A model generated the notes under the pieces. It saw nothing but the letters and a program-made list of their open reading frames with translations. It had not been told where the DNA came from and searched no databases. Both the position numbers and the translations under genes were made by a program. 64,000 nucleotides of DNA. Source: Thermosulfurimonas sp. F29. GTDB lineage: Bacteria > Desulfobacterota > Thermodesulfobacteria > Thermodesulfobacteriales > Thermodesulfobacteriaceae. Position 1 is the stretch's first letter; the number at the start of each line of letters is the position of its first letter. This document shows, piece after piece, positions 1 through 64,000 of this stretch. The stretch lies in contig NZ_JAIFYA010000001.1 of the NCBI RefSeq assembly GCF_019688735.1, positions 806,001-870,000 of the forward strand, written 5' to 3'.

Positions 1-149
1 ATCACCCCGTGGGCGGCGATCTGCCCCAGATCCTTCACCTTCTCCACCGTGGCGTCGATCCCGAGTTCGTCCAGGGCGAGAACCACATTGTCGTAAAGGG
101 CTTCACACCGGGGGCACCCCGGCCCAAGGACCCTGATTTCCCTGACCAT
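1..149 (-). CDS. Thioredoxin-like small redox protein (partial)
   Basis: The gene starts with ATG at 149 and runs off the left edge, so only about 49 N-terminal residues are visible. They begin MVREIRVLGPGCPRCEALY, with a CPRC redox motif at residues 12-15 straight after the first beta strand. This is the layout of the short thioredoxin-fold proteins annotated as redox-active disulfide protein 2. A strong ribosome site (GGGAGG) lies about 6 bases upstream. It follows the permease by 22 bases on the same strand. In known arsenical and heavy-metal operons such proteins accompany ArsR and DUF318 permeases, probably supplying reductant or a thiol; that role is inferred. Confidence 0.75.
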   Translation of the reverse strand, partial: MVREIRVLGPGCPRCEALYDNVVLALDELGIDATVEKVKDLGQIAAHGV

Positions 150-171
150 ATCGCCACCTCCCTTTTGATAA

Positions 172-1461
172 TTAAAGGCTTACAAGAAAATGCCCGTAAA
201 ACCACCCGCAGAGGGTGGAGATCATCACCACCAGGGCCACATAGGCCAGGGTCTTTCGGGTACCAAGGACCGAACGGATGACCAGCATGCTGGGAAGGGA
301 CACCGCCGGCCCGGAAAGAAGAAGGGCCAGAGCCGGGCCCTTGCCCATCCCGGCCCCGAGAAGTCCCTGAAGGATGGGGACCTCGGTCAGGGTGGCGAAG
401 TACATGAAGGCCCCGGAGACGGCAGCAAAGAAGTTGGCCGCAAGTCCGTTCCCACCCACCAGCTCGGCCACGAGGTGCGAGGGGATGAGGGCCTCGTGGC
501 CGGGACGGCCCAGAAAGAATCCGGCCCCGAGCACCCCGAGAAAGAGAAGGGGAAGGATCTGGCGGGCCAGCCAGTAGGAGGACTCGAACCATTCCCGGGC
601 CTCGCCTCCGGTGCGCCAGAGGGCGAACGAAAGCACCACCACCCCGGAAAGAAAGGCGATCTCGTGGCCCCGGGAGAGGACTTCCCCCAGGGTTGCCGCA
701 AGGGCCGCGGCGACAAGCCAGGGGGTTTTTACCCCGAAGAAGAACCGCAGTTCCACCAGTAAGACCAGGGCCGCCGCGGCCACTAGCTTCCACTTGAGGG
801 CGAAGATCCTTTCCCAGAGGCCGGTTCCGTGTCCCCAGGTGGCCAGGACCAGGATGGCCACCAGCGTAGCCATGAAAAGGACCGTTTGCCGGAGGGGGCG
901 TCCTTCGGCCGGAGGCTCGGCGGCGAACTCCGCAAGCCGTGCGGTCTCCTCCCGCCGGAAGAAAAAGGCCATGAGAAGCCCGATGAGAAGGCTTGCTCCG
1001 ATGGCCGCTATCGCTCGCGCCAGACCCAGCCCGGCCCCGAGCACCCGGGCCGTGAGCACGATGGCCAGCACATTTATGGCCGGCCCGGAGTAGAGGAAGG
1101 TGCTGGCCGGGCCGAGCCCGGCCCCGTTGAGATAGATTCCGGCAAAAAGGGGAAGCACCGTGCAGGAGCAGACCGCAAGTACCGTCCCGGCCACCGAGGC
1201 CACCCCGTAGGCCACGGGTTTGGGAGCCCCCGGCCCCAGATAACGCATCACCGATTCCTTGGAGACGAAGACGCTTATGGCTCCGGCGATGAAGAAGGCC
1301 GGAATGAGACAGAGGATCACATGCTCGCGGGCGTACCAGTGGGCGAGAAGCAGGGCCTCCCGCGCCCCGGAAAGAACCCGCTCCCGGGCCGGGAAGAAAT
1401 AAAACAGGAGAAATACGGCCGTGGCGATCCCTATCTCCCGGGCCCGTTTAAGGCTTCTCAC
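172..1461 (-). CDS. CSC-motif permease, ArsP/YraQ (DUF318) family
   Basis: An integral membrane protein of 429 residues with about ten hydrophobic segments. The family-defining stretch AVCSCTVLPLFAGIY is at residues 96-110 (Cys98 and Cys100), followed by GAGLGPASTFLYSGPAINVLA. A second related segment, FATLTEVPILQGLLGAGMGKGPALALLLSGPAVSLP, lies near the C-terminus. Known members export organoarsenicals through the cysteine pair; others have no proven substrate. It starts with GTG and overlaps the 3' end of the ArsR gene by 14 bases, and a CPRC thioredoxin-like gene follows. Metal or arsenical efflux is therefore the likely role, but the substrate is not shown by sequence. Confidence 0.85.
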   Translation of the reverse strand: MRSLKRAREIGIATAVFLLFYFFPARERVLSGAREALLLAHWYAREHVILCLIPAFFIAGAISVFVSKESVMRYLGPGAPKPVAYGVASVAGTVLAVCSCTVLPLFAGIYLNGAGLGPASTFLYSGPAINVLAIVLTARVLGAGLGLARAIAAIGASLLIGLLMAFFFRREETARLAEFAAEPPAEGRPLRQTVLFMATLVAILVLATWGHGTGLWERIFALKWKLVAAAALVLLVELRFFFGVKTPWLVAAALAATLGEVLSRGHEIAFLSGVVVLSFALWRTGGEAREWFESSYWLARQILPLLFLGVLGAGFFLGRPGHEALIPSHLVAELVGGNGLAANFFAAVSGAFMYFATLTEVPILQGLLGAGMGKGPALALLLSGPAVSLPSMLVIRSVLGTRKTLAYVALVVMISTLCGWFYGHFLVSL

Positions 1462-1873
1462 CGGCGAACCCTCCCTCTTCCTCGTTATCGGTGCAGCGTG
1501 GTTTTTCGGCCGGGGCCCTCAGGAAAGGCGGCCCCACCTCGAGCCTTTCCAGCCTCTGCCGGAGCCCGGCCACCTCCGGGTCGTCAGAGAGTTCTCGGAG
1601 GGCCAGGGTTAGAAGGTTTTCGGCCTCGCGATCCGCCGGGGCCAGTCGGTAGATCTGGAAGAAACCCCGCCTCTCGAAGACCAGGAAACCGGCCTCGGCG
1701 AGCTTCTGGAGGTGTCGGGTTACGGTGGGCTGGGAGAGTTCCAGGGCCGCACTCAATTCGCACACGCAGCAGGGCCGCACCGCAAGGAGGGCCAGGATCT
1801 TGAGGCGCGTCCCGTCGGAAAGGGCCTTGAACCGCCGCACCCGCTGTCTCAATACACCGGCCCTCCGCGTCAT
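1448..1873 (-). CDS. ArsR-family metalloregulator
   Basis: A winged-helix repressor of 141 residues. The helix containing PCCVCEL (Cys35, Cys36, Cys38) precedes the recognition helix SQPTVTRHLQKLAEAGFL. This C-V-C-E-L arrangement is the As(III)/Sb(III) sensor site of classical ArsR proteins. It should repress its own operon (permease and thioredoxin-like genes) until the metalloid binds. An in-frame ATG at 1921 would add 16 residues, but it sits inside the predicted promoter (1901-1929). The ATG at 1873, preceded by GGGGTGAGGGG, is therefore chosen. The C-terminus overlaps the permease start. Confidence 0.88.
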   Translation of the reverse strand: MTRRAGVLRQRVRRFKALSDGTRLKILALLAVRPCCVCELSAALELSQPTVTRHLQKLAEAGFLVFERRGFFQIYRLAPADREAENLLTLALRELSDDPEVAGLRQRLERLEVGPPFLRAPAEKPRCTDNEEEGGFAGEKP

Positions 1874-1900
1874 CCCCTCACCCCACTTTTTATTTCTTGA

Positions 1901-1929
1901 ACTATATAGCCAATTAGCCATAAAGTCAA
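1901..1929 (-). promoter_or_regulatory. Promoter of the arsR operon with likely operator
   Basis: On the minus strand TTGACT (1924-1929) and TATAGT (1901-1906) are separated by exactly 17 bases. The spacer carries a direct repeat TGGCTA-AT-TGGCTA (1907-1920) with partial dyad symmetry, a plausible ArsR operator. Transcription would start about 20 bases upstream of the ATG at 1873. Confidence 0.7.
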
Positions 1930-1950
1930 GTAAGATCCTTCCTCCTTTTT

Positions 1951-1976
1951 AAAATAGGATCCGATCCTATTTTTCG
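1951..1976. repeat. 26-bp repeat containing a 23-bp perfect palindrome, copy 1
   Basis: Arms AAAATAGGATC and GATCCTATTTT flank a single central C (1951-1973); the next three bases (TCG) are also shared with copy 2. It lies just upstream of the arsR promoter, in the 202-base gene-free stretch 1874-2075. It could be an operator for a dimeric regulator or a bidirectional terminator, since A-tract and T-tract flank the stem. Confidence 0.8.
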
Positions 1977-2040
1977 GGGTTCCATAGATTATTTTTTTCG
2001 AATTTGGGGAGGATGTTGGGTAGTTTTTAGAGCTATTTTC

Positions 2041-2062
2041 TTTCTCCGAAATTTCTCCGAAA
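2041..2062. repeat. Tandem 11-bp repeat
   Basis: TTTCTCCGAAA occurs twice in direct succession (2041-2051 and 2052-2062), and its second copy runs into palindrome copy 2. No function is assigned. Confidence 0.65.
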
Positions 2063-2085
2063 ATAGGATCCGATCCTATTTTTCG
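2060..2085. repeat. 26-bp palindromic repeat, copy 2
   Basis: Identical over 26 bases to 1951-1976, with its dyad at 2060-2082. It contains the stop codon (2076-2078) of the minus-strand gene ending at 2076, a position typical of a terminator stem. The two copies are 109 bases apart. Confidence 0.8.
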
Positions 2086-2837
2086 AGGGCCGGGCGGCGG
2101 GCTAGGAGGTAAACCCCGTAGTAGGTGCTCTCCAGAAAGGGGATCCCCCCGGGAGCCCGGGCGAATCCCCCCCGACGGTAACACATCCGGATGAAGCGCA
2201 GGGTCGGATCCGGATCCGCGAGGAAACGCCCGGATCGCTCCAGCACCCGAAGGGCAAAGTAGGTGTTTTCCAGAAAAGAGGTAGTGCCCGGTCGAAAACC
2301 GAACCCCCCGTCGGGATTGCGAGAGGCGAGCACCCAGGACAGCCGCTCCGCATCCAGGGATTCCGGAAACATCTCGCTCCACCGGTAAAGATCACGAAGG
2401 GTGCGCAACGCGGGCCTTGCGGGTGCCTGAGGCAAAACCCCGTCCAGCCCCAGCCGTCGAACACAGAAGTAATAGGCGGCCCGAACTTCAGGGTCCCGCG
2501 ACAGAGGCCTCCTCCGGCCAAGCAGAATCCTCCGTGCTCGAACCTGCACCTCCTCCCGGGAGAGAATCCCCGTGCGATCCGCCAGCCACAGCCACCGTCG
2601 CAGAGCCGGAAGCTGCGGAGGGGGAGGCGTGTGCTCCAGAAAGAGGCGCACCGAAGAGAGCACCTTCCCGGAGGGGGGAAACAGAAGCTCCCAGGTGCGC
2701 AGGGCGAAATAGGTGTCCTCCACCGTGGCGGGAAGCCTGGGCGTGGCGGCAAACCCTCCCTCCTCCTTGGCCCGCATTACCAGGAATTCGTGGATCTCCG
2801 GCCTTATCTCCTCCAGAAATCCCCCCTCACGGCCCAC
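2076..2837 (-). CDS. Prenyltransferase/terpene-cyclase-fold repeat protein of unknown function
   Basis: The product has 253 residues, starting at a GTG preceded by GGGAGG at good spacing; an upstream in-frame TTG at 2894 has no such site. At least three helical-hairpin repeats share a G-G-F plus E/D-(N/D/S)-T-Y-(F/Y) pattern: GGFAATPRLPATVEDTYFAL, GGFGFRPGTTSFLENTYFAL and GGFARAPGGIPFLESTYYGV. This is the alpha/alpha-barrel repeat of protein prenyltransferase beta subunits and squalene cyclases. I see neither the zinc-ligand set of prenyltransferases nor a DxDD cyclase motif, so enzymatic function is doubtful. No signal peptide is apparent. It is transcribed alone on the minus strand and ends in palindrome copy 2. 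Confidence 0.6.
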   Translation of the reverse strand: MGREGGFLEEIRPEIHEFLVMRAKEEGGFAATPRLPATVEDTYFALRTWELLFPPSGKVLSSVRLFLEHTPPPPQLPALRRWLWLADRTGILSREEVQVRARRILLGRRRPLSRDPEVRAAYYFCVRRLGLDGVLPQAPARPALRTLRDLYRWSEMFPESLDAERLSWVLASRNPDGGFGFRPGTTSFLENTYFALRVLERSGRFLADPDPTLRFIRMCYRRGGFARAPGGIPFLESTYYGVYLLARRPALEK

Positions 2838-2995
2838 ACCAAACCTCCCGTACGAAATCCTCCCCCACGCTATACCGCCTGCGGAGGAAGTCAAGGGCCC
2901 CCGGGCGGGCTCACGAGAAACGATCGTCTCCGGGATTAATTCCCGGCGATCTGAAGAAATCGCCGCATTTCTTTAATTTTCAACCTTAATTCCCT

Positions 2996-3024
2996 TTGAC
3001 TTAGGGGACAAAGAGGGGGATAAT
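2996..3024 (+). promoter_or_regulatory. Promoter of the metallo-hydrolase gene
   Basis: TTGACT (2996-3001) and GATAAT (3019-3024) are spaced by 17 bases. They end 29 bases before the chosen ATG at 3054. Confidence 0.65.
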
Positions 3025-3053
3025 GAAATAAATCCGTCGAGGGGGTGAGAGAG

Positions 3054-3845
3054 ATGGCCCTTTATCGCATTCACCCGCTGGTGCTGGGGAGCAAGATCTT
3101 CGACAAGGGGACCATGACCTATCAGTACGGGTACGGGGAAGAGATTCATGTGCCGGTCTTCGGCTGGCTCATCGAGGGGGGTGAAAAGGTGGTGCTGGTG
3201 GACACCGGTTATCTGGGGCCGGTGATCACCGAGGCCCGGGAGAAGGCCCTGGGGGCCAAAATATATCGCTTTGAGGAGGCCCTCTCCCGTTTCGGACTTT
3301 CACCTGCGGACATAGACCTGGTGCTCCACACCCACCTCCACAACGACCACTGCGAAAACGACTTCAAGTGCGAGAACGCGGTGTTTTACGCCCACCGGCT
3401 GGAGTTCGAGGCCCTTTACGGGGGCCATCCTCTGGACTTTCGTTACGCCCCGGACTTCGTGGAGGAACTGGATCAGGAGGGGCGCTTCGTGAAGCTCGAG
3501 GAGGATCGGGAGATCCTCCCGGGGCTCAGGATGATCCACACCCCCGGGCACACCGCGGGAGGGATGACCGTGCTGGTGGAGACGGAGCGGGGAGTTGCGG
3601 CCATAACCGGGGTGTGTACCCTGTTTGAGAACTACTGGCCCCCGCGAAAGATCCGGGCCCTGGGCTGGGAGGTCATCCCCCCGGGGGTCCACACCGATGC
3701 CTATGTGGCCTACGAACAGACCCTGCGCATCAAAAAGATGGCGGACCTGATCCTTCCCCTTCACGAGCCGGAGCTCGCCAGGATTGAGACCGTCCCCGAT
3801 CAGTGGGATCAGGTGAAGTTACCCGAGGGAGCCCGGGAGGAATAA
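3054..3845 (+). CDS. MBL-fold hydrolase, N-acyl-homoserine-lactonase-like
   Basis: A cytosolic metallo-beta-lactamase-fold protein of 263 residues. The zinc motif reads HTHLHNDH, followed by IHTPGHTAGGM and a late LPLHEPE. These match the N-acyl homoserine lactonase group of the superfamily. At the position where AiiA-type enzymes carry the metal-bridging Asp, this protein reads ITGVCTLFEN, with Gly-Val-Cys instead. The metal site, and possibly the substrate, therefore differ. ATG 3054 is preferred over GTG 3045 because GAGGGGGTGA sits at normal distance from it. It has its own promoter and is followed 48 bases later by ftsK. Confidence 0.78.
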   Translation: MALYRIHPLVLGSKIFDKGTMTYQYGYGEEIHVPVFGWLIEGGEKVVLVDTGYLGPVITEAREKALGAKIYRFEEALSRFGLSPADIDLVLHTHLHNDHCENDFKCENAVFYAHRLEFEALYGGHPLDFRYAPDFVEELDQEGRFVKLEEDREILPGLRMIHTPGHTAGGMTVLVETERGVAAITGVCTLFENYWPPRKIRALGWEVIPPGVHTDAYVAYEQTLRIKKMADLILPLHEPELARIETVPDQWDQVKLPEGAREE

Positions 3846-3893
3846 GGAGCCCTTCTTGTCCGACTTTTACCTTTAAGGTATCGTTCCTATTAA

Positions 3894-5873
3894 ATGAAAA
3901 GGTTTCACTTCACCCCTCTCGGGTTTTTTCTGCTGGCCACGGGTATTTTTTTGCTCCTTGCCCTTATTTCCTATCATCCGGGGGATCCCGGTTTCGGAAG
4001 AGCCGGAGGGGAAATCGTTCACAACTGGGAGGGTCTGGCCGGAGCCTATCTTTCCTCATTTTTTTTCGATCTTTTCGGTCTGGGAGCCTTTCTGGTGCCT
4101 CTTTTCGGATTACTTCTCGCCCTCAAAGTCTTTTCCGGAAGGCCTCCCCGCGGCCGGGAGGTCCTGGGGGCGGGGTGTCTTATTCTCGGTGCCTCTCTGG
4201 CCCTGGGATTCCTTCCGGAGGGGGGTCGCTGGTGGCGGTATCCCGCAAGCGGCGGGCTCGTCGGATTCCTGGGGCAGGCCCTGAGACCCTTTTTGGGCGT
4301 GCCGGGGCTGGTTCTGCTCGTACTCTTTCTGGCCCTGGGGGGACTCGCTCTCCTGGGAGTGCGCCCCGGGGAGGAGCCTTTGAGATCGTTTTCCGGACGA
4401 AAGAAAAAAAAGAGGACGCCCGAGGAGAAGGAAAAGGTTTCCGCCCGCACCCTCCCGGCGGAGCCCCCTAAGGGCTCGGGTTTTCCTCCGCCCCTTGACC
4501 TTCTTGAGGAGCCTCCGGCCCGCAGGAAGGGTCCCTCGCAGGAGATCCTGGGAAACATGGCCCGGGCCCTTGAGACCAAACTCCGGGAGTTCGGGGTGGA
4601 AGGGGAGGTGGTGGCGGTCAATCCCGGCCCGGTGATCACCGTTTACGAATTCCGGCCCGCTCCCGGGGTAAAGATCAACCGCATCGCGGCTCTGGCCGAC
4701 GATCTGGCCCTGGGCCTTTCGGCCGAAAGCGTGCGCATCGTGGCCCCCATCCCGGGAAAGGATGTGGTGGGAATCGAGGTCTCCAATCCCGAACGGGAAA
4801 CGGTCTATCTGAGGGAGATCATCGAGAGCGAGTCCTTCCGGAGGGCGAAATCCCCCCTTACCCTGGCCCTGGGCAAGGATCAATCCGGGGAGCCCGTGGT
4901 CACGGATCTGGCCCGAATGCCTCATCTCCTCATCGCCGGGGCCACGGGAACGGGAAAGAGCGTGTTCCTGCACTCCGTTATCCTCAGTCTTATCTACAAG
5001 AGCACCCCGAAGGACATCCGTTTCCTTCTCATCGATCCCAAACGGATCGAACTTTCCGTCTACGAGAACATTCCCTATCTCCTGCATCCGGTTGTACTGG
5101 AGCCCCGTCTGGCCACCCGGGCCCTGCGCTGGGCGGTGGCGGAGATGGAACGCCGCTATCGGCTCCTCGAGGAGACCCGGGCCCGCAATCTCGAGTCCTA
5201 CAACCGACAGGGGGAGGAGAAACTTCCCTACATCGTCATCATCATCGACGAGCTGGCGGACCTCATGGTGGTGGCCTCCAAGGAGGTGGAGACGCTGCTC
5301 ACGCGGCTCGCCCAGATGGCCCGGGCCTCGGGGATTCACCTCCTGCTGGCTACCCAGCGCCCCTCGGTGGATGTCATCACCGGAATCATCAAGGCTAACT
5401 TCCCGGCCCGGATTTCTTTTCAGGTCTCCTCCCGCACCGATTCCCGGACCATTCTGGACACCCAGGGGGCGGAAAGACTCCTCGGAGCCGGAGACATGCT
5501 CTTCATGCCGCCGGGGGCCTCGAAGCTCCGGCGCATCCACGGCCCCTATGTCTCGGAGGCCGAGGTCCGCAGGGTGGTGGAATATCTCAGGGCCCGGGGA
5601 GAACCCGAGTACCTGGCCGATTTCGAGGCTCTGGAGGAGGAAGGAGAAGAGACCGGAGTCTTCGGAGAGGAAGAGGCCGACGACGAGCTCTACCGGGAGG
5701 CGGTCCGCATCGCCATTCAGCAGGGCAAGATCTCGGTCTCCATGCTCCAGAGACGCCTGCGCATAGGTTATAATCGAGCCGCCAGGCTCGTAGAACGCAT
5801 GGAGGAGGAAGGCATTGTTGGTCCGAGTGACGGTGTTCGTCCTCGCCCTGTGCTGGTGGACCGCAAGCCTTAG
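3894..5873 (+). CDS. ftsK: DNA translocase FtsK/SpoIIIE
   Basis: A septum-located DNA pump of 659 residues that clears and resolves chromosomes at division. Four hydrophobic segments lie within residues 10-165, followed by a short charged linker (about 165-215). The motor follows, with Walker A GATGTGKS near residue 350 and Walker B IVIIIDELADLM near 450. A C-terminal winged-helix gamma domain, which reads orientation sequences, ends in GYNRAARLVERMEEEGIVGP. The linker is much shorter than in E. coli, as in most non-enteric FtsK. Its last 59 bases overlap the start of lolA, suggesting translational coupling. Confidence 0.95.
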   Translation: MKRFHFTPLGFFLLATGIFLLLALISYHPGDPGFGRAGGEIVHNWEGLAGAYLSSFFFDLFGLGAFLVPLFGLLLALKVFSGRPPRGREVLGAGCLILGASLALGFLPEGGRWWRYPASGGLVGFLGQALRPFLGVPGLVLLVLFLALGGLALLGVRPGEEPLRSFSGRKKKKRTPEEKEKVSARTLPAEPPKGSGFPPPLDLLEEPPARRKGPSQEILGNMARALETKLREFGVEGEVVAVNPGPVITVYEFRPAPGVKINRIAALADDLALGLSAESVRIVAPIPGKDVVGIEVSNPERETVYLREIIESESFRRAKSPLTLALGKDQSGEPVVTDLARMPHLLIAGATGTGKSVFLHSVILSLIYKSTPKDIRFLLIDPKRIELSVYENIPYLLHPVVLEPRLATRALRWAVAEMERRYRLLEETRARNLESYNRQGEEKLPYIVIIIDELADLMVVASKEVETLLTRLAQMARASGIHLLLATQRPSVDVITGIIKANFPARISFQVSSRTDSRTILDTQGAERLLGAGDMLFMPPGASKLRRIHGPYVSEAEVRRVVEYLRARGEPEYLADFEALEEEGEETGVFGEEEADDELYREAVRIAIQQGKISVSMLQRRLRIGYNRAARLVERMEEEGIVGPSDGVRPRPVLVDRKP

Positions 5874-6525
5874 GGCCGGAACCCTCTCTCCGGAGACGGT
5901 CCTCTCCCGGGTGGAGGCCTTTTACCGGGAGATCCGCACCCTTTCGGGTAGCTTCTCTCAGGAGGTTTACTGGCGCAAGGGCTACCGGGTGGAGGTCTCG
6001 GGGGGAAAGTTCTGGTTCAAAAAAACGAATCTTCTGCGGTGGGAGTACCGTTACCCCGAAAGGATACTCATCGTCTCCGACGGAAGGCGGGTTTACTACT
6101 ACTCCGAGGAGGATCGACAGGTCCTGATTCTCTCTCCCGAAAAGGCCTTCTCCAGGGTAATGCTCGCCGTGATTTCGGGAAAGGCCAGGCTTTCCGAGGA
6201 GTTTGAGCTTATCTCCGGCACCCCGGGCGAAAACGATTTTTACTTCCTGGAGCTGAAACCGCAAAACGACTCCAGCGTCTCACGCCTGAAACTCAAGGTA
6301 AGGGTTTCCACCGGAGAAATAAAGGAACTCTGGTTCTGGGATCCCCTGGGCAACCTCACCCACATGACCCTGGAAAATCTCCGGATCAATCCTAAAATTG
6401 ATAAAACTCGATTTGCTTTTCGGATTCCCAAGGGAGTGGAGGTCATTGATGAAACCCGGAGAGGTGAAAGGGATGGAAAAGGAGCAGCTTCAGGTCGAAA
6501 TACGGAAACTCGCCCGGGACCGTAA
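5815..6525 (+). CDS. lolA: Outer-membrane lipoprotein carrier LolA
   Basis: A product of 236 residues with an N-terminal Sec signal peptide (MLVRVTVFVLALCWWTASLRA). The typical LolA core follows: SGSFSQEVYW, GKFWFKKTNLLRWEY, PERILIVSDG and LKVRVSTGEIKELWFWDPLGN. LolA is the periplasmic chaperone that carries lipoproteins from LolCDE to the outer membrane, so the cell has a true outer membrane. The start is TTG at 5815, set by GGAGGAGGAAGG directly upstream inside ftsK. Its 3' end overlaps nadA by 53 bases. Confidence 0.88.
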   Translation: MLVRVTVFVLALCWWTASLRAGTLSPETVLSRVEAFYREIRTLSGSFSQEVYWRKGYRVEVSGGKFWFKKTNLLRWEYRYPERILIVSDGRRVYYYSEEDRQVLILSPEKAFSRVMLAVISGKARLSEEFELISGTPGENDFYFLELKPQNDSSVSRLKLKVRVSTGEIKELWFWDPLGNLTHMTLENLRINPKIDKTRFAFRIPKGVEVIDETRRGERDGKGAASGRNTETRPGP

Positions 6526-7390
6526 GGCCCTCATCCTGGCCCACAACTACCAGCCTCCGGAGATCCAGGAGATCGCCGATCTGGTGGGGGACTCGCTGGA
6601 ACTAAGCCTCAAGGCCGCGCGCACGGAGGCCCGCGTGATCGTTTTCTGCGGGGTGCTCTTCATGGCCGAGACCGCGCACATCGTATCCCCGGACAAGACG
6701 GTTCTATTCCCTGCACCGCAGGCCTGCTGTGCCATGGCCAGCATGATCACCCCGGAGGATGTGCGGGTCCTGCGCGAGAAATACCCCGGAGCCCCGGTGG
6801 TCACCTATGTGAACTCCTACGCCGAGGTGAAGGCCGAAAGCGACATCTGCTGCACCTCGGCCAATGTGGTGCGGGTCATAGCCAGTCTCCCCGAAAGGGA
6901 GGTGATCTGTCTTCCGGACATGAATCTGGCCCGTTACGCGCAGAGGCACTTTCCGGACAAAAAGATTATCTATCACCAGGGGTTCTGCCCCTTTCACGAT
7001 ACCCTTACCCCGGAGGATGTGCGGCGGGCGCGCGAGGCTCACCCCGGGGCCCTTTTCGTGGCCCATCCCGAGTGCCGTCCCGAGGTCATAGACCTGGCCG
7101 ATCATGTGGCCTCGACCAGCGGAATGCTCAAGTTCTGCCGGGAATCGGAACACAGGGAGTTCATCATCGGGACTGAGGTGGGGTTGCTTTACCCCCTGCG
7201 CAAGCAGAATCCGGACAAGAAGTTCTACCCGGCCTCGGAGAAGATGCTCTGCGAGGCCATGAAGCTCACCACCCTGGAGCTGGTCTATCGGGCCCTTGAG
7301 ACCCTGGAGCCCCGGGTGGAGGTGCCCGAGGAGATTCGAAAGCGGGCTTTGCGGGCGGTCAAACGCATGCTCGAGATCCCGAGGGGGTAG
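6473..7390 (+). CDS. nadA: Quinolinate synthase A
   Basis: A cytosolic [4Fe-4S] enzyme of 305 residues that condenses iminoaspartate with dihydroxyacetone phosphate to quinolinate in NAD synthesis. Likely cluster ligands are Cys86 (QACCAMA), Cys172 (GFCPFH) and Cys260 (KMLCEAMK), spaced 86 and 88 residues apart as in characterised short NadA proteins. Family landmarks LAHNYQPPEIQ, FCGVLFMAETA, HPECRPEV and GTEVGLLYPL are present. ATG 6473 is chosen on its GGAGAGG site; ATG 6449 is an alternative. It lies nested in the 3' end of lolA. No nadB or nadC is in view. Confidence 0.95.
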   Translation: MEKEQLQVEIRKLARDRKALILAHNYQPPEIQEIADLVGDSLELSLKAARTEARVIVFCGVLFMAETAHIVSPDKTVLFPAPQACCAMASMITPEDVRVLREKYPGAPVVTYVNSYAEVKAESDICCTSANVVRVIASLPEREVICLPDMNLARYAQRHFPDKKIIYHQGFCPFHDTLTPEDVRRAREAHPGALFVAHPECRPEVIDLADHVASTSGMLKFCRESEHREFIIGTEVGLLYPLRKQNPDKKFYPASEKMLCEAMKLTTLELVYRALETLEPRVEVPEEIRKRALRAVKRMLEIPRG

Positions 7391-7391
7391 G

Positions 7392-7742
7392 ATGGCACAA
7401 CTAAATCTCAAACCCCTTGCGGAAACCGTGGAGGCCCCGGAGCCCTACTTTCGGCGCTGGCGGGAGGTGCTCTCGGAATTCCGGGAGGAGTTTCGGAGAA
7501 GGACCGGGAGGGAGGTTCGCCTCCTCGTGTTCGACTTGATACTTGAGGCGCGGGCCCACCCGTCCCTCTCGGACATAGATGTCCTGGTCCTTTCCGAAAA
7601 AGGAACGGTCATCCGTCCCCTCTTTCTAAGACTCTTTAGGGAACGGCATCCCCTGCATCCCTTTGAGTTTCACTTTGCCGATCAAAAACTTTTCGAGGAG
7701 TGGTATACTCGGTTCGTATCCCGATGGGAGGAAATCGCTTAG
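7392..7742 (+). CDS. Small nucleotidyltransferase-like protein
   Basis: A product of 116 residues starting one base after the nadA stop, with GAGGGGG as ribosome site. The segment VRLLVFDLILEARAHPSLSDIDVLVLSEKG resembles the minimal nucleotidyltransferase (MNT/KNTase) core, with SDIDVLV supplying the Asp-x-Asp pair. The usual Gly-Ser before it (FGS) is replaced by FDL, which would weaken nucleotide binding. HepT/MNT toxin partners are usual neighbours, but none is seen here. It lies between nadA and purL in one transcription unit. Function unknown; a divergent or inactive transferase is the best description. Confidence 0.55.
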   Translation: MAQLNLKPLAETVEAPEPYFRRWREVLSEFREEFRRRTGREVRLLVFDLILEARAHPSLSDIDVLVLSEKGTVIRPLFLRLFRERHPLHPFEFHFADQKLFEEWYTRFVSRWEEIA

Positions 7743-7754
7743 GGAGGTCTCGCG

Positions 7755-10700
7755 GTGGCGGAGGTCTTTCGCATAGAGGTAGCCCTTAAGCCGGATCTCC
7801 GGGACGCCCGGGGGGAGAAGGTAGCCCGCCGGGCCCGGGAATTTCTGGGACTGTCGGTGGAGGCGGTGCGCACGGTGCGGGTCTATCTGGTGGAGGGGAA
7901 CTTTCCGGAGGACCTTCTCGAACGGTATGCCCGCGAGGCCCTGTGGGATCCGGTTATCCAGCTGGTGAGTCTCGGCCGGCCTCTGGCCCCGAAGCTCGAC
8001 TTCCCCTACGACTGGCTCATCGAGGTGGGGTTCCGCCCCGGGGTGACCGACAACGAGGGCCGGGTGGCGGCCGAAGCCCTCTCGCTTCTGCTGGAACGCC
8101 CCCTCGCCCCCGACCGCGAGGGAGTCTATTCCGCCGTCCAGTACCTGGTGCGGGGGGCGCTCTCCCGCAAGGATTGCGAGCGCCTGGCCCGGGAGCTTCT
8201 GGCCAACGAACTCATCGAACGCTGGTGGATCCTTTCCCGGGGGGAATACGAGGCGCAGGGGCTGCGTTATCCGGCCCCCCGCGTGACCGAGACCACCGAG
8301 GCCACCGTGGAGAGCTGGGACCTGGCCCGGCTTTCCGACGAGGAGCTCCTGGCCCTTTCCCGCGAGAGGCTGCTGGCCCTTTCGCTTGAGGAAATGCGCA
8401 CCATCAGGGATTACTTCGCCCGGCCCGATTTCATCGCGGAAAGACGCAAACACGGCCTCGGGCCGGAGATCACCGATGTGGAGCTGGAATCCCTGGCCCA
8501 GACCTGGTCCGAACACTGCAAGCACAAGATCTTCAACGCCCGCATTCACTACCGCGACCTCGAGACCGGCGAAGAGTTTACCGTGGACAGCATCTTCAAG
8601 ACTTACATCCGCGGAGCCACGGAGAAGATCCGGGAAAAACTCGGAGAGCGGGACTTCTGCCTTTCGGTCTTCGTGGACAACGCCGGGGTCATAAGGCTAA
8701 ACGACCGGTGGGCCCTGGCCTTCAAGGTGGAGACCCACAACAGTCCCTCGGCGCTCGACCCTTACGGCGGTGCGCTTACCGGTATCGTGGGGGTGAACCG
8801 GGATCCCTTCGGCACGGGCAAGGGGGCCCTTCTGGTCTTCAACACCGATGTCTTCTGCTTTGCCCCGCCGAACTGGGACAAACCCCTACCGCCGAGGCTG
8901 CTTCACCCCCGGCGGATCTTCGAGGGGGTGCGCGAGGGCGTGGAGCACGGGGGCAATCAGAGCGGGATCCCCACGGTGAACGGATCCATCGTCTTCGACC
9001 CCCGCTATCTGGGAAAGCCCCTGGTTTATTGCGGAACCGGAGGGATCCTGCCCCTTGAGGTCTGCGGCGAGCCCTCCTGGAAGAAGGGGGCCCGTCCCGG
9101 GGACCTGGTGGTCATGGTGGGGGGGCGCATCGGCAAGGACGGGATCCACGGGGCCACCTTCTCCTCCGAGGCCCTGCACGAGGGGAGCCCCGCCACCGCC
9201 GTCCAGATCGGAGACCCCATCACCCAGAAGAAGATGACCGACTTCCTGCTGCGCGCCCGGGACGAGTGCCTCTACACCTCCATCACCGATAACGGGGCCG
9301 GGGGACTCTCCTCCTCGGTGGGGGAGATGGCCCGGGAGGCCGGAGGGGCGGAGCTCGACCTCGAAAGGCCACCCCTCAAGTACCCGGGACTCAAGCCCTG
9401 GGAGATCCTTCTTTCGGAGAGTCAGGAACGGATGACCGTGGCCGTGCCTCCGGACAAGATCGACCGTTTCCTGGATCTCGCCCGCAAAATGGATGTGGAG
9501 GCCACCGTGGTGGGGCGTTTCACCGATTCCGGTTACTTCCATCTCCGTTATCGAGGTCGCACGGTGGGGCTTCTTCCGCTCGACTTTCTCCACGGGGGTG
9601 TCCCCCAGATGGAACTTCGGGCCGAGTGGCAGCCGCCGAAGGTCTCGGAACCGGATCTTCCCGAACCCGAAGACCTGGGGGCCGTCCTCAGGGAGATGCT
9701 TTCCCGCCTCAATGTTTGCTCCAAGGAATATGTAGTGCGGCAGTACGACCACGAGGTCCAGGGCGGGTCCGTGGTGAAACCGCTCACCGGGGCGCAGGAC
9801 GACGGCCCCAGCGACGCCGCGGTACTCCGGCCGGATCTCTCGCGCCCGGACGGAATCGCCGTGGCCCACGGGATCTGCCCCAAGTTCTCGGACCTCGACA
9901 CCTACTGGATGGCGGCCAACGCCATTGACGAGGCCATCCGCAACGCGGTCTGCGTGGGTGGGGATATTGAGCACATGGCCGGGCTCGACAACTTCTGCTG
10001 GTGCGATCCCATCGAGAGCGAAAAGACCCCTGACGGGCGCTACAAGCTGGCCCAGCTGGTAAGGGCGGCCCGAGCGGTGCACGACTTCACCCTGGCCTAC
10101 GGGGTGCCCTGCATATCGGGCAAGGATTCCATGAAAAACGACTACCTCATGTCCCTGGGACTGGATCCGGAGGGCGAGAACCCTTACGGCGTGGGCGTAA
10201 TCCTTCCCGACGGAAGCCTCAAGATCTCGGTTCCACCGACGCTTCTTTTCTCCGTGGTGGCCCGGGTGCCGGATGTGAGCAAGGCCTGCACCATGGATGT
10301 GAAACGCCCCGGGGATCTCCTCTACATCCTGGGTCTCACCCGGGACGAACTCGGGGGCTCGGAGTACTATGCCAGCAGGGGCTTCCTCGGGGCCTCGGTA
10401 CCGAAGGTGGATGCCCGTGAGGCCCGGAGGCGCTACCTGAGACTTCGCGACGCCATCTACTACGGCCTGGTGTCCTCGGCCCACGACGCCTCCGACGGGG
10501 GCCTGGGGGTGGCTCTGGCGGAGAAGGCCTTTTCCGGGGGTTACGGTCTTTTCGTGGATCTCTCGGCGGTACCCTACGAGGGCTGCGGTCGGCCGGATTT
10601 CATCCTCTTTTCCGAATCGGCAAGCCGCATCCTGGTAACCGTGCCGCGCGACCGCCAGCGGGACTTCGAGAAACTCATGGAGGGCACCACTTACGCCCTC

Positions 10701-10820
10701 ATCGGAGAGGTGATCGCCGAGCCGGAACTCATCGTCCGGGATGGCCTGGGCCGCGACCTGGTGAAGGAACCCCTTTCCGAACTCAAGGCCGCCTGGAAGG
10801 CCCCGCTGGCGGAGGTATAG
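7755..10820 (+). CDS. purL: Phosphoribosylformylglycinamidine synthase, PurS-PurL fusion
   Basis: Fourth step of purine synthesis (FGAR to FGAM). The protein has 1021 residues. Residues 1-170 contain two PurS-like ferredoxin-fold segments (FRIEVALKPDLRDARGEKVARRA and YDWLIEVGFRPGVTDNEGRVAAEA). The PurL synthetase body follows (SEHCKHKIFNARIHY near 250, VKVETHNSPSA-like FKVETHNSPSALDPYGGA, GKDSMKNDY). There is no C-terminal class-I glutaminase, so a separate PurQ must supply ammonia. The start is GTG 7755 after GGGAGG. The last 181 coding bases before the final four codons are duplicated at 11375-11555, and the toxin gene's stop abuts the purL stop with no spacer. Confidence 0.93.
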   Translation: MAEVFRIEVALKPDLRDARGEKVARRAREFLGLSVEAVRTVRVYLVEGNFPEDLLERYAREALWDPVIQLVSLGRPLAPKLDFPYDWLIEVGFRPGVTDNEGRVAAEALSLLLERPLAPDREGVYSAVQYLVRGALSRKDCERLARELLANELIERWWILSRGEYEAQGLRYPAPRVTETTEATVESWDLARLSDEELLALSRERLLALSLEEMRTIRDYFARPDFIAERRKHGLGPEITDVELESLAQTWSEHCKHKIFNARIHYRDLETGEEFTVDSIFKTYIRGATEKIREKLGERDFCLSVFVDNAGVIRLNDRWALAFKVETHNSPSALDPYGGALTGIVGVNRDPFGTGKGALLVFNTDVFCFAPPNWDKPLPPRLLHPRRIFEGVREGVEHGGNQSGIPTVNGSIVFDPRYLGKPLVYCGTGGILPLEVCGEPSWKKGARPGDLVVMVGGRIGKDGIHGATFSSEALHEGSPATAVQIGDPITQKKMTDFLLRARDECLYTSITDNGAGGLSSSVGEMAREAGGAELDLERPPLKYPGLKPWEILLSESQERMTVAVPPDKIDRFLDLARKMDVEATVVGRFTDSGYFHLRYRGRTVGLLPLDFLHGGVPQMELRAEWQPPKVSEPDLPEPEDLGAVLREMLSRLNVCSKEYVVRQYDHEVQGGSVVKPLTGAQDDGPSDAAVLRPDLSRPDGIAVAHGICPKFSDLDTYWMAANAIDEAIRNAVCVGGDIEHMAGLDNFCWCDPIESEKTPDGRYKLAQLVRAARAVHDFTLAYGVPCISGKDSMKNDYLMSLGLDPEGENPYGVGVILPDGSLKISVPPTLLFSVVARVPDVSKACTMDVKRPGDLLYILGLTRDELGGSEYYASRGFLGASVPKVDAREARRRYLRLRDAIYYGLVSSAHDASDGGLGVALAEKAFSGGYGLFVDLSAVPYEGCGRPDFILFSESASRILVTVPRDRQRDFEKLMEGTTYALIGEVIAEPELIVRDGLGRDLVKEPLSELKAAWKAPLAEV
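10628..10808. repeat. 181-bp direct repeat, copy 1 (inside purL)
   Basis: Matches 11375-11555 without gaps, with five substitutions that I count by eye (about 97% identity). The copies are offset by 747 bases, and the toxin-antitoxin pair lies between them. This copy completes the intact purL reading frame. Confidence 0.95.
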
Positions 10821-11120
10821 TCAAGAGAAACGATCCTCCCAGTAAAAGGGACGGCGATGGTGATGGGCAATAGCCAAAATCAGAATGACTTTTTCATCTT
10901 CAAGAACAGTATAAAAAATACTGTAAGGAAATGTATGAAGAATACATCGTCTAATGCTTTCACTCACTATCGGATACATATAGGGATTAAGGAAAATCCT
11001 CTGTAAAGCTCTCTTAACCTCTGTGTTAAACCTTAACCCCAATCCTTTTTGTTGGATTTCATAATATTCAATCGCTTCTTCAAATTCCTCCTTTGCTGCT
11101 TCTAAAAACTCGATCTTCAT
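10821..11120 (-). CDS. ParE/RelE-superfamily toxin
   Basis: A product of 99 residues beginning MKIEFLEAAKEEFEEAIEYYEIQQKGLGLRF and containing RRCILHTFPYSIFYTV and ILAIAHHHRRPFYW. This is the standard compact ParE/RelE fold, whose members inhibit gyrase or cleave mRNA. It is translated from an ATGA overlap with the upstream antitoxin gene. It is clearly richer in A+T than purL. It lies convergent to and directly against purL, within an insertion bracketed by duplicated purL sequence. Confidence 0.88.
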   Translation of the reverse strand: MKIEFLEAAKEEFEEAIEYYEIQQKGLGLRFNTEVKRALQRIFLNPYMYPIVSESIRRCILHTFPYSIFYTVLEDEKVILILAIAHHHRRPFYWEDRFS

Positions 11121-11329
11121 TGGTCAAATACTTCCTCAAGAGGAACAGATCTCATAGCTCCCTCTCGATAAGCTCTCAACCGCCTTTTAGACTCTTCTAT
11201 CCAGGCCTTTTCGATCTGCTCATCTCTTTCTTCAAGACTCCTCATCAAGACTTCCACTAAAAAATATCTTTCAGAAGGCTTAAGTTTCAAGGCTTTCTCA
11301 AGCAGATCATCTATAAGTTTCTTTTCCAT
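11117..11329 (-). CDS. Addiction-module antitoxin
   Basis: A product of 70 residues, MEKKLIDDLLEKALKLKPSE onward, with the helical pattern LKPSERYFLVEVLMRSLEERDEQIEKAWIEESKRRLRAYREG. This is characteristic of the short 'addiction module protein' family (PF09720-type) that precedes ParE-like toxins. It starts at ATG 11329 after AAGGAGG. It should neutralise the toxin and may repress the pair; I see no classical ribbon-helix-helix or HTH motif. Confidence 0.8.
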   Translation of the reverse strand: MEKKLIDDLLEKALKLKPSERYFLVEVLMRSLEERDEQIEKAWIEESKRRLRAYREGAMRSVPLEEVFDQ

Positions 11330-11349
11330 TCCCGATCCTCCTTTTTAAA

Positions 11350-11371
11350 GGTTAAGGTTAAGGAAATTATA
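11350..11371 (-). promoter_or_regulatory. Toxin-antitoxin promoter element
   Basis: On the minus strand a perfect TATAAT lies at 11366-11371. A tandem repeat (GGTTAA twice, plus-strand 11350-11363) sits between it and the antitoxin ribosome site and could be an autoregulatory site. The -35 region would fall inside the duplicated purL fragment and is poor. Confidence 0.45.
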
Positions 11372-11374
11372 CCA

Positions 11375-11555
11375 CATCCTGGTGACCGTGCCGCGCGACC
11401 GCCAGCGGGACTTCGAGAAACTCATGGAGGGCACCACTTACGCCCTCATCGGAGAGGTGATCGCCGAGCCGGAACTCATCATCCGGGATGGCCTAGGCCG
11501 CGACCTGGTGAAGGAACCCTTTTCCGGACTCAAGGCCGCCTGGAAGGCCCCGCTG
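11375..11555. repeat. 181-bp direct repeat, copy 2
   Basis: Partner of 10628-10808. Five substitutions separate the copies, three of them changing an amino acid, consistent with relaxed selection on this copy. Confidence 0.95.
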
Positions 11556-11567
11556 AGCAACTTGTAA
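11375..11567 (+). pseudogene. Duplicated 3' fragment of purL
   Basis: Encodes the last ~60 residues of PurL (ILVTVPRDRQRDFEKLMEGT onward) but no start signal and no enzyme body. Relative to the intact gene it carries V-to-I, L-to-F and E-to-G changes and ends in SNL instead of AEV. Bases 11375-11555 form the repeat; the last few codons differ. It is best read as the displaced original tail of purL, or a tail brought along with the toxin-antitoxin insertion. Confidence 0.85.
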
Positions 11568-11587
11568 CCGGAGGTCCCGGAAAGAGG

Positions 11588-12643
11588 TTAACTCAGAAGC
11601 TGATCCAGTAGTTCTTTTCGAAGATAAGTCCTGCCCAATTCTCTAGCCCGCTGTACCTTCCGGGGGTGTCTTATCCTGGTTTGCAGGGGTAAATGTTCCA
11701 CTTTGCGGGCCACGGAATAGGTGTCCTCGGGAAGCACTAGCACCGGGATCCCTGCCTCCTCGGCCCGGGTTAAAATGATTTCGTTAGGATAGAGCCCTCC
11801 CGTGAGGATGAGACATATTGCTCCGGTTTCGATGGCTGCCAATTGAATATCGGAACGGTCTCCTCCTACAATAACTCCAAAGTTGGGGGTCTTGCGAAAA
11901 TATTGAATGGCTTTGTCTACCTGCATGCCCCCGATCAAAAAGTGCTCTACCAGTCGATCCTCCCCGGTGTTCCCCAGGAGTTTGGCTCCTAAATACTCTC
12001 TAAGTTCCCCTACAGAAACCGCAGCCAGGAGATCGTCATGAGGGAACTCTCCCAGAATCGAAATACCTCTTTTTTCAAGAAAAGGGCGAATTAGGTCATT
12101 ATAGTTGGGAAAGTCCGCCGGAGAGATATCATTAAAAATTACTCCCAGAAGAAGATCTTCCAGATCCTCTGCGGCTTTGAGAACATAATCCAGGACATCT
12201 TCCCCTTCATAGCGCACCACCAGAACCACACGGGCATGTAGAGATTTTGCCAGAGTTAGACCGGAGATTCCGAGGAATGTTCCGGAATAAAGACTTCCGT
12301 AGCCTCCCAGAAGTAAAAATTCATCCTTTTCTCCTGCCTGTTTGCAAAAGTCCAGTATCTGATGGAAAAACCCTCCGGTTTCCCCCCTCAGGGCCTTCAC
12401 CAGAACATCTTGAGTAAGTAGTACGGAGGAAAGCTCAGAGGGAGAGATGGTTAGATTCAGGGTGCGGGCTACAAATAAAGCGTCATCGTCCACCAGTGTT
12501 CCTTCTATCATGGTGGGGCGGTTTCCTACGGGTTTGCGGTAGGTGAAGGAGGTCCCCTTTTCTCTGAGGTAATCTCCCAACATCAGAGTGGTCAGGGTCT
12601 TTCCCGCAAAAGGTGTGGTTGAACATACATAGATGGTCTTCAT
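11588..12643 (-). CDS. P-loop/DRTGG-domain protein (phosphotransacetylase N-terminal-like)
   Basis: A product of 351 residues. The N-terminal half is a dethiobiotin-synthetase-like P-loop domain (YVCSTTPFAGKTLTTLMLGDYL). The C-terminal part holds a DRTGG domain (VIVGGDRSDIQLAAIETGAICLILTGG, then PVLVLPEDTYSVARKVEHLP). The same pair occurs at the N-terminus of long bacterial phosphotransacetylases, where it is thought to sense metabolites; no catalytic acetyltransferase domain is present here. ATG 12643 with GGAGGAG upstream is preferred over 12715. The gene follows the acyl-CoA synthetase gene, from which it is now separated by an IS110 element. A regulatory role in acetyl-CoA/acetate metabolism is inferred. 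Confidence 0.8.
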   Translation of the reverse strand: MKTIYVCSTTPFAGKTLTTLMLGDYLREKGTSFTYRKPVGNRPTMIEGTLVDDDALFVARTLNLTISPSELSSVLLTQDVLVKALRGETGGFFHQILDFCKQAGEKDEFLLLGGYGSLYSGTFLGISGLTLAKSLHARVVLVVRYEGEDVLDYVLKAAEDLEDLLLGVIFNDISPADFPNYNDLIRPFLEKRGISILGEFPHDDLLAAVSVGELREYLGAKLLGNTGEDRLVEHFLIGGMQVDKAIQYFRKTPNFGVIVGGDRSDIQLAAIETGAICLILTGGLYPNEIILTRAEEAGIPVLVLPEDTYSVARKVEHLPLQTRIRHPRKVQRARELGRTYLRKELLDQLLS

Positions 12644-12689
12644 TTTTCTCCTCCTGCAATGAATTATGTTATATCCATTCCCGAGATAA

Positions 12690-12830
12690 AGTTTATAGAG
12701 GGACAAGGACTCCATTTTTCGTAGGCTTGGAAGCCTCTATAGGAGTCTGTCCCTCTGTCCCTCAACTCCCAATTGGTTGGTTGGGCGCAAAAGCCCCTGC
12801 CAAACGGGAGGATGGAGCTGAGGGACATAT
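12690..12830 (+). ncRNA. Candidate IS110 bridge RNA
   Basis: Two successive stem-loops fill the left end of the element. Stem-loop 1: GAGGGACA (12698-12705) pairs with TGTCCCTC (12748-12755), and GACTCC (12708-12713) with GGAGTC (12742-12747); AGGCT/AGCCT forms an inner hairpin. Stem-loop 2: GTCCCTCA (12757-12764) pairs with TGAGGGAC (12819-12826), CTCCC (12766-12770) with GGGAG (12806-12810), and GGGC with GCCC around GCAAAA. Loop 1 contains CATTTTTC (12713-12720), identical to the left target flank 12641-12648, and AGGAG (12741-12745), complementary to CTCCT. Loop 2 contains stretches that could pair with the element's own joined ends. This matches the target-loop/donor-loop plan known for IS621. 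RNA ends are approximate. Confidence 0.6.
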
Positions 12831-12852
12831 ACCTTATCCCAGGAGGTAGCCT

Positions 12853-14037
12853 ATGTTCTACATAGGTATCGATGTCGCCAAAAATTCCTTCCAGTTCTGT
12901 ATCCTTCACCCACAAAAGGGAAAGCTCGTATCCAAAAACCTCCCCATGTCTTCCAAAGGCTTCGAAGACTTCCTCCAAACTCTCTCCGCCTATACCCCAA
13001 ACCATATCGTCCTTGAATCCTCCGGACGCTTCCACCTCCCTCTCCTCGCCTTCCTCCTGGACCAGGACTTCCGGGTATCCCTCCTCAACCCTAAAATGGT
13101 TCATCACTTCGTCCGGTTCGTCTCCGCTAACAACCCCTCTAAGTCCGATAAAAAAGACGCCTTCCTCCTGGCGCTCTTTGCCCTCTCCAATCCCCACCTC
13201 CTTAAACCAGCTACCCTCCCCTCCGAAACCAAACTCCTGGCCCGACAAATCCAAAAACTCAAACAGGAAATCGCCGAGGCCAAAACCCAAATCAAACACT
13301 CCCTCGCCGCCCTTTTCCCCGAAGCCGAAAAACACTTCAATGTCTTCTCTCGGGCCTTCCTTGAAATCCTCAGCCGCTACCCCTCCGCTAAAAGAATTGC
13401 CAAAGCCGGTTGGGGAAAAATAGACTATATCCTCTCCCGACTGCCGGGCCGTAAACCTTCCTTCTCCGCTCAAGACCTCGTGCAGGTGGCCCAAAACTCG
13501 GTGGGGATCTCTCATAAAGGCCTGGAAAAAATCCTCCAAATTTACATCCAAAAGATCTTCTTCCTCCAATCCATGATCGAAAAACTGGAAAAAGACCTCC
13601 AGACGGAGATCGAAACTACCATGAAAACTCAGCTGGAATGCCTCTCCTCCATAAAAGGCATCTCCCGCGACCTCGCCTCCAGGTTCCTGGCCGAAGTCGA
13701 AAACATAAAACGCTTCAGTAACGCCAAAAAACTGATCAAATATGCCGGAACAGATCCCGTGGTCAAACAATCCGGAAAATGGAAGGTCCGTATGAACATC
13801 TCCAAACAGGGAAATCCTTACCTTCGAAATATCCTCTTCCAGATGGCCGTAGGAACGGTCAAGTGGGAGAAAACTTTTCAGCATTACTTCCGAAGGAAAT
13901 ACACCCAGTTCAGAAGCTATAAAAAAGCCATGATAGCCGTAGTTAACAAACTGATCCGGGTAATCTATGCCCTCTCTACTCGTAATCAATTCTTCGATCC
14001 TTCTAAACTTGCTCCTGCGGGGGTGCCCCATGCCTAG
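12853..14037 (+). CDS. IS110-family transposase (DEDD recombinase)
   Basis: A product of 394 residues. The N-terminal RuvC-like domain shows the acidic set Asp7 (GIDVAK), Glu55 (LESSG), Asp99 and Asp102 (SDKKDAF). A coiled-coil middle and the C-terminal transposase_20 domain follow (LSSIKGISRDLASRFLAEV, KYAGTDPVVKQSGKWK, ISKQGNPYLRNILFQMA); the conserved serine is probably that of QSGK. Length and domains look intact. The ribosome site is AGGAGG, 6 bases before the ATG. Codon use (many A/T-ending AAA and CTC/TCC mixes) differs from neighbouring genes. Confidence 0.95.
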   Translation: MFYIGIDVAKNSFQFCILHPQKGKLVSKNLPMSSKGFEDFLQTLSAYTPNHIVLESSGRFHLPLLAFLLDQDFRVSLLNPKMVHHFVRFVSANNPSKSDKKDAFLLALFALSNPHLLKPATLPSETKLLARQIQKLKQEIAEAKTQIKHSLAALFPEAEKHFNVFSRAFLEILSRYPSAKRIAKAGWGKIDYILSRLPGRKPSFSAQDLVQVAQNSVGISHKGLEKILQIYIQKIFFLQSMIEKLEKDLQTEIETTMKTQLECLSSIKGISRDLASRFLAEVENIKRFSNAKKLIKYAGTDPVVKQSGKWKVRMNISKQGNPYLRNILFQMAVGTVKWEKTFQHYFRRKYTQFRSYKKAMIAVVNKLIRVIYALSTRNQFFDPSKLAPAGVPHA

Positions 14038-14064
14038 CTATCAATTCCTGATAGTTGACTCCTC

Positions 14065-16152
14065 TTAAACTCCCAAACTGAGGCGGGCGTCTACGGCCAC
14101 AACTCCTTGGCCTTTAGGGCAAACTATTAAAGGATTTATTTCTCCTTCGTTTAATTCCGGAAAATCGGTGGCCAGTTGGGCCAAATTTACGATGCTTTTT
14201 ACCAGAGCGGGGATATCGCTCTCGGGCTCTCCCCGTATTCCCTTAAGCAATGGATACGCCTTGATTTCACGCACCATCTCCAGCGCTTCCTCCGGAGACA
14301 GGGGGGCCAGCCGAAAGCTCACATCTTTCAAAATTTCCACATAGATACCCCCCAGGCCAAACATTACCAGAGGACCGAATTGAGAGTCGCGTGTGAATCC
14401 CACGATGGTTTCCTTTCCCCGGGAGACCATTTCCTGGACCAGAACTCCCAATACCGTAGCCCCCGGAACAGCCTGCCGGGCCCGCATAGTCATGGCTTGA
14501 AAAGCCTGGATCAATTCTTCGTCACTGCGAATATTGATCTTGACTCCCCCGACATCGCTTTTGTGGATTATCTGAGGGGAAACGATCTTCAGGACTACCG
14601 GATAGCCGATGGCTCGAGCAGCGATTACGGCCTCGTCGGTGGTACGGGCTATAAGAGACTTGGGAAAGCGAAAACCGTAAGCCTGAAGTATTTCCTTGAC
14701 TTCGTAATCAAATAGCTGGGAGCGATCCTCGGCACGCACTTGCTGGAGTATGGAAGCAGCTCGCTTAAAATCTACCGATGGCCGATGACGGGAAGCCGAA
14801 GGTTTACTACATCGGTATTGATAGAGCCATACTTTCTCAAGAGAGGTTATCGCTTCTTCAGGATAGGTAAAATGGGGAATTCTGTGTTTCAGGAGTTTTC
14901 GTCGGGCCTTCTTAATGCTTTCATGGCCTAAAAAACAGGCAACTATGGGTTTTGGACTCTTTCTTTTTCCCAGGTGTTCAGCAACCTCCTCGGGATCAAC
15001 GGTGGCGGTGCGGGAGAGGATTACGAGGAGGCTATCCAGGCGTTCGTCCTCAATGAGAATTTCCAGGGCTCCGGCATACCGCTGAGCATCGGCGTCACCG
15101 GTAATATCCACAGGATTAAAAAAAGCGGCATAGGGCGGGAGGATCTTCCGTAGTTTTTCCACCGTATCCGTGGAAAGAGTGGGTAATTCCAGAGTCGAGT
15201 GTTCGCAGGCATCTGCCGCCACGATACCCGGTCCTCCCGAATTGGTTAGAATGCCCAGATTGGGTCCCCGGGGCAGAGGCTGAAAAGCGAGGAGGAGAGC
15301 CAGATTGAAGAATTCACGGAGGGTATGGGCCCGAATGATTCCCGCCCTTCGCACCGCCGCCTCGAAGGCCACCTCCGAGCCGGCGAGAGACCCGGTATGT
15401 GAAGAAGCCGCCCGCGCTCCGGCAGCGGTCACCCCGCTCTTGAAGATGATTATAGGTTTTTTGCGGGCTATCCTCCTGGCTACTTCGGTAAAAGTGCGCC
15501 CGTCCTCGACGCCCTCCAGATATCCCATTATTACTCTGGTGTGGGGATCATCTCCCAAAAGACGCAAACATTCCAGCTCCGAAACATCACACTTGTTTCC
15601 CAAACTGATGAATCTTGAAAGTCCCACTTTTTCCGCTTTTGACCATTCCAGAAGGGCCAGGCACAGGGCTCCGGATTGTGAAAAGAAACCTATGTGCCCC
15701 CTGAGGGGTTTCAGGGCGGCAAAAGTGGCATTAACCCGATGATAGGTGTCCAGAATCCCTAAACAGTTGGGACCTATGACCCTGATACCGAACCTTTTAG
15801 CAACTTCACCAAGCTCCTGTTCCAGTCTGGCTCCCTCCCGTCCGGATTCCTTAAAGCCCGCCGAAAGAACTACCGCCGCCCCGATACCTTTATGGCCACA
15901 CTCTTCTAGAATCCTGGGTACGAGAGGAGCCCTTACCGCTACTACAGCCAGATCAATCTTATCCGGTACCGCTGTGACTGAGGGATAAGCTCTGAGCCCC
16001 GCGATTTCTGAGGCCTTGGGATTTATGGGATATATCCTTCCCGAAAACCCACTCTCAAGAAGATTGCGAACCACATCGTGCCCTACCTTGCCGGGCTCAC
16101 GCGCTGCTCCGATAACAGCAATGGATTCGGGATTAAAAAATTTTTCCATCAT
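14065..16152 (-). CDS. Acyl-CoA synthetase (ADP-forming), fused alpha-beta type
   Basis: A product of 695 residues. The CoA-binding Rossmann domain begins FFNPESIAVIGAAREPGKVGH. The succinyl-CoA-ligase-like domains carry IGPNCLGI and the SHTGSLAG active-site histidine region. After a linker (about 440-480) an ATP-grasp domain follows (PVVLKIVSPQIIHKSDVGGV, then NEGEINPLIV). The enzyme class interconverts acyl-CoA, ADP and Pi with acid, CoA and ATP, typically acetate in anaerobes. All domains are present, so it is probably active. It precedes the DRTGG gene in the same direction; the IS110 insertion begins four bases after its stop codon. Confidence 0.9.
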   Translation of the reverse strand: MMEKFFNPESIAVIGAAREPGKVGHDVVRNLLESGFSGRIYPINPKASEIAGLRAYPSVTAVPDKIDLAVVAVRAPLVPRILEECGHKGIGAAVVLSAGFKESGREGARLEQELGEVAKRFGIRVIGPNCLGILDTYHRVNATFAALKPLRGHIGFFSQSGALCLALLEWSKAEKVGLSRFISLGNKCDVSELECLRLLGDDPHTRVIMGYLEGVEDGRTFTEVARRIARKKPIIIFKSGVTAAGARAASSHTGSLAGSEVAFEAAVRRAGIIRAHTLREFFNLALLLAFQPLPRGPNLGILTNSGGPGIVAADACEHSTLELPTLSTDTVEKLRKILPPYAAFFNPVDITGDADAQRYAGALEILIEDERLDSLLVILSRTATVDPEEVAEHLGKRKSPKPIVACFLGHESIKKARRKLLKHRIPHFTYPEEAITSLEKVWLYQYRCSKPSASRHRPSVDFKRAASILQQVRAEDRSQLFDYEVKEILQAYGFRFPKSLIARTTDEAVIAARAIGYPVVLKIVSPQIIHKSDVGGVKINIRSDEELIQAFQAMTMRARQAVPGATVLGVLVQEMVSRGKETIVGFTRDSQFGPLVMFGLGGIYVEILKDVSFRLAPLSPEEALEMVREIKAYPLLKGIRGEPESDIPALVKSIVNLAQLATDFPELNEGEINPLIVCPKGQGVVAVDARLSLGV

Positions 16153-16195
16153 TGAGCGTCCCCTTGTCTCTTCCGGTAGGATCCTCTCCGGATCA

Positions 16196-16201
16196 ATTAT
16201 A
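16196..16201 (-). promoter_or_regulatory. -10 element upstream of the acyl-CoA synthetase gene
   Basis: A perfect TATAAT on the minus strand, giving a leader of about 35-40 bases before ATG 16152. The -35 (TTTCAT at 16-base spacing) is weak. Apart from this and the plus-strand ribosome site near 16378, I see nothing notable in 16153-16387. Confidence 0.4.
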
Positions 16202-16387
16202 GCTGTTCACCTTCGAAATGAAAGGATGAATTTTATTTGCGGAAAAGCGATTGTAGCTGAATAATCCCTTCTCGAAACGACCGCCTATTAACCAGTTCAC
16301 CCGGAAGGGGGGATCTGGATGGCCTCTGAACAGACCGAGCTTTTTGCCCAGGAGTTTTCGGGGTAAAATGCCCGTGAGGAGGGCAAA

Positions 16388-17209
16388 GTGCGGTTGACCT
16401 TGTTTTTATTTTTGATGGTGATTTTTACCGGTTGCGTGGCCTCTCAGGAGCAGTTGCAGGATCTCTCCGTGCGGATCTCCGCGCTGGAGACTCAGGCCTC
16501 CCTTCAGGAAAAGCGGCTTTCGGCCCTGGAAAAGGCCCTTCGCGAGCAAAAACAGAGGCTCGCCGCTCTGGAAAAGCGTCTCTCGGCCCTGGAGAAGGCC
16601 ACCGGAACCCTTACCGAAAAGAGGGCCGAGATCCTGGCCGAGATAGACAGGACCCGGGCCGAAATAGCTCGACTTAACGGTCTCCTTGAGGAGTTATCCT
16701 ATCAGCAGAAGCAGGATCGGGAGGCCTTCTCCGAGTTTCAGGGGGAGGTTCTTCGTCGACTGAGCGCCCTGGAGAAGGGGAAGACCCCGTCCGGCGAATC
16801 CGCCCGGGTGCAGAAGAGCCCCCCGGAAAAGCCTTCGGAGGAGGACCTCTATAAAGAAGGACTCTCCGCGTTAAAGCAGAAAGACTACGAAGCGGCACGC
16901 CGGGTCTTCCGCCGGTACCTGGAACTCTATCCCCGGGGGAAGTACGCCGCCAACGCCTACTTCTGGATCGGCGAGACCTATTACGCGGAGAAACGCTACG
17001 AGGAGGCCATTCTGGAATACCAGAAGGTCATCGACCGGTACCCCAAGCACTACAAGGTTCCGGCGGCGCTTCTCAAGCAGGGGCTTTCCTTTCTCCGCAT
17101 CGGGGACACCGAGGCCGCCCGGATCCTCTTCCGCAAGATCGTGAAGCAGTATCCCCGCAGCGAACAGGCCCCCCTCGCCCGGAAATACCTGAAGCGTTTG
17201 CGTCGTTGA
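16388..17209 (+). CDS. CpoB/YbgF-like periplasmic lipoprotein
   Basis: A product of 273 residues. A lipoprotein signal ends in the lipobox FTGC. An unusually regular coiled coil follows (about 20-130, repeated LSALEKRL-type heptads), then a proline/lysine linker. Tandem TPR units (about 150-270) contain YKEGLSALKQKDYEAARRVFRRYLELYP, YFWIGETYYAEKRYEEAILEYQKVI and LKQGLSFLRIGDTEAARILF. This is the architecture of CpoB, which coordinates the Tol system with peptidoglycan synthesis, but no tol genes are nearby. It starts with GTG after GAGGAGGG. Confidence 0.8.
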   Translation: MRLTLFLFLMVIFTGCVASQEQLQDLSVRISALETQASLQEKRLSALEKALREQKQRLAALEKRLSALEKATGTLTEKRAEILAEIDRTRAEIARLNGLLEELSYQQKQDREAFSEFQGEVLRRLSALEKGKTPSGESARVQKSPPEKPSEEDLYKEGLSALKQKDYEAARRVFRRYLELYPRGKYAANAYFWIGETYYAEKRYEEAILEYQKVIDRYPKHYKVPAALLKQGLSFLRIGDTEAARILFRKIVKQYPRSEQAPLARKYLKRLRR

Positions 17210-17210
17210 G

Positions 17211-18257
17211 GTGCGTCTTTCCGCGGTCTTCTTTCTCATCCTGACCCTCCTTTCTCCCGCCCGGGGAGCCAAGGTGGGTCTTCTCTTCTCCGAGAAGAAC
17301 CCCTTAACCCCCCGGGCCGTGGCCCTGGCCTGGGAGATGGCCTCGAGTTTCCGGCTGGAGGGGCTTCCCCTGGGGCTGGCCGTTTACGATCCCGGGCCGG
17401 GAGGTAAGAAGGCCCTTTCGGCGGTGCGCCGGGCCCGCAGCGAGGGGGTCTCCCTTCTCATAGGTCCCCTGGACCCCGCCGCAAACGAAGCGGCCCTCAC
17501 CGCGGCCCGGGCCTTCGGCCTCCCTATCGTCCTCCTGGCCGGTGATCTGGACCCCCTCAAGATACCGGGGGAACCCTTCCGGGGAGTCTTCCGCACCGGT
17601 CTCTCCCCCCGCCTGGCCGCCAAGGGAATCCTCCGGTGCCTGGCCGCCCGGGGGGTAAAGCGGGTAGGCCTCCTCCTTTCCCTGAACCGTGAAGGGCGCA
17701 CCGGCCTCAAGTGGCTCCGCATATACGCCTGGGAATACCGCCTGCGGATCCAAAAGACCGTCTGGTTCGGGCCGGAGGACACCTACCTCTACCCCAAGTT
17801 CGAGGACCTCCTTTCCGCCGAGGCGGTGATCGTGTGGAGCGATCGGAAAAGCGCGGCCAAGGTGGCCCGGGCCCTCAGGGATTACGGGCTCCGCATCCCG
17901 GTGGTGTTCGGGCCGGAGGTGGCGGACGAGGAATTTCTCGCCGCCCACGGGGAACTCACCGGTTATCCCTTTCCGGCCACCGCCCTGTATCTTCCGGCGA
18001 GAGTCCGGCTGACCGGTGGCAACCTTAGCCCGGAAACGGCGGCCCTGGTGGACGCCCTTTACCTGATCCGAACCGTGCTGGCGAAGGGCCTTCCTCTTAC
18101 GGAGAGGTCCCTCGAGGAACTAAAGAAGGTCCGTCTTCCGGGAGGCACTTACTACCTTTCCTCGGACGACCACTACGGTCTCCTTCCGGAAAGTGTGGGT
18201 CTTTTCACCTACGGTCCCGAGGGCTTCCGCGTCTACTGCGCTCCAGAGTTTCCGTGA
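17211..18257 (+). CDS. Periplasmic binding protein, type I (branched-chain amino acid receptor fold)
   Basis: A product of 348 residues with an N-terminal signal peptide (MRLSAVFFLILTLLSPARGA) and a periplasmic-binding-protein type I fold: VGLLFSEKNPLTPRAVALAWEMA, then LLIGPLDPAANEAAL, LPIVLLAGD, VKRVGLLLS and FEDLLSAEAVIVWSDRKSAAKVARAL. The fold is shared with LivK and with LpoA-type penicillin-binding-protein activators. No transporter genes adjoin, and it begins one base after the cpoB-like stop. An LpoA-like role in envelope growth is thus as plausible as transport. The 3' end overlaps the convergent heptosyltransferase gene by 53 bases. Confidence 0.7.
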   Translation: MRLSAVFFLILTLLSPARGAKVGLLFSEKNPLTPRAVALAWEMASSFRLEGLPLGLAVYDPGPGGKKALSAVRRARSEGVSLLIGPLDPAANEAALTAARAFGLPIVLLAGDLDPLKIPGEPFRGVFRTGLSPRLAAKGILRCLAARGVKRVGLLLSLNREGRTGLKWLRIYAWEYRLRIQKTVWFGPEDTYLYPKFEDLLSAEAVIVWSDRKSAAKVARALRDYGLRIPVVFGPEVADEEFLAAHGELTGYPFPATALYLPARVRLTGGNLSPETAALVDALYLIRTVLAKGLPLTERSLEELKKVRLPGGTYYLSSDDHYGLLPESVGLFTYGPEGFRVYCAPEFP

Positions 18258-19248
18258 GGGCCTGCAGGACTTCCTCCGGGGAAATTCCGGACATGCAGCG
18301 GGGTTCGGGACAGGATCTGCGGAAGCAGGGACTGCAGGGAAGCCCCGCGCGGAGCACCCGGTGTCCCTCTCCGAAGGGGCCGGTGCGCCACGGGGCGGTG
18401 GGTCCGAAGAGAGCCACCACCGGCCTTCCCAGGGCCGCGGCCAGGTGCATGGGGCCGGTGTCCACGGAGACCACCGCCGCGGCCCCGGAAAGGATTCCCG
18501 CAAGTTCCTTCAGGCTCAGCCGACCGGAGAGATCCGTGCCCCTCAGGGCCAACCCGGCCAGGTAGTCCCGATCCCCGGGACCCCCTATCCAGAGCAGGGG
18601 AAGCCCCAGGGCACACGCTCTCCCGGCAAGGTCCCTCCAGTGCTCATCGGGCCAGAGCTTGGTGGGCCATCGGGTGGCCGGGATAAAGACCAGCCAGGGC
18701 GGAGGCGGAAGACGGAGCCTTCGCCCCACGGTCTCTGCGGAGGGATGCGGGGGCAGGGGGAATTCCACCGGTTCGGGCCTTCCTCCCAGGTGTTCCGCCG
18801 CGGAGAGGTAACGCCTTACGGCGTGAAGATCCGGATCGTAAGGCGGGAGCTTCTCCGTAAGCACCAGAGGGCTTCCCTCCCGGTGGTTGGCAAAGCCGAT
18901 CCTGCGCCGGGAACGGGCCAGAGCCACCACCAGAGCGCTCTTGAGAAGCCCCTGGAGGTCTAGCACCGCGTCGTAGCGCTCGGCACGGAGGTCCTGCAGG
19001 AACTTCCGCGCCAGGGACCATCCCCGGGGAAGGGTGCGGGGGTTGCGGAGACAGCGAAGAATCCGCCGTCGGGGGAAGACCAGCAGCCGTTCTATCAAAG
19101 GGTGTCCCGCAAGCAGCTCCGCCTGCTCCTCCTCCACCACCCAGTGGATGGCGAGTCCCGGATGCACCCGCTTGAGCGCGGCAAGCACCGGAAGCGTCTG
19201 CACCACATCCCCCAGAGCGGAAAGCTTCACCAGGAGGAGTTTTTTCAT
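18205..19248 (-). CDS. LPS heptosyltransferase (GT9, WaaC/WaaF type)
   Basis: A GT-B glycosyltransferase of 347 residues that adds ADP-heptose to the LPS inner core. It starts [24 protein letters not shown], followed by LVFIPATRWPTKLWPDEHW (WaaC-like) and VVSVDTGPMHLAAALGRPVVALFGPT. It ends with the cysteine-rich segment CSPCFRRSCPEPRCM common in this family. It is translated from an ATGA overlap with the end of uvrA, an odd operon partner. The 3' end overlaps the opposite-strand binding-protein gene. Confidence 0.9.
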   Translation of the reverse strand: MKKLLLVKLSALGDVVQTLPVLAALKRVHPGLAIHWVVEEEQAELLAGHPLIERLLVFPRRRILRCLRNPRTLPRGWSLARKFLQDLRAERYDAVLDLQGLLKSALVVALARSRRRIGFANHREGSPLVLTEKLPPYDPDLHAVRRYLSAAEHLGGRPEPVEFPLPPHPSAETVGRRLRLPPPPWLVFIPATRWPTKLWPDEHWRDLAGRACALGLPLLWIGGPGDRDYLAGLALRGTDLSGRLSLKELAGILSGAAAVVSVDTGPMHLAAALGRPVVALFGPTAPWRTGPFGEGHRVLRAGLPCSPCFRRSCPEPRCMSGISPEEVLQALTETLERSRRGSPRDRR

Positions 19249-22200
19249 CGTCCTCTATCCAGGTACTCTCGCAGGGCCCGGGCCGTGGGGGTGTCCAGGG
19301 AGAGCAACCCCTCCGGCGGGCCCTGGTAAAGGAGTTTCCCACCGGCTTCCCCTCCCTCCGGCCCCAGGTCCACGATCCAGTCCGCCTCCCTGACGACCTC
19401 GAGATTGTGTTCGATCACCACCACGGTGTGTCCCCGGTCCACCAGACCGTGAAGGAGGCGCATGAGCTTTTGCACATCCGCCAGGTGCAGTCCGGTGGAG
19501 GGTTCGTCCAGCACATAGAGGGTGCCGCCGCGTCCGCCCTTTACGAACTCCGTAGCGAGCTTTACCCGCTGGGCCTCGCCCCCGGAGAGGGTGGGGCTGG
19601 GCTGTCCCAGGGTGAGGTAGTCCAGCCCCAGGTCGCACAGAATTTCCAGAGGGCGCCGGATCTCGGGCACCGCCTCGAAGAACTCCCGGGCCTCCTCCAT
19701 GGTCATCTGAAGGACCTCGGCGATGTTGCGTCCCCGATAACGCACCGCCAGCGTCTCCTCGTTGTAGCGCGTCCCGCCACACAGGGCACAGGTCTGGTAC
19801 ACCTCCGGCAGAAACTTCATCTCCACCCGGATGAGCCCCTGCCCCTTGCAGGCCGGACACCTTCCCTCCTCCACATTAAAGGAGAACCGGCTTTCGGTGT
19901 AGCCCCGGGCCCGTGCTTCCGGGAGACCGGCGAACAGTCGCCTTATGGCGGTCATAAATCCCACATAGGTGGCCGGGGTGGAGCGAGGGGTGCGGCCGAT
20001 GGGGGAATGATCCACGGAAAGGACCCGGCGCAGGTTTTCGTGACCCTCGATCCGCCGGCACCCCACCGGTTTCCCGCGGCCGGAAAGGATCCGGTGGAGA
20101 CTCTGAAAGAGCACCTCCATGACCAGGGTGGACTTGCCGGAGCCGGACACTCCGGTCACCACGGTAAGGGCCCCCAGGGGGAAACGTACGGTGAGGTCCT
20201 TGAGGTTGCGGAACCGGGCCCCGTGAACGGTTACGAACCGTTCGGGACGGCGTGCGCGGCCGGAAAGCCGGTAGCGTCCGCGATCGGAAAGCACCCGGGC
20301 GGTCACCGAACGGGAGGCCCGGGAAAGTCCCTCCGGAGGACCGCAGTAGACCACCTCCCCGCCCCGACGACCGCCACCGGGACCCAGGTCCACCACCAGG
20401 TCCGCGGCCCGGATGGTGTCCTCGTCGTGTTCCACCACGATTACGGTATTGCCCCGGTCGCGGAGGCGTTTGAGGGCCGCGAGCAGCCGTTCCGTGTCCC
20501 GGGGATGGAGCCCGATGGTGGGCTCGTCCAGTATGTAGGCCACCCCGGTGAGGTTGGAGCCGAGTTCGGCGGCCAGCCTCACCCGCTGGGCCTCGCCCCC
20601 GGAAAGGCTTTCCCCCGGACGGGAGAGACTCAGGTAGGGCAGCCCCACCTCGATCAGGAATTCCAGCCGGGAAGTGATCTCCCGTACGAGGGGGGCGGCG
20701 ATCTCCGCCGCCCTTCCGGAAAAGGACAGCTTCCGCAGAAACTCCCGCAGCTCCGCCGCGGAAAGATCGGACAGTTCGGCGATGTTCCGTCCTCCCACGC
20801 GGAAGGCCAGGGCCTCGGGGCGAAGGCGGCTTCCCCCGCAGGAGGGACAGGGGTTCCCGCTTTTCTCTCCGAGCCCTCCGCATTCCGAACAGGCCCCGGC
20901 CCTGGTGTTGAAGGAAAAAAGGAGGGGATCCGGCTCCGGGAGGCTCACCCCGCAGGCTGCGCAGCTCAGCCTCTCGCTCAGGAAAAGCTCCCCCTCCGGA
21001 GACCAGATCACCGCCTCGCCCCCGCCCCCGGAAAGCGCCTCCGCCAGGAGATCTCGCAGGTGATCCGCCCTCTCGGGCCTCACCTCCACCTCCCCCACCA
21101 CCACCTCGATGGTGTGTTCCCGGAAACGGGAGAGTTCCGGAAACGGGGGGATGGAAAGGAACCTTCCGTCCACCCGCACCTCGTCGTATCCGGCCCGGTG
21201 GGCCCTTTCGAAGACGGGACGATGGTACCCCTTGCGCCGGCGCACCCGGGGGGAGAGGATCTTTACCGTGCGGCCGGAAAACTCCGAGAGGATTCTTTCG
21301 GCCAGATCCTCCCGGCGGACCCTGGAGAGGGGGCGTCCGCAGCGGGGGCAGTGGGGTTCCCCCACCCGGGCGAAGAGAAGACGCAGGTAGGGAAGGATCT
21401 CGGTGAGGGTCCCCACGGTGGAGCGGGGCCCGGGGCGGCTGGAGCGCTGTTCCAGGGCCGCGGTGGGGGGAAGCCCCGCGATGAGGTCCACCTCGGGTTC
21501 CTCGTGGAGTTTCACGAACTGTCGCAGGTAGGCCGGAAGGCTCTCTAGATACCGCCGCTGGCCCTCGGCGAAAATGAGATCAAAGGCCAGAGTGGATTTA
21601 CCCGAGCCGGATACGCCGGTCACCACGATGAGCTTTTCCCGGGGCAGATCCAGATCGATGTTTTTCAGGTTGTGGTGCCGGGCTCCCCGAAGGCTGATCA
21701 CCCGCGGGGAAGGGGATTCCCTTTCCGGAGAACCCTTTCCTTCCAGGCGGATTTCTCCGGAAAGATAGCGTCTCAGCCAGACCCCGGTGGGCGTATCCTT
21801 TTCCAGGAGTTCCCGGACCGGCCCCTGATGAAGGAGGTGTCCTCCGGCCTCGCCACCCTCCGGACCGAGCTCGATCACCCAGTCCGCGGAAAGGACCACC
21901 TCGGGATGGTGTTCCACGGCCACCACGGTGTGCCCGCGACTTACCAGCCCCCGTAAGGCCGAGAGGAGTTTTTCCACATCCCGCAGGTGGAGTCCCACGG
22001 TGGGTTCGTCCAGGATGAGGAGGGCTCGCCTGTTCTCGGGCAGGGCGAAGACGCGGGCCATTTTGAGACGCTGGGCCTCTCCACCGGAGAGGGTGGAAAG
22101 GGCCTGTCCCAGGCGCAGATAGGAAAGCCCCACCTCCGCCGCGGCCCGAAGCCTCCGGACCATCTCGGAATGGCCCCCGAAAAACTCCAGGGCCTCCTCC

Positions 22201-24503
22201 ACGGTAAGATCCAGGATCTCCGAGACATTGCGTCCCCGCCAGCGCACCGCGAGCACCTCCGGACGGAAGCGCCGGCCGCCGCAGGCCTCGCAGGGGAAGG
22301 TGAGGTCCGAAAGAAACTGCATCTCCACCACCTGATAACCCAGCCCCTCGCACTCCGGACAGCGCCCCTCCGGGGAGTTGAAGGAAAAGTGACTCTCGGA
22401 AAACCCCCGGGCCCTAGCCTCCGGTGAGGAGGCCAGGAGACGCCGGATGAGACCGTAGACCCCCAGGTAAGTGGCCACGGTGCCCCGAGGGGTGCGGGCC
22501 AGGGGACTCTGATCCAGGAGTTCCACCGCGTCGAAGACCTCGTGTCCGGAGAGAGAGGAGAAGCGACCCGGAGGCTCCGTGGCCTCCCCGCGCAGGCGCC
22601 TGAGGCCCCGCCAGAGACACAGCTCCACCAGGGTGGACTTTCCCGAACCCGAAACCCCGCAGACCACCGTGAGGGTCCCGTGCGGGATCCGAACGGTGAG
22701 GTCCTTGAGGTTGTTTTCCCTCGCCCCGGAAAGAACGAGGGCCGGCCGTGCCGCGAGATCCGGAGGGGGTTCGGGAGGGGCCGTCCTCCGCCTCTCCCGC
22801 TCGCGCAGGGCCTCCCCCGTGGGGGTCCCGGAGGAAAGCAACTCGCGGGGGGACCCCGCGAAGAGGAGCCGACCTCCCTCACGACCCGCCCCGGGGCCCA
22901 GGTCCACCACCAGGTCCGCCGAAAGGATCACCTCGGGGTCGTGCTCCACCACCACGGCGGTGTTCCCCCGCCGGGAAAGTTCCCGCAGAAAGTTCACCAC
23001 CCGCGCGGTATCCCGGGGATGGAGCCCGGTGGTGGGTTCGTCGAAGAGGTAGAGGGTCTCGGTGAGATCCGAGGAAAGGGCCCGGGTTAGAAGCACCCGG
23101 GCCACCTCGCCCCCGGAAAGGGTCCGGCTCTGCCGATCCAGGGTGAGGTAGGAGAGCCCCACCTCGTCCAGGTACCGCAGGCGCCGGTGGATCTCCCGGG
23201 CGAGCACCTCCTCGGCCCGGGGAAGATCCCGGGAAAGGAGTTCCTCTTCCAGGAAACGGCGGGCCTCGGCCACCGGAAGGGCGTAGAATTGTCCCAGGTT
23301 GAGTCCCCCCAGGAAGAACTGCAGGGCCTCCCGGCGAAAACGGGTCCCCCGGCAGAGCGGACACTCCCGGTAGGCCCGAAAACGGGAAAGCAGGATGCGC
23401 ACATGGGCCTTGTAGCGCCTGGACTCCAGCCAGTCGAAGAGTTCGCGCACCCCGTACCAGTCTCCGTCCCCGAAAAGGATCTTCCGGCGTACCTCCTCGG
23501 GCAATTCCCCCCAGGGTCGATCAAGAGGGATCCCCTCCCTACGGCAGTACTCCAGCAGGTCCTCCCGGACCTCCCAGGCGAAGGGCATGGTGAGCACGGT
23601 GATGGCCCCCTCCCGGAGGGACTTCCGCGGATCCGGCACCACCAGGTTCCAGTCGATGTCCAGCACCCGTCCGAACCCCCGACACTCCGGACAGGCCCCC
23701 AGGGGGCTGTTGAAGGAGAAGAGGTTGGGCGTTCGCCGGGGCACGGAAAGCCCGCAGTAGGGACACCTCTGGCGGTCGGTGAAGCGGAGTTCCCTTCCGT
23801 AGGAAAGGTGCACCCGCACCTCTCCGGCCATGGAAAAACCCCGCTCCAGGGCCTCGATCAGGCGTTCGCGACTCTCCGGGCCGATGGGGAGACGGTCGAG
23901 AACCACCTCCACCTCCTCGGGGAAACGCTCCACCTCCTCGATCTCGCACACCCGGTCGGCGGCAAAGACCCGGGTGTAGCCGGCCTGAAGAAGTCCCTTC
24001 CGGAGGAGTTCGGGGTCGCTTTCGGCCCGGACGGGCGCGGTGAGGACCGCCCGCTCTCCGCTTGTCTCCCGGAGGATCTTTTCCGCCGCCGTGGCGGGAT
24101 CGGTACTTATCACCGGTCTTCCGCAGGCCTCACATCTGGCTTCCGCGGCCCGGAAGTAGAGCATCTTGGCGAAGTGGGTGATCTCGGAAAGGGTCCCCAC
24201 CGTGGAGCGGGAGCTTCTCACCGGATTGATCTGGGCTATGGCTATGGCCGGGGGGATGTTTTCCACCAGATCCACCCTGGGGCGGGGCAGACGCTCGAAG
24301 TACTGCCGCACATAGGTGGAGAAGGTCTCGAGATAGCGCCTCTGGCCCTCGGCGAAAAGGGTGTCGAAGACCAGGCTGGACTTCCCCGATCCGGAGACCC
24401 CGGTCACCGCCACCACCCGGTAGAGGGGAATCTCCAGATCGAACCCCCTGAGATTGTGTTCCCGGCAATTTCGGAGGACTATTTTTCGATCCATTCCTTT
24501 CAT
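19245..24503 (-). CDS. uvrA: Double-length excinuclease subunit UvrA (tandem fusion)
   Basis: DNA damage recognition for nucleotide excision repair. The 1752 residues hold two complete UvrA-type units head to tail. The four ABC Walker A motifs lie near residues 41, 621, 967 and 1456, and the four LSGGE signatures near 463, 806, 1299 and 1638. Both halves keep their zinc-finger cysteines and a UvrB-binding region. Only the first half keeps the insertion domain between [10 protein letters not shown] and ECPLCRGTR. In the second half [10 protein letters not shown] joins CPSCGG almost directly, a loss of about 100 residues. UvrA normally dimerises, so this looks like a covalent pseudo-dimer. ATG 24503 fits a GAGG site; 24494 is possible. 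Confidence 0.92.
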
Positions 24504-24576
24504 GTTTTCAAATCCTCTGAATGTGGTAAAAAGATTGAAAGATTTATGAACGGCACCGGGTTCTATTATGGAAAAA

Positions 24577-24587
24577 GATCCTATTTT
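24577..24587. repeat. Isolated arm of the 1951/2060 palindrome
   Basis: GATCCTATTTT, the exact 11-base arm of the palindromic repeats at 1951 and 2060, lies in the 234-base gap 24504-24737. On the minus strand it falls between TTCAAC and CATAAT, a possible but weak uvrA promoter with 17-base spacing. It may be chance. Confidence 0.4.
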
Positions 24588-24737
24588 GTTGAAAATAATC
24601 AAACCGTGGAATAAAAAAAGAAATTAGGGGTCTTGACTTCCTTGATGAAAAGTATTGGAAGATGTATTTGGTAAATCCTGTGTCAGAATACACGGGAAGA
24701 ACTTTAACCCAAATTTGAAATCTTGCAGGGGGGTCCC

Positions 24738-26258
24738 ATGAATTTCAAGAAGGTGGAAGAGTTGCTTGACAAACGACGGATTAATCTTCCCTCTCCCCCG
24801 GCGCTAGCCATAAGACTGCTCGAGTCTGTACGGGAGGAGGATTACAAGAGGCTGGCCGAGACTATCCGTCTGGATCCGGCCCTGGCGGCACGGGTACTGG
24901 GCCTGGCCAACTCTCAACTTTACCGTACCGGGGCCACGGAGATTACTTCCATAGAAACGGCCCTCTCTCTTTTGGGCACGGATGTGATCAAGAATATGGC
25001 TCTCTCCTTTGCGGTGGCCCACAGTTTCCCCCGTAAGGGACGATCTTATGGATTTGATCTGGAGAGATTCTGGAAGAGGGCGGTAACCAATGCGGTCTCC
25101 GCCCGGCTCCTGGCTCAGAGAATCTCTCTCGAGGATGATCACCTTTTCACCGCAGGGCTTTTAATGGATCTGGGGGTTTTGCTTCTCCATCTGATCTTGG
25201 AGGAGGAATATGCCCGCGTGTTCGACGAAAAAGAGGTGAGCGAAAAGCCCCTGTGGGAGGTGGAGCAGGCACTTTTGGGATTTACCCATGCCGAAGCCGG
25301 AGCTTACCTCTTTCGGAGATGGCACCTTCCCGAACACATCATTCAGGATGTCTGTTTTCATCACAGATGGGAGGAGGCCCCGGAGGAATTTCGGGAACAT
25401 GCCCGTTTGCTTTCTATGGCTGCTCTTCTGGGAGGTATTTATTTTAGTGAAAAGAAAACGGTGAAGTATAACCGTGCCCTAAGGGAAATACCCAAATTTC
25501 TGGGGATTTCCGGAGAGGACACGGAAGCCCTCATTGACCAGGTGGCCCGGGAGTGCCAGGAAATCTTCTCCTTTTTTGATCTGCCGGTTGAAAACATTCC
25601 CCCTTATTCTGAGCTGGTGGAGGAGGCCCATCAGGAACTGGAAAGACTGAGCCTCAACTGCGCGCTCATCCTGCGGCAACTCAAGGAGGAGAAGGCCCGG
25701 GCCGAGGAGCTGGCTCACAGACTCAGGGAGGCCAACGAGCGTCTGCGGCTGCTGAGTATTCTGGACGGTCTTACCGAACTCTACAATCACCGTTACTTTC
25801 AGGAACGCCTCAGGGAGGAGTTTGAGCGGGCCCGACGCTACCGGCGTTCTATTTCGCTTATTATGCTGGATATCGATCACTTCAAAAAGATAAATGATAC
25901 CTACGGGCATCTTGCCGGCGATTTTATTCTGCGGGGACTTTCGCGTCTCATCCGCGAGAACATTCGTAAAAGTGACATACCGGCCCGATACGGAGGGGAG
26001 GAGTTTGCCATTATTCTTCCGGAGACCGATCTCAGGGGGGCCAGTGTGCTGGGTGAGAGATTGCGCGAAAAGGTGGCTCAGGAACCCTTTTATTTTGAGG
26101 AACACGCCATACGGGTGACCATAAGTGTGGGGGTGGCCAGTTGTTTTCCATCCATGAACGGCACCGATCCGAGAAAGCTTCTGGAAACCGCCGACAAGGC
26201 CCTTTATTATTCGAAAACTCACGGACGCAATCGGCTTACCGCGGTGATCGTCCACTGA
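24738..26258 (+). CDS. HDOD-GGDEF diguanylate cyclase
   Basis: A soluble protein of 506 residues. The N-terminal HDOD domain (about 10-220, INLPSPPALAIRLLE, LDPALAARVLGLANS) is followed by a helical linker (about 300-345) and a GGDEF domain (about 350-500). The active site reads RYGGEEF near 419, with ILDGLTELYNHRYF at the domain start, so c-di-GMP synthesis is likely. The product-inhibition I-site RKSD lies exactly five residues before GGEEF. No transmembrane segment is seen. ATG 24738 after GGGGGG is preferred over an upstream TTG. The chemoreceptor gene follows, pointing to motility or surface signalling. Confidence 0.9.
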   Translation: MNFKKVEELLDKRRINLPSPPALAIRLLESVREEDYKRLAETIRLDPALAARVLGLANSQLYRTGATEITSIETALSLLGTDVIKNMALSFAVAHSFPRKGRSYGFDLERFWKRAVTNAVSARLLAQRISLEDDHLFTAGLLMDLGVLLLHLILEEEYARVFDEKEVSEKPLWEVEQALLGFTHAEAGAYLFRRWHLPEHIIQDVCFHHRWEEAPEEFREHARLLSMAALLGGIYFSEKKTVKYNRALREIPKFLGISGEDTEALIDQVARECQEIFSFFDLPVENIPPYSELVEEAHQELERLSLNCALILRQLKEEKARAEELAHRLREANERLRLLSILDGLTELYNHRYFQERLREEFERARRYRRSISLIMLDIDHFKKINDTYGHLAGDFILRGLSRLIRENIRKSDIPARYGGEEFAIILPETDLRGASVLGERLREKVAQEPFYFEEHAIRVTISVGVASCFPSMNGTDPRKLLETADKALYYSKTHGRNRLTAVIVH

Positions 26259-26284
26259 GCGTTCGTAGCACCGTTTAATCTTGG

Positions 26285-26314
26285 TTGACACTCAAGTCCC
26301 CTTTACTCTATTCT
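26285..26314 (+). promoter_or_regulatory. Promoter of the chemoreceptor gene
   Basis: Perfect TTGACA (26285-26290) and TATTCT (26309-26314) with an 18-base spacer; transcription would start about 35 bases before ATG 26357. Confidence 0.5.
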
Positions 26315-26356
26315 TGCTCTATTCTTGAAGCCATCACGGAGTGGAGGGTTGAACCT

Positions 26357-27922
26357 ATGCATCGCCTTGGACTGGTGTGGCGAATGGGACTGGTTTTTAC
26401 CATCATTGTCATTTTCAATTTGTCGGGCCTTATAGCCCTCTTCTGGGCCAAAAAGGAATATCGAGAGGTCCAGAGGAGAGTGAATGAGAAGGTGGAAGAC
26501 ATCCAGCGCCTCCAGGATCTAAAGTACCAGTTCACCCGCTGGAAAGTAAACATTCTTTCGGGCATGTTCAATCTGGCCGAGTTCCGATTCTCCACCACCC
26601 CTCTGGAAAAGGATCTGAAGGGATTTGTCCCTCACACGCAAGAGGAAAGAACATTTTTAAAGAAGATTCGAGATCGTTTTAGCAGAGTCAGGACCATATC
26701 TTCTCGTGTGCTGGATATGCTCTCCCGGGCCGACGAGTGGGAGGACGAGGACGAGCTGCGGGACGCCCTTCTCGATCTCTACAACGAGGAACTGAGCCCC
26801 CTCACCAAGGACACCTACAGGTTGCTGGATCAGGGTCTGGAGGCGGCGAAAACCGATCTTCTGGCCTATCAACGCCTTGCGGAGGAGAAGTTGCGCCTGG
26901 TCTCCCTTCTTCAGGCGATAAGCGTGGGGCTTTCGGTGTTGCTCCTGATACTTTTCGGGGTTTACTTTCATCGGAAACTTAAGGGAGGTTTTACCGTTCT
27001 CGACACCGTGCTCTCCCGCATGGCGCAGGGGGACTTTTCGCAGCAGGTGGAGGTGAAAGGGCACGACGAGATCGCCGAAATGCTCACCAAGATCAACCGG
27101 ACCATAGCGGAACTGCGTCCGGTGGTGGAGAAGATCCGGGGCATATCCGGGGAGCTCGAGGGCGAGGCCCGGGAGATGAAGGCCGCGGCCGAGGAAGGGA
27201 TGGAGATAAACGAGCGTACCCGTCTGCGGGCCGAGGCCATGGAGCGGGGGGCCAAGGACATTCTGGGCAACACCGAGGCCGAAGCCCAGGCGGTAAACGA
27301 GATCTCCTCGGCCATTCAAGAGATCAGCCAGAACACCGCCAAGGCCAGTCAGGTCACGGGCGAGGCCGTGGAGAAGGCCCGGCTGGCCCAGGAGGTCATT
27401 CACAAGGTGGGGCAGGTCTCCCGGGAGATCGAGTCGGTGATCCAGCTCATCACCGGGGTGGCCGAGCAGACGAAGTTTCTGGCCCTCAACGCCACCATCG
27501 AGGCGGCCCGGGCCGGGGAGGCCGGAAAGGGATTCGCCGTGGTGGCCAACGAGGTGAAGGAACTGGCCCGGCAGACCGCCGAGGCCACCGGGGACATCAC
27601 CCGGAGGATCCGGGCCATGCAGGCCGAGGCCTCCCAGGCCGTGCAGGCCACGGACGAGATCGTGAACATCATCGAGGAGCTGAACCAGATCGCCTCCACC
27701 ATCGCCGCGGCGGTGGAGGAGCAGTCCGCGGTGATCTCTCAGATTGCCGAAAAGCTCGAGGCCACCCGGGGCAACGCCGAGGAGCTTTCCTCGGAGGCCC
27801 GGGAGGCCTACGAGGCGGCGGTGCAGGCCGTGGAAAGCGCCCGCAGGAACCTGGAGCAAGCCCGGGGCCTCTCCCGACTGGCTCAGGAACTGGCCTCCCT
27901 GGCCGGACAGTTCCGGGTCTGA
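26357..27922 (+). CDS. Methyl-accepting chemotaxis protein
   Basis: A product of 521 residues. TM1 is at about 10-32 ([19 protein letters not shown]). A small helical periplasmic sensor follows (about 33-190), then TM2 ([17 protein letters not shown]), a HAMP domain and the cytoplasmic signalling hairpin. The tip, [35 protein letters not shown], is intact and would bind CheA/CheW. Many Glu/Gln pairs suit adaptation methylation. The all-helical sensor resembles four-helix-bundle ligand domains; the ligand is unknown. The start follows GGAGGG by nine bases. Confidence 0.92.
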
Positions 27923-27950
27923 AGGGACTGCCTTTCCGGCTCCCCCTGAA

Positions 27951-28023
27951 AGCCGGCGGTGGGACTTGAACCCACAACCCTCGGATTACAAATCCGATGC
28001 TCTGCCGATTGAGCTACGCCGGC
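27951..28023 (-). tRNA. tRNA-Thr (TGT)
   Basis: Seven-base acceptor stem GCCGGCG/CGCCGGC, anticodon stem TCGGA/TCCGA with loop TTTGTAA (anticodon TGT), and T stem GTGGG/CCCAC with TTCAAGT. CCA is not encoded. It is the last of three tRNA genes in the minus-strand cluster. Confidence 0.95.
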
Positions 28024-28039
28024 GGGAGAACCTGAATGG

Positions 28040-28129
28040 CGGAGGGGGTGGGATTCGAACCCACGGTGCCCCTTTTGGGGGCACACTCGCTTAGCAGGCG
28101 AGCGCCTTCGACCACTCGGCCACCCCTCC
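28040..28129 (-). tRNA. tRNA-Ser (GCT)
   Basis: Acceptor GGAGGGG/CCCCTCC, anticodon loop CTGCTAA (anticodon GCT), and the long variable arm typical of serine tRNAs (GTGCCCC/GGGGCAC). About 90 bases without CCA. Confidence 0.95.
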
Positions 28130-28175
28130 AGGTTCCTTCCAGTTTAGCCAGACTTTTTCCCTCGATCAAGCCCAG

Positions 28176-28264
28176 CGGAGGGGGAGGGATTCGAACCCCC
28201 GGAGGGCGCTGAGGCCCTCAGCGGCTTTCAAGGCCGCCCCCTTCGACCACTCGGGCACCCCTCC
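28176..28264 (-). tRNA. tRNA-Ser (TGA)
   Basis: Acceptor GGAGGGG/CCCCTCC, anticodon stem GCGGC/GCCGC with loop CTTGAAA (anticodon TGA), and a long variable arm (TGAGGGC/GCGCCCT region). First gene of the cluster in transcription order. Confidence 0.95.
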
Positions 28265-28273
28265 TCCAATCGA

Positions 28274-28301
28274 ATTTTACTCAAGAACCATTCCTTCTCA
28301 A
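28274..28301 (-). promoter_or_regulatory. Promoter of the tRNA cluster
   Basis: On the minus strand TTGAGA (28296-28301) and TAAAAT (28274-28279) are 16 bases apart, ending 9 bases before the first tRNA-Ser. Confidence 0.55.
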
Positions 28302-28410
28302 CCTCTCAAGACCCCGGACTTAACCGGAAATTTTGGCTGCTTTTGGGGAAAGCTTGTAAGGGGGGAGATTTGACGGTAACTTTTTTCCAAACTTCGTTCG
28401 GGAGGCGGCC

Positions 28411-28887
28411 ATGGGTCCGCAGGAACTCTTTGAGGAAGGGGCTTTTCTCCTGATGAAGCAGCGCTTCGAGGAGGCCATAGAGTATCTTTCCCGGGCCATC
28501 GAGGCCGATCCCGGGATGGTCAAGGCCTATCATGCGCGGGCTGCGGCCTATCTCAAGCTCGAGCGTCTTGACGAGGCGGAGGCCGACCTTCGCAAGGCCC
28601 TCTCCCTGGAACCGGAAAACCCCCGTCTCTACTTTCGCCTGGGGCAAATCTTCTATCGCCGGAGTCAGCTCACCGAAAACGAGGCGGACAAAAAGGCTCT
28701 TCTGGAAAAGGCCCTGGAGCAGTTCAACCGGGCCATCGACATAGAACCTCTTTACGCCGCGGCTTTTATGGCCCGCAGCCAGGTTTATCGCGACATGGGG
28801 GAGGAGGAGCTGGCTGACTTCGATCTGGACAAGGCCGCGGCGGTGCAGCGGGAGACCGCCAAGGCTCGAAAGATCATCGACTTTTAG
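28411..28887 (+). CDS. TPR-repeat protein
   Basis: A product of 158 residues made almost wholly of tetratricopeptide units: FEEGAFLLMKQRFEEAIEYLSRAIEADPG, AYHARAAAYLKLERLDEAEADLRKALSLEPE, LYFRLGQIFYRRS and LEQFNRAIDIEPLYAAAFMARSQVYRDMG. There is no signal peptide or membrane segment, so it is probably a cytosolic scaffold. Its partner is unknown. The ribosome site is GGGAGG. The 3' end overlaps the convergent ilvE gene by four bases. Confidence 0.85.
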   Translation: MGPQELFEEGAFLLMKQRFEEAIEYLSRAIEADPGMVKAYHARAAAYLKLERLDEAEADLRKALSLEPENPRLYFRLGQIFYRRSQLTENEADKKALLEKALEQFNRAIDIEPLYAAAFMARSQVYRDMGEEELADFDLDKAAAVQRETAKARKIIDF

Positions 28888-29954
28888 TCCAGGATCACCG
28901 TCCAGTCGAAGGGGTCCTCCTTCTCCCCGTACTGGATGGCGGTCAGCTCGTCGAAGAGCCTGCGGGCCAGGGGCCCGGTTTCACCATTGTTTATCAGGTA
29001 TTCCCGCCCCCGATAACTCAGGGCCCCCACGGGGGAGATCACCGCGGCGGTGCCGGTGCCGAAACACTCCCGCAGGCGGCCACTCTCTATCCCCTCGATG
29101 ACCTCCTCGATGCTCACCCGTCTTTCCGAGACCGGAAGCCCCCAGTGGCGGGCCAGGCGAAGAACCGAATCGCGGGTGATTCCCGGGAGAATGCTTCCGG
29201 AAAGGGCCGGGGTGACCAGCTCGTCCTTGAAATAGAAGAAGATGTTCATGGTGCCCACTTCCTCCACATAGCGCCGCTCCACGGCGTCGAGCCACAGGAC
29301 CTGGGTGTAGCCCTTTTTTCTGGCCAGCTCCGCGGCCTTGAGACTGGCCGCGTAATTGCCTCCGGCCTTTACCTCCCCCGTGCCTCCCGGAGCGGCCCGG
29401 ACGAACTCGTCGGTAACATAAATCTTCACCGGGTTGAAGCCCTCCTGGTAGTAAGCGCTCACCGGGGAAAGAATGACCAGGAAGAGGTAGGAATGGCTGG
29501 GTTTCACCCCCAGGGAGGGTTCGGTCCCGAACATGAAGGGGCGAATGTAAAGCGCGGCGCCCTTTTCCCGGGGGATCCAGGCCCGATCGATAAGGACCAG
29601 CCTCTTGATGGCCGAAAGAACGAACTCCTCGTCCACCCGGGGCATGCAGAGGCGCTCGGCCCCCCGATTGAGCCGCCGCATGTTCTCCCGGGGTCGAAAA
29701 AGGCGGATGCGCCCGTCCACCCCGTAATAGGCCTTGAGCCCCTCGAAGATGGTCTGGGCGTAATGCAGAACGATGGCCGCGGGATCCAGTTCTATGGAGT
29801 GATAGGGCTCAATGCGGGCCGAATGCCAGCCCTTTTCACAGTCGTATTCCATCACGAACATGTGCTCGGTAAAGAGCCTCCCGAAGACCAGGTTCTTAAG
29901 CTCCGGTACCGGCCGTCGCCGATCCTCCGGAAGAACGCGAAGTTCTATTTCCAT
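28884..29954 (-). CDS. ilvE: Branched-chain amino acid aminotransferase
   Basis: Class IV PLP transaminase of 356 residues catalysing the last step of Val, Leu and Ile synthesis. Family motifs: LHYAQTIFEGLKAYYG, RPRENMRRLNRGAERLCMP and RPFMFGTEPSLGVKPS. The catalytic lysine lies in GEVKAGGNYAASLKA, and the phosphate-binding loop is in ECFGTGTAAVISPV. Length and motifs match the type II (eukaryote-like) branch. It stands alone on the minus strand, divergent from ftsY across 65 bases. Confidence 0.95.
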   Translation of the reverse strand: MEIELRVLPEDRRRPVPELKNLVFGRLFTEHMFVMEYDCEKGWHSARIEPYHSIELDPAAIVLHYAQTIFEGLKAYYGVDGRIRLFRPRENMRRLNRGAERLCMPRVDEEFVLSAIKRLVLIDRAWIPREKGAALYIRPFMFGTEPSLGVKPSHSYLFLVILSPVSAYYQEGFNPVKIYVTDEFVRAAPGGTGEVKAGGNYAASLKAAELARKKGYTQVLWLDAVERRYVEEVGTMNIFFYFKDELVTPALSGSILPGITRDSVLRLARHWGLPVSERRVSIEEVIEGIESGRLRECFGTGTAAVISPVGALSYRGREYLINNGETGPLARRLFDELTAIQYGEKEDPFDWTVILD

Positions 29955-30019
29955 TTTTCTTGCTCCGTTTAAAAATTGAATATAAAGTATTGGTCCAACC
30001 TTTAACCCAAGGCGGAAAA

Positions 30020-31045
30020 ATGCTCAAGTGGTTTCGCCGCAAAAGAAAGGAAGGCCCTCCGGAGGAACCTCCCGCCGAACGGGAGAAGGCCCCGGTCTCT
30101 CGTGAGGAAGCCCCGGAAAGGTCCCCCGAGGCGGAGAAGGGGCTCTGGCAGAAATTCCGTCGGGGGCTCGCGAAGACCAGGGATCGCCTTAAGGACACCC
30201 TGGGGGATCTTTTCGAGGTGGATCGGCTGGTGGATCAGGCCTTTATGGAGGAGCTCGAGGAGATCCTCGTCACCGCCGACATCGGAATAGAGACCGTCGA
30301 TCGCCTGCTCGAGCCCTCCCGCCGGAAGCTTCTTCTGGGTGAACCCCTCAAGACGGGGGAGCTCAAGCGCAGTCTTCGGGAAGAGATGTTGAACATGCTC
30401 TCGCTGGAGTCCCCGCCCTTTCCTCCGGAGGAGAACCCGGCGGTGATCTTTTTTATCGGGGTAAACGGTGTGGGCAAGACCACCACGCTGGCCAAGGTGG
30501 CCTGGCACCTTAAGAACCGTGGATTTTCGGTCCTCGCGGTGGCGGCGGATACCTTTCGGGCTGCGGCCATAGAACAGCTCGAATCCTGGGGGGAGCGGGT
30601 GGGATTCGAGGTAATCAAACAGGCTCCGGGGGCCGATCCCGGAGCGGTGGTCTATCAGGGGCTTGAGGCGGCCCGGGCCCGGAAAACCGATGTCGTCCTG
30701 GTGGACACGGCCGGTCGTCTTCACACCAAGTACAACCTCATGGAGGAACTCAAAAAGATGGTCCGGGTGGCGGGCAAGGTCATTCCCGGGGCCCCGCACG
30801 AAAACATCCTGGTGCTCGACGCCACCACCGGACAGAACGCCGTAAGCCAGGCCAAACTCTTCGGGGAGGCCGTAAGGCTCCACTCCATGATCATTACCAA
30901 GATGGACGGAACGGCCAAGGGAGGGATTGCCGTAACCGTGGCCCACCTCTTCAAACTGCCCATCCGTTTCGTGGGACTGGGCGAAAAGATGGAGGATCTG
31001 GCCCCCTTCGAACCCAAAGCCTTCGTGGACGCGCTGCTGCCATGA
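30020..31045 (+). CDS. ftsY: Signal recognition particle receptor FtsY
   Basis: SRP-dependent GTPase of 341 residues that docks ribosome-nascent-chain complexes at the membrane. A short charged N-terminal extension (residues 1-45) replaces the long A domain of E. coli. The N domain and GTPase follow: GVNGVGKTTTLAKVA, AADTFRAAAIEQL, VLVDTAGRLHTKYNLM and ITKMDGTAKGG. ATG 30020 is chosen because the extension begins with the membrane-targeting pattern MLKWFRRKRK. The stop overlaps the next gene as ATGA. Confidence 0.96.
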   Translation: MLKWFRRKRKEGPPEEPPAEREKAPVSREEAPERSPEAEKGLWQKFRRGLAKTRDRLKDTLGDLFEVDRLVDQAFMEELEEILVTADIGIETVDRLLEPSRRKLLLGEPLKTGELKRSLREEMLNMLSLESPPFPPEENPAVIFFIGVNGVGKTTTLAKVAWHLKNRGFSVLAVAADTFRAAAIEQLESWGERVGFEVIKQAPGADPGAVVYQGLEAARARKTDVVLVDTAGRLHTKYNLMEELKKMVRVAGKVIPGAPHENILVLDATTGQNAVSQAKLFGEAVRLHSMIITKMDGTAKGGIAVTVAHLFKLPIRFVGLGEKMEDLAPFEPKAFVDALLP

Positions 31046-31680
31046 AGGCGCTCCACCTCCTCGGCCCCACGGGATCGGGAAAGACCCCCCTCGGAGAAGT
31101 TCTGGAGGCCCGGGGACTCTACGGGGTGCGGGTGATTCACTTCGACTTCGGGGCGGAGCTCCGGAGGATCGCCGGGGGACTCCCCGCGGAGGGAATAACT
31201 CCCCGGGAGGTTTCCTTCATAAAGAGGGTGCTTGAGGAAGGGCTTCTTCTCGAAAACGAACACTTCTACCTCGCCGAAAAGATCCTCCGGGGGGTTCTCT
31301 CCCGAAAAGGGGCCTCCGAGGGGGACCTCCTTCTGCTGAACGGTCTTCCCCGCCACGAGGGACAGGCCCGGGATGTGCTTCGTCTGGTGGACCTGCGTCT
31401 GGCCGTGGAACTCTCCGTGGAAGAGGAGGTCCTCCTGGAGCGACTTCGTCGGGATCCCGCCGGGGACCGGCGACACCGCACGGACGACACCGCGGTCCTG
31501 GTGCAGAAGAAACTGCACTGGTATCGGGAAAGGACCCTTCCCCTCAGGGAGCTCTACCGGAAGAAGGGAATTCCCCTCATCTCTCTTTCGGTGGAGGCCG
31601 GGGATACCGGGGAAACGCTCCGCCGGAAACTCCTTCGAGCCTTGCCGGAAACGCAATTTAAAACTATTTTTGGTTTTTAA
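31042..31680 (+). CDS. Adenylate-kinase-like P-loop kinase
   Basis: A product of 212 residues with P-loop GPTGSGKTPLGE and the AMP-site-like LNGLPRHEGQARDVLRL in place of the usual DGFPRT. LERLRRDPAGDRRHRTDD resembles the arginine-rich LID edge, and a full zinc-type LID domain is missing. It is a divergent nucleoside monophosphate kinase; whether it is the cell's main adenylate kinase cannot be judged. It is translationally coupled to ftsY by an ATGA overlap and followed closely by the activase-related gene. Confidence 0.72.
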   Translation: MKALHLLGPTGSGKTPLGEVLEARGLYGVRVIHFDFGAELRRIAGGLPAEGITPREVSFIKRVLEEGLLLENEHFYLAEKILRGVLSRKGASEGDLLLLNGLPRHEGQARDVLRLVDLRLAVELSVEEEVLLERLRRDPAGDRRHRTDDTAVLVQKKLHWYRERTLPLRELYRKKGIPLISLSVEAGDTGETLRRKLLRALPETQFKTIFGF

Positions 31681-31707
31681 GGGATCTTTCCGCGCAAAGG
31701 GGGTCTT

Positions 31708-34700
31708 ATGGGGCGTCTTTATGTGGGGCTTGATGTGGGTTCCGGAACGGCCAAGGTGGTGGTTCTCGACGAGGCCAGGAACCTGCTCCACAGGGTATAT
31801 CGCAAGACTCACGGCCAGCCGGTGGAGACCGCCGAGCGGCTCCTTTCCGAGGTGGAGGAGCGTTTCGGTTCCGCCCTTTCCGGTATAACCTGCACCGGAA
31901 CCGCGGGCAAGTTTATTGCCCGTATTCTCGGCGTCGCCTTCGTCAACGAGGTGATCGCCCATGCCCGGGCCGTGGAACACTTCCATCCCGAGGCCCGGAC
32001 CATCATTGACATCGGAGGCGAGGACTCGAAGCTCATCTTCATCAAACACGAGGGAGGCAAATTTCGCATTGCCGACTTCGCCCTGAACACCCTGTGTGCC
32101 GCGGGGACCGGGGCTTTTCTGGAACAGCAGGCCGCGCGCCTCGGATATTCCATCGAGGAATTCAGTCGGCTGGCCCTTAAGGCGGAAAACATTCCCCGCA
32201 TCGCGGGCCGCTGCACGGTCTTCGCCAAGTCGGACATGATCCACCTCCAGCAGGCGGCGGTGCCGGATCACGAAATCATCGCCGGACTGTGCTTCGCCAT
32301 CATCCGCAACCTCAAGAGCAATCTCGCCAAGGGGCGCAGGGTGGAGCCTCCCGTGGTCTTCCAGGGCGGGGTGGCGGCCAACCTGGGGGTGCGGCGGGCC
32401 ATAAAGGAGGTCTTCGGTCTCTCGGACGAGGAACTCATCATCCCGGAACATCACGGCATCATGGGGGCCATAGGGGCCGCCCTTTACGGTCTGGACGGAA
32501 AGGCCACCTCCCCCTACCGGGGGGCGGAGTTGCTCCGGGCCTATCTCCGGGAGAGGCGTCCCTCGCCGGAGCGTTTCCCGAAGCTCTCTCCCATGCGTTC
32601 GGTTTACCTTTCCCCGAAGGCGGCCCCCGTCGGGGTGCGGAGGATCTATCTCGGGATCGATGTGGGTTCGGTGAGCACCAAGTTGGTGGCCGTAAGCGAA
32701 GAGGGGGCCCTGGTGGCCAAGGTTTACATGCTCCATCACGGCAAACCCCTTGAAAGCGTAAAGGAAGGACTGGCCCGCCTGGCGGAAAAACTCCCCCCCG
32801 AGGTGGAGGTCCTGGGGGTGGGCACCACCGGCTCGGGGCGCTATCTCGTGGGAGACTTCGTGGGAGCGGATGTGATCCGCAACGAGATCACCGCCCAGGC
32901 CACCGGAGCCCTGGCCCTGGATCCCGAGGTGGACACCATCTTCGAGATCGGCGGTCAGGACTCCAAGTACATTCGTCTGGAAAAGGGCACCGTGGTGGAC
33001 TTCACCATGAACAAGGCCTGCGCCGCCGGCACCGGTTCCTTCCTGGAGGAGCAGGCCGTGCGGCTGGGGGTCCCCATCGAACGGTTCGGAGAGTTCGCCT
33101 TAAAGAGCGAGGCCCCCCTCCGGATGGGCGAGCGCTGCACGGTGTTCATGCAGTCGGACCTCCTTCACTACCAGCAGCAGGGACTTCCCAAGGAGGACCT
33201 CATCGCCGGGCTCTGTTACGCCATCGTTTACAACTATCTGAACAAGGTGGTGGAGGATCGCCGGATCGGCAGGAGGATCTTCTTCCAGGGGGCCACGGCC
33301 TTCAACCGGGGTATCGTGGCGGCCTTCGAGAAGGTCCTGGGGCGCCCCATTACCGTCCCTCCCCATCACGAGGTCACCGGAGCCATAGGAGCGGCGTTGC
33401 TGGCCCGCAACGAGCGCACCTGGGAAAAGAGTCGCTTCAAGGGGTTTGACCTCACCCGGGTGCGTTACGAGATCTCCACCTTCGAGTGTCGGGCCTGTCC
33501 CAACCGGTGCGAAATCCACAGGGTATCCGTGGAGGGACACCCCCCCTATTACTACGGGGGACGCTGCGAGCGTTACGAGGTCGAACACCGGAAACCCCCG
33601 GCCCACCTCCCCAATCCGGTTCTGGAGCGGGAACGCAGGTTGCTTTCCTATGTAAAGGAGGACGGAAACTTCCCCCGCGGAGAAATCGGGATCCCTCGCC
33701 TCTTATTCTTCTGGGAAAGACTTCCCTTTTTCGCCACCCTGTTTCAGGAGCTGGGGTTTCGGGTGGTGCTTTCCTCTCCCACCAGCAAGGAGGTCATCCG
33801 GGAGGGTTGCGAGATAGTGGCCGCGGAGACCTGCTTTCCGGTAAAGCTCGCTCACGGACATGTTCTGGACCTTCTGAAGCGCGGAATAAAACGGATTTTC
33901 GTGCCCCAGATCACCGATCTTCCCTCGGATCATCCCCGGCTTGGCAGCGGGAAGATATGTCCCTATGTGCAGGGCTTTCCCTGGGCCATGCACGCGTCCA
34001 TTTCCTTCAGGGACTTCGGGGCCGAGGCCATCTCCCCGGTCTTTCACTTCGGCACCGGGGGGGCGCTTCTGCGGGAGGAGTTTCGGGAACTGGCCCGGAA
34101 ACTCGAGGTCTCCTGGAGGGAAATGAAGCGGGCCCTTGAGGCGGCCTTTGCCGCCCAGGAGGACTTTCAGCGCTGGTGCCGGGAGCGTGGGCGGGAGATC
34201 CTGGAGGGTCTTTCCGGAGACGAGGTGGCTCTGGTAATCGTGGGGCGTCCCTACAACGCCTTCGATCCCGGGGCCAATCTGGCCATTCACAACAAGATCC
34301 GGAGTCTGGGGGTGGTGGGGCTTCCGGTGGACATGTTGCCCCTTGACGAGATCAAGGATCTCGACGGCCTCGAGGGCATGTACTGGCGCTACGGTCAGAG
34401 GATCCTCCTTGCGGCCCATTACTGCCGGGAACACCCCCGGCTCTTTCCGCTCTTTATCACCAACTTTTCCTGCGGGCCGGATTCCTTCATCGAGCACTTC
34501 TTTGAGGAACTGCTGGCGGGCAAACCCTATCTCCAGATCGAAATCGACGAACACAGTGCCGACGCCGGGGTGGTCACCCGGATAGAGGCCTTTCTGGACA
34601 GCATAAGGGGGAAGAGCGCCCGTTATCCCAGGCCGCAGAAGCCGCCCCGGCCCAGGGTTCGGCCCGGAGACGGAAGAATTCTTTACATCCCCTACATGGC

Positions 34701-35871
34701 GGATCACGCCCGGGTGCTGGCGGCGGCCTTCAGGGCCTGCGGGGTACACGCCGAGGTGCTTCCCGAGCCCGACGAGGAGGTTCTTCTTCTGGGAAGACGC
34801 TACACCAGCGGAAAGGAATGCTATCCCACGGTGCTCACCACCGGCGACATGCTCAAACTCCTAAATCAACCGGGGATAGATCCCCGGCGGGTAGCTTTCT
34901 TCATGCCCTCCGGGGCCGGCCCCTGTCGTTTCGGCCAGTACAACCGTCTTCACCGCAAGATCCTGGACGAGCTGGGCTATCAGGATGTTCCCATCTACTC
35001 TCCCACCCAGGATGTGAAGCTCTACGAGGACCTGGGTATGATCGGAGGCGACTTCACCCGGCTCACCTGGAAAGGGCTCATCTGCATGGATCTTCTGGAC
35101 AAGCTCCTGCGCGAGACCCGTCCCTACGAGGAAAATCCCGGTGAGACCGAGAAGGTCTATTGGGAATGCGTGGCCCGTCTGGAGCGGGCCGTGGAGAGAC
35201 GAGAGGATCTCCTTGCGGTCATGGGGGAGATACGGGATCGGTTTGCCGCCATCCCCACCCGGGGCCGGGGGGAAAAGCCCGTGGTGGGCATAGTGGGGGA
35301 AATATATGTGCGTTCCAATCGGTTCGCCAACGAGAACATCGTGAAGGTTCTGGAGGGTCTGGGGGCCGAGGTGTGGCTGCCCACCATTGCGGAGTGGTTT
35401 TATTACATCAACTACACCTCCAAGCGCTGGGCCAAGCGTTTCCGGCTCTACAGGAATCTCCTAAAACTCGTCATAGAGAATCGGGTGCAACTTCAGGACG
35501 AACATCGGTTCGTGGAGATCGTGAGGGATCTCCTGCGCACCGCCGAGGAACCCACGGTGGAGGAACTGCTGTCCCTGGCCCGCAGGTACATGAACGACGA
35601 ATTCGAGGGCGAGGCCATCCTTTCGGTGGGAAAGTCCCTGGACTATCTCCGGCACGGGGTAAACGGCATCGTGAATGTGATCCCCTTCACCTGCATGCCC
35701 GGCACGGTGGCGGGGATGCTCCTCAAACGGGTGCGGGAGGACCGGGGTTATGTTCCGGTTCTTACGGTGCCGTGCGACGGGCAGCGCTCCATGGGCACCC
35801 GCATGCGGATCGAGGCCTTTATGTATCAGGTGCGCGAGCACTTTGAGGGACGGGGATCTCGAGAAGTCTGA
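31708..35871 (+). CDS. Giant acyl-CoA dehydratase activase-related protein (BadF x2, DUF2229, HgdB-like)
   Basis: A product of 1387 residues. Two BadF/HgdC-type ASKHA ATPase units lie at about 1-280 and 310-580. Each has the two cysteines that in HgdC bind a [4Fe-4S] cluster at the dimer interface (CAAGTGAFLEQQ and GRCTVF; CAAGTGSFLEEQ and ERCTVF). A CRACPNRCEIHRV cysteine motif (about 590) and DUF2229 follow. The C-terminal third resembles the HgdB dehydratase component. Each ATPase pair could form an internal dimer. Activases drive ATP-dependent low-potential electron transfer; the substrate of these fused versions is not established. Start ATG 31708 after AAGGGGG. Confidence 0.85.
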   Translation: MGRLYVGLDVGSGTAKVVVLDEARNLLHRVYRKTHGQPVETAERLLSEVEERFGSALSGITCTGTAGKFIARILGVAFVNEVIAHARAVEHFHPEARTIIDIGGEDSKLIFIKHEGGKFRIADFALNTLCAAGTGAFLEQQAARLGYSIEEFSRLALKAENIPRIAGRCTVFAKSDMIHLQQAAVPDHEIIAGLCFAIIRNLKSNLAKGRRVEPPVVFQGGVAANLGVRRAIKEVFGLSDEELIIPEHHGIMGAIGAALYGLDGKATSPYRGAELLRAYLRERRPSPERFPKLSPMRSVYLSPKAAPVGVRRIYLGIDVGSVSTKLVAVSEEGALVAKVYMLHHGKPLESVKEGLARLAEKLPPEVEVLGVGTTGSGRYLVGDFVGADVIRNEITAQATGALALDPEVDTIFEIGGQDSKYIRLEKGTVVDFTMNKACAAGTGSFLEEQAVRLGVPIERFGEFALKSEAPLRMGERCTVFMQSDLLHYQQQGLPKEDLIAGLCYAIVYNYLNKVVEDRRIGRRIFFQGATAFNRGIVAAFEKVLGRPITVPPHHEVTGAIGAALLARNERTWEKSRFKGFDLTRVRYEISTFECRACPNRCEIHRVSVEGHPPYYYGGRCERYEVEHRKPPAHLPNPVLERERRLLSYVKEDGNFPRGEIGIPRLLFFWERLPFFATLFQELGFRVVLSSPTSKEVIREGCEIVAAETCFPVKLAHGHVLDLLKRGIKRIFVPQITDLPSDHPRLGSGKICPYVQGFPWAMHASISFRDFGAEAISPVFHFGTGGALLREEFRELARKLEVSWREMKRALEAAFAAQEDFQRWCRERGREILEGLSGDEVALVIVGRPYNAFDPGANLAIHNKIRSLGVVGLPVDMLPLDEIKDLDGLEGMYWRYGQRILLAAHYCREHPRLFPLFITNFSCGPDSFIEHFFEELLAGKPYLQIEIDEHSADAGVVTRIEAFLDSIRGKSARYPRPQKPPRPRVRPGDGRILYIPYMADHARVLAAAFRACGVHAEVLPEPDEEVLLLGRRYTSGKECYPTVLTTGDMLKLLNQPGIDPRRVAFFMPSGAGPCRFGQYNRLHRKILDELGYQDVPIYSPTQDVKLYEDLGMIGGDFTRLTWKGLICMDLLDKLLRETRPYEENPGETEKVYWECVARLERAVERREDLLAVMGEIRDRFAAIPTRGRGEKPVVGIVGEIYVRSNRFANENIVKVLEGLGAEVWLPTIAEWFYYINYTSKRWAKRFRLYRNLLKLVIENRVQLQDEHRFVEIVRDLLRTAEEPTVEELLSLARRYMNDEFEGEAILSVGKSLDYLRHGVNGIVNVIPFTCMPGTVAGMLLKRVREDRGYVPVLTVPCDGQRSMGTRMRIEAFMYQVREHFEGRGSREV

Positions 35872-35958
35872 GGGAAGGCAAAAGAGAAATTCGGGGCCTG
35901 CGGGGCTAAAAAGCGGACCTCTTTTCCGATTTTTTTGCGGAACGCCGTTTATTTCCGG

Positions 35959-35987
35959 TTGACTTAAAGGGGCTTTCCTGCTAAGCG
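35959..35987 (+). promoter_or_regulatory. Likely promoter of the F0 ATP synthase operon
   Basis: TTGACT (35959-35964) and TAAGCG (35982-35987), 17 bases apart, just upstream of atpZ. The -10 is weak. The rest of 35872-35958 holds only a poor hairpin before a T-run at 35931-35937. Confidence 0.4.
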
Positions 35988-35999
35988 TAAGGGGCGTGA

Positions 36000-36239
36000 A
36001 TGGGAAAAGGGACCTGGGAGTATTTCTGGGAGCTGGTGGGCGAGGCCTTCAGCGTGGGTCTCGCCATGGTGGGCTCGGTGCTGGCCGGGGCGGTGTTCGG
36101 GTGGCTGCTAGACGAAAAGGTCTTTCACGGTCGCACCTCTCCCTGGTTCACCGTGATAGGAATAGGTCTGGGGGCGGCAGGGGGCATTAAAAATGTGTTT
36201 TACTTTCAGCGTCGCATGAACCGGGAGAAGGAAAGGTGA
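36000..36239 (+). CDS. AtpZ-like F0 accessory protein
   Basis: A product of 79 residues with two transmembrane helices (FSVGLAMVGSVLAGAVFGWLL and PWFTVIGIGLGAAGGIKNVFY), ending in a basic tail. It matches the small AtpZ/AtpQ-type protein encoded before atpI in many operons, proposed to aid assembly or Mg2+ entry. ATG 36000 follows AAGGGG. Its last bases overlap the GTG start of the next gene. Confidence 0.75.
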   Translation: MGKGTWEYFWELVGEAFSVGLAMVGSVLAGAVFGWLLDEKVFHGRTSPWFTVIGIGLGAAGGIKNVFYFQRRMNREKER

Positions 36240-36667
36240 ACTTCGCGCAGGCCCCGGAAAAGGTATTGCGGGAATTCGAGGTGCGCAATGTGGTACTGGG
36301 GGTGTCCATGGCCGCGGCGGTGGCGGTTTTCACCCGGGATCCCGGGGCCACGGGGAGCGTGCTCGCCGGGCTCTTTCTGAGTCTCCTTCTCTTCCAGTAC
36401 CTCAAGAAGGACGGCCGATGGATTGCCTCGCAGGCCATGGCCGGAGTTCCCCACGGAAAGATAGTGCGCGGTTTCCTGATCAAGTATTACCTGCGACTCC
36501 TGGTGGTGGGTTTTCTTATGGGGTTTGCGTTTTACTTCCGGATACTTCATCCCCTTTATCTCACCCTCGGGCTTTCGGTGGTGGTCATTCAGGGCTTCCT
36601 GGTGGTGGCCGAAGCCCTTTTTAACCGAATTTTTCCAATAGCCCGCAAGGAGGTCGTCCATGACTGA
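36236..36667 (+). CDS. atpI: ATP synthase subunit I-like protein
   Basis: A product of 143 residues with four hydrophobic helices at positions typical of AtpI, the c-ring assembly factor: NVVLGVSMAAAVAVF, SVLAGLFLSLLLFQYL, LLVVGFLMGFAFYF and LYLTLGLSVVVIQGFLVVAEAL. It starts with GTG in a GTGA overlap with atpZ and overlaps atpB by eight bases. Confidence 0.7.
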   Translation: MNFAQAPEKVLREFEVRNVVLGVSMAAAVAVFTRDPGATGSVLAGLFLSLLLFQYLKKDGRWIASQAMAGVPHGKIVRGFLIKYYLRLLVVGFLMGFAFYFRILHPLYLTLGLSVVVIQGFLVVAEALFNRIFPIARKEVVHD

Positions 36668-37439
36668 GCCGCTTTATCTGTTGTGTCTTCTTCTTCAAAA
36701 ACTGGGACTTCCCTCCGGAGAGCACTTCTATGTCCATGCGCATCCGGAGGGCAGTCTCTTTGCGGATCTTTTCCGCCTGAAGCTGGAATATCTGGTGGCG
36801 CCGCACATGGTTTACGGGTATCTCACGCTGGCCATCATCCTGGTGCTCACCTTTCTAGGGGCTCGACGGGGGGAGTTCATTCCCAGCGGTCTTCAGAACT
36901 TCTGGGAGTTCGTGATGGAGACCCTCTACAACTTCACGCGGGAAAACCTGCCCGATCCCAAGCACCTCAAGCGGGATGTGTTTCCTCTGGTCTTTCCCCT
37001 TATCGTTTACTTTGCCCTCTTTATCGGCATTTCCAACTTTATGGGGCTCATTCCGGGGTTTGCCTGTCCCACGGCCAACATCAATGTGACCCTGGGGCTT
37101 ACCCTCATTACCATCGTTTACTATCACATTCTGGGAATCTGGTTTCACGGACCGGGGTACATCAAACACTTTCTCGGGCCCATCAAGTGGCTGGCTCCGC
37201 TCATGTTCTTCATCGAGGTCTTCAGTCATCTGGGGCGGATTATTTCCCTGTCGGTACGACTCTTTGCCAACATGTATTCCAAGGAGCTTCTGGTGGGAAT
37301 TCTTCTCTTTCTGGCCGGGAAGTATCTGGCGCCGCTGCCCATTCTCCTTCTGGGTGTAATTGTGGCCTTCGTGCAGATGCTGATCTTTATTGCGCTTTCG
37401 CTGGCCTACTTTGCGGGTGCGGTGGAGGAGGCCCATTAA
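36660..37439 (+). CDS. atpB: ATP synthase F0 subunit a
   Basis: Stator channel subunit of 259 residues. The essential arginine lies in RIISLSVRLFANM, with helix partners VFPLVFPLIVYFALFIGISNFMGLIPGF and the C-terminal VIVAFVQMLIFIALSLAYFAGAVEEAH. It forms the ion half-channels against the c ring. The ribosome site AAGGAGG lies inside atpI. Subunit c follows after an 80-base gap, and no b, delta or F1 genes are in the window. Confidence 0.95.
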   Translation: MTEPLYLLCLLLQKLGLPSGEHFYVHAHPEGSLFADLFRLKLEYLVAPHMVYGYLTLAIILVLTFLGARRGEFIPSGLQNFWEFVMETLYNFTRENLPDPKHLKRDVFPLVFPLIVYFALFIGISNFMGLIPGFACPTANINVTLGLTLITIVYYHILGIWFHGPGYIKHFLGPIKWLAPLMFFIEVFSHLGRIISLSVRLFANMYSKELLVGILLFLAGKYLAPLPILLLGVIVAFVQMLIFIALSLAYFAGAVEEAH

Positions 37440-37519
37440 AGGAGGCGAAGGGTGCGGGGGAGGACCTCGCATTCGGTGGAGATACGAAAATCTAAAATCT
37501 CAAAAGAAGGAGGGAGGAG

Positions 37520-37879
37520 ATGCGGAAGGTTTTGGGATTGATGGCCATGTTCGTGCTGATGGGAGCCGGTCTTGCCTTCGCGGCGGAGGGTGGAGCGGCC
37601 ACCCAGCTGGGTTTCGGGTTCCTGGGAGCCGTGGTGCTGGGGGCCTGTCTGGGAGTGGGTATCGCGGCCAGTGGCTGCGGAGTGGGCATGGGTCACGCCA
37701 CCCGGGGTGCCTGTGAGGGTATCGCCCGGAATCCGGAGCTGGCCGGAAAGCTCACCGTGACCATGATTCTGGGTCTGGCCTTCATCGAGGCGCTGACCCT
37801 TTACGCTCTGGTGCTGGGCTTCTACCTGATCTTCGCGAAGCTCGGAAGCTTCATGGCGCTGGCCGGGCTCGGCGGCTAG
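37520..37879 (+). CDS. atpE: ATP synthase F0 subunit c with signal-peptide-like leader
   Basis: A product of 119 residues, about 40 longer than E. coli AtpE because of an N-terminal hydrophobic leader ending in LAFAAEGG. The hairpin then reads [33 protein letters not shown] (loop RNPE) and [14 protein letters not shown]. The ion-binding Glu is in FIEAL. Neither the helix-1 Gln nor the Ser/Thr directly after Glu that mark Na+ rings is present, so H+ coupling is inferred. A strong terminator follows. Confidence 0.93.
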
Positions 37880-37904
37880 AGAGAACTTACTTTCCCGATC
37901 ATCC

Positions 37905-37945
37905 GGGCCGTGGGGGGACAAGACTTCCACGGCCCTTTTTCTTTT
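37905..37945 (+). terminator. Rho-independent terminator of the F0 operon
   Basis: Perfect nine-base stem GGGCCGTGG (37905-37913) and CCACGGCCC (37927-37935), followed by TTTTTCTTTT. It ends 16 bases before the comM start. Confidence 0.9.
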
Positions 37946-37960
37946 GTTATAACCTTTCCC

Positions 37961-39484
37961 ATGCCCCGTCGGGTATTCACCGCCACGGTGGTGGGAATCG
38001 AGGCCTTTCCCGTGGAGGTGGAGGTGGATCTCGCCTTCGGCCTTCCGGGGACCACCATCGTGGGGCTTCCGGACAGTGCCGTTCGGGAAAGCCGGGAACG
38101 CATCCGGGCGGCCCTGCGCAATTCCGGTTACGATTATCCGGACCGCAAGATCACCATTAACCTGGCTCCGGCGGATGTGCGCAAGGAGGGGGCGGGGTTC
38201 GATCTGCCCATGGCCGTGGGATTGCTCGCCGCCACCGGAAGCCTGCCGGAGACCGCGGTGGAAGGACGAATCTTCCTGGGGGAACTGGCCCTTGACGGTC
38301 GTCTCAAGCCGGTTCGGGGCGTGCTTCCCGTGGCCCTTCTCGCCCGCCGGAAGGGGTTCTCCGAGCTGGTGGTGCCCCGGGAAAACGGTCCGGAGGCGGC
38401 CCTGGTGCCGGGGGTGCGGGTGCTGGCCTTTGCTCATCTCAGCGAACTGGTGGAGTTTTTTCACGGCCGCTTCGAGCCGGAACCGGTGACCCCCCCCTCC
38501 TTCTCCTCGGGATCCCTCGCGGAGGTGGATCTCGCGGACATTATCGGGCAGGAGGCGGCCCGGCGGGCGCTTGAGGTGGCCGCAGCCGGAGGTCACAACC
38601 TCCTGATGATCGGTCCTCCCGGAGCGGGAAAGACCATGCTTGCCCGGCGACTTCCCACCATCCTTCCGGAAATGAGTTTCGAGGAGGCCCTGGAGACCAC
38701 CCGTATTTACAGCGTGGCCGGACTGCTTTCCCCGGAACGGCCTTTCATCACCGTCCGCCCCTTTCGCAGCCCGCACCACACCATTTCCGAGGTGGGTCTA
38801 ATAGGAGGGGGAACCCAGCCCCGGCCCGGGGAAATTTCCCTGGCCCACAACGGGGTGCTCTTTCTGGACGAGCTCCCGGAATTCAATCGCCGGGCTCTCG
38901 AGGCCCTGCGCGAACCCCTCGAGGAAGGCCGGGTCACCATCACCCGCGCCACGGGGAGCCTCACCTTTCCGGCCCGGTTCATGCTGGTCTGCGCCATGAA
39001 TCCCTGCCGGTGCGGATACTACGGAGACACCCGCCGGGCCTGCCGGTGTAGTCCCCAGGAAATCCGGCGCTATCGTTCTCGTCTCTCCGGTCCTCTTCTC
39101 GATCGGCTGGACATTCACCTGGAGGTTCCGGCGGTGGACTGGCGGGAACTTTCCGCGGACAGACGGGGAGAACCCTCCGAGGTGGTGCGGGAGCGGGTGC
39201 TTCAGGCCCGTCTCAGACAGGAAAGACGCTATGGAATCCCGGGAAAGCTCAACGCCCACCTTTCCGCCCGGGAGGTGCAGGAGTGGTGCCGGCCGGATGA
39301 GGCCGGACGCAGGCTCCTCGAGAAGGCCTGTGAAAGACTGGGGCTTTCGGCCCGGGCCTATCACCGCGTCCTCAAGCTGGCCCGAACCATTGCCGACCTC
39401 GAGGGCTCGGAGGTCATAAAAGCCTCGCACCTTTCGGAGGCCATCCAGTATCGAACCCTGGATCGTCCGCTCTACGGGTATTAG
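37961..39484 (+). CDS. comM: ComM/YifB-type AAA+ helicase
   Basis: A product of 507 residues. The N-terminal ChlI fold (VVGIEAFPVEVEVDLAFGLPGTTIVGLPD) precedes the AAA+ domain with Walker A GPPGAGKTML (about 220), Walker B VLFLDELPEF and the cysteine insert CAMNPCRCGYYGDTRRACRC. A C-terminal helical domain (SARAYHRVLKLARTIADLEG) follows. Characterised ComM is a hexameric branch-migration helicase that helps integrate incoming DNA. ATG 37961 fits the family start; an upstream in-frame start lies in the terminator and is rejected. Confidence 0.92.
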   Translation: MPRRVFTATVVGIEAFPVEVEVDLAFGLPGTTIVGLPDSAVRESRERIRAALRNSGYDYPDRKITINLAPADVRKEGAGFDLPMAVGLLAATGSLPETAVEGRIFLGELALDGRLKPVRGVLPVALLARRKGFSELVVPRENGPEAALVPGVRVLAFAHLSELVEFFHGRFEPEPVTPPSFSSGSLAEVDLADIIGQEAARRALEVAAAGGHNLLMIGPPGAGKTMLARRLPTILPEMSFEEALETTRIYSVAGLLSPERPFITVRPFRSPHHTISEVGLIGGGTQPRPGEISLAHNGVLFLDELPEFNRRALEALREPLEEGRVTITRATGSLTFPARFMLVCAMNPCRCGYYGDTRRACRCSPQEIRRYRSRLSGPLLDRLDIHLEVPAVDWRELSADRRGEPSEVVRERVLQARLRQERRYGIPGKLNAHLSAREVQEWCRPDEAGRRLLEKACERLGLSARAYHRVLKLARTIADLEGSEVIKASHLSEAIQYRTLDRPLYGY

Positions 39485-39498
39485 AATAGGGACTGGAG

Positions 39499-40080
39499 AT
39501 GACCTTTACGGAAAGGATCAAGGCCAAGAGCGAGCCCTTTTTTCTCCCGATGGTTCGGGGGCTGGCCAGACTGCGCGTGCATCCCAATGTGGTCTCGGTG
39601 TGCGGATTTCTGGGGGTGGCCATGGCCGGGATGGCCATCGGGATGGGCAGAACCTTCCTGGGAGGAGTGTTGCTGGCCCTTTTCGGTCCGCTGGATGCGG
39701 TGGACGGTTTGCTCGCCCGCCGAACCAATCGGGCCTCCACCTTCGGGGCCTTTCTGGATTCCACTCTGGATCGCTACGCCGAAATCGCCCTCTTCCTGGG
39801 ACTGACCTTTCACTTTCTGCGTCTGGGGTCCGTGGCCGGGGTGTTGCTTTCCCTTTTGACCCTGGGAGGGTCGCTTATGGTCAGTTACACCCGCGCCCGG
39901 GCCGAAGGCCTGGGGCTCTCCTGCAAGGTGGGGCTCTTCACCAGGTTCGAGCGACTTCTGGCTCTCACCCTGGGACTCCTTACCGGGTGGGTGTTGCCGG
40001 TGCTTGCCGCCCTGGCTTTGCTCACCCACCTCACCGCCTTTCAGCGCATCCTGCATGTCTACCGCGAAAGCCGCAAATAG
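39499..40080 (+). CDS. CDP-alcohol phosphatidyltransferase
   Basis: An integral membrane enzyme of 193 residues with the complete CDP-alcohol signature DAVDGLLARRTNRASTFGAFLD followed by STLD. It transfers a phosphatidyl group from CDP-diacylglycerol to an alcohol. The group around TRARAEGLGLSCKVGLFTRFER resembles PgsA-like and archaetidylinositol-phosphate-synthase-like members, so the acceptor could be glycerol phosphate or inositol phosphate. About six helices. The 3' end overlaps rsmI by 26 bases. Confidence 0.82.
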   Translation: MTFTERIKAKSEPFFLPMVRGLARLRVHPNVVSVCGFLGVAMAGMAIGMGRTFLGGVLLALFGPLDAVDGLLARRTNRASTFGAFLDSTLDRYAEIALFLGLTFHFLRLGSVAGVLLSLLTLGGSLMVSYTRARAEGLGLSCKVGLFTRFERLLALTLGLLTGWVLPVLAALALLTHLTAFQRILHVYRESRK

Positions 40081-40954
40081 GGGCACCCTTTTCGTGGTGG
40101 CCACCCCTATCGGGAACCTGCGGGACATATCCCTGCGGGCCCTCGAGGTCCTGCGGGAGGCCGATCTTCTCCTGTGCGAGGACACCCGCACCGCCCGCAA
40201 ACTCCTTTCGCGGTACCGCATCAGAGGGAAGAAGCTTCTGAGTCTTTATCGGGAAAACGAGAGGAAACGCCTGCGGGAGGTCCTGGCCGCCCTGGGCAGA
40301 GGGGGGCGGGTGGTCCTGCTTTCCGAGGCCGGCACCCCGGGAATCTCCGATCCGGGGGCCCTGGTGGTGGCGAAGGTCAGGGAGGCGGGGTATCCGGTGG
40401 TGCCGGTGCCCGGTCCCTCGGCCCTCACGGCTCTTCTTTCGGTTTCGGGGTTCGACGCGGGAAAGGGTTTCGTCTTTCTCGGATTTCCCCCGGCACGAAG
40501 GGGGGAAAGGCTTAAATGGCTCGAGAGCGTGAAAGGTCTTCCTTTTCTTCTGGTCTTTTTCGTGCCACCTCATCGTCTGTGCACCTTTCTGGAGGACGCT
40601 CTTGCCGTACTGGGAAACCGGCGAGCCGTGCTGGGACGCGAACTGACCAAGGTGTTCGAGGAGATTCTGGCGCTGCACCTTGAGGAGCTCGTCCGGCTCT
40701 TTCGGAAACGGGAGGCCCGGGGGGAGTTCGTGCTCGTAGTTGAGGGAGCACTTTCGGGGACCGGAAGGGGTTCCGTGGAGGAAGCGGTGGAGGAGGTGCG
40801 GGCTCTGCGCCGGAAGGGGCGTTCCCTCCGGGAAGCCGTTAAGGAGGTGGCCTTCCGGCGCAATCTTTCGGCCAAAGAACTCTATCGCCGGGTGGTTGAC
40901 GCGGAGGGCCGGGATGCACCTTCGGAAGGTAATTCGCCGGAGCCCGGTGCTTAA
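40055..40954 (+). CDS. rsmI: 16S rRNA (cytidine-1402 2'-O) methyltransferase
   Basis: A tetrapyrrole-methylase-fold enzyme of 299 residues that methylates C1402 of 16S rRNA. Motifs: GTLFVVATPIGNLRDISLRAL, LLLCEDTRTARKLLSRY, LLSEAGTPGISDPGALVV and VPGPSALTALLSVSGF. The C-terminal extension (FRRNLSAKELYRRVV) is the usual one. The start overlaps the phosphatidyltransferase gene, and no strong ribosome site is seen, so coupling is likely. Confidence 0.93.
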   Translation: MSTAKAANRGTLFVVATPIGNLRDISLRALEVLREADLLLCEDTRTARKLLSRYRIRGKKLLSLYRENERKRLREVLAALGRGGRVVLLSEAGTPGISDPGALVVAKVREAGYPVVPVPGPSALTALLSVSGFDAGKGFVFLGFPPARRGERLKWLESVKGLPFLLVFFVPPHRLCTFLEDALAVLGNRRAVLGRELTKVFEEILALHLEELVRLFRKREARGEFVLVVEGALSGTGRGSVEEAVEEVRALRRKGRSLREAVKEVAFRRNLSAKELYRRVVDAEGRDAPSEGNSPEPGA

Positions 40955-41924
40955 GGCCCCGGCCTTCGGGTGCCTCCGGGGGATACCCTCGGTGAACCTC
41001 ACCCGGGGGTGTTTGCACGCCTGCGTTTACTGCTACGCCCGGGCCTTTCCGGAAACGCCGCGGGGTGAGGTGTGGCTCTACGGCAATCTCGCCGAAAGGC
41101 TGAGAACCGAGCTCCGGCGGCTTTCGGCCCGGGGGCGGCTCCCTCGCGCCGTGACCTTCTCCACGGCCTCGGACCTCTTCCAGCCCCACCCGGAAGTAAG
41201 GCGTCTTGCGGTGGAAATTCTCAAGCTCGTGCTTTCCGCCGGTCTCCGGGTCTCCTTCCTCACCAAAGGTTACATACCGGAGGAGACCTGGCCCCTCTTT
41301 GCAGATTTTTCCTCACAGATAAGACCGCGGGTGGGGCTGGTCTCGATCTCGCGAGACTACCACCGGCTTTTTGAACCCCGCACGGCCCCGCCCTCGGTTC
41401 GCCTCTCCCAGATCGAGCGACTTTCCGCCATGGGACTTGAGCCTTCCGTAAGAATTGACCCCGTGATCCCGGGCCTTACCGACCGGGAGGAGGCCCTTGA
41501 GGCCCTGTTTCGAAGGCTTTCTCTCGGGGGAGTGAAGGAGGTTTCGGTAAGTTATCTCGTTCTGCGCCCGGGGGTTATCCGGCAAATGGCCCGGGAACTC
41601 CCCGCCGGGATTTTCAGAGCCATCCTGAAGTGCTACGAAGGACAGCCCTGGCAGAAGGTCATCACCTCCGCCACCACCAAACTGGCCAAAAGGGAGATCC
41701 GCGAGAGGGGCTATGCTCTCTTTCGGGAGGTGGGTCGGGCTTACGGTCTCAGGGTAAGGATCTGCGGGTGCAAAAATCCGGATCTCCCCTTCGAGGACTG
41801 TGTACCCTGGGAAAGGGGGACTCCCGACGAAAATCTCTGGGATCTTCCTCTTTTTTCCCGAAAGATTTATAGTGTGAAGTATGCAGATAAATTTTCAGGA
41901 TCCGGAATTTCGGAAACTGCTTGA
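40914..41924 (+). CDS. Radical SAM protein, spore-photoproduct-lyase-like (Rv2578c group)
   Basis: A product of 336 residues. The cluster motif is CLHACVYCYAR (CxxxCxxC) near residue 35. FSTASDLFQPHPEVRRLA, VSFLTKGYIPEETW and SIRIDPVIPG-like PSVRIDPVIPGLTDREEALEALF follow the SplB-related pattern. Extra cysteines near the end (ICGCKNPDLPFEDC) may bind a second cluster or metal. Such proteins are widespread but uncharacterised; a lyase acting on DNA is possible but not shown. It overlaps rsmI by 41 bases. Confidence 0.8.
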   Translation: MHLRKVIRRSPVLKAPAFGCLRGIPSVNLTRGCLHACVYCYARAFPETPRGEVWLYGNLAERLRTELRRLSARGRLPRAVTFSTASDLFQPHPEVRRLAVEILKLVLSAGLRVSFLTKGYIPEETWPLFADFSSQIRPRVGLVSISRDYHRLFEPRTAPPSVRLSQIERLSAMGLEPSVRIDPVIPGLTDREEALEALFRRLSLGGVKEVSVSYLVLRPGVIRQMARELPAGIFRAILKCYEGQPWQKVITSATTKLAKREIRERGYALFREVGRAYGLRVRICGCKNPDLPFEDCVPWERGTPDENLWDLPLFSRKIYSVKYADKFSGSGISETA

Positions 41925-42219
41925 GGAACTGGTCTCCCAGGCCGTGGCCCGTTTCGTGGCCGAAAACGAGCTGAAGGCCCGGGAGATCTCCCTGGTGAAA
42001 AGGCTCATCCGGGTGGAGGAGGAGCTCAAAGCCCTGCGGGAGATCATGTTCGAATATATGAAGATGACGGATAAGCGCTTCGAATTGATGGAAGAGGCCA
42101 ATCGGAAACGCTTTGAAGCCATTGAGAAACGCCTCTCTTTTCTTCAGTGGTTTATGGGTTTCGGGTTTACCTTTATTGCCTCCCTTATCGGAATAGCCAC
42201 CTACCTTCTGGCCTGTTGA
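41881..42219 (+). CDS. Small coiled-coil protein with C-terminal membrane helix
   Basis: A product of 112 residues. Residues 1-85 are predicted helical coiled coil (VKRLIRVEEELKALREIMFEYMKMTDKRFELMEEANRKRFEAIEKRL), and one membrane helix follows (WFMGFGFTFIASLIGIATYLL). It resembles the DUF1640-type tail-anchored coiled-coil proteins frequent in thermophiles, whose function is unknown. It overlaps the radical SAM gene by 44 bases and precedes the polysaccharide locus by three. Confidence 0.6.
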   Translation: MQINFQDPEFRKLLEELVSQAVARFVAENELKAREISLVKRLIRVEEELKALREIMFEYMKMTDKRFELMEEANRKRFEAIEKRLSFLQWFMGFGFTFIASLIGIATYLLAC

Positions 42220-42222
42220 TCC

Positions 42223-43245
42223 GTGAGGATCGCCCTGGTGCGTCCTAAAGTGGGGTTCGGTCTGGGCGGGGCGGAGAACTACACCGCCTGGGTGGCGCGG
42301 GAGCTCGTGCGTGCCGGCCACGAGGTGGCGGTGGTGGCGGACCGGTGTGAGGTTCCCGGAGTGCGACACCTGCGGGCGAGGATTTTAGGCCGGGGAAGTC
42401 TGGCCAAGACTCTTTCCTTTTTCTTCGCCGCCCGACGGGTGCTTGCCCGGGAGCGCTTCGATGTGGTTTACGCCACGGGACGGTTTTCCCCGGCGGACTG
42501 GGTGAGGATTTCGGATCCGCTTCACATCGTCTGGCTCAGGCTGGGCTACGAGAGACCGCCTGTCCTGTGGCCTCTCAGGCCCCGGCACCGGCTGATCCTC
42601 TGGCTTGAGCGGGAAAGCCTTCGGCAGGCCCGCCGCGTGATCGCCAACTCAAGGCTCGTAGCCCGGCAGGTGGGCGAATATTATCCCGGGGTCGCGGAAA
42701 AGGTGGAGGTAATTTACAACGGGGTGGACCTCGAGCGTTTCAACCCCTCGGTGCGCCGTTTTCGGGCCGGGGTGAGGAGGGAACTCGGCCTCAGCGAGGA
42801 GGACCGGGTGCTTCTTTTCGCGGGGTCCGACTGGCGGAGGAAGGGGTTGCCACTTCTTCTTTCGGCCCTTGAAAAACTCCCGGAAACGGTCAAACTTGTA
42901 GTGGCCGGAGGGAAGAGGTTGGGGAAGCGTGAGCGCGTGTACTACCTGGGGCCGGTGAGAGAGATAGAGAAACTTTACGGAGCCGCGGATCTCTTCGTGC
43001 TTCCCACCCGGTACGATCCCTTTGCCAATGTGGTGCTTGAGGCCCTGGCCTGCGGCCTTCCGGTCATAACCACCCCCGAAAACGGCGCGGCGGAGCTCAT
43101 CAGGGAAGGGATTACGGGATACATCTGTCCCCAAGATACTTTTTTCTTGCCCCAAACTTTTTTGTTTGCTGCTCTACCTGAAAAATGTTTTTGTTCAGTA
43201 GAAAACTTGTCTTGGGAAAGACACCTTAGATACTTACTCCTATGA
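42223..43245 (+). CDS. Glycosyltransferase family 4, WaaG-like, with foreign C-terminus
   Basis: A GT-B glycosyltransferase of 340 residues starting at GTG. Features are the donor loop FGLGGAENYTAWVA, VIYNGVDLERFNP, LLFAGSDWRRKGLPLLL and the EX7E-type motif YDPFANVVLEALACGLPVITT. Up to about base 43125 it is G+C-rich. The final 40 residues (after GITGYICPQ) are encoded by A+T-rich DNA, and the C-terminal alpha helices are short and odd, although NLSWERHLRYLLL still resembles the normal family end. It is probably a recombination junction; activity is uncertain. Confidence 0.8.
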   Translation: MRIALVRPKVGFGLGGAENYTAWVARELVRAGHEVAVVADRCEVPGVRHLRARILGRGSLAKTLSFFFAARRVLARERFDVVYATGRFSPADWVRISDPLHIVWLRLGYERPPVLWPLRPRHRLILWLERESLRQARRVIANSRLVARQVGEYYPGVAEKVEVIYNGVDLERFNPSVRRFRAGVRRELGLSEEDRVLLFAGSDWRRKGLPLLLSALEKLPETVKLVVAGGKRLGKRERVYYLGPVREIEKLYGAADLFVLPTRYDPFANVVLEALACGLPVITTPENGAAELIREGITGYICPQDTFFLPQTFLFAALPEKCFCSVENLSWERHLRYLLL

Positions 43246-44315
43246 AAATTCTTTATGCCTTTTCAGAAGAACTTCCTATTCCTAAAGCCAGAGGTTTGCA
43301 ATCGTGTGCAACAGTTTATGCTTTAGGAAAAAAAGGTACGGTATGGTTAGTAGCTCCCTTCCAAAAAGATCCCTTTTATTTTTATCAGATACCTAAATCT
43401 CCAGGGATAAAATTAGTAAATCTTTCTCGGAGGATAAGTTTTTTTAAGTCCACTATTCTATGGGCCTTAAAGCTCCGCTTATTGATTGCTAAAATTAGAC
43501 CTCATGTTATTTTTCTTCGACATTTTAAGTTGGCTTATTATCTTTCGAAGTGGAAAGTCAAGCCTTTAGTTTTTGAGGTGCATGAAATTTTGCGAGATAA
43601 ACATCCTGATTGGAAGAATTTACATGAACAAGAAGATATTCTTTATAGAAAAGTTGCTGGTTTGGTTTTTATTTCTCAAGGTTTGAGAAAGAGAGCCCTA
43701 GAAGTTTATAACTTTAAAAAACCTTGGGTGGTTGTTCCTTCAGGAACTTTTCTTTGTCACCAATGTGCGAACAAAAAGTTAGAAGGAGAAACTAAAGACA
43801 TTTATTATGTAGGTACCGCTCATTACTCCTGGAAGGGCATAGCTACTCTTTTTGAAGCCTTAACTAAAACAAATCTTCATTTACATCTTATAGGTCCATT
43901 CTCACAAGATAATATTCCTTCAGTTTTAAAAAATCGCGTGAAAATCTATGGCTGGCAATCTCTAAGAAAGATCTATCATCTTCTTTATTTTGCCCAAATA
44001 GGTATATTGCCCAATACCAGGCAGATACCAGTAAGTTGCCTTTATACTAGTCCCATGAAACTATTAGATTATATGGCTACCAAGACTGCTATTGTAGCCG
44101 CAGATCTTCCGAGTGTGCGAGAACTGGTCTCTGAAGAAGAAGCTCTTTTTTTTGAGCCTGATAATCCATCTTCGTTAGCTAAAGCTTTAAAAGAATTAGC
44201 CCAAAATCCTTCTTTAAGAGAATGGTTAGCTTCAAATGCTTATCGAAAAGCTCAATATTTCACCTGGGACCAACGAGCTAATCATCTCTATCAATTTTTT
44301 GAGGAACTCTTATGA
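43242..44315 (+). CDS. Glycosyltransferase (GT4-like)
   Basis: A product of 357 residues with a GT-B layout: N-terminal KILYAFSEELPIPKARGLQ, KPLVFEVHEILRDKHP, then YVGTAHYSWKGIATLFEALTKTNLHLHLIG and TSPMKLLDYMATKTAIVAADLPSVRELV. It likely adds a sugar to a surface glycan. It is strongly A+T-rich, unlike the preceding gene, and joined to it by an ATGA overlap. Acquisition as part of an exchanged polysaccharide block is inferred. Confidence 0.8.
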   Translation: MKILYAFSEELPIPKARGLQSCATVYALGKKGTVWLVAPFQKDPFYFYQIPKSPGIKLVNLSRRISFFKSTILWALKLRLLIAKIRPHVIFLRHFKLAYYLSKWKVKPLVFEVHEILRDKHPDWKNLHEQEDILYRKVAGLVFISQGLRKRALEVYNFKKPWVVVPSGTFLCHQCANKKLEGETKDIYYVGTAHYSWKGIATLFEALTKTNLHLHLIGPFSQDNIPSVLKNRVKIYGWQSLRKIYHLLYFAQIGILPNTRQIPVSCLYTSPMKLLDYMATKTAIVAADLPSVRELVSEEEALFFEPDNPSSLAKALKELAQNPSLREWLASNAYRKAQYFTWDQRANHLYQFFEELL

Positions 44316-45019
44316 GGTTAGTATCCTTAATCGAAGATCGGAAATTTCGTCTCCCCAGAAAATGGTCTAATCAGGAGCTTCAGAAATTTGCTCCCTTATT
44401 TCGGGGTAAGGTAATTAATGTAAGTGCCTGGAAAGATCAAGACAAAGAAGGCCGCCGCTATAAAGATTATTTCGAAAATGCCTCTGAATATTGTATTTCA
44501 AATTATTATAGCGAGTTTCGGGGGTTTCAAGGCAATCTTGAGAAAGAAATTTTTCTAGATCTCACAATTCCTATTCCTAAAGAATTAGAAAATCAATTCG
44601 ATGTAGTTTTTAACCATACTACTTTAGAACATATTTTCGATGTTTTTACTGCTTTTCAAAACCTTTGTCGTCTTACTAAAGATATTCTCATAATTGTAGT
44701 TCCTTTTTTGCAAGAGCAACATGAAGATTTTGGAGACTATTGGAGATTTACTCCTCTTACCCTTAAAAAGTTGATGCAGCAAAACAATTTAGAAATGATT
44801 TATATAAATTACAACGATACAGGCAACACAAGCATTTATTTATTTGCCATAGGATCTAAAAACCCCGAAAAATGGGAAAAAATTCGCCAAGATCCAAACA
44901 ATAAACTTGCTTTTATTAATAACCATAAATTAGGACAAAAAACAATTAAAAATTCACTTATTTTTCAATTAATTAAATGCTTAAAATCACCCAAGAATTT
45001 ATGGAAAAGAAAAACTTAA
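44312..45019 (+). CDS. SAM-dependent methyltransferase-like protein
   Basis: A product of 235 residues. The region FDVVFNHTTLEHIFDVFTAF, then KDILIIVVPFLQEQHEDFGDYWRFTPLTLKKLM, matches the class I methyltransferases found in polysaccharide clusters. The glycine-rich SAM loop is hard to see (GKVINVSAWKD sits where it is expected), so it is either divergent or bound differently. It is A+T-rich like the upstream gene and linked to it by a four-base overlap. Sugar O-methylation is the likely role. Confidence 0.6.
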   Translation: MRLVSLIEDRKFRLPRKWSNQELQKFAPLFRGKVINVSAWKDQDKEGRRYKDYFENASEYCISNYYSEFRGFQGNLEKEIFLDLTIPIPKELENQFDVVFNHTTLEHIFDVFTAFQNLCRLTKDILIIVVPFLQEQHEDFGDYWRFTPLTLKKLMQQNNLEMIYINYNDTGNTSIYLFAIGSKNPEKWEKIRQDPNNKLAFINNHKLGQKTIKNSLIFQLIKCLKSPKNLWKRKT

Positions 45020-46578
45020 TTCTAGGTTTCGTCATTATTGTACTCTACTCCCTTGCCCTCAACCTCCCCTATCTCTGGGAAAGGGAGTTTCAGGGGGAGG
45101 CCGCCCGCAGGGTGGTGGCCGCCCTCGAGATGATGGAGCGGGGCGAATATGTCATCCCCTATATCGAGGGCCGGCCCTATCTCCTGAAACCTCCCTTTTA
45201 CAACTGGGTGCTCATCGGCTTTTTCAAGACCTTCGGGAGCCACTCGGAGTTCGTGGCCCGGCTTAGTTCCGTGACCGCGGCCACCCTCACGGCCTTCTTC
45301 CTGGCCCTGATCTTCCGGGCCGTGGCCCGTCCGCCGGGACTCCTCTGGGTCCTCCCCGGCCTGGTCTTTCTTTCCACGCCCGAGGTCCTGGACAAGGCCT
45401 GCCGGGCCGAAATAGACATGACCTACACTTTTCTAGTCACGGTATCCGTCTTTTCGTGGTTTTACTTTCACGAAGTACGACAACGCCCTTATGTAGCCTG
45501 GGTGCTGGGGCTGGGATTTACCGCCCTTGCCACCCTGACCAAGACCTTTCAGGCCGTGGCGTTTTTTTATACCCCGGTAATCCCCTATCTTTTGGTCAAA
45601 AAGCGCTTTAGAGAGCTTTTTTCCTTGGCCCATTTTGTAGGACTCGTCATATACGCGAGTATCTTTGCCTTATGGTTAGTGCCGGCCTCCCAAAGGGTGG
45701 GGGTCAAAACCATTCTTCAGGCCTGGTTTGGAGAATACCTCGCCAAAAAAAATCCTCTTGACTCCTCGGGGTTTTGGGGGCATTTCCTCAAATTTCCTCT
45801 GGAGTACATTCAAGGATATCTTCCCTGGATTGTTTTTTTGCCGGGGTGGTCGAACAGAAAAGTCAGAGAAGTTTCTACTTCGAGTATTAAGTTTTTAGCT
45901 TTATTTTCGTTTTTTTTAGTGGCTTTTTCTTTTCCTTTCTACTGGTTTTCCCCGGGAAGCCGATTGCGTTATATTCTTCCCACTGCCGGGGGATTTTCCT
46001 TTTTAGTTAGTATCCCCATCTGTGTGTTTTGGCAGGAAAATCACTCTCCCGGATTTATTCGCCTGCCGATTAATGTTCTGATAGCATTAACTACACTAAC
46101 CATACCAATATTTGCCTATTTGAGCTGCAGGAAATTGCATCTTAATGAAAATTTTCAGGCAATATTTGTCCTGAGTCTTTTTTTTATTGTGGGAATATTG
46201 TTTTTTACGGCCAAAGAATTTAGATCTTGGCTTGTTAAACTTTTTGTTTATATGTTAATGGCAAAGCTTAGTTTTGCGGCGGTCTACTTTACGTATCAGG
46301 ATCGCTATCGCGATCATTATCGGCGCGCCTCCCGTATTCTTCTGTCCCATCTTCAAGCGAATGAGACTTTATGTGATTACGGTGTAAACACTCCTCACAT
46401 TACTTATTACCTTCGCTATGCTTTTAAGTCCAGAATCCGCCTAAAGCTCGTTGGTCGAGAAGAACTTTCACAATGTAACACGGTTCTCACCCGAGGAGGA
46501 ATAAACCTTTCGGGATTCAATCCTCTTTTGCATTTCAGGGCTCGCCATACTCCTTTGGTCTTGTGGAAAAGAAAATGA
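45001..46578 (+). CDS. GT39/ArnT-like glycosyltransferase
   Basis: A multi-span membrane protein of 525 residues. The first periplasmic loop carries the catalytic acid region EREFQGEAARRVVAALEMMERGEYVIPYIEGRPYLLKPPFYNW, the ArnT/PMT pattern, followed by 11-12 helices. It would transfer a sugar from undecaprenyl phosphate to a lipid or glycan outside the inner membrane. The first ~40 bases are A+T-rich, the next ~400 strongly G+C-rich, and the 3' half A+T-rich again. ATG 45001 is chosen; 44977 is possible. Confidence 0.8.
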   Translation: MEKKNLILGFVIIVLYSLALNLPYLWEREFQGEAARRVVAALEMMERGEYVIPYIEGRPYLLKPPFYNWVLIGFFKTFGSHSEFVARLSSVTAATLTAFFLALIFRAVARPPGLLWVLPGLVFLSTPEVLDKACRAEIDMTYTFLVTVSVFSWFYFHEVRQRPYVAWVLGLGFTALATLTKTFQAVAFFYTPVIPYLLVKKRFRELFSLAHFVGLVIYASIFALWLVPASQRVGVKTILQAWFGEYLAKKNPLDSSGFWGHFLKFPLEYIQGYLPWIVFLPGWSNRKVREVSTSSIKFLALFSFFLVAFSFPFYWFSPGSRLRYILPTAGGFSFLVSIPICVFWQENHSPGFIRLPINVLIALTTLTIPIFAYLSCRKLHLNENFQAIFVLSLFFIVGILFFTAKEFRSWLVKLFVYMLMAKLSFAAVYFTYQDRYRDHYRRASRILLSHLQANETLCDYGVNTPHITYYLRYAFKSRIRLKLVGREELSQCNTVLTRGGINLSGFNPLLHFRARHTPLVLWKRK

Positions 46579-47279
46579 ATGATTTTATAAATTTATATTC
46601 TGTTAGAAAGGTTTATTCTGTGGTTGAATTATGGGGAAGATCCCATCGAATTATAAATATACTGGAACAGCTACTGGTAATACGGAAAGACTTTCAGAGA
46701 TCGCTTATTAAAGAGGGTAAATCTACCAGGGCGGAAAAACTCAAGACCGATGACGGCGCGCTGTGGTTTTTGAAGTGGTATAAAGTTAAAGGAATTTTTA
46801 ATTTTATTTTTTATCGTGTGGGTATGGCCCCCCCTTTTAGGGCTGTTTACAATGCTCGTTTGATTAGAGAAAAAGGCTTTCCGGTACTTGTACCGGAAGG
46901 GATCTGGCTTTTTCGGAGCCCCCTCTCCGAAGGGTTCTGGGGAGGGCTAATTTTTTCTTATGTAGAAGATTTTGAAAAACTTCCTTTCTTGTGGGAAAAG
47001 GCTCGCAGAGATCCAAAATTTTTAGATGTCATTCTTTCCGATCTTATCATGCTTTTAGAAAGACTTCACGCGAGAGGAATTTACATCCGGGATACCAAGG
47101 CCAACAACTTTCTTTTACGCCCGGGTAAAGATCCCCTTCTTTTTGATCTCGATGCGGTAAAATTTTTTCCGGGGTGCGTTCCCGATAGGTTTCGGCGCAA
47201 AAATTTTAGAGTATTAATAAAAACTCTAAAACGAAAAAATATACCGGAAGAGTGGCTTCAATCGTGGTTCGAAAGATAA
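46575..47279 (+). CDS. LPS-kinase-like protein (WaaP/KdkA superfamily)
   Basis: A product of 234 residues with a eukaryotic-like kinase core: a catalytic loop HARGIYIRDTKANNFLL (Asp and Asn in place) and a metal motif FDLDAVKF. The N-terminal lobe is short, with KLKTDDGALWFLKWYKVKG probably supplying the lysine. The superfamily phosphorylates heptose or Kdo of the LPS core. It starts by an ATGA overlap with the GT39 gene. The context supports envelope glycan phosphorylation. Confidence 0.7.
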   Translation: MNDFINLYSVRKVYSVVELWGRSHRIINILEQLLVIRKDFQRSLIKEGKSTRAEKLKTDDGALWFLKWYKVKGIFNFIFYRVGMAPPFRAVYNARLIREKGFPVLVPEGIWLFRSPLSEGFWGGLIFSYVEDFEKLPFLWEKARRDPKFLDVILSDLIMLLERLHARGIYIRDTKANNFLLRPGKDPLLFDLDAVKFFPGCVPDRFRRKNFRVLIKTLKRKNIPEEWLQSWFER

Positions 47280-48739
47280 CACCGGAACAAACGCCGTTAA
47301 AATTCGAAGGACCTCCTGCCGGAGAAAGACCTCTTTATCTCTACCTGGATAAAGAACGGCGTTTTATTATCGTTTCGGATAATATACTTACTCTTTTCCG
47401 GCATCCGGAAGTAGATACACCCCTTGAGATCTCCCCGGAGGGTATCTCGTTTCTCCTTCAGAGCGGGGTAATTCCCACTCCCCGGACCATTTTTAAAAAC
47501 TTGTTCGTACTTAATATTGGGGACTTTGCGGAAGTAAAAGCCGGAAAGAAAGGTCTTGAGATCTTCTTCGGGCACGAATTTCTCTATCCCGCTTCCCGCA
47601 GAAATCCGGAAGTTATTCCGGACGAGAAACGATTACTTGAGCTTCTGGCGCAGGCGGTTCTAACGAGGCTTCAACCGGGAGCTCCGGTTTATCTCTTCCA
47701 GAGTTTGGGAAAAGATAGCAATACTATCGCTCTGGCTTTAGCTGAAGCCGGATTCAAAGAAGTTACCTGCCTTACGCTTTCTACGGGAGACCGTAAAGAC
47801 GAAAGTGAAATAGCAGCTAAAATTGCCCGGAAACTCGGTTTTCCTCATCGCAAACTCCCTGTACCAGAGAAGATTTCTAAACGACATAAGGACGAAATAA
47901 TTTTCTATTTCGAAAATATTCCTCTCCCATGTGTGGACGGTGTTTCCCTAGCCTATCCCCTCTATGCCACCCAGCTCGATTTTCGAGGAACAAATATTAT
48001 TGATGGAAGTGGGAATGATATTTATATGGGCCATGTTCCCAGAAAAATAGAATATCAGCGTCAAAAAATTTATCCACATTTTCTTTTTCTGCGTTTGTTC
48101 GCCGAAAAACTCCCTACCGGAAATGCCTTTCAAAAGCTGGCCCGAACCAGGACGGAAATGGTAGGAGCTCTGGGCTTTTCTTACCGGGATGCACGGCGGA
48201 TTTATCCCCTAGCCGAACCGGTTTTCCCGTTCTGGCAAGCGGAGGATCGGAAGCGCAGGGGCTGGGACTACTTCGATCTCAAAGCCGATGTATGGGGCCC
48301 CAATTTTGAGTTCGATCTCGTCATGCGCAAGGTCCGCAATTTTGCCGCGGTTTATAAAGCTCATCTCATTATGCCCTGGACCGATGCCGAAGTAGCCGCT
48401 TATGTAGCCAGCTTTCCAGAAAAGTATCTATATGATCGTAAAAATTTCAAAAACAAATTATTTCTTCGGCAAATTTTGAAAAAATATCTCGGAATTGACA
48501 GCGATGCTCTGGGAAAGTATTCCTATGGATTTAATGCCTACCTATTTCTTCAGAAAATGTCTCCCGAAGCCGAGGAAGAAATTTTGAAATGTTCTCTTTG
48601 GAATCCTAAAGGAGTAAAAAAAGTTTTAGACCGGCTCTCCATTCTAGCCCGCCAGGGGAACCGAATGGCCCGCAAGTTATGGGTAAGGCTTTATCTCCTT
48701 TCGGCCTGGTACAATTACAACCGTTACATCAAGCGCTGA
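47252..48739 (+). CDS. Asparagine-synthase-like amidotransferase domain protein
   Basis: A product of 495 residues. The central PP-loop ATP pyrophosphatase motif FQSLGKDSNTIALALAEAGF (SxGKDS) and DGSGNDIYMGH are the asparagine-synthase synthetase domain. The N-terminus lacks the Cys2 glutaminase start. LYLYLDKERRFIIVSDNILTLFRHP looks like a remnant of that domain. Similar proteins in polysaccharide loci amidate sugar acids. The start is GTG 47252, overlapping the kinase gene by 28 bases. It converges on the next gene with an 11-base overlap. Confidence 0.75.
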   Translation: MASIVVRKITPEQTPLKFEGPPAGERPLYLYLDKERRFIIVSDNILTLFRHPEVDTPLEISPEGISFLLQSGVIPTPRTIFKNLFVLNIGDFAEVKAGKKGLEIFFGHEFLYPASRRNPEVIPDEKRLLELLAQAVLTRLQPGAPVYLFQSLGKDSNTIALALAEAGFKEVTCLTLSTGDRKDESEIAAKIARKLGFPHRKLPVPEKISKRHKDEIIFYFENIPLPCVDGVSLAYPLYATQLDFRGTNIIDGSGNDIYMGHVPRKIEYQRQKIYPHFLFLRLFAEKLPTGNAFQKLARTRTEMVGALGFSYRDARRIYPLAEPVFPFWQAEDRKRRGWDYFDLKADVWGPNFEFDLVMRKVRNFAAVYKAHLIMPWTDAEVAAYVASFPEKYLYDRKNFKNKLFLRQILKKYLGIDSDALGKYSYGFNAYLFLQKMSPEAEEEILKCSLWNPKGVKKVLDRLSILARQGNRMARKLWVRLYLLSAWYNYNRYIKR

Positions 48740-49865
48740 GGAGGTTTCGGACAATTTCCACCGTGCGTTGTTTCAGAACTTCTGCGGAAAAGGCTTCTTC
48801 CAGTCGTTGGCGAGCTGCCGCCCCCAGCTTAGCTTTGTCTTCTTCGGTCAGGGAAAAGACCTCGAACATAGCCTGAGCCAGTCTCTCGGGGTCGCCGGGT
48901 GGAAGAAGCCGGCCGAATTCAAGGGGGGTATCAAAGAGATCTGGAAGACCTTCAGCCTCGGTGGCTATGATCGGAAGCCCCGCGGCCATGGCCTCCATTA
49001 CCGCCATTGGCATCCCCTCCCGAAAGGTGGGATAAACGAACACATCCAGCGTGCGGAGAAGGTAAGGGACTTCCTTCATGGGTACTCGTCCTAAAAACCG
49101 TACTCTTTCCACAAGATGCAGATTGTGGGCAAGCTCTCGAATCTCCGCCTCAAGGGGACCATCTCCGGCGAGAATTAATGAGGCCTTTCCTCCTTGATCG
49201 AGAAAGAGGCGAAAGGCTCTCAAGAGCCCGGCATGATCTTTTTCCTTCCGGAACCGGGCCACCATACCGAACAAAAACTCCCTCTCTGGGAATCCAAATC
49301 GCCTGCGAGCCTCTTTCTTGGAGACCGAAAGATCAAATTCGGAAACCTCTAACCCGGAATAGAGAATGTCCACCTTTTCAGGGGAAACAAATCCGAGAGA
49401 AAGGACTTCTTCTTTTAGGTGGCGGCTGTTTACCAGTATCAGATCTACGAAAGGTTGTGCCAGGCGGAAAAAAAGACGCCTTCCCGGAGAGCGAAAGACA
49501 TTTCCAATAACTAGATAAAAAATGATACGAAGTCGGGGTCGGTAAATCTTAAGGGGGATCAGATAACGCAGAAGTCGAATCCTCTGGGTAAGAATCACCC
49601 GAATATCCTCCTCTTGTATCATCCGCATGAGCCGATAAAAGGCCTTCGTGGAAAAACTTCGGAAAACCCTATCTCTAGAGAATTTTAAAGAACGAAAAAA
49701 ATTAGCGTGTCCTTTAAGCTCTAGGTAACAGCCCGAAGGATCGCCAGAGAGAAAAATTACCCGAGGCTCGAAACCGGCCTCTTTGAGGGCCTGGAGCTGG
49801 AGGTGATGTCTTCGATTACCCTTGGCCGGGCTATCCAGAAGAAGTGCTACTCGCCCGCGCGGCAT
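48729..49865 (-). CDS. Glycosyltransferase family 4
   Basis: A GT-B enzyme of 378 residues: VALLLDSPAKGNRRHHLQLQALKEAGF, VDILYSGLEVSEFDLS, FLFGMVARFRKEKDHAGLLRAF, VRFLGRVPMKEVPYLLRTLDVFVYPT and the EX7E motif FREGMPMAVMEAMAAGLPIIAT. It should add a hexose to the growing glycan on the cytoplasmic side. It is the last gene of the minus-strand half of the locus, and its 5' end overlaps the ligase gene by 35 bases. Confidence 0.88.
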   Translation of the reverse strand: MPRGRVALLLDSPAKGNRRHHLQLQALKEAGFEPRVIFLSGDPSGCYLELKGHANFFRSLKFSRDRVFRSFSTKAFYRLMRMIQEEDIRVILTQRIRLLRYLIPLKIYRPRLRIIFYLVIGNVFRSPGRRLFFRLAQPFVDLILVNSRHLKEEVLSLGFVSPEKVDILYSGLEVSEFDLSVSKKEARRRFGFPEREFLFGMVARFRKEKDHAGLLRAFRLFLDQGGKASLILAGDGPLEAEIRELAHNLHLVERVRFLGRVPMKEVPYLLRTLDVFVYPTFREGMPMAVMEAMAAGLPIIATEAEGLPDLFDTPLEFGRLLPPGDPERLAQAMFEVFSLTEEDKAKLGAAARQRLEEAFSAEVLKQRTVEIVRNLLSA

Positions 49866-51099
49866 ATCCCCACACCAACCCGCTCCCGATCCAGAAAGGG
49901 GTAAAGCGGGTGAGTTCTTCTAATCCTTCAAAGCAGCTCATTACTAAAAAAGCAATCAAGAAGGCAAAAAGCGCTGTACCCAAGTGATGTTTAATTTGTA
50001 CCAATTTTAGAGCTTTACGGAGAGTCCAGAAATAAAAAATAACTAATGGTATTACAGCCTGTATCCCTGCCTGAAGCCACAAATTTAAGAAAAGATTGTG
50101 GGCATGTTCTAAATTTAGAGCTTTGCGATTCAATTCTCGTAGAACTCTTTTTTGAACCCTGCGGGCTAATCCTGTTCCTCGAAATGGATGGCTTAGGGCT
50201 TCTTTAAAGTATAAAGGCCAAATGTAAAATCTTTGTCCTAACGAACCTGCTTGAGGCCAGTTTTCATATCGTGAGCTAAGCAAGAGAAAAATTTTATCGC
50301 TACGAATAAAAATACTTCGTCCATAATAAGAAAATGAGATAACAACTATTAAAGTCGTTATTAAAATGGTTAAATATAGAATGTAATTCGAGAATTTACG
50401 AGAAGGGTGATATAAAGCTACTAAAAAGGAGCCCAGAATTATTCCTAATATAGCTGCTCTTCGTCCAAACCATAAAATAAAAGCAAAATCCATAAAAGAT
50501 ACTATCAAAGATAAGTACCTCTTAAAACCTTTAAAGTTAATTCCGAGGCTTACAAAATAGAAAAAACACAAAACAAATACAGTAGATGTAGAAACAAGGC
50601 CTTTTAGTAAATTGGGGCCAATAAAATTTATGCCTATTGTAAACAAACACTTCCACTTTAAAGAGCATATTTTTAAGGATTTTACTAAACAAAATAGACA
50701 TACAAACAGATTGATGATTAGTGGAATTATCCAAATTGCATCTAGAATTATAAAAGAAGAAAAACGACTAATTAATCCATAAATTAAGAAAAAGAGAGAT
50801 ATGTGAAAAAAATAATTCAATAAAAACGCATCTAGAGAGGCTTCTGGATATGGGCTGTATGCTACGGCAATAAGTAGGGCTAACAGAAAAATTGTTTGCA
50901 AAAACACTAATTTTTTATCAGAATAAAGTATAGATTTAATCTCGGAATAGAATAATAAAAAAGAAAGAAGTAAGGCTATATGTCCACCATAAAGAAGGCC
51001 TCTGGTATGTTTAAAAAAAAGAGAAATCCATAAAGAAGAGTATCCTAAAACGAAGAAAAATAGGGCAAAAAATTTCCTAAACTCAAACCTGAGCAGCAT
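49831..51099 (-). CDS. O-antigen ligase/polymerase family protein
   Basis: A membrane protein of 422 residues with 10-12 helices. The large loop carries the Wzy_C/WaaL pattern SLGQRFYIWPLYFKEALSHPFRGTGL and NLEHAHNLFLNLWLQAGI, with the Arg and His residues used to join or polymerise O-antigen at the periplasmic face. The choice between ligase (WaaL) and polymerase (Wzy) cannot be made from sequence. It is markedly A+T-rich compared with both flanking genes. Confidence 0.8.
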   Translation of the reverse strand: MLLRFEFRKFFALFFFVLGYSSLWISLFFKHTRGLLYGGHIALLLSFLLFYSEIKSILYSDKKLVFLQTIFLLALLIAVAYSPYPEASLDAFLLNYFFHISLFFLIYGLISRFSSFIILDAIWIIPLIINLFVCLFCLVKSLKICSLKWKCLFTIGINFIGPNLLKGLVSTSTVFVLCFFYFVSLGINFKGFKRYLSLIVSFMDFAFILWFGRRAAILGIILGSFLVALYHPSRKFSNYILYLTILITTLIVVISFSYYGRSIFIRSDKIFLLLSSRYENWPQAGSLGQRFYIWPLYFKEALSHPFRGTGLARRVQKRVLRELNRKALNLEHAHNLFLNLWLQAGIQAVIPLVIFYFWTLRKALKLVQIKHHLGTALFAFLIAFLVMSCFEGLEELTRFTPFWIGSGLVWGYAARASSTSSG

Positions 51100-51985
51100 G
51101 TATTACTTCCTGGACTACAAAAACGCCTCTTTCCTGGGCCTGGTTAAAGCGGTGTAGGTTACGGTAAATAAGAAAGGCCAGGGCCGCCAAGACCAAAAAG
51201 GCCAACGAAAACCACGGTCGGAAGTTCGGAAAGACCAGGTATGTCGCCGGGGAAAGAACGGCTAGAATCAGAAAACTCAGAAATAACCGTCTCTCCTTGG
51301 CCGGGCGATTCCCCAACACAAACCGGATGGTGAGGAGTTCGCGCAGGACCTCGAAGGTGCGTTTCAGGCCGTAATGACTGCGCCCGAAACGGCGGGGGCG
51401 GTCCACGATCCGCACCTCGGCCACCTCGTGGTTCTTCACCCCGAAGACCGCCGGGATGAACCGGTGAAAACCGTGGGGAATCTGCACCCTCTTCACCACC
51501 TCCGCCCGGTAAACCTTGAGGCTGCACCCGTTGTCGTGCACCCGCACCCCGGTGATGAGCCCGATGATCCGGTTGGCAATCCAGGAGGGAATACGCCGGG
51601 TAAAAAGGGGTTCCTTTCGCTTCATGCGCCAGCCGGAGACCACGGCGTAGCCCCCTTCACGGAGCCTGCGGATCATCTCCGGAAGATAGGCCGGATCGTT
51701 CTGGCCGTCGCCGTCCATGCTGGCCACGATTTCACCCCGGGCATGAAAAAAACCCGCCGTAAGGGCCGCGGCCTCGCCCCGGTTGCGATCCATCTCAAGG
51801 ATCCGCACCCGGGGATCCCCCATTTTTAGCCTCCGCAGGACCTCCCCCGTCCCGTCGGTGCTTCCGTCGTTCACGAAGATGATCTCGAACTCCTCCCCCA
51901 GGGGCTCAAGCGCCGCCACTATCTCCCGATAAAGGGGCTCTATGTTCTTTTCCTCGTTGTGAACGGGAATCACCACGGAGATCAT
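51083..51985 (-). CDS. GT2 polyprenyl-phosphate glycosyltransferase (DPM1/ArnC-like)
   Basis: A product of 300 residues. The N-terminal GT-A domain is ISVVIPVHNEEKNIEPLYREI, IIFVNDGSTDGT, with metal motif SMDGDGQNDP and NGCSLKVYRAEVV. Two C-terminal membrane helices follow. It makes undecaprenyl-phosphate-sugar, the donor needed by the three GT39-type enzymes of this locus. ATG 51985 overlaps the upstream protease-like gene by four bases; a longer frame lacks the GT-A start pattern. Confidence 0.9.
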   Translation of the reverse strand: MISVVIPVHNEEKNIEPLYREIVAALEPLGEEFEIIFVNDGSTDGTGEVLRRLKMGDPRVRILEMDRNRGEAAALTAGFFHARGEIVASMDGDGQNDPAYLPEMIRRLREGGYAVVSGWRMKRKEPLFTRRIPSWIANRIIGLITGVRVHDNGCSLKVYRAEVVKRVQIPHGFHRFIPAVFGVKNHEVAEVRIVDRPRRFGRSHYGLKRTFEVLRELLTIRFVLGNRPAKERRLFLSFLILAVLSPATYLVFPNFRPWFSLAFLVLAALAFLIYRNLHRFNQAQERGVFVVQEVIHAAQV

Positions 51986-52365
51986 TTGAGCATGTGTTTT
52001 TTCACCTTGCGGACGCTGTAAACATCCTCCTTTTCGAAATCCAGCACCAGACGCCACTTCTGAAGGGTGGAAGCCCCGATGACCACCTCCTCAGTGGCCA
52101 CCTCGTCGGGAAGAACCAGGAATTCGTCGGACAGACGATCCCCGTTGAGGTAAAAATCCAGCCGGACGGCCTCCCGGGCTTCGATTATTCTTCCCGCCTC
52201 CGCGGTTTCAAACCGATAAGGTCTGGGAAGGACCTCCACCAGGCCAAGGCGTTCCGCAAGCCCCCGTCTTATGAAGGACATGCTGGCTCCGGAGTCAAAC
52301 AGGACCTCCACCTCGGCCTCACCCTTCGAACCCTCGAGTCGTACCCTCTTTACTATTACGCCCAT
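51982..52365 (-). CDS. Retropepsin-like aspartic protease
   Basis: A product of 127 residues with the single-lobe aspartyl protease signature VEVLFDSGASMSFI and the later EEVVIGASTLQKWRLVLDF, where the Gly-Ala-Leu pattern of dimeric retropepsins is expected. It has no signal peptide, so it is cytosolic. Homodimerisation would be required for activity. It sits between aminotransferase and GT2 genes, coupled by ATGA to the latter. Its function in a glycan locus is unexplained. Confidence 0.75.
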   Translation of the reverse strand: MGVIVKRVRLEGSKGEAEVEVLFDSGASMSFIRRGLAERLGLVEVLPRPYRFETAEAGRIIEAREAVRLDFYLNGDRLSDEFLVLPDEVATEEVVIGASTLQKWRLVLDFEKEDVYSVRKVKKHMLK

Positions 52366-52373
52366 ATTTTCAA

Positions 52374-53492
52374 TTATACTCCGAAAAACTCCCTTACGGC
52401 TGCGATTACCTCCCGGATCTCGGCCTCGGTCATCTCCGGGAACATGGGAAGGGCAAGCCCCTCCCCGCAGAGCCTTTCGGCCACCGGAAAGGTCCCCCGG
52501 GGAAGTTCGGGGAATCCGGCCGCACGCCAGGCCGGCTGAAGGTGAAGCGGTACCGGATAATAAATCCCGGTGCCGATTCCCCGTTCCTTCAGGTAGGCCT
52601 GGAGTTCATTCCGACGGGGAGTGAAGATTACGAAGCGGTGGTATACGCTCACCCGATCCGCCCCGTCCCCCGGCGGGAGACGCAGATCCGGAAGCCCCGA
52701 AAGCTCCCGCCGGTAGATCTCCGCGATCTCTCGCCGGCGGGCGTTTTTCTCCGAAAGGCGCCGGAGTCTTGCCCGCAGGACCACCGCCTGAAGCTCGTCG
52801 AGACGACTGTTAAACCCGTAAAATTCGTGTTCGTTCTTGCGGACCTGACCGTGCACCCGAAGGTAACGCAGACGATGGGCCACCTCCTCGTCGTCCGTTA
52901 GCACGAATCCGGCATCCCCCAGGGCGTTCAGGTTCTTTACCGGCCCGCAGCTGAAACATCCCACCTTCCCGAAGGTGCCCACCTTGCGACCGCGGTATTC
53001 CGCCCCGTGGGCATGAGAGGCGTCCTCGATGAGGACGAGACCGTGACGACGACAGATCTCCGAAAGTTCCCCGATGTGGGCCGGGTGGCCGTACATGTGA
53101 ACCACGATGAGGGCCTTGGTTCGGGGACCTATGGCTCGCTCCACCGCCGCCGGATCCGGCCCGAAAAACTCCTCCTCGGCCTCCACCAGCACCGGACGGG
53201 CCCCGGCCCAGACCACGGCCTCCACATCGGCCACGAAACCGTTGGCCTGGATAAGGACCTCATCTCCGGGGCCAATTCCGCAGGCGATGAGCGCTAGCCA
53301 CAGGGCCGCCGTGCCGGAACCCACTCCGAAGGCAAAGCGGGCCCCGAAAAACCTCGCCACCTCCTCCTCGAAGGCCCGAAGATTCTCCCCGTTTAGGAGC
53401 CGCATGCTCTCCGTGACCTTCCGCCAGCCGGCCTCAACCTCCTCCCGAATCTCCGGCCAGTCCCGCCTCAAGTCCAGCAAAGGTACGGACAT
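52374..53492 (-). CDS. DegT/DnrJ/EryC1/StrS sugar aminotransferase
   Basis: PLP enzyme of 372 residues. VPLLDLRRDWPEIREEVEAGW, GVGSGTAALWLALIACGIGPGDEV, LVLIEDASHAHGAEYRGRKVG, and the PLP lysine in GPVKNLNALGDAGFVLTD, where the Gly-Asp-Ala-Gly departs from the common Gly-Glu-Gly-Gly. It aminates a keto-sugar nucleotide. The adjacent Gfo/Idh oxidoreductase, five bases upstream, probably makes its keto-sugar substrate. Confidence 0.9.
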   Translation of the reverse strand: MSVPLLDLRRDWPEIREEVEAGWRKVTESMRLLNGENLRAFEEEVARFFGARFAFGVGSGTAALWLALIACGIGPGDEVLIQANGFVADVEAVVWAGARPVLVEAEEEFFGPDPAAVERAIGPRTKALIVVHMYGHPAHIGELSEICRRHGLVLIEDASHAHGAEYRGRKVGTFGKVGCFSCGPVKNLNALGDAGFVLTDDEEVAHRLRYLRVHGQVRKNEHEFYGFNSRLDELQAVVLRARLRRLSEKNARRREIAEIYRRELSGLPDLRLPPGDGADRVSVYHRFVIFTPRRNELQAYLKERGIGTGIYYPVPLHLQPAWRAAGFPELPRGTFPVAERLCGEGLALPMFPEMTEAEIREVIAAVREFFGV

Positions 53493-53496
53493 CTCC

Positions 53497-54567
53497 TCAA
53501 ACTCCTTTTCCCAGACGGGATTTTTCAGGGGTGAAGGGGAAACGCACCGGCTCCCCCCGTTCGGCGGACTCGTAAAGGGCCTGGATCAATTCCAGGGAAG
53601 CCAGGGCCTCCCGTCCCAGACAGAGACGAGGATCCGGGGGTTCTCCCGAAAAATAGCGCAGGGCCGCCCGGAGACATTCCCGGTGGGCGAAGCCCAGGGG
53701 ATCCTCGGGATTGCGGCGATGGGCCTCCACCTCCTCGCCGGGAGGGCCTCCGTTCTCGAAGGCGAGATGCGTGAGCTCGTTCATGGCAAATCCCCCGAGC
53801 CGGGCCGAGCCCTTTTCCCCCAGAAGGACCAGTTCCGCTCCCAGATCCCGGGGACGGGCACAGGTGGTGGCCTCGATGGTCCCCAGGGCCCCATTCTTAA
53901 ACCGTATGGTCCCCACCAGAAGATCCTCGGCCTCCAGGCGATTGAGACGGGTGGCCATTTCGGCGTAAACGCTTTCCACCTCCCCGCCGAGCCAGCGCAG
54001 CATGTCCACATGATGGGCTCCCTGCTGGGCGAGAGCCCCGCCGTCAAGGGCCCAGGTCCCCCTCCAGGCCGCGCTGTCGTAATAGTCCTGCCGGCGACAC
54101 CAGTAAAATCGGGCCGAAAAGAGAACCGGTTTTCCGAATAGCCCGGAAAGCAAAGCCTCACGCACCAGCTTTACCGGAAGATTGAAGCGATTCTGGTAGA
54201 CCGTAACCAGTTTCAACCCCAGGGCCTCGGCGGTGTCCACCATTTCCCGGGCCTCGTCGAGAAGAAGGGCGATGGGTTTTTCAAGAAGCACATGCTTGCG
54301 GTACTCCCGCATCACCGGAAGGGCCACCCGGGCGTGAAGCCCCGAGGGAACCGCTATGTCCACCACCTCAATTTCGGGATGACGCTCGAGCATCTCCCGC
54401 CAGTCCGTATACCAGGCCGAGCGGAGATCCTCCGCAAAGTCCCGGGCCTTGTCCGGATTGAGGTCCGAGACCGCCACCACCCTCACCCCCGGCATCTCCC
54501 GGAATAGACGCCGGTGCCTGCTGGCGGCCTTGCCGCAGCCTATAAGGGCCAGTCTTACCTCTTTCAT
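53497..54567 (-). CDS. Gfo/Idh/MocA-family sugar oxidoreductase
   Basis: NAD(P)-dependent enzyme of 356 residues. The Rossmann start is VRLALIGCGKAASRHRRLF, with KHVLLEKPIAL (the lysine of the EKP motif) and GGALAQQGAHHVDMLRWLGG (catalytic His region). It probably oxidises a UDP-sugar at C3 for the partner aminotransferase, as in WlbA/WlbE-type pathways. ATG 54567 is chosen because it forms an ATGA overlap with the upstream GT39 gene. Confidence 0.88.
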   Translation of the reverse strand: MKEVRLALIGCGKAASRHRRLFREMPGVRVVAVSDLNPDKARDFAEDLRSAWYTDWREMLERHPEIEVVDIAVPSGLHARVALPVMREYRKHVLLEKPIALLLDEAREMVDTAEALGLKLVTVYQNRFNLPVKLVREALLSGLFGKPVLFSARFYWCRRQDYYDSAAWRGTWALDGGALAQQGAHHVDMLRWLGGEVESVYAEMATRLNRLEAEDLLVGTIRFKNGALGTIEATTCARPRDLGAELVLLGEKGSARLGGFAMNELTHLAFENGGPPGEEVEAHRRNPEDPLGFAHRECLRAALRYFSGEPPDPRLCLGREALASLELIQALYESAERGEPVRFPFTPEKSRLGKGV

Positions 54568-56189
54568 GGATACAACCTGAAGGGCCATTTTAACCGCCAC
54601 TTCCCCGGAACGGCAAGGAGATAATTCTTGTTCGTGTCCCGGGAAAGGAGGGGATCCGCAAGACCGTACACCCTGAAGCCCTTTTCCCGAAGTGCGGTTC
54701 CGAGGAGAGTCTCTTTTCTGTAAAGTGATTCCCGGAAAAATACCATCCGACACCGGGAGGGCCAGTCCTCAGGGGTTTGAAAGACGGGAATCGGCCCCGG
54801 CCACTCAAGATAGAAAAACAGATTGGCCGAAACCTTTCCCAGGGCACAGGGAGTCTCACCGCGGGCACGGGCGAGACGAGCCAGTTCTCGCCCGAACGCC
54901 TTTTCGGAGGGAGGGGTGAGGGTCGGAGTCAGCACGGAGAGCCCCACCACCGCCATGGCCAGATAGGAAAAAATCAGCCCCCAGGGAGGGGTGGAACGCA
55001 ACACGCAGAGGACGAGGGAGACCGTGGTTATCATTCCCGCAAGAGTTACGGCCAGTTTGAGGCGAAGGGATAAAGGGGGGAGAGACAACCATCCCCAGAT
55101 GAACGGGGCCAGGCACAGGGCGACTCCTGCGAAAAAGGTCAGCGCCCCGTACAGGTAGAAGAGCCCCAGACTGTACCTTCCCGGGGTCCGGATGACCCGG
55201 GAGAGATAAGTGGAGGTGAGCAGCACGCAGAAGGGAAGAATGGGAAGGATGTAGTAAGAACGTCGGGCGCGGGCCAGGGTAAAGAGAAGGAAGACCGCCG
55301 CTATGGAGAGAAGGACCAGTCGTTCCCTTTCGGAAAGATTTCGCCACTGACCCATACCCCACGCGAGTGCCATCAGAAAGAAAGGCGTCCAGGGGAGAAG
55401 CAATTCCGGCACATAAAGAAAGTACACATAGAAGGGTTCGCGGTTGTCGTAGGGGGAGACCGCCTGGAGCAGGTTTTCGCGCACGAAGAGGTGGAAGGGG
55501 AGCTCGCTTCCCACGGCCCGGGAAAGGGCGTAGTAGTGGCCCAGATACACCGCCAGGGCCGTCCCTGCCGCCAGCAGGTTTTTAGCGTTCAGGTGGCGTG
55601 GATTCCGGTGGCGGGCCAGGTCCACCGCGGCCGTGAGCACCGGCACCGCGAGCCCCGGAAGTCCTTTGGAGAGGGCGGCAAAGACCGCTGAAAACCAGAA
55701 GCCCAGGTATCCGACGAGGGAGGTCCGTTCCCGATAACGAAAGTAAAAGGCCAGGGCGGCGGTGATCCCGGCCAGCTGGTAGATCTCGCTCTGGGCCACC
55801 CGGGCATAGGCCACAAAACCCCACGAGGTGGCCAGCATCCCGGTGGCTACCAGAGCCCAGTATCGTTCCAGAAAGACTCCGGCCAGGGCGTAAAAGGCGA
55901 GAAGGGTGGCCAAAGCGCACAGGACCACGGGCAGGCGCACGGTGAACTCGTTGAGCCCTCCGAAAAGGGAGGCCGAAAAGCGGATCAACCAGTAAGGGAT
56001 GAGGGGTTTGGTGATGTGGGGTACGCCGTTTATGGTGGGCACCCACCAGTCCCCCCGGAGCATCATCTCCCGTACACCCTCGGCCCAGCGTCCTTCCACC
56101 CCCCAGAGAGGCCGGTCTCCCAGGTTCAAAAAGAGAAAAACCAGCACCCCCGCTCCAAAAAGGATAAGGATCTTTCCTTCCCGTTTCAT
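54564..56189 (-). CDS. GT39/ArnT-like glycosyltransferase
   Basis: A product of 541 residues with about 12 membrane helices. The first loop reads RPLWGVEGRWAEGVREMMLRGDWWVPTINGVPHITKPLIPYWL, the ArnT acidic-loop pattern. A soluble C-terminal part ends LSRDTNKNYLLAVPGKWRLKWPF. It uses an undecaprenyl-phosphate-linked sugar. ATG 56189 is far better placed than upstream in-frame starts, and it overlaps the preceding gene by one base. Confidence 0.83.
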   Translation of the reverse strand: MKREGKILILFGAGVLVFLFLNLGDRPLWGVEGRWAEGVREMMLRGDWWVPTINGVPHITKPLIPYWLIRFSASLFGGLNEFTVRLPVVLCALATLLAFYALAGVFLERYWALVATGMLATSWGFVAYARVAQSEIYQLAGITAALAFYFRYRERTSLVGYLGFWFSAVFAALSKGLPGLAVPVLTAAVDLARHRNPRHLNAKNLLAAGTALAVYLGHYYALSRAVGSELPFHLFVRENLLQAVSPYDNREPFYVYFLYVPELLLPWTPFFLMALAWGMGQWRNLSERERLVLLSIAAVFLLFTLARARRSYYILPILPFCVLLTSTYLSRVIRTPGRYSLGLFYLYGALTFFAGVALCLAPFIWGWLSLPPLSLRLKLAVTLAGMITTVSLVLCVLRSTPPWGLIFSYLAMAVVGLSVLTPTLTPPSEKAFGRELARLARARGETPCALGKVSANLFFYLEWPGPIPVFQTPEDWPSRCRMVFFRESLYRKETLLGTALREKGFRVYGLADPLLSRDTNKNYLLAVPGKWRLKWPFRLYP

Positions 56190-57253
56190 TACTGCGGAAA
56201 TATACCATGAATTTTGAGCCACCAGGAAAGTCCGGCTTTGAGAAGGAGCAGCCCGAGTATCCAGCTTACCCAGAAGGGTTTTCCCGGAAAAGGTCTTTTT
56301 CTCATCCTCAAAGCCGTTACCACTAGAACAAAGGGAGCGAACAGGGGCAAAATGTAAAGGGGAAGCCGGGACCTGGCCAGCCAGAAGACCGCAAGCGGAA
56401 GAAGATACCAGCCGGCCACCAGCCGAAACCTCCGGGAATGTTTCCACATCTCCGGCAGGACATCCCGATCCTTCACCAGGAAATAGAATCCCGGAAGGGC
56501 TCCCAGGGTAAGGAGAGGGAGATACAAGTAAAGGGGGGCGTACCAGGCGCTGTTGCGGTGGTAGTAGTTAAAGAAGAGTCTTCCCGTGACCTGTTCCCGG
56601 AGGAAAAGTTTCCAGAACCAGGGGAACTTAAATTGAATGTAAAGATACCAGGGGAAGGCTACCGTCGAAAAAAGGATTATGCCGAAAAGTAATCCCCGCC
56701 AGTTCCGTCTGGAGATCCATCCGTAGTAGACAAAGGGGGTCATCACCGGAAGGACCGCGGTGCCCTTGGTCATGAAGGCCAGGGCCCAGAAAATCCAGAC
56801 CAGGATGGATCTCCTGAAGAAGGCCCATGCGGCCAGAACCTCCCACATTATCAGCAGGGTATCCGGAGTCACGATATTGGCGGCCACGAAGGGAGTGAGG
56901 GTGCAGGCATAGAGGAGACCGGCTATTTCTCCGGCTTCACCAAAAAGGATTTTTCCGCAGGCGCCTACTGCCCAGGAGGTCACGGCGTAGGACACGGCAT
57001 TGGGGACTCTGATCCCCCAAGGATGATTTCCGAATAGGGCTTCTCCGGCCGCCAGGAACCAGTAAAAGAGTGGAGGTTTGGTCAGGTGAGGATGCCCCTG
57101 CCAGTAGGGAACTATGAATTCCCTACGGATCAACATTTCGTGGGCAATCTGTGGATACCGATGTTCGTCCCGTCCCATAAGGGGCCGCGTTCCCTGAAAC
57201 CAGAGACCCATGAAGAGAGCCAGCACAAAGAGCAACTTCAGAGAAGGTTTCAT
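56189..57253 (-). CDS. GT39/ArnT-like glycosyltransferase, short form
   Basis: A product of 354 residues with 8-10 helices. It starts with FVLALFMGLWFQGTRPLMGRDEHRYPQIAHEMLIRREFIVPYWQGHPHLTKPPLFYW, the ArnT loop with DEHRY. The C-terminal soluble domain seen in full ArnT is missing. First gene of the minus-strand polysaccharide half, divergent from the response-regulator gene across 110 bases. Three related transferases in one locus suggest successive lipid-linked sugar additions. Confidence 0.82.
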   Translation of the reverse strand: MKPSLKLLFVLALFMGLWFQGTRPLMGRDEHRYPQIAHEMLIRREFIVPYWQGHPHLTKPPLFYWFLAAGEALFGNHPWGIRVPNAVSYAVTSWAVGACGKILFGEAGEIAGLLYACTLTPFVAANIVTPDTLLIMWEVLAAWAFFRRSILVWIFWALAFMTKGTAVLPVMTPFVYYGWISRRNWRGLLFGIILFSTVAFPWYLYIQFKFPWFWKLFLREQVTGRLFFNYYHRNSAWYAPLYLYLPLLTLGALPGFYFLVKDRDVLPEMWKHSRRFRLVAGWYLLPLAVFWLARSRLPLYILPLFAPFVLVVTALRMRKRPFPGKPFWVSWILGLLLLKAGLSWWLKIHGIFPQ

Positions 57254-57363
57254 GTCTTACGAAATTAATCCGGTGCTTTTGAAGAGGAATTAAGGTCAAA
57301 TTAAAATACCTTCAGGTGCTATTCATGAACCGTTAAGGAAACGATCCTAGTATTGAAGTTCGA

Positions 57364-58050
57364 ATGCGAAAGATCCTGGTGATCGAGGACGACGCGAACC
57401 TGCGGGCCTTTCTTTCCCGGGGACTCAGGGAGGCGGGTTTTTCCGTGGAGGAGGCCCCGGATGCCCTGTCCGCGGAATTCCTTCTAGGGGAGACCGAGGT
57501 GGATCTGGTAATTCTGGACCTTATGCTTCCGGATATAGACGGATTTGATCTCCTACGGAGAATTCGACGGCGTTATCCCCGTCTTCCAGTTCTCATTTTA
57601 AGCGCCCGTAGCACCGTGGAGGATCGGGTTCGGGGCCTTGAGCTCGGAAGTGACGATTATCTCACCAAGCCCTTTTCCTTTGCCGAATTGTTGGCCCGGG
57701 TGAAAGCCCTCCTGCGACGAACCGCTCCAGGCCCCGAGCCGGAGGAGATCCTTCGAGCCGGTTCGCTGGAGATGGATCTCAAACGCCGGGAGGTAAGGGT
57801 GGATGGGCGTGCGGTGGAACTTTCTCCCAAAGAGTTTGCTCTTCTGGAGTATCTCCTCCGAAATCGAGGAAGGGTGCTTACCAAGATTCAGATCCTGGAA
57901 CGCATATGGGGATACCAATTTTCTCCGGAGTCTAACATCGTAGAGGTATATATCTGTCGGCTCCGGGACAAATTGGGACTGAAACAGGGACGACGCCCTC
58001 TTATTCGCACCATCCGCCAGGTGGGCTATATTCTCACCGATGAGACCTGA
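57364..58050 (+). CDS. OmpR/PhoB-family response regulator (CusR-like)
   Basis: A product of 228 residues. Receiver domain with EDD at 8-10, phospho-acceptor Asp52 (LVILDLMLPD), LSARST and DDYLTKPFSF. The winged-helix DNA-binding domain (about 130-226) holds LSPKEFALLEYLLRNRGRVLTK and SNIVEVYICRLRDKLG. It overlaps the kinase gene by 11 bases and heads an efflux operon, as CusR does; metal-responsive activation is inferred. The 5' gap 57254-57363 contains no convincing promoter. Confidence 0.92.
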   Translation: MRKILVIEDDANLRAFLSRGLREAGFSVEEAPDALSAEFLLGETEVDLVILDLMLPDIDGFDLLRRIRRRYPRLPVLILSARSTVEDRVRGLELGSDDYLTKPFSFAELLARVKALLRRTAPGPEPEEILRAGSLEMDLKRREVRVDGRAVELSPKEFALLEYLLRNRGRVLTKIQILERIWGYQFSPESNIVEVYICRLRDKLGLKQGRRPLIRTIRQVGYILTDET

Positions 58051-59410
58051 ACTCCCTTTAAAATCTCTGTCCTTTAGAATGACGGTCCTCTATACCATTC
58101 TCTTCTTTGTGAGCACTATTTTCCTTTTTGGTGTGGTCCATGTTCTACTCCGGGAACGATTGCTTCAGTATCAGGATCTGGATCTTCGGGAAGACCTCTC
58201 CGAGATCTTCACCATTTATCAGCGAAAGGGTGTGGCGGGATTGAGGACCCTGGTGGCTGCCGAGATCAGGGAGGAGGGGCCGGAAAATTATTTTTTCCGT
58301 CTGATGGATCCCGCAGGCCGCCTGATCCTTCAGGAGGGGTCCTCCAGATTCTCGCGGCTGCCCTGGCCGGAGGGATACCCCTCGGAACCGCGTTTTTTCC
58401 TCTTCAGGTTGCCCGATGGCCTCCGGGTAAGAGGGGTCCTTTTTAGGGTGGGGCCCTATCGGGCCGAAATGGCCGTGCCTCTTCGTTTCAATCGTCATCT
58501 TCTCCGGGAAGTCCACCGTGCCTTCCTCTGGGCCGGAGGTCTGGCGTTATTTCTTAGTATTCCTCTGGGATTCTGGCTTTCCCGTCGTTCCCTCCGTCAG
58601 ATCACCGAAATGGAAAAGGTGACCCGGGAGATCATGGAAAACCGGGATTTTTCCCGAAGGATTCCTCTTTCCGGACGGAAAGACGAGGCCGATCGCCTGG
58701 CCCAGACCCTTAACCGCATGCTCGAGACCCTGGAGATTTACCTTCGAGAATTGCGCCAGATTTTCGACAACCTGGCCCACGATTTCAAGAACCTTCTGGC
58801 TCATCTGCGTCTCCTGGCCGAAAGGGCCCTGGAGAGGACCGGTCCGGAAAGGGAGGAGCTTATCGTGAGTATTCTTTACGAAAGCGATAGATTCCTGCAT
58901 CTGTTGAATACCCTCCTCGACATCTCCGAGGCCGAGACCGGTCTTCTCAAGCTCAATCGGGAACGCTTCCCGGTGGCGGAGCTTCTGGAGGAAATTCGAC
59001 AAATCTTTGAACTCCTGGCCGGTGAAAAGGGGTTGCGCTTCGAGATTCATTATCCTCCACGGGAGTTATACCTTGCCGGGGATCGGGCCCGTCTGCTGCG
59101 GGCCCTCTTTAACCTGGTGGACAACGCCTTCAAGTACACACCCCCCGGCGGGCGGGTGATCCTTAAAACGGAAAAGGAAGAAGAGTGGATCAAGATTACG
59201 GTTGAGGATACCGGGCCCGGTCTCAGCCCGGAGGAACGGTCCCGGATCTTTGAGAGATTCTACACCGGAAAACGAGGGGCCAGAGGACGGGGTCTGGGCC
59301 TGGCCCTGGTTAAGGCCTATATCGAAGCCCACGGAGGAGAAGTGAAAGCAATAAGCAAACCCGGACACGGAACCGCATTTGAGATCCGTCTGCCCGGTGG
59401 AGAGAAATGA
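58040..59410 (+). CDS. Sensor histidine kinase (CusS-like)
   Basis: Membrane kinase of 456 residues. TM1 at about 14-36 and TM2 at about 160-180 enclose a periplasmic sensor; a HAMP domain follows. The dimerisation helix NLAHDFKNLLAHLR carries the phospho-His near residue 247. HATPase motifs are ALFNLVDNAFKYTP, VEDTGPGLS and GRGLGLALVKAYIEAHGG. The H-box departs from the usual H-E/D-L-R-T-P, having F-K-N-L in its place. It phosphorylates the adjacent regulator. Confidence 0.9.
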   Translation: MRPELPLKSLSFRMTVLYTILFFVSTIFLFGVVHVLLRERLLQYQDLDLREDLSEIFTIYQRKGVAGLRTLVAAEIREEGPENYFFRLMDPAGRLILQEGSSRFSRLPWPEGYPSEPRFFLFRLPDGLRVRGVLFRVGPYRAEMAVPLRFNRHLLREVHRAFLWAGGLALFLSIPLGFWLSRRSLRQITEMEKVTREIMENRDFSRRIPLSGRKDEADRLAQTLNRMLETLEIYLRELRQIFDNLAHDFKNLLAHLRLLAERALERTGPEREELIVSILYESDRFLHLLNTLLDISEAETGLLKLNRERFPVAELLEEIRQIFELLAGEKGLRFEIHYPPRELYLAGDRARLLRALFNLVDNAFKYTPPGGRVILKTEKEEEWIKITVEDTGPGLSPEERSRIFERFYTGKRGARGRGLGLALVKAYIEAHGGEVKAISKPGHGTAFEIRLPGGEK

Positions 59411-60792
59411 AACTTTCACGACCGATCTGGTATATGGTTTTTCTTCTTGCGGTGATAAGCGCCTGTACGAAATATAATCCCCATCCCTTGGAGCAAAAAT
59501 CGCTGGGGGAAGACCTGCTTCCGCTGGATTCGGAAACGCTTAAGTTGAAAATTTCTGCCCTTCACCATCCGCTACTTCCTTCGCTTCCCTTCGATCTGAG
59601 AGACGGACTCTCTCCGGACGAGGCGGCCCTGCTTGCCGTGGTAACCAATCCCGAACTCCGGGTGATAAGGGATGAGAAAGGAATAGCCTCCGCCCAGGTG
59701 CTCAAGGCCGGACTTCTTCCCAATCCCCGGCTCGGGCTGGAGTACGAGGTTCCCACCGGAGGGGAGACCACCGGAACGGTAAACGCTTACACTCTTCACC
59801 TTGACTGGGAGATAACCGCCCTCCTTTCCAGAAGTGCCCGGGTTTCTTCGGCCCGTGCGAAGGAAAAGGCGGTGGATCTTGCCCTGGCCTGGAAGGAATG
59901 GCAGGTAGCCGAGGCCGCCAAGCTCCACACCCTGCGTCTTCTCTGGACGGAAAGGAAGATAATTCTCCTGCAGAAAACCGAGAAAGAATTGCAGAAAGAA
60001 CTGGATCTTATCGAACGAGCCGTCTCCTTGGGGGAAAAGACAGCCGTGGATCTCGCCGCTGCCAGGGCCACCTACCAGAAGGTAAAGCTTGATCTTGAAA
60101 ACATGAGAGAGAAAGAGGTCCGGGAAAGGCTGGCGCTAAATCGTATTTTCGGTTTTCCTCCGAACACTTACCTGAAGATTCAAAAGGATGTCCGGCTCCT
60201 CTCCTGGCCCCCACCCATTAAAAGAGAGAAGCTTCTTTCCGGACTTGCAGAAAGGAGGCTCGATCTGCTGGCCCTGAAGATGAGCTATCAGGCCCAGGAG
60301 GAAAGTCTTCGGGCGGCAGTGCTTTCCCAATTTCCCCGGATAACTGTAGGCCTTATCCGGGCCAGGGATACGGACAATGTATTGACCACCGGATTCGGTG
60401 TTTCCATAGAACTTCCCTTTTTTCATCGAGGCCGGGCCCGCATCGCTCTTGAAAAGGCCACCCGCCAGAAAATCTACGATGAATACCGGGCGAGATTCCT
60501 TTCCGCCCGGTCCGATGTGTTCGAAATACTTGAAAGGCTCTCCTTTGTGCGCAGAAAGATTGCCGCTTCCCGGCAGAGCATCACGGCTCTCGAAAGACTG
60601 CTGAGTACCTACAAAAAAGCTCTTGCTCAGGGTAATGCAGATCTCCTCGGCTATTATCGGCTGAGATACAGAATTTTAACCGAACGCCTTATCCTTCTTG
60701 ATCTCAGGCAGACGGAGAGTGACCTGGGGGTAGCCCTGGAGATCGCCTCCGGGGTCTATCTTCCTATGGAGGTGATCAGCCATGCCCGATAA
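59407..60792 (+). CDS. TolC-family outer-membrane efflux lipoprotein
   Basis: A product of 461 residues with a lipobox ending in ISAC (residue 20) and two long helical OEP repeats: LLAVVTNPELRVIRDEKGIASAQVLKAGLLPNPRL, ELPFFHRGRARIALEKA and ERLLSTYKKALAQGNADLLGYY. It is the outer-membrane channel of the RND efflux system encoded downstream (CusC-like role). Linked by ATGA to the kinase gene and overlapping the adaptor gene by 11 bases. Confidence 0.9.
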   Translation: MKLSRPIWYMVFLLAVISACTKYNPHPLEQKSLGEDLLPLDSETLKLKISALHHPLLPSLPFDLRDGLSPDEAALLAVVTNPELRVIRDEKGIASAQVLKAGLLPNPRLGLEYEVPTGGETTGTVNAYTLHLDWEITALLSRSARVSSARAKEKAVDLALAWKEWQVAEAAKLHTLRLLWTERKIILLQKTEKELQKELDLIERAVSLGEKTAVDLAAARATYQKVKLDLENMREKEVRERLALNRIFGFPPNTYLKIQKDVRLLSWPPPIKREKLLSGLAERRLDLLALKMSYQAQEESLRAAVLSQFPRITVGLIRARDTDNVLTTGFGVSIELPFFHRGRARIALEKATRQKIYDEYRARFLSARSDVFEILERLSFVRRKIAASRQSITALERLLSTYKKALAQGNADLLGYYRLRYRILTERLILLDLRQTESDLGVALEIASGVYLPMEVISHAR

Positions 60793-61831
60793 CCTCCTTA
60801 GAACGATCTTTCGGGCCCTGCTATTCTTTCTGATAATAGGCGCTGTAGAAGCGGCCGCAGAGCCTCCCCTCTTTATCAGGATTTCTTTCCCGGAAAGAAG
60901 AAATTTTCGCCGAACGGTTCCCTTTGTGGGTAGAGTACTTCCCCGAAAGAGGGTAAGAATAACGGCCCCTATGGAAGGCCGGATCATCTCGATAGGAGCT
61001 CCGGACGAAAGTCCGGTGCGGGCCGGAATGATCCTTTTCGTTCTGGGCGGCCCGGAGGTGGAAAAGAGGCTTGCCAACCTAAAGTCACAGGTGGCCGTTC
61101 TTGAAAAGGAAATCTCTCTAGCCGAGGAGGCCGTGAGATTAAAGAGGGAAGGAGTCAGGGCCAAGATCATCCCTTACGGAGAGCTCCTTAACGCCGAAGA
61201 GCATCTTTTACAACTCGAAAACGAACTTGGGGCTCGTAGAAGTGAACTGCATTTCCTGAAAATCCGCGTGCGGATCAGGGCCCCGATTTCGGGCGTCTTT
61301 ACAAGGCGTAGGGTATCTGTAGGTCAGAGAGTGAAAAAGGGAGCGGTTCTGGCGGAAATTCTGGATCCCAAGACCCTGTGGATCAGGGCCATGGTCTTTC
61401 CTCCGGAAGGAATCGGCCTCTGCGACAAACCGGCCATTATAAGGCTTGGAGGCCGGACCATCTCCGCCAGGGTGACAAAAGTAGCCCCCGAGCGGACTCC
61501 GGCGGGAGGGAGGGTGGTCTTTCTCGAGGGAAAGGATATTGCCGGTTTTCTGGGACCGGGTGAGGCGGTGAGTGGTGAAATAATTATCGAGGAACATCGT
61601 AAAGCCCTGGCCGTTCCCGAAGAGGCCCTCGTTTATGACGAATCGGGGAAGGCCTATGTCTTCGTCAAAAGCGAAAAGGGGTTTGAAAAGCGAATGGTCA
61701 AGACCGGGCTTTCCGGGGATGGTTTTGTAGAGGTCGTCTCTGGCCTCAGAGAAGGGGAAAAGGTGGTGGTCGAAGGAGCATACGAATTGTTCTATCGTAA
61801 TTTTAGTCGGATTTATAGAGTTCCCGATTAG
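60782..61831 (+). CDS. RND efflux periplasmic adaptor (membrane fusion protein)
   Basis: A product of 349 residues with an N-terminal signal or anchor helix (ALLFFLIIGAVEAAAE). Lipoyl halves RVRITAPMEGRIISIGAPDESPVRAG and IRVRIRAPISGVFTRRRVSVGQRVKKG surround a coiled hairpin. The beta-barrel and membrane-proximal domains follow (ALAVPEEALVYDESGKAYVFV). It bridges pump and channel. No methionine-rich CusB metal motif is obvious, so the substrate stays open. Confidence 0.88.
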   Translation: MPDNLLRTIFRALLFFLIIGAVEAAAEPPLFIRISFPERRNFRRTVPFVGRVLPRKRVRITAPMEGRIISIGAPDESPVRAGMILFVLGGPEVEKRLANLKSQVAVLEKEISLAEEAVRLKREGVRAKIIPYGELLNAEEHLLQLENELGARRSELHFLKIRVRIRAPISGVFTRRRVSVGQRVKKGAVLAEILDPKTLWIRAMVFPPEGIGLCDKPAIIRLGGRTISARVTKVAPERTPAGGRVVFLEGKDIAGFLGPGEAVSGEIIIEEHRKALAVPEEALVYDESGKAYVFVKSEKGFEKRMVKTGLSGDGFVEVVSGLREGEKVVVEGAYELFYRNFSRIYRVPD

Positions 61832-61839
61832 GAAGGTGC

Positions 61840-62838
61840 GTGAGGTTGCCTCTTAAAGAAACCAGGAAAATATCCCTGCGATTCTTTGTTCTTCTGGGGG
61901 TGTTGGGAGCCATTCTCGGGCTTGAGTTCCATGAACATGTTTGCACTCTTTCAGCTACAGATTGGAACACTCTCAATCTTTCTAAAATAAGGATTAAGGA
62001 TCCGCGTGATTTTTCATTTGCCGTATTTGGAGATAACCAGTTCAGCATCTATGGCTTTGAAAGGCTCTTAAGGGACATTGACCGGGACCCTGAAATCTCC
62101 TTTGTCATTGCCTTGGGAGATATGGTCCATTCAGGAAGCAAGATATCGTATTTCCTTTTTTTGGATCTTATTCAAAAAAACCTCCACAAACCCCTGGTTA
62201 CGGTCATCGGCAATCACGAACTAAAAGGAGGCGGTTATCTGCTTTATACTCGGATCTTCGGCCGGCCTTATTACTCTTTTCGTATCGGAAGGACCTGTTT
62301 CTTGATCCTGGATGATGCCGCAAGAAAAGTGACCATTAGAGAAAGGACATGGCTTGAAGGAGAACTCAGGAAGAGCCAGGACCGCTGCGACCACCGTTTG
62401 GTTTTTCTCCATATCCCTCTTTATGATCCCCGGCCTTCCGAACACCATTGTCTTCCCAAAAAAGAGGCCGCATTTCTTTCGGAGGTTTTCAGGATCTACG
62501 GCGTTTCTCATGTATTTGCTGGACATATTCACGGCTATTTTCAGGGAAAGTGGAACGGCACCCCTTATACCATAACCGGTGGGGCGGGAGCGGCACTTTA
62601 CGGCGAGGATCCGAAACACTTTTTCTATCATTATCTCAAAGTGAAGGTCATAAACGGCGTGCTTGATGTAAAGGTAAAACGCATCCCCGTTCCGAGTCCA
62701 AAATGGTTCGATCATACCCTTTACTTGTTCTACACTCATTTCTTGGATCCTCATTGGTTGAAACCAGTCCTTTTGCTTACTGTCACGGGTCTCTTTCTTT
62801 CTCTATCATTGAAAAAAATTTCGCAAGGTATTCCGTAA
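61840..62838 (+). CDS. Metallophosphoesterase with membrane anchors
   Basis: A product of 332 residues. N-terminal hydrophobic helix (FFVLLGVLGAILGLEF), a calcineurin-type catalytic domain with FAVFGDNQF, ALGDMVHSG, VIGNHEL, FLHIPLYD and FAGHIHGYF, and a C-terminal helix (WLKPVLLLTVTGLFLSLSL). The metal ligands are all present. It probably acts outside the membrane on a phosphoester. It starts at GTG after GGAAGG, lodged between adaptor and pump genes, where such an enzyme is not usual. Confidence 0.82.
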   Translation: MRLPLKETRKISLRFFVLLGVLGAILGLEFHEHVCTLSATDWNTLNLSKIRIKDPRDFSFAVFGDNQFSIYGFERLLRDIDRDPEISFVIALGDMVHSGSKISYFLFLDLIQKNLHKPLVTVIGNHELKGGGYLLYTRIFGRPYYSFRIGRTCFLILDDAARKVTIRERTWLEGELRKSQDRCDHRLVFLHIPLYDPRPSEHHCLPKKEAAFLSEVFRIYGVSHVFAGHIHGYFQGKWNGTPYTITGGAGAALYGEDPKHFFYHYLKVKVINGVLDVKVKRIPVPSPKWFDHTLYLFYTHFLDPHWLKPVLLLTVTGLFLSLSLKKISQGIP

Positions 62839-64000
62839 ATGAGAGGAGCTCTGCGCTGGCTCATTGCCAATCCGCGCCTCATGCTTCTTTTGGTCGTATC
62901 TATCGTGTTTACCGGGTTGTATGCCCTCTGGCACCTCCCCGTGGATCTTTTCCCCAATCTCGATCTTCCGGTAGCAAACATTATCGCCCATTATCCCGGA
63001 GCCGCGCCTGAGGACATAGAGCTGCTCATTACCCGTCCCATTGAGGACGAATTGCGGGGCCTGCCCGGGGTCAAACGGATATCCTCGGTCTCAATCCAGG
63101 GAATCTCCAGGGTTACCGTGGTCTTCGGCCCCGGTACTTCGATCAGGGAAGCCCGTGAACTGATTCAGGCAAGGCTTGCCCGAATCGCCGGTCTCCTGCC
63201 GCCGGGAGTCATTCCCCGGATGGAAAACATCGGTACCACCCTTCAGGAGGTGGTCGGATATGTGGTTTATGGCTCAAGGGATCTGGTGAAACTGCGAAAT
63301 TTGATCCGGTTAACCCTTTACAATCGACTCATGAGCATTCCCGGGGTTTCCTCGGTGGAGGTTCTGGGGGGAGACAGGCGGGCCTTCATTGTGCGGATAA
63401 GGCCGGAGACTCTTATGGCTATGGGTATGGGCATTTCCGATCTCAAGAGGGCTCTGGCCCGGAGCAATACCTCTCAGGTGGCCGGAATCGTTACCCGGGG
63501 TGGGCGGGAGTATGTAATCCGGGGCGATGCCCGTCTGGAGGCCCTTGAAGACCTGAAAGACTTTTACATAAGAAATTCCCGCGGAGAAAACGTTCCTCTT
63601 TCCTCCGTAGCCGAGGTCCTCCAGGGCGTGGTTCCCAGACATTACGAGGTCCGGGGGGATGGTCATCCGGCGGTGGCCTTTTATGTATGCAAACAACCCG
63701 GTGCCAGTTCCATTGAAGTTGCCCGGGCCGTAGAAACTGCGGTGAAAGAGTTTAAAGCCTTTCTTCCCCCGGGGACAAGGATCAAAAAGTTTTACGATCA
63801 GTCCGAGATCCTGGAAGAGGCTCGAAAGACCATCCTGGATGATCTCTTGCTCGGGGCGTTCCTGGCCGTGGGTGTTCTTTATCTTTTTATGGGGACGATG
63901 GGGCCTACCCTCGTGGTGTCAGCAACCATTCCTCTTACCCTGCTGGCCACCTTGATCTCGATGAAAATCCTGGGTCTTTCCCTTAATATCGTAACTCTTT
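62839..64000 (+). CDS. RND-family efflux pump (partial, continues past right edge)
   Basis: The open frame starts at ATG 62839, directly after the previous stop, and stays open for 387 codons to the window end. Visible parts: TM1 (LMLLLVVSIVFTGLYALW), LPVDLFPNLDLPVANIIAHYPGAAPEDIELLITRPIEDEL, GLPGVKRISSVSIQG, a docking/porter region, and TM2-TM3 (LLLGAFLAVGVLYLFMG). This is the HAE1/HME branch of RND pumps. Charged TM4 residues that tell metal from drug pumps lie beyond the edge. Confidence 0.92.
   Translation, partial: MRGALRWLIANPRLMLLLVVSIVFTGLYALWHLPVDLFPNLDLPVANIIAHYPGAAPEDIELLITRPIEDELRGLPGVKRISSVSIQGISRVTVVFGPGTSIREARELIQARLARIAGLLPPGVIPRMENIGTTLQEVVGYVVYGSRDLVKLRNLIRLTLYNRLMSIPGVSSVEVLGGDRRAFIVRIRPETLMAMGMGISDLKRALARSNTSQVAGIVTRGGREYVIRGDARLEALEDLKDFYIRNSRGENVPLSSVAEVLQGVVPRHYEVRGDGHPAVAFYVCKQPGASSIEVARAVETAVKEFKAFLPPGTRIKKFYDQSEILEEARKTILDDLLLGAFLAVGVLYLFMGTMGPTLVVSATIPLTLLATLISMKILGLSLNIVTL

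What the first reader, a model, noticed from the sequence alone, without database searches (positions are those of the whole stretch)
12650..12852. IS110 left end encodes a probable bridge RNA whose loop matches the insertion target
Seen: the 200-base left end folds into two consecutive stem-loops (12698-12755 and 12757-12826). Loop 1 holds CATTTTTC (12713-12720), identical to the left flank of the element (12641-12648). On its far side AGGAG (12741-12745) is the complement of the CTCCT at the core, so together they spell the target CATTTTTCTCCT. Loop 2 has GGTTGGT (12775-12781), able to pair (with wobbles) to the right-end terminus AGTTGAC, and CGGGAGGA (12805-12812), nearly complementary to the left-end start CTCCTCCTGC. 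Established: IS621 uses a left-end RNA with target and donor loops in this order. Inference: this thermophile element is a bridge-RNA-guided recombinase. AGGAG also takes part in the predicted stem, and the flank is low-complexity, so chance is not excluded.
Basis: partly seen in the sequence, partly recalled or inferred. Interest (0 to 1): 0.88.

Follow-up and report, generated by a model that had tools for sequence, protein, structure and literature searches.

The report
Bridge-RNA transposon aimed at gene starts
This is an IS110-type mobile element whose guide RNA steers it into the ribosome-binding sites of genes, where it appears to rebuild the site and to keep a stop-free reading frame on its other strand, so that the interrupted gene may still be expressed.

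Summary
The left end encodes an IS110 bridge RNA: 14 homologues share the two-loop fold, with compensatory changes in 14 of 20 pairs. The right target guide covaries with the right flank across element types (permutation p<1e-5) and the left guide with the left flank (p=2e-4). Two elements found by RNA structure alone match their right flanks at 7 and 9 consecutive bases.

Six identical copies in this genome do not share the exact CATTTTTCTCCT target. They share CAT-N7-9-CTCC, the reverse complement of a Shine-Dalgarno sequence plus ATG start codon. All six, and 11 of 13 copies in a relative, lie in the ribosome-binding site of an open gene of at least 60 codons. The left end puts GGAGG back 6-8 bases before the ATG.

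In all eight start-targeting relatives, the strand opposite the transposase and bridge-RNA genes is kept almost free of stops, although third positions are saturated. Relatives aimed elsewhere do not show this. I infer a translation corridor that limits polar effects. IS900 of Mycobacterium (CATGN6TCTCCTT target, hed antisense ORF) is the known precedent. Nothing was tested experimentally.

The parts
12651..14060 (+). IS110 element, 1410 bp counting one CT core at each end; target sequence lies outside
   Evidence: junctions common to 6 copies in the genome
12641..12650 (+). left half of target CATTTTTCTC; 12641-12643 is the reverse complement of the ATG of the host gene 11588-12643 (-)
   Evidence: flank comparison and ORF check
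14061..14066 (+). right half of target (CCTCTT), pairs with the right target guide over CT-CCT
12651..12656 (+). core CT plus right donor CCTG; on the minus strand this end supplies the (GC)AGGAGG Shine-Dalgarno sequence in front of the host ATG
14051..14060 (+). left donor ATAGTTGA plus core CT; TTGACT is also the -35-like half of the circle-junction promoter
   Evidence: pairs with the left donor guide 12775-12782
12653..12675 (+). 17-nt spacer and -10-like TATATC (12670-12675) that would complete TTGACT...TATATC in the circular form
   Evidence: 4/6 here, 5/6 in four relatives; 3/6 in several others, only slightly above background
12696..12828 (+). bridge RNA, two stem-loops (12698-12755 and 12757-12826)
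12712..12720 (+). left target guide CCATTTTTC
   Evidence: hypervariable loop arm in A2; family test (p=2.4e-4)
12738..12745 (+). right target guide TATAGGAG (AG pairs the core CT, AGG pairs CCT)
   Evidence: family test (p<1e-5)
12775..12782 (+). left donor guide GGTTGGTT, pairs (three wobbles) with the bottom strand of AGTTGACT 14053-14060
   Evidence: sequence; nearly fixed in all 14 homologues
12805..12810 (+). right donor guide CGGGAG, pairs with CTCCTG 12651-12656 (one wobble)
   Evidence: sequence; GGAG conserved in all 14 homologues
12853..14037 (+). IS110 recombinase, 394 aa; DEDD residues D7, E55, D99, D102 and catalytic-serine candidate S307 invariant in A1
12664..14031 (-). antisense ORF, 455 codons, runs through recombinase and bridge-RNA gene towards the host gene; hed-like
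11588..12643 (-). target gene (AAA_26 + DRTGG protein, 351 aa) whose ribosome-binding site holds the insertion
14065..16152 (-). gene upstream of the target in the same operon (CoA-ligase / ATP-grasp protein); its stop codon is about 7 bases from the junction

Best explanation
It is an IS110-group insertion sequence whose left-end bridge RNA directs the recombinase to translation-start regions. The right target guide (AGGAG here) pairs with CT-CCT on the top strand, the complement of a Shine-Dalgarno sequence. The left guide (CCAUUUUUC) carries the complement of a start codon plus a U tract, which can pair with A or G on the purine-rich gene strand and so tolerates many gene starts. Recombination at the CT core puts the element into the ribosome-binding site, pointing away from the gene, and the donor end CTCCTGC restores GGAGG 6-8 bases before the host ATG. 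These parts are supported by sequence, copies and covariation; the exact left-guide pairing is inferred. Also inferred: the stop-free antisense frame, which runs nearly end to end through recombinase and bridge-RNA genes, lets ribosomes follow a host transcript through the 1.4-kb insert and stop next to the rebuilt ribosome-binding site, so the insertion is weakly polar or non-polar (my probability for that last step about 0.55).
For: Recombinase: Pfam DEDD_Tnp_IS110 and Transposase_20, profile match to ISCro4 and IS621 structures (E about 1e-31). RNA: covariation in 14 of 20 pairs, 98.9% of cells paired against 84.2% in shuffles and at most 49.5% when slid. Guides: right guide fits its own flank with 4.50 of 6 pairs against 2.74 permuted, p<1e-5; left guide 5.72 of 9 against 4.64, p=2.4e-4; elements found by RNA model alone match: L145 CTGTAGTCA 9/9, L137 CTACAAA 7/7; L119 CTCCTCTCG 9/9. 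Start sites: 6 of 6 own and 11 of 13 G010 copies have an ATG with an ORF of at least 60 codons at +6 to +12 of the core, against 3.1% of AGGAG sites in the window (p about 1e-9 and 1e-15). CAT 6-11 nt upstream of the core in 22 of 23 sites against 6-12% of CTCC sites. Copy L048 lies in a CRISPR spacer carrying CCATTTTTTTATCTC-CT-CCTTTT, so the sequence is what is recognised. Antisense frame: stops 0,0,0,2,1,3,0,1 in eight start-targeting elements (P 5e-5 to 5e-13 against the gene's own A3 use), 7-15 in relatives with other targets whose recombinase is mostly or fully readable; host genes of G010 use TTA/CTA for 47% of Leu, the recombinase 0 of 40. The frame is open for 61-83 codons through the bridge-RNA region in 8 of 8. 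It starts 15-29 nt inside the right end and stops 6-45 nt before the left junction in the five elements where it is continuous. Fourfold sites between own and L009 are 37% identical, equal to random: openness is kept, not a protein sequence. In 14 of 23 own/G010/G012 sites an upstream co-directional gene ends within 40 nt, where polarity would matter.
Against: No expression data. The left-guide register is unresolved in this clade (best 2-3 nt from the core here, 0 in the family). One element (L068) fits its right flank no better than chance. The antisense start is weak in this element: no good Shine-Dalgarno 5-10 nt before ATG 14031. Three of eight start-targeting elements carry 1-3 antisense stops that break the frame. 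On the unrooted recombinase tree the two classes are split by a single branch, so within this family the link between target type and open antisense frame is one evolutionary event. Selection against insertions inside genes inflates the share of tolerated sites.
Confidence: 0.82

Rival explanations
1. The antisense frame encodes a functional protein (the 'hed' idea proposed for IS900): the element goes to ribosome-binding sites so that the host translates its own second gene.
For: Open frame of about 455-471 codons across the element in own, L009, G010, L065, L066; IS900 hed precedent.
Against: Fourfold sites, which are first codon positions of the antisense frame, are at random identity between own and L009 (0.37 against 0.37 expected), and antisense identity is lower than sense identity in every pair.
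Confidence: 0.15
2. The open antisense frame is a by-product of codon bias (pyrimidine-ending Leu and Ser codons) with no function.
For: TTG, CTG and AGY are also rare in these genes in the AT-rich hosts; in GC-richer hosts long antisense frames are common.
Against: A-ending codons are normal in Pro/Thr/Ala/Val of most of the same genes; hosts of these 36-39% GC genes use TTA/CTA for 41-47% of Leu; the frame is also open through the non-coding bridge-RNA region in 8 of 8; relatives with other targets lack it.
Confidence: 0.15
3. Targets are not chosen by the RNA: insertions are random or protein-directed and only those in ribosome-binding sites survive.
For: Insertions inside genes are purged, which enriches intergenic sites; the window's own left-guide match is in low-complexity sequence.
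Against: Guide-flank covariation and held-out matches, a copy in a CRISPR spacer with the same motif, and single-nucleotide agreement such as AAGGAG/CTCCTT in 11 of 13 copies (two more with a G-T wobble) against TAGGAG here with T in only 3 of 6.
Confidence: 0.03

Closest known systems
IS621 / ISCro4 (IS110 group, bridge RNA; Durrant 2024 PMC11208160, Hiraizumi 2024 PMC11208158)
   Same: DEDD recombinase, left-end bridge RNA with target loop then donor loop, guides pairing both strands and including a CT core, junction promoter
   Different: Target is the translation-start region of many genes with a variable left half; the left guide in this clade lacks a CT at the core (GT/TT); an antisense frame is conserved. 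A text search of Durrant 2024 and of the seekRNA paper found no IS900 and no start-codon or Shine-Dalgarno targeting
IS900 of Mycobacterium avium subsp. paratuberculosis (IS110 family)
   Same: Target CATGNNNNNNTCTCCTT (PMC8141618); Doran 1997, known here only by its title, says it targets translation initiation signals; 'hed' ORF spans the element on the opposite strand
   Different: Distant host phylum; no bridge RNA or guide match in the passages of the paper read; hed described as a gene of unknown function, not as a corridor; the IS900 sequence was not analysed here
ISEc21 and IS1111-group seekRNA elements (Siddiquee 2024, PMC11187229)
   Same: RNA-guided target choice by short matches to both strands; ISEc21 has its non-coding region upstream of tnp as here
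   Different: IS1111-group elements carry the RNA downstream of the recombinase; targets are REP, attC or short linear sites

Membership tests
IS110 group (IS621-like) | DEDD N-terminal domain and C-terminal serine domain (Transposase_20) | tested here: met
IS110 group (IS621-like) | non-coding region upstream of the recombinase encodes a bridge RNA with two internal loops | tested here: met
   structure and covariation; the transcript itself could not be tested
IS110 group (IS621-like) | target guides covary with genomic target | tested here: met
IS110 group (IS621-like) | donor guides pair with the element's own ends | tested here: met
   left donor guide 8/8 with wobbles, right donor guide CGGGAG/CTCCTG 6/6 with one wobble; consistent in relatives but too conserved for a strong test
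IS110 group (IS621-like) | CT core at both junctions, no target duplication beyond the core | tested here: met
IS110 group (IS621-like) | sigma70 promoter formed at the circle junction | tested here: inconclusive
   TTGACT-N17-TATATC; 5/6 in four relatives, average only slightly above background
IS110 group (IS621-like) | bridge RNA transcribed and bound by the recombinase; recombination in vitro | not testable with these tools
   needs RNA-seq and assays
IS900-like start-site-targeting IS110 | insertion between CAT and CTCC at gene starts | tested here: met
IS900-like start-site-targeting IS110 | whole-element antisense ORF | tested here: met
IS900-like start-site-targeting IS110 | close relationship of the recombinase to that of IS900 | not tested
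   IS900 sequence not held in the collections reached

The most novel reading that the evidence does not exclude
A class of RNA-guided transposons is aimed at a sequence shared by most bacterial genes, the Shine-Dalgarno/start-codon region. It rebuilds that site from its own end and keeps a stop-free translation corridor carved through both its recombinase gene and its guide-RNA gene, so that it can sit inside operons without silencing them.
Probability: 0.55. Interest if true: 0.85.

Novelty: new variant of a known kind. Interest (0 to 1): 0.74.

Why it matters
It suggests a guide-RNA explanation for a target preference described in 1997 for IS900, and shows the same design in a distant bacterial phylum. 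It offers a testable purpose for the puzzling whole-element antisense ORF: reading-frame openness without protein conservation, linked to the target type written in the guide. It would be a case of a mobile element shaped to be translated through, and a natural example of degenerate RNA guidance (a U tract pairing with A and G) that broadens a bridge-RNA target set.

Tried and rejected
The antisense openness test by shuffling synonymous codons within the gene was uninformative, because codon counts fix the number of antisense stops in that frame; replaced by host codon usage and by A3 use in other fourfold families. Element ends were first set at CCTCC with a core before it; rejected because junctions L039 and L053 and the variable two bases show that only CTCC is common. 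The G144 element (L084) seemed to break the antisense rule, but its recombinase is frameshifted after about codon 56, with no antisense stop before that point. L126/L090 has no antisense stop but only 110 readable recombinase codons and an unseen right end, so it was left out of the comparison. Rfam has no family that matches. The genome contigs protein scan gave only three relatives. No exact empty site was found; an orthologous gene start without the insertion exists in G004.

Full report
Observation. The ORF 12853-14037 is an IS110 recombinase with both Pfam domains; the profile of five homologues matches ISCro4 and IS621 at about 1e-31. The 133-nt stretch 12696-12828 folds with z = -5.5.

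Copies. The genome (2.35 Mb, 9 contigs) holds six essentially identical full-length copies. Their left junctions share only CCTCCTGC..., their right junctions ...ATAGTTGACTCCT. Counting a CT core at both junctions, the six targets read: CATTTTTCTC-CT-CCTCTTAA, CATTTTTTCTC-CT-CCTGTATT, CATTTATTTC-CT-CCTGTTTA, CATAATTTTCC-CT-CCTTATGA, CATGATTCCAC-CT-CCTTATAA, CATCTTACCTCC-CT-CCTTAAAT. So the strict target CATTTTTCTCCT is not required.

What the target is. Read on the other strand these are Shine-Dalgarno sequences followed by ATG. In all six the ATG opens a frame of 71 to over 497 codons; in relative G010, 12 of 13 copies have the ATG and 11 an ORF of at least 60 codons; targets include PurE-like, TusA-like and response-regulator-like genes, and in G012 a MetK-like gene (names judged from the N-terminal residues, not searched). 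In the window only 3.1% of AGGAG strings precede such an ORF at that spacing. The element always points away from the gene, and its left end contributes GCAGGAGG, so the ATG keeps a Shine-Dalgarno sequence 5-10 nt upstream, mostly 6-8. The window's copy splits an operon: the stop codon of the upstream gene is about 7 bases from the junction, and in genus-mate G004 the same gene pair is joined by TTAGGAGGTCTATCATG without an insert. Of 23 insertions in own, G010 and G012, 14 have a co-directional gene ending within 40 nt upstream.

Exceptions. In G010, L048 lies inside a CRISPR spacer containing CCATTTTTTTATCTC-CT-CCTTTT, which argues for recognition of sequence rather than of a translated gene; L049 lies inside a decayed transposase gene without a CAT.

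Bridge RNA. Fourteen homologues from across the phylum align. 14 of 20 predicted pairs show compensatory change; 98.9% of cells pair, against 84% shuffled and at most 50% when partners are slid. The loop arms that should be target guides are the variable parts; donor guides (GTTGGTT or GTTGATT, GGAGGAT) are nearly fixed, as are the element ends they should pair with.

Guide-target test. For 11 element types, right guides paired with their own right flanks over six positions score 4.50 against 2.74 under permutation (p<1e-5). For 13 types, left guides score 5.72 of 9 against 4.64 at the register that ends next to the core (p=2.4e-4), and nothing significant at registers 1-3 nt away. Examples: G010 AAGGAG/CTCCTT in 11 of 13 plus two with a G-T wobble; G009 GTGGAG/CTCCAC; L069 GACTACAG/CTGTAGTC. 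Elements brought in later by the RNA model alone agree: L145 9/9 right and 8/9 left, L137 7/7 right. In the clade of the window the left guide is CCATTTTT plus one base and its register is not resolved: copies L001-L003 fit best 2 nt from the core, L004-L006 best at 3 nt or at 0. I read this as a CAT anchor with a U tract that can pair with A or G; this is inference.

Antisense frame. The codon-on-codon antisense frame is open for 455 codons here, 455 in L009 and 468 in AT-rich G010. TTA, CTA and TCA are 0 of about 80 Leu/Ser codons in G010's recombinase although TTA/CTA make up 47% of Leu in its host genes; relative to A-ending codons in other fourfold families of the same gene, the avoidance has P between 5e-5 and 5e-13 in eight start-targeting elements. 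Relatives aimed at other sites have 7-15 antisense stops. The frame is also open through the bridge-RNA region in 8 of 8. It begins 15-29 nt inside the right end and ends 6-45 nt before the left junction in the five elements where it is continuous; in L065 the stop codon overlaps the rebuilt TAGGAGG. Fourfold sites of own and L009 are at random identity, so what is conserved is the lack of stops, not the antisense protein.

Mechanism. Shown by sequence: element, RNA fold, guide-target covariation, start-site preference, regeneration of the Shine-Dalgarno sequence, antisense openness and its link to target type. Inferred: that ribosomes use the antisense frame to protect a host transcript from premature termination and then re-initiate at the rebuilt site. 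Alternative: a hed-like protein. Weak points are the poor start signal of the antisense frame in this copy, one or more stops in three relatives, and a single evolutionary split behind the link inside this family. IS900, with its CATGN6TCTCCTT target and hed ORF (PMC8141618), would be an independent second case; I did not analyse its sequence and did not read Doran 1997 beyond its title.

Known or new. The bridge RNA itself is an expected member of the IS110 group. Text searches of the bridge-RNA discovery paper and the seekRNA paper found no IS900 and no start-codon or Shine-Dalgarno targeting. The combination of a start-site guide with an antisense corridor is, as far as these searches reach (open-licence papers only), undescribed outside IS900, hence 'new variant of a known kind'.

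Noticed in passing
L048 (G010:C1:1640670-1643824): An IS110 copy is inserted inside a spacer of a CRISPR array with at least 11 repeats (GTTGAAACCTGCCCTACTTAAAAAGGGATTGCGAC); the spacer carries a start-site-like sequence.
   Followed up: partly
L130, G000:C4:45800-45844: A decayed solo left end lies directly at the start codon of another gene (MNDKTGEP...), apparently a relic whose sequence now serves as the 5' leader.
   Followed up: partly
G000:C4:44752-44886: Weak match to the bridge-RNA model (E 4.5e-5) without a recognisable recombinase nearby.
   Followed up: no
L013, L055-L057 (G009): Copies share left or right flanks in different combinations and a palindromic repeat CACAGGCAAGATTGCCTGTG at the right junction, suggesting recombination between copies.
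   Followed up: no
G032 (L023, L033): About 15 distant IS110/IS1111-type matches in an order-level relative; targets not examined.
   Followed up: no
window 10821-11120: ParE-type toxin gene (PF05016) near the insertion region.
   Followed up: no
L055 right end: In G009 the host Shine-Dalgarno at the right junction is followed by TCAACTATG, opening a short leader frame that overlaps the start of the antisense ORF.
   Followed up: no
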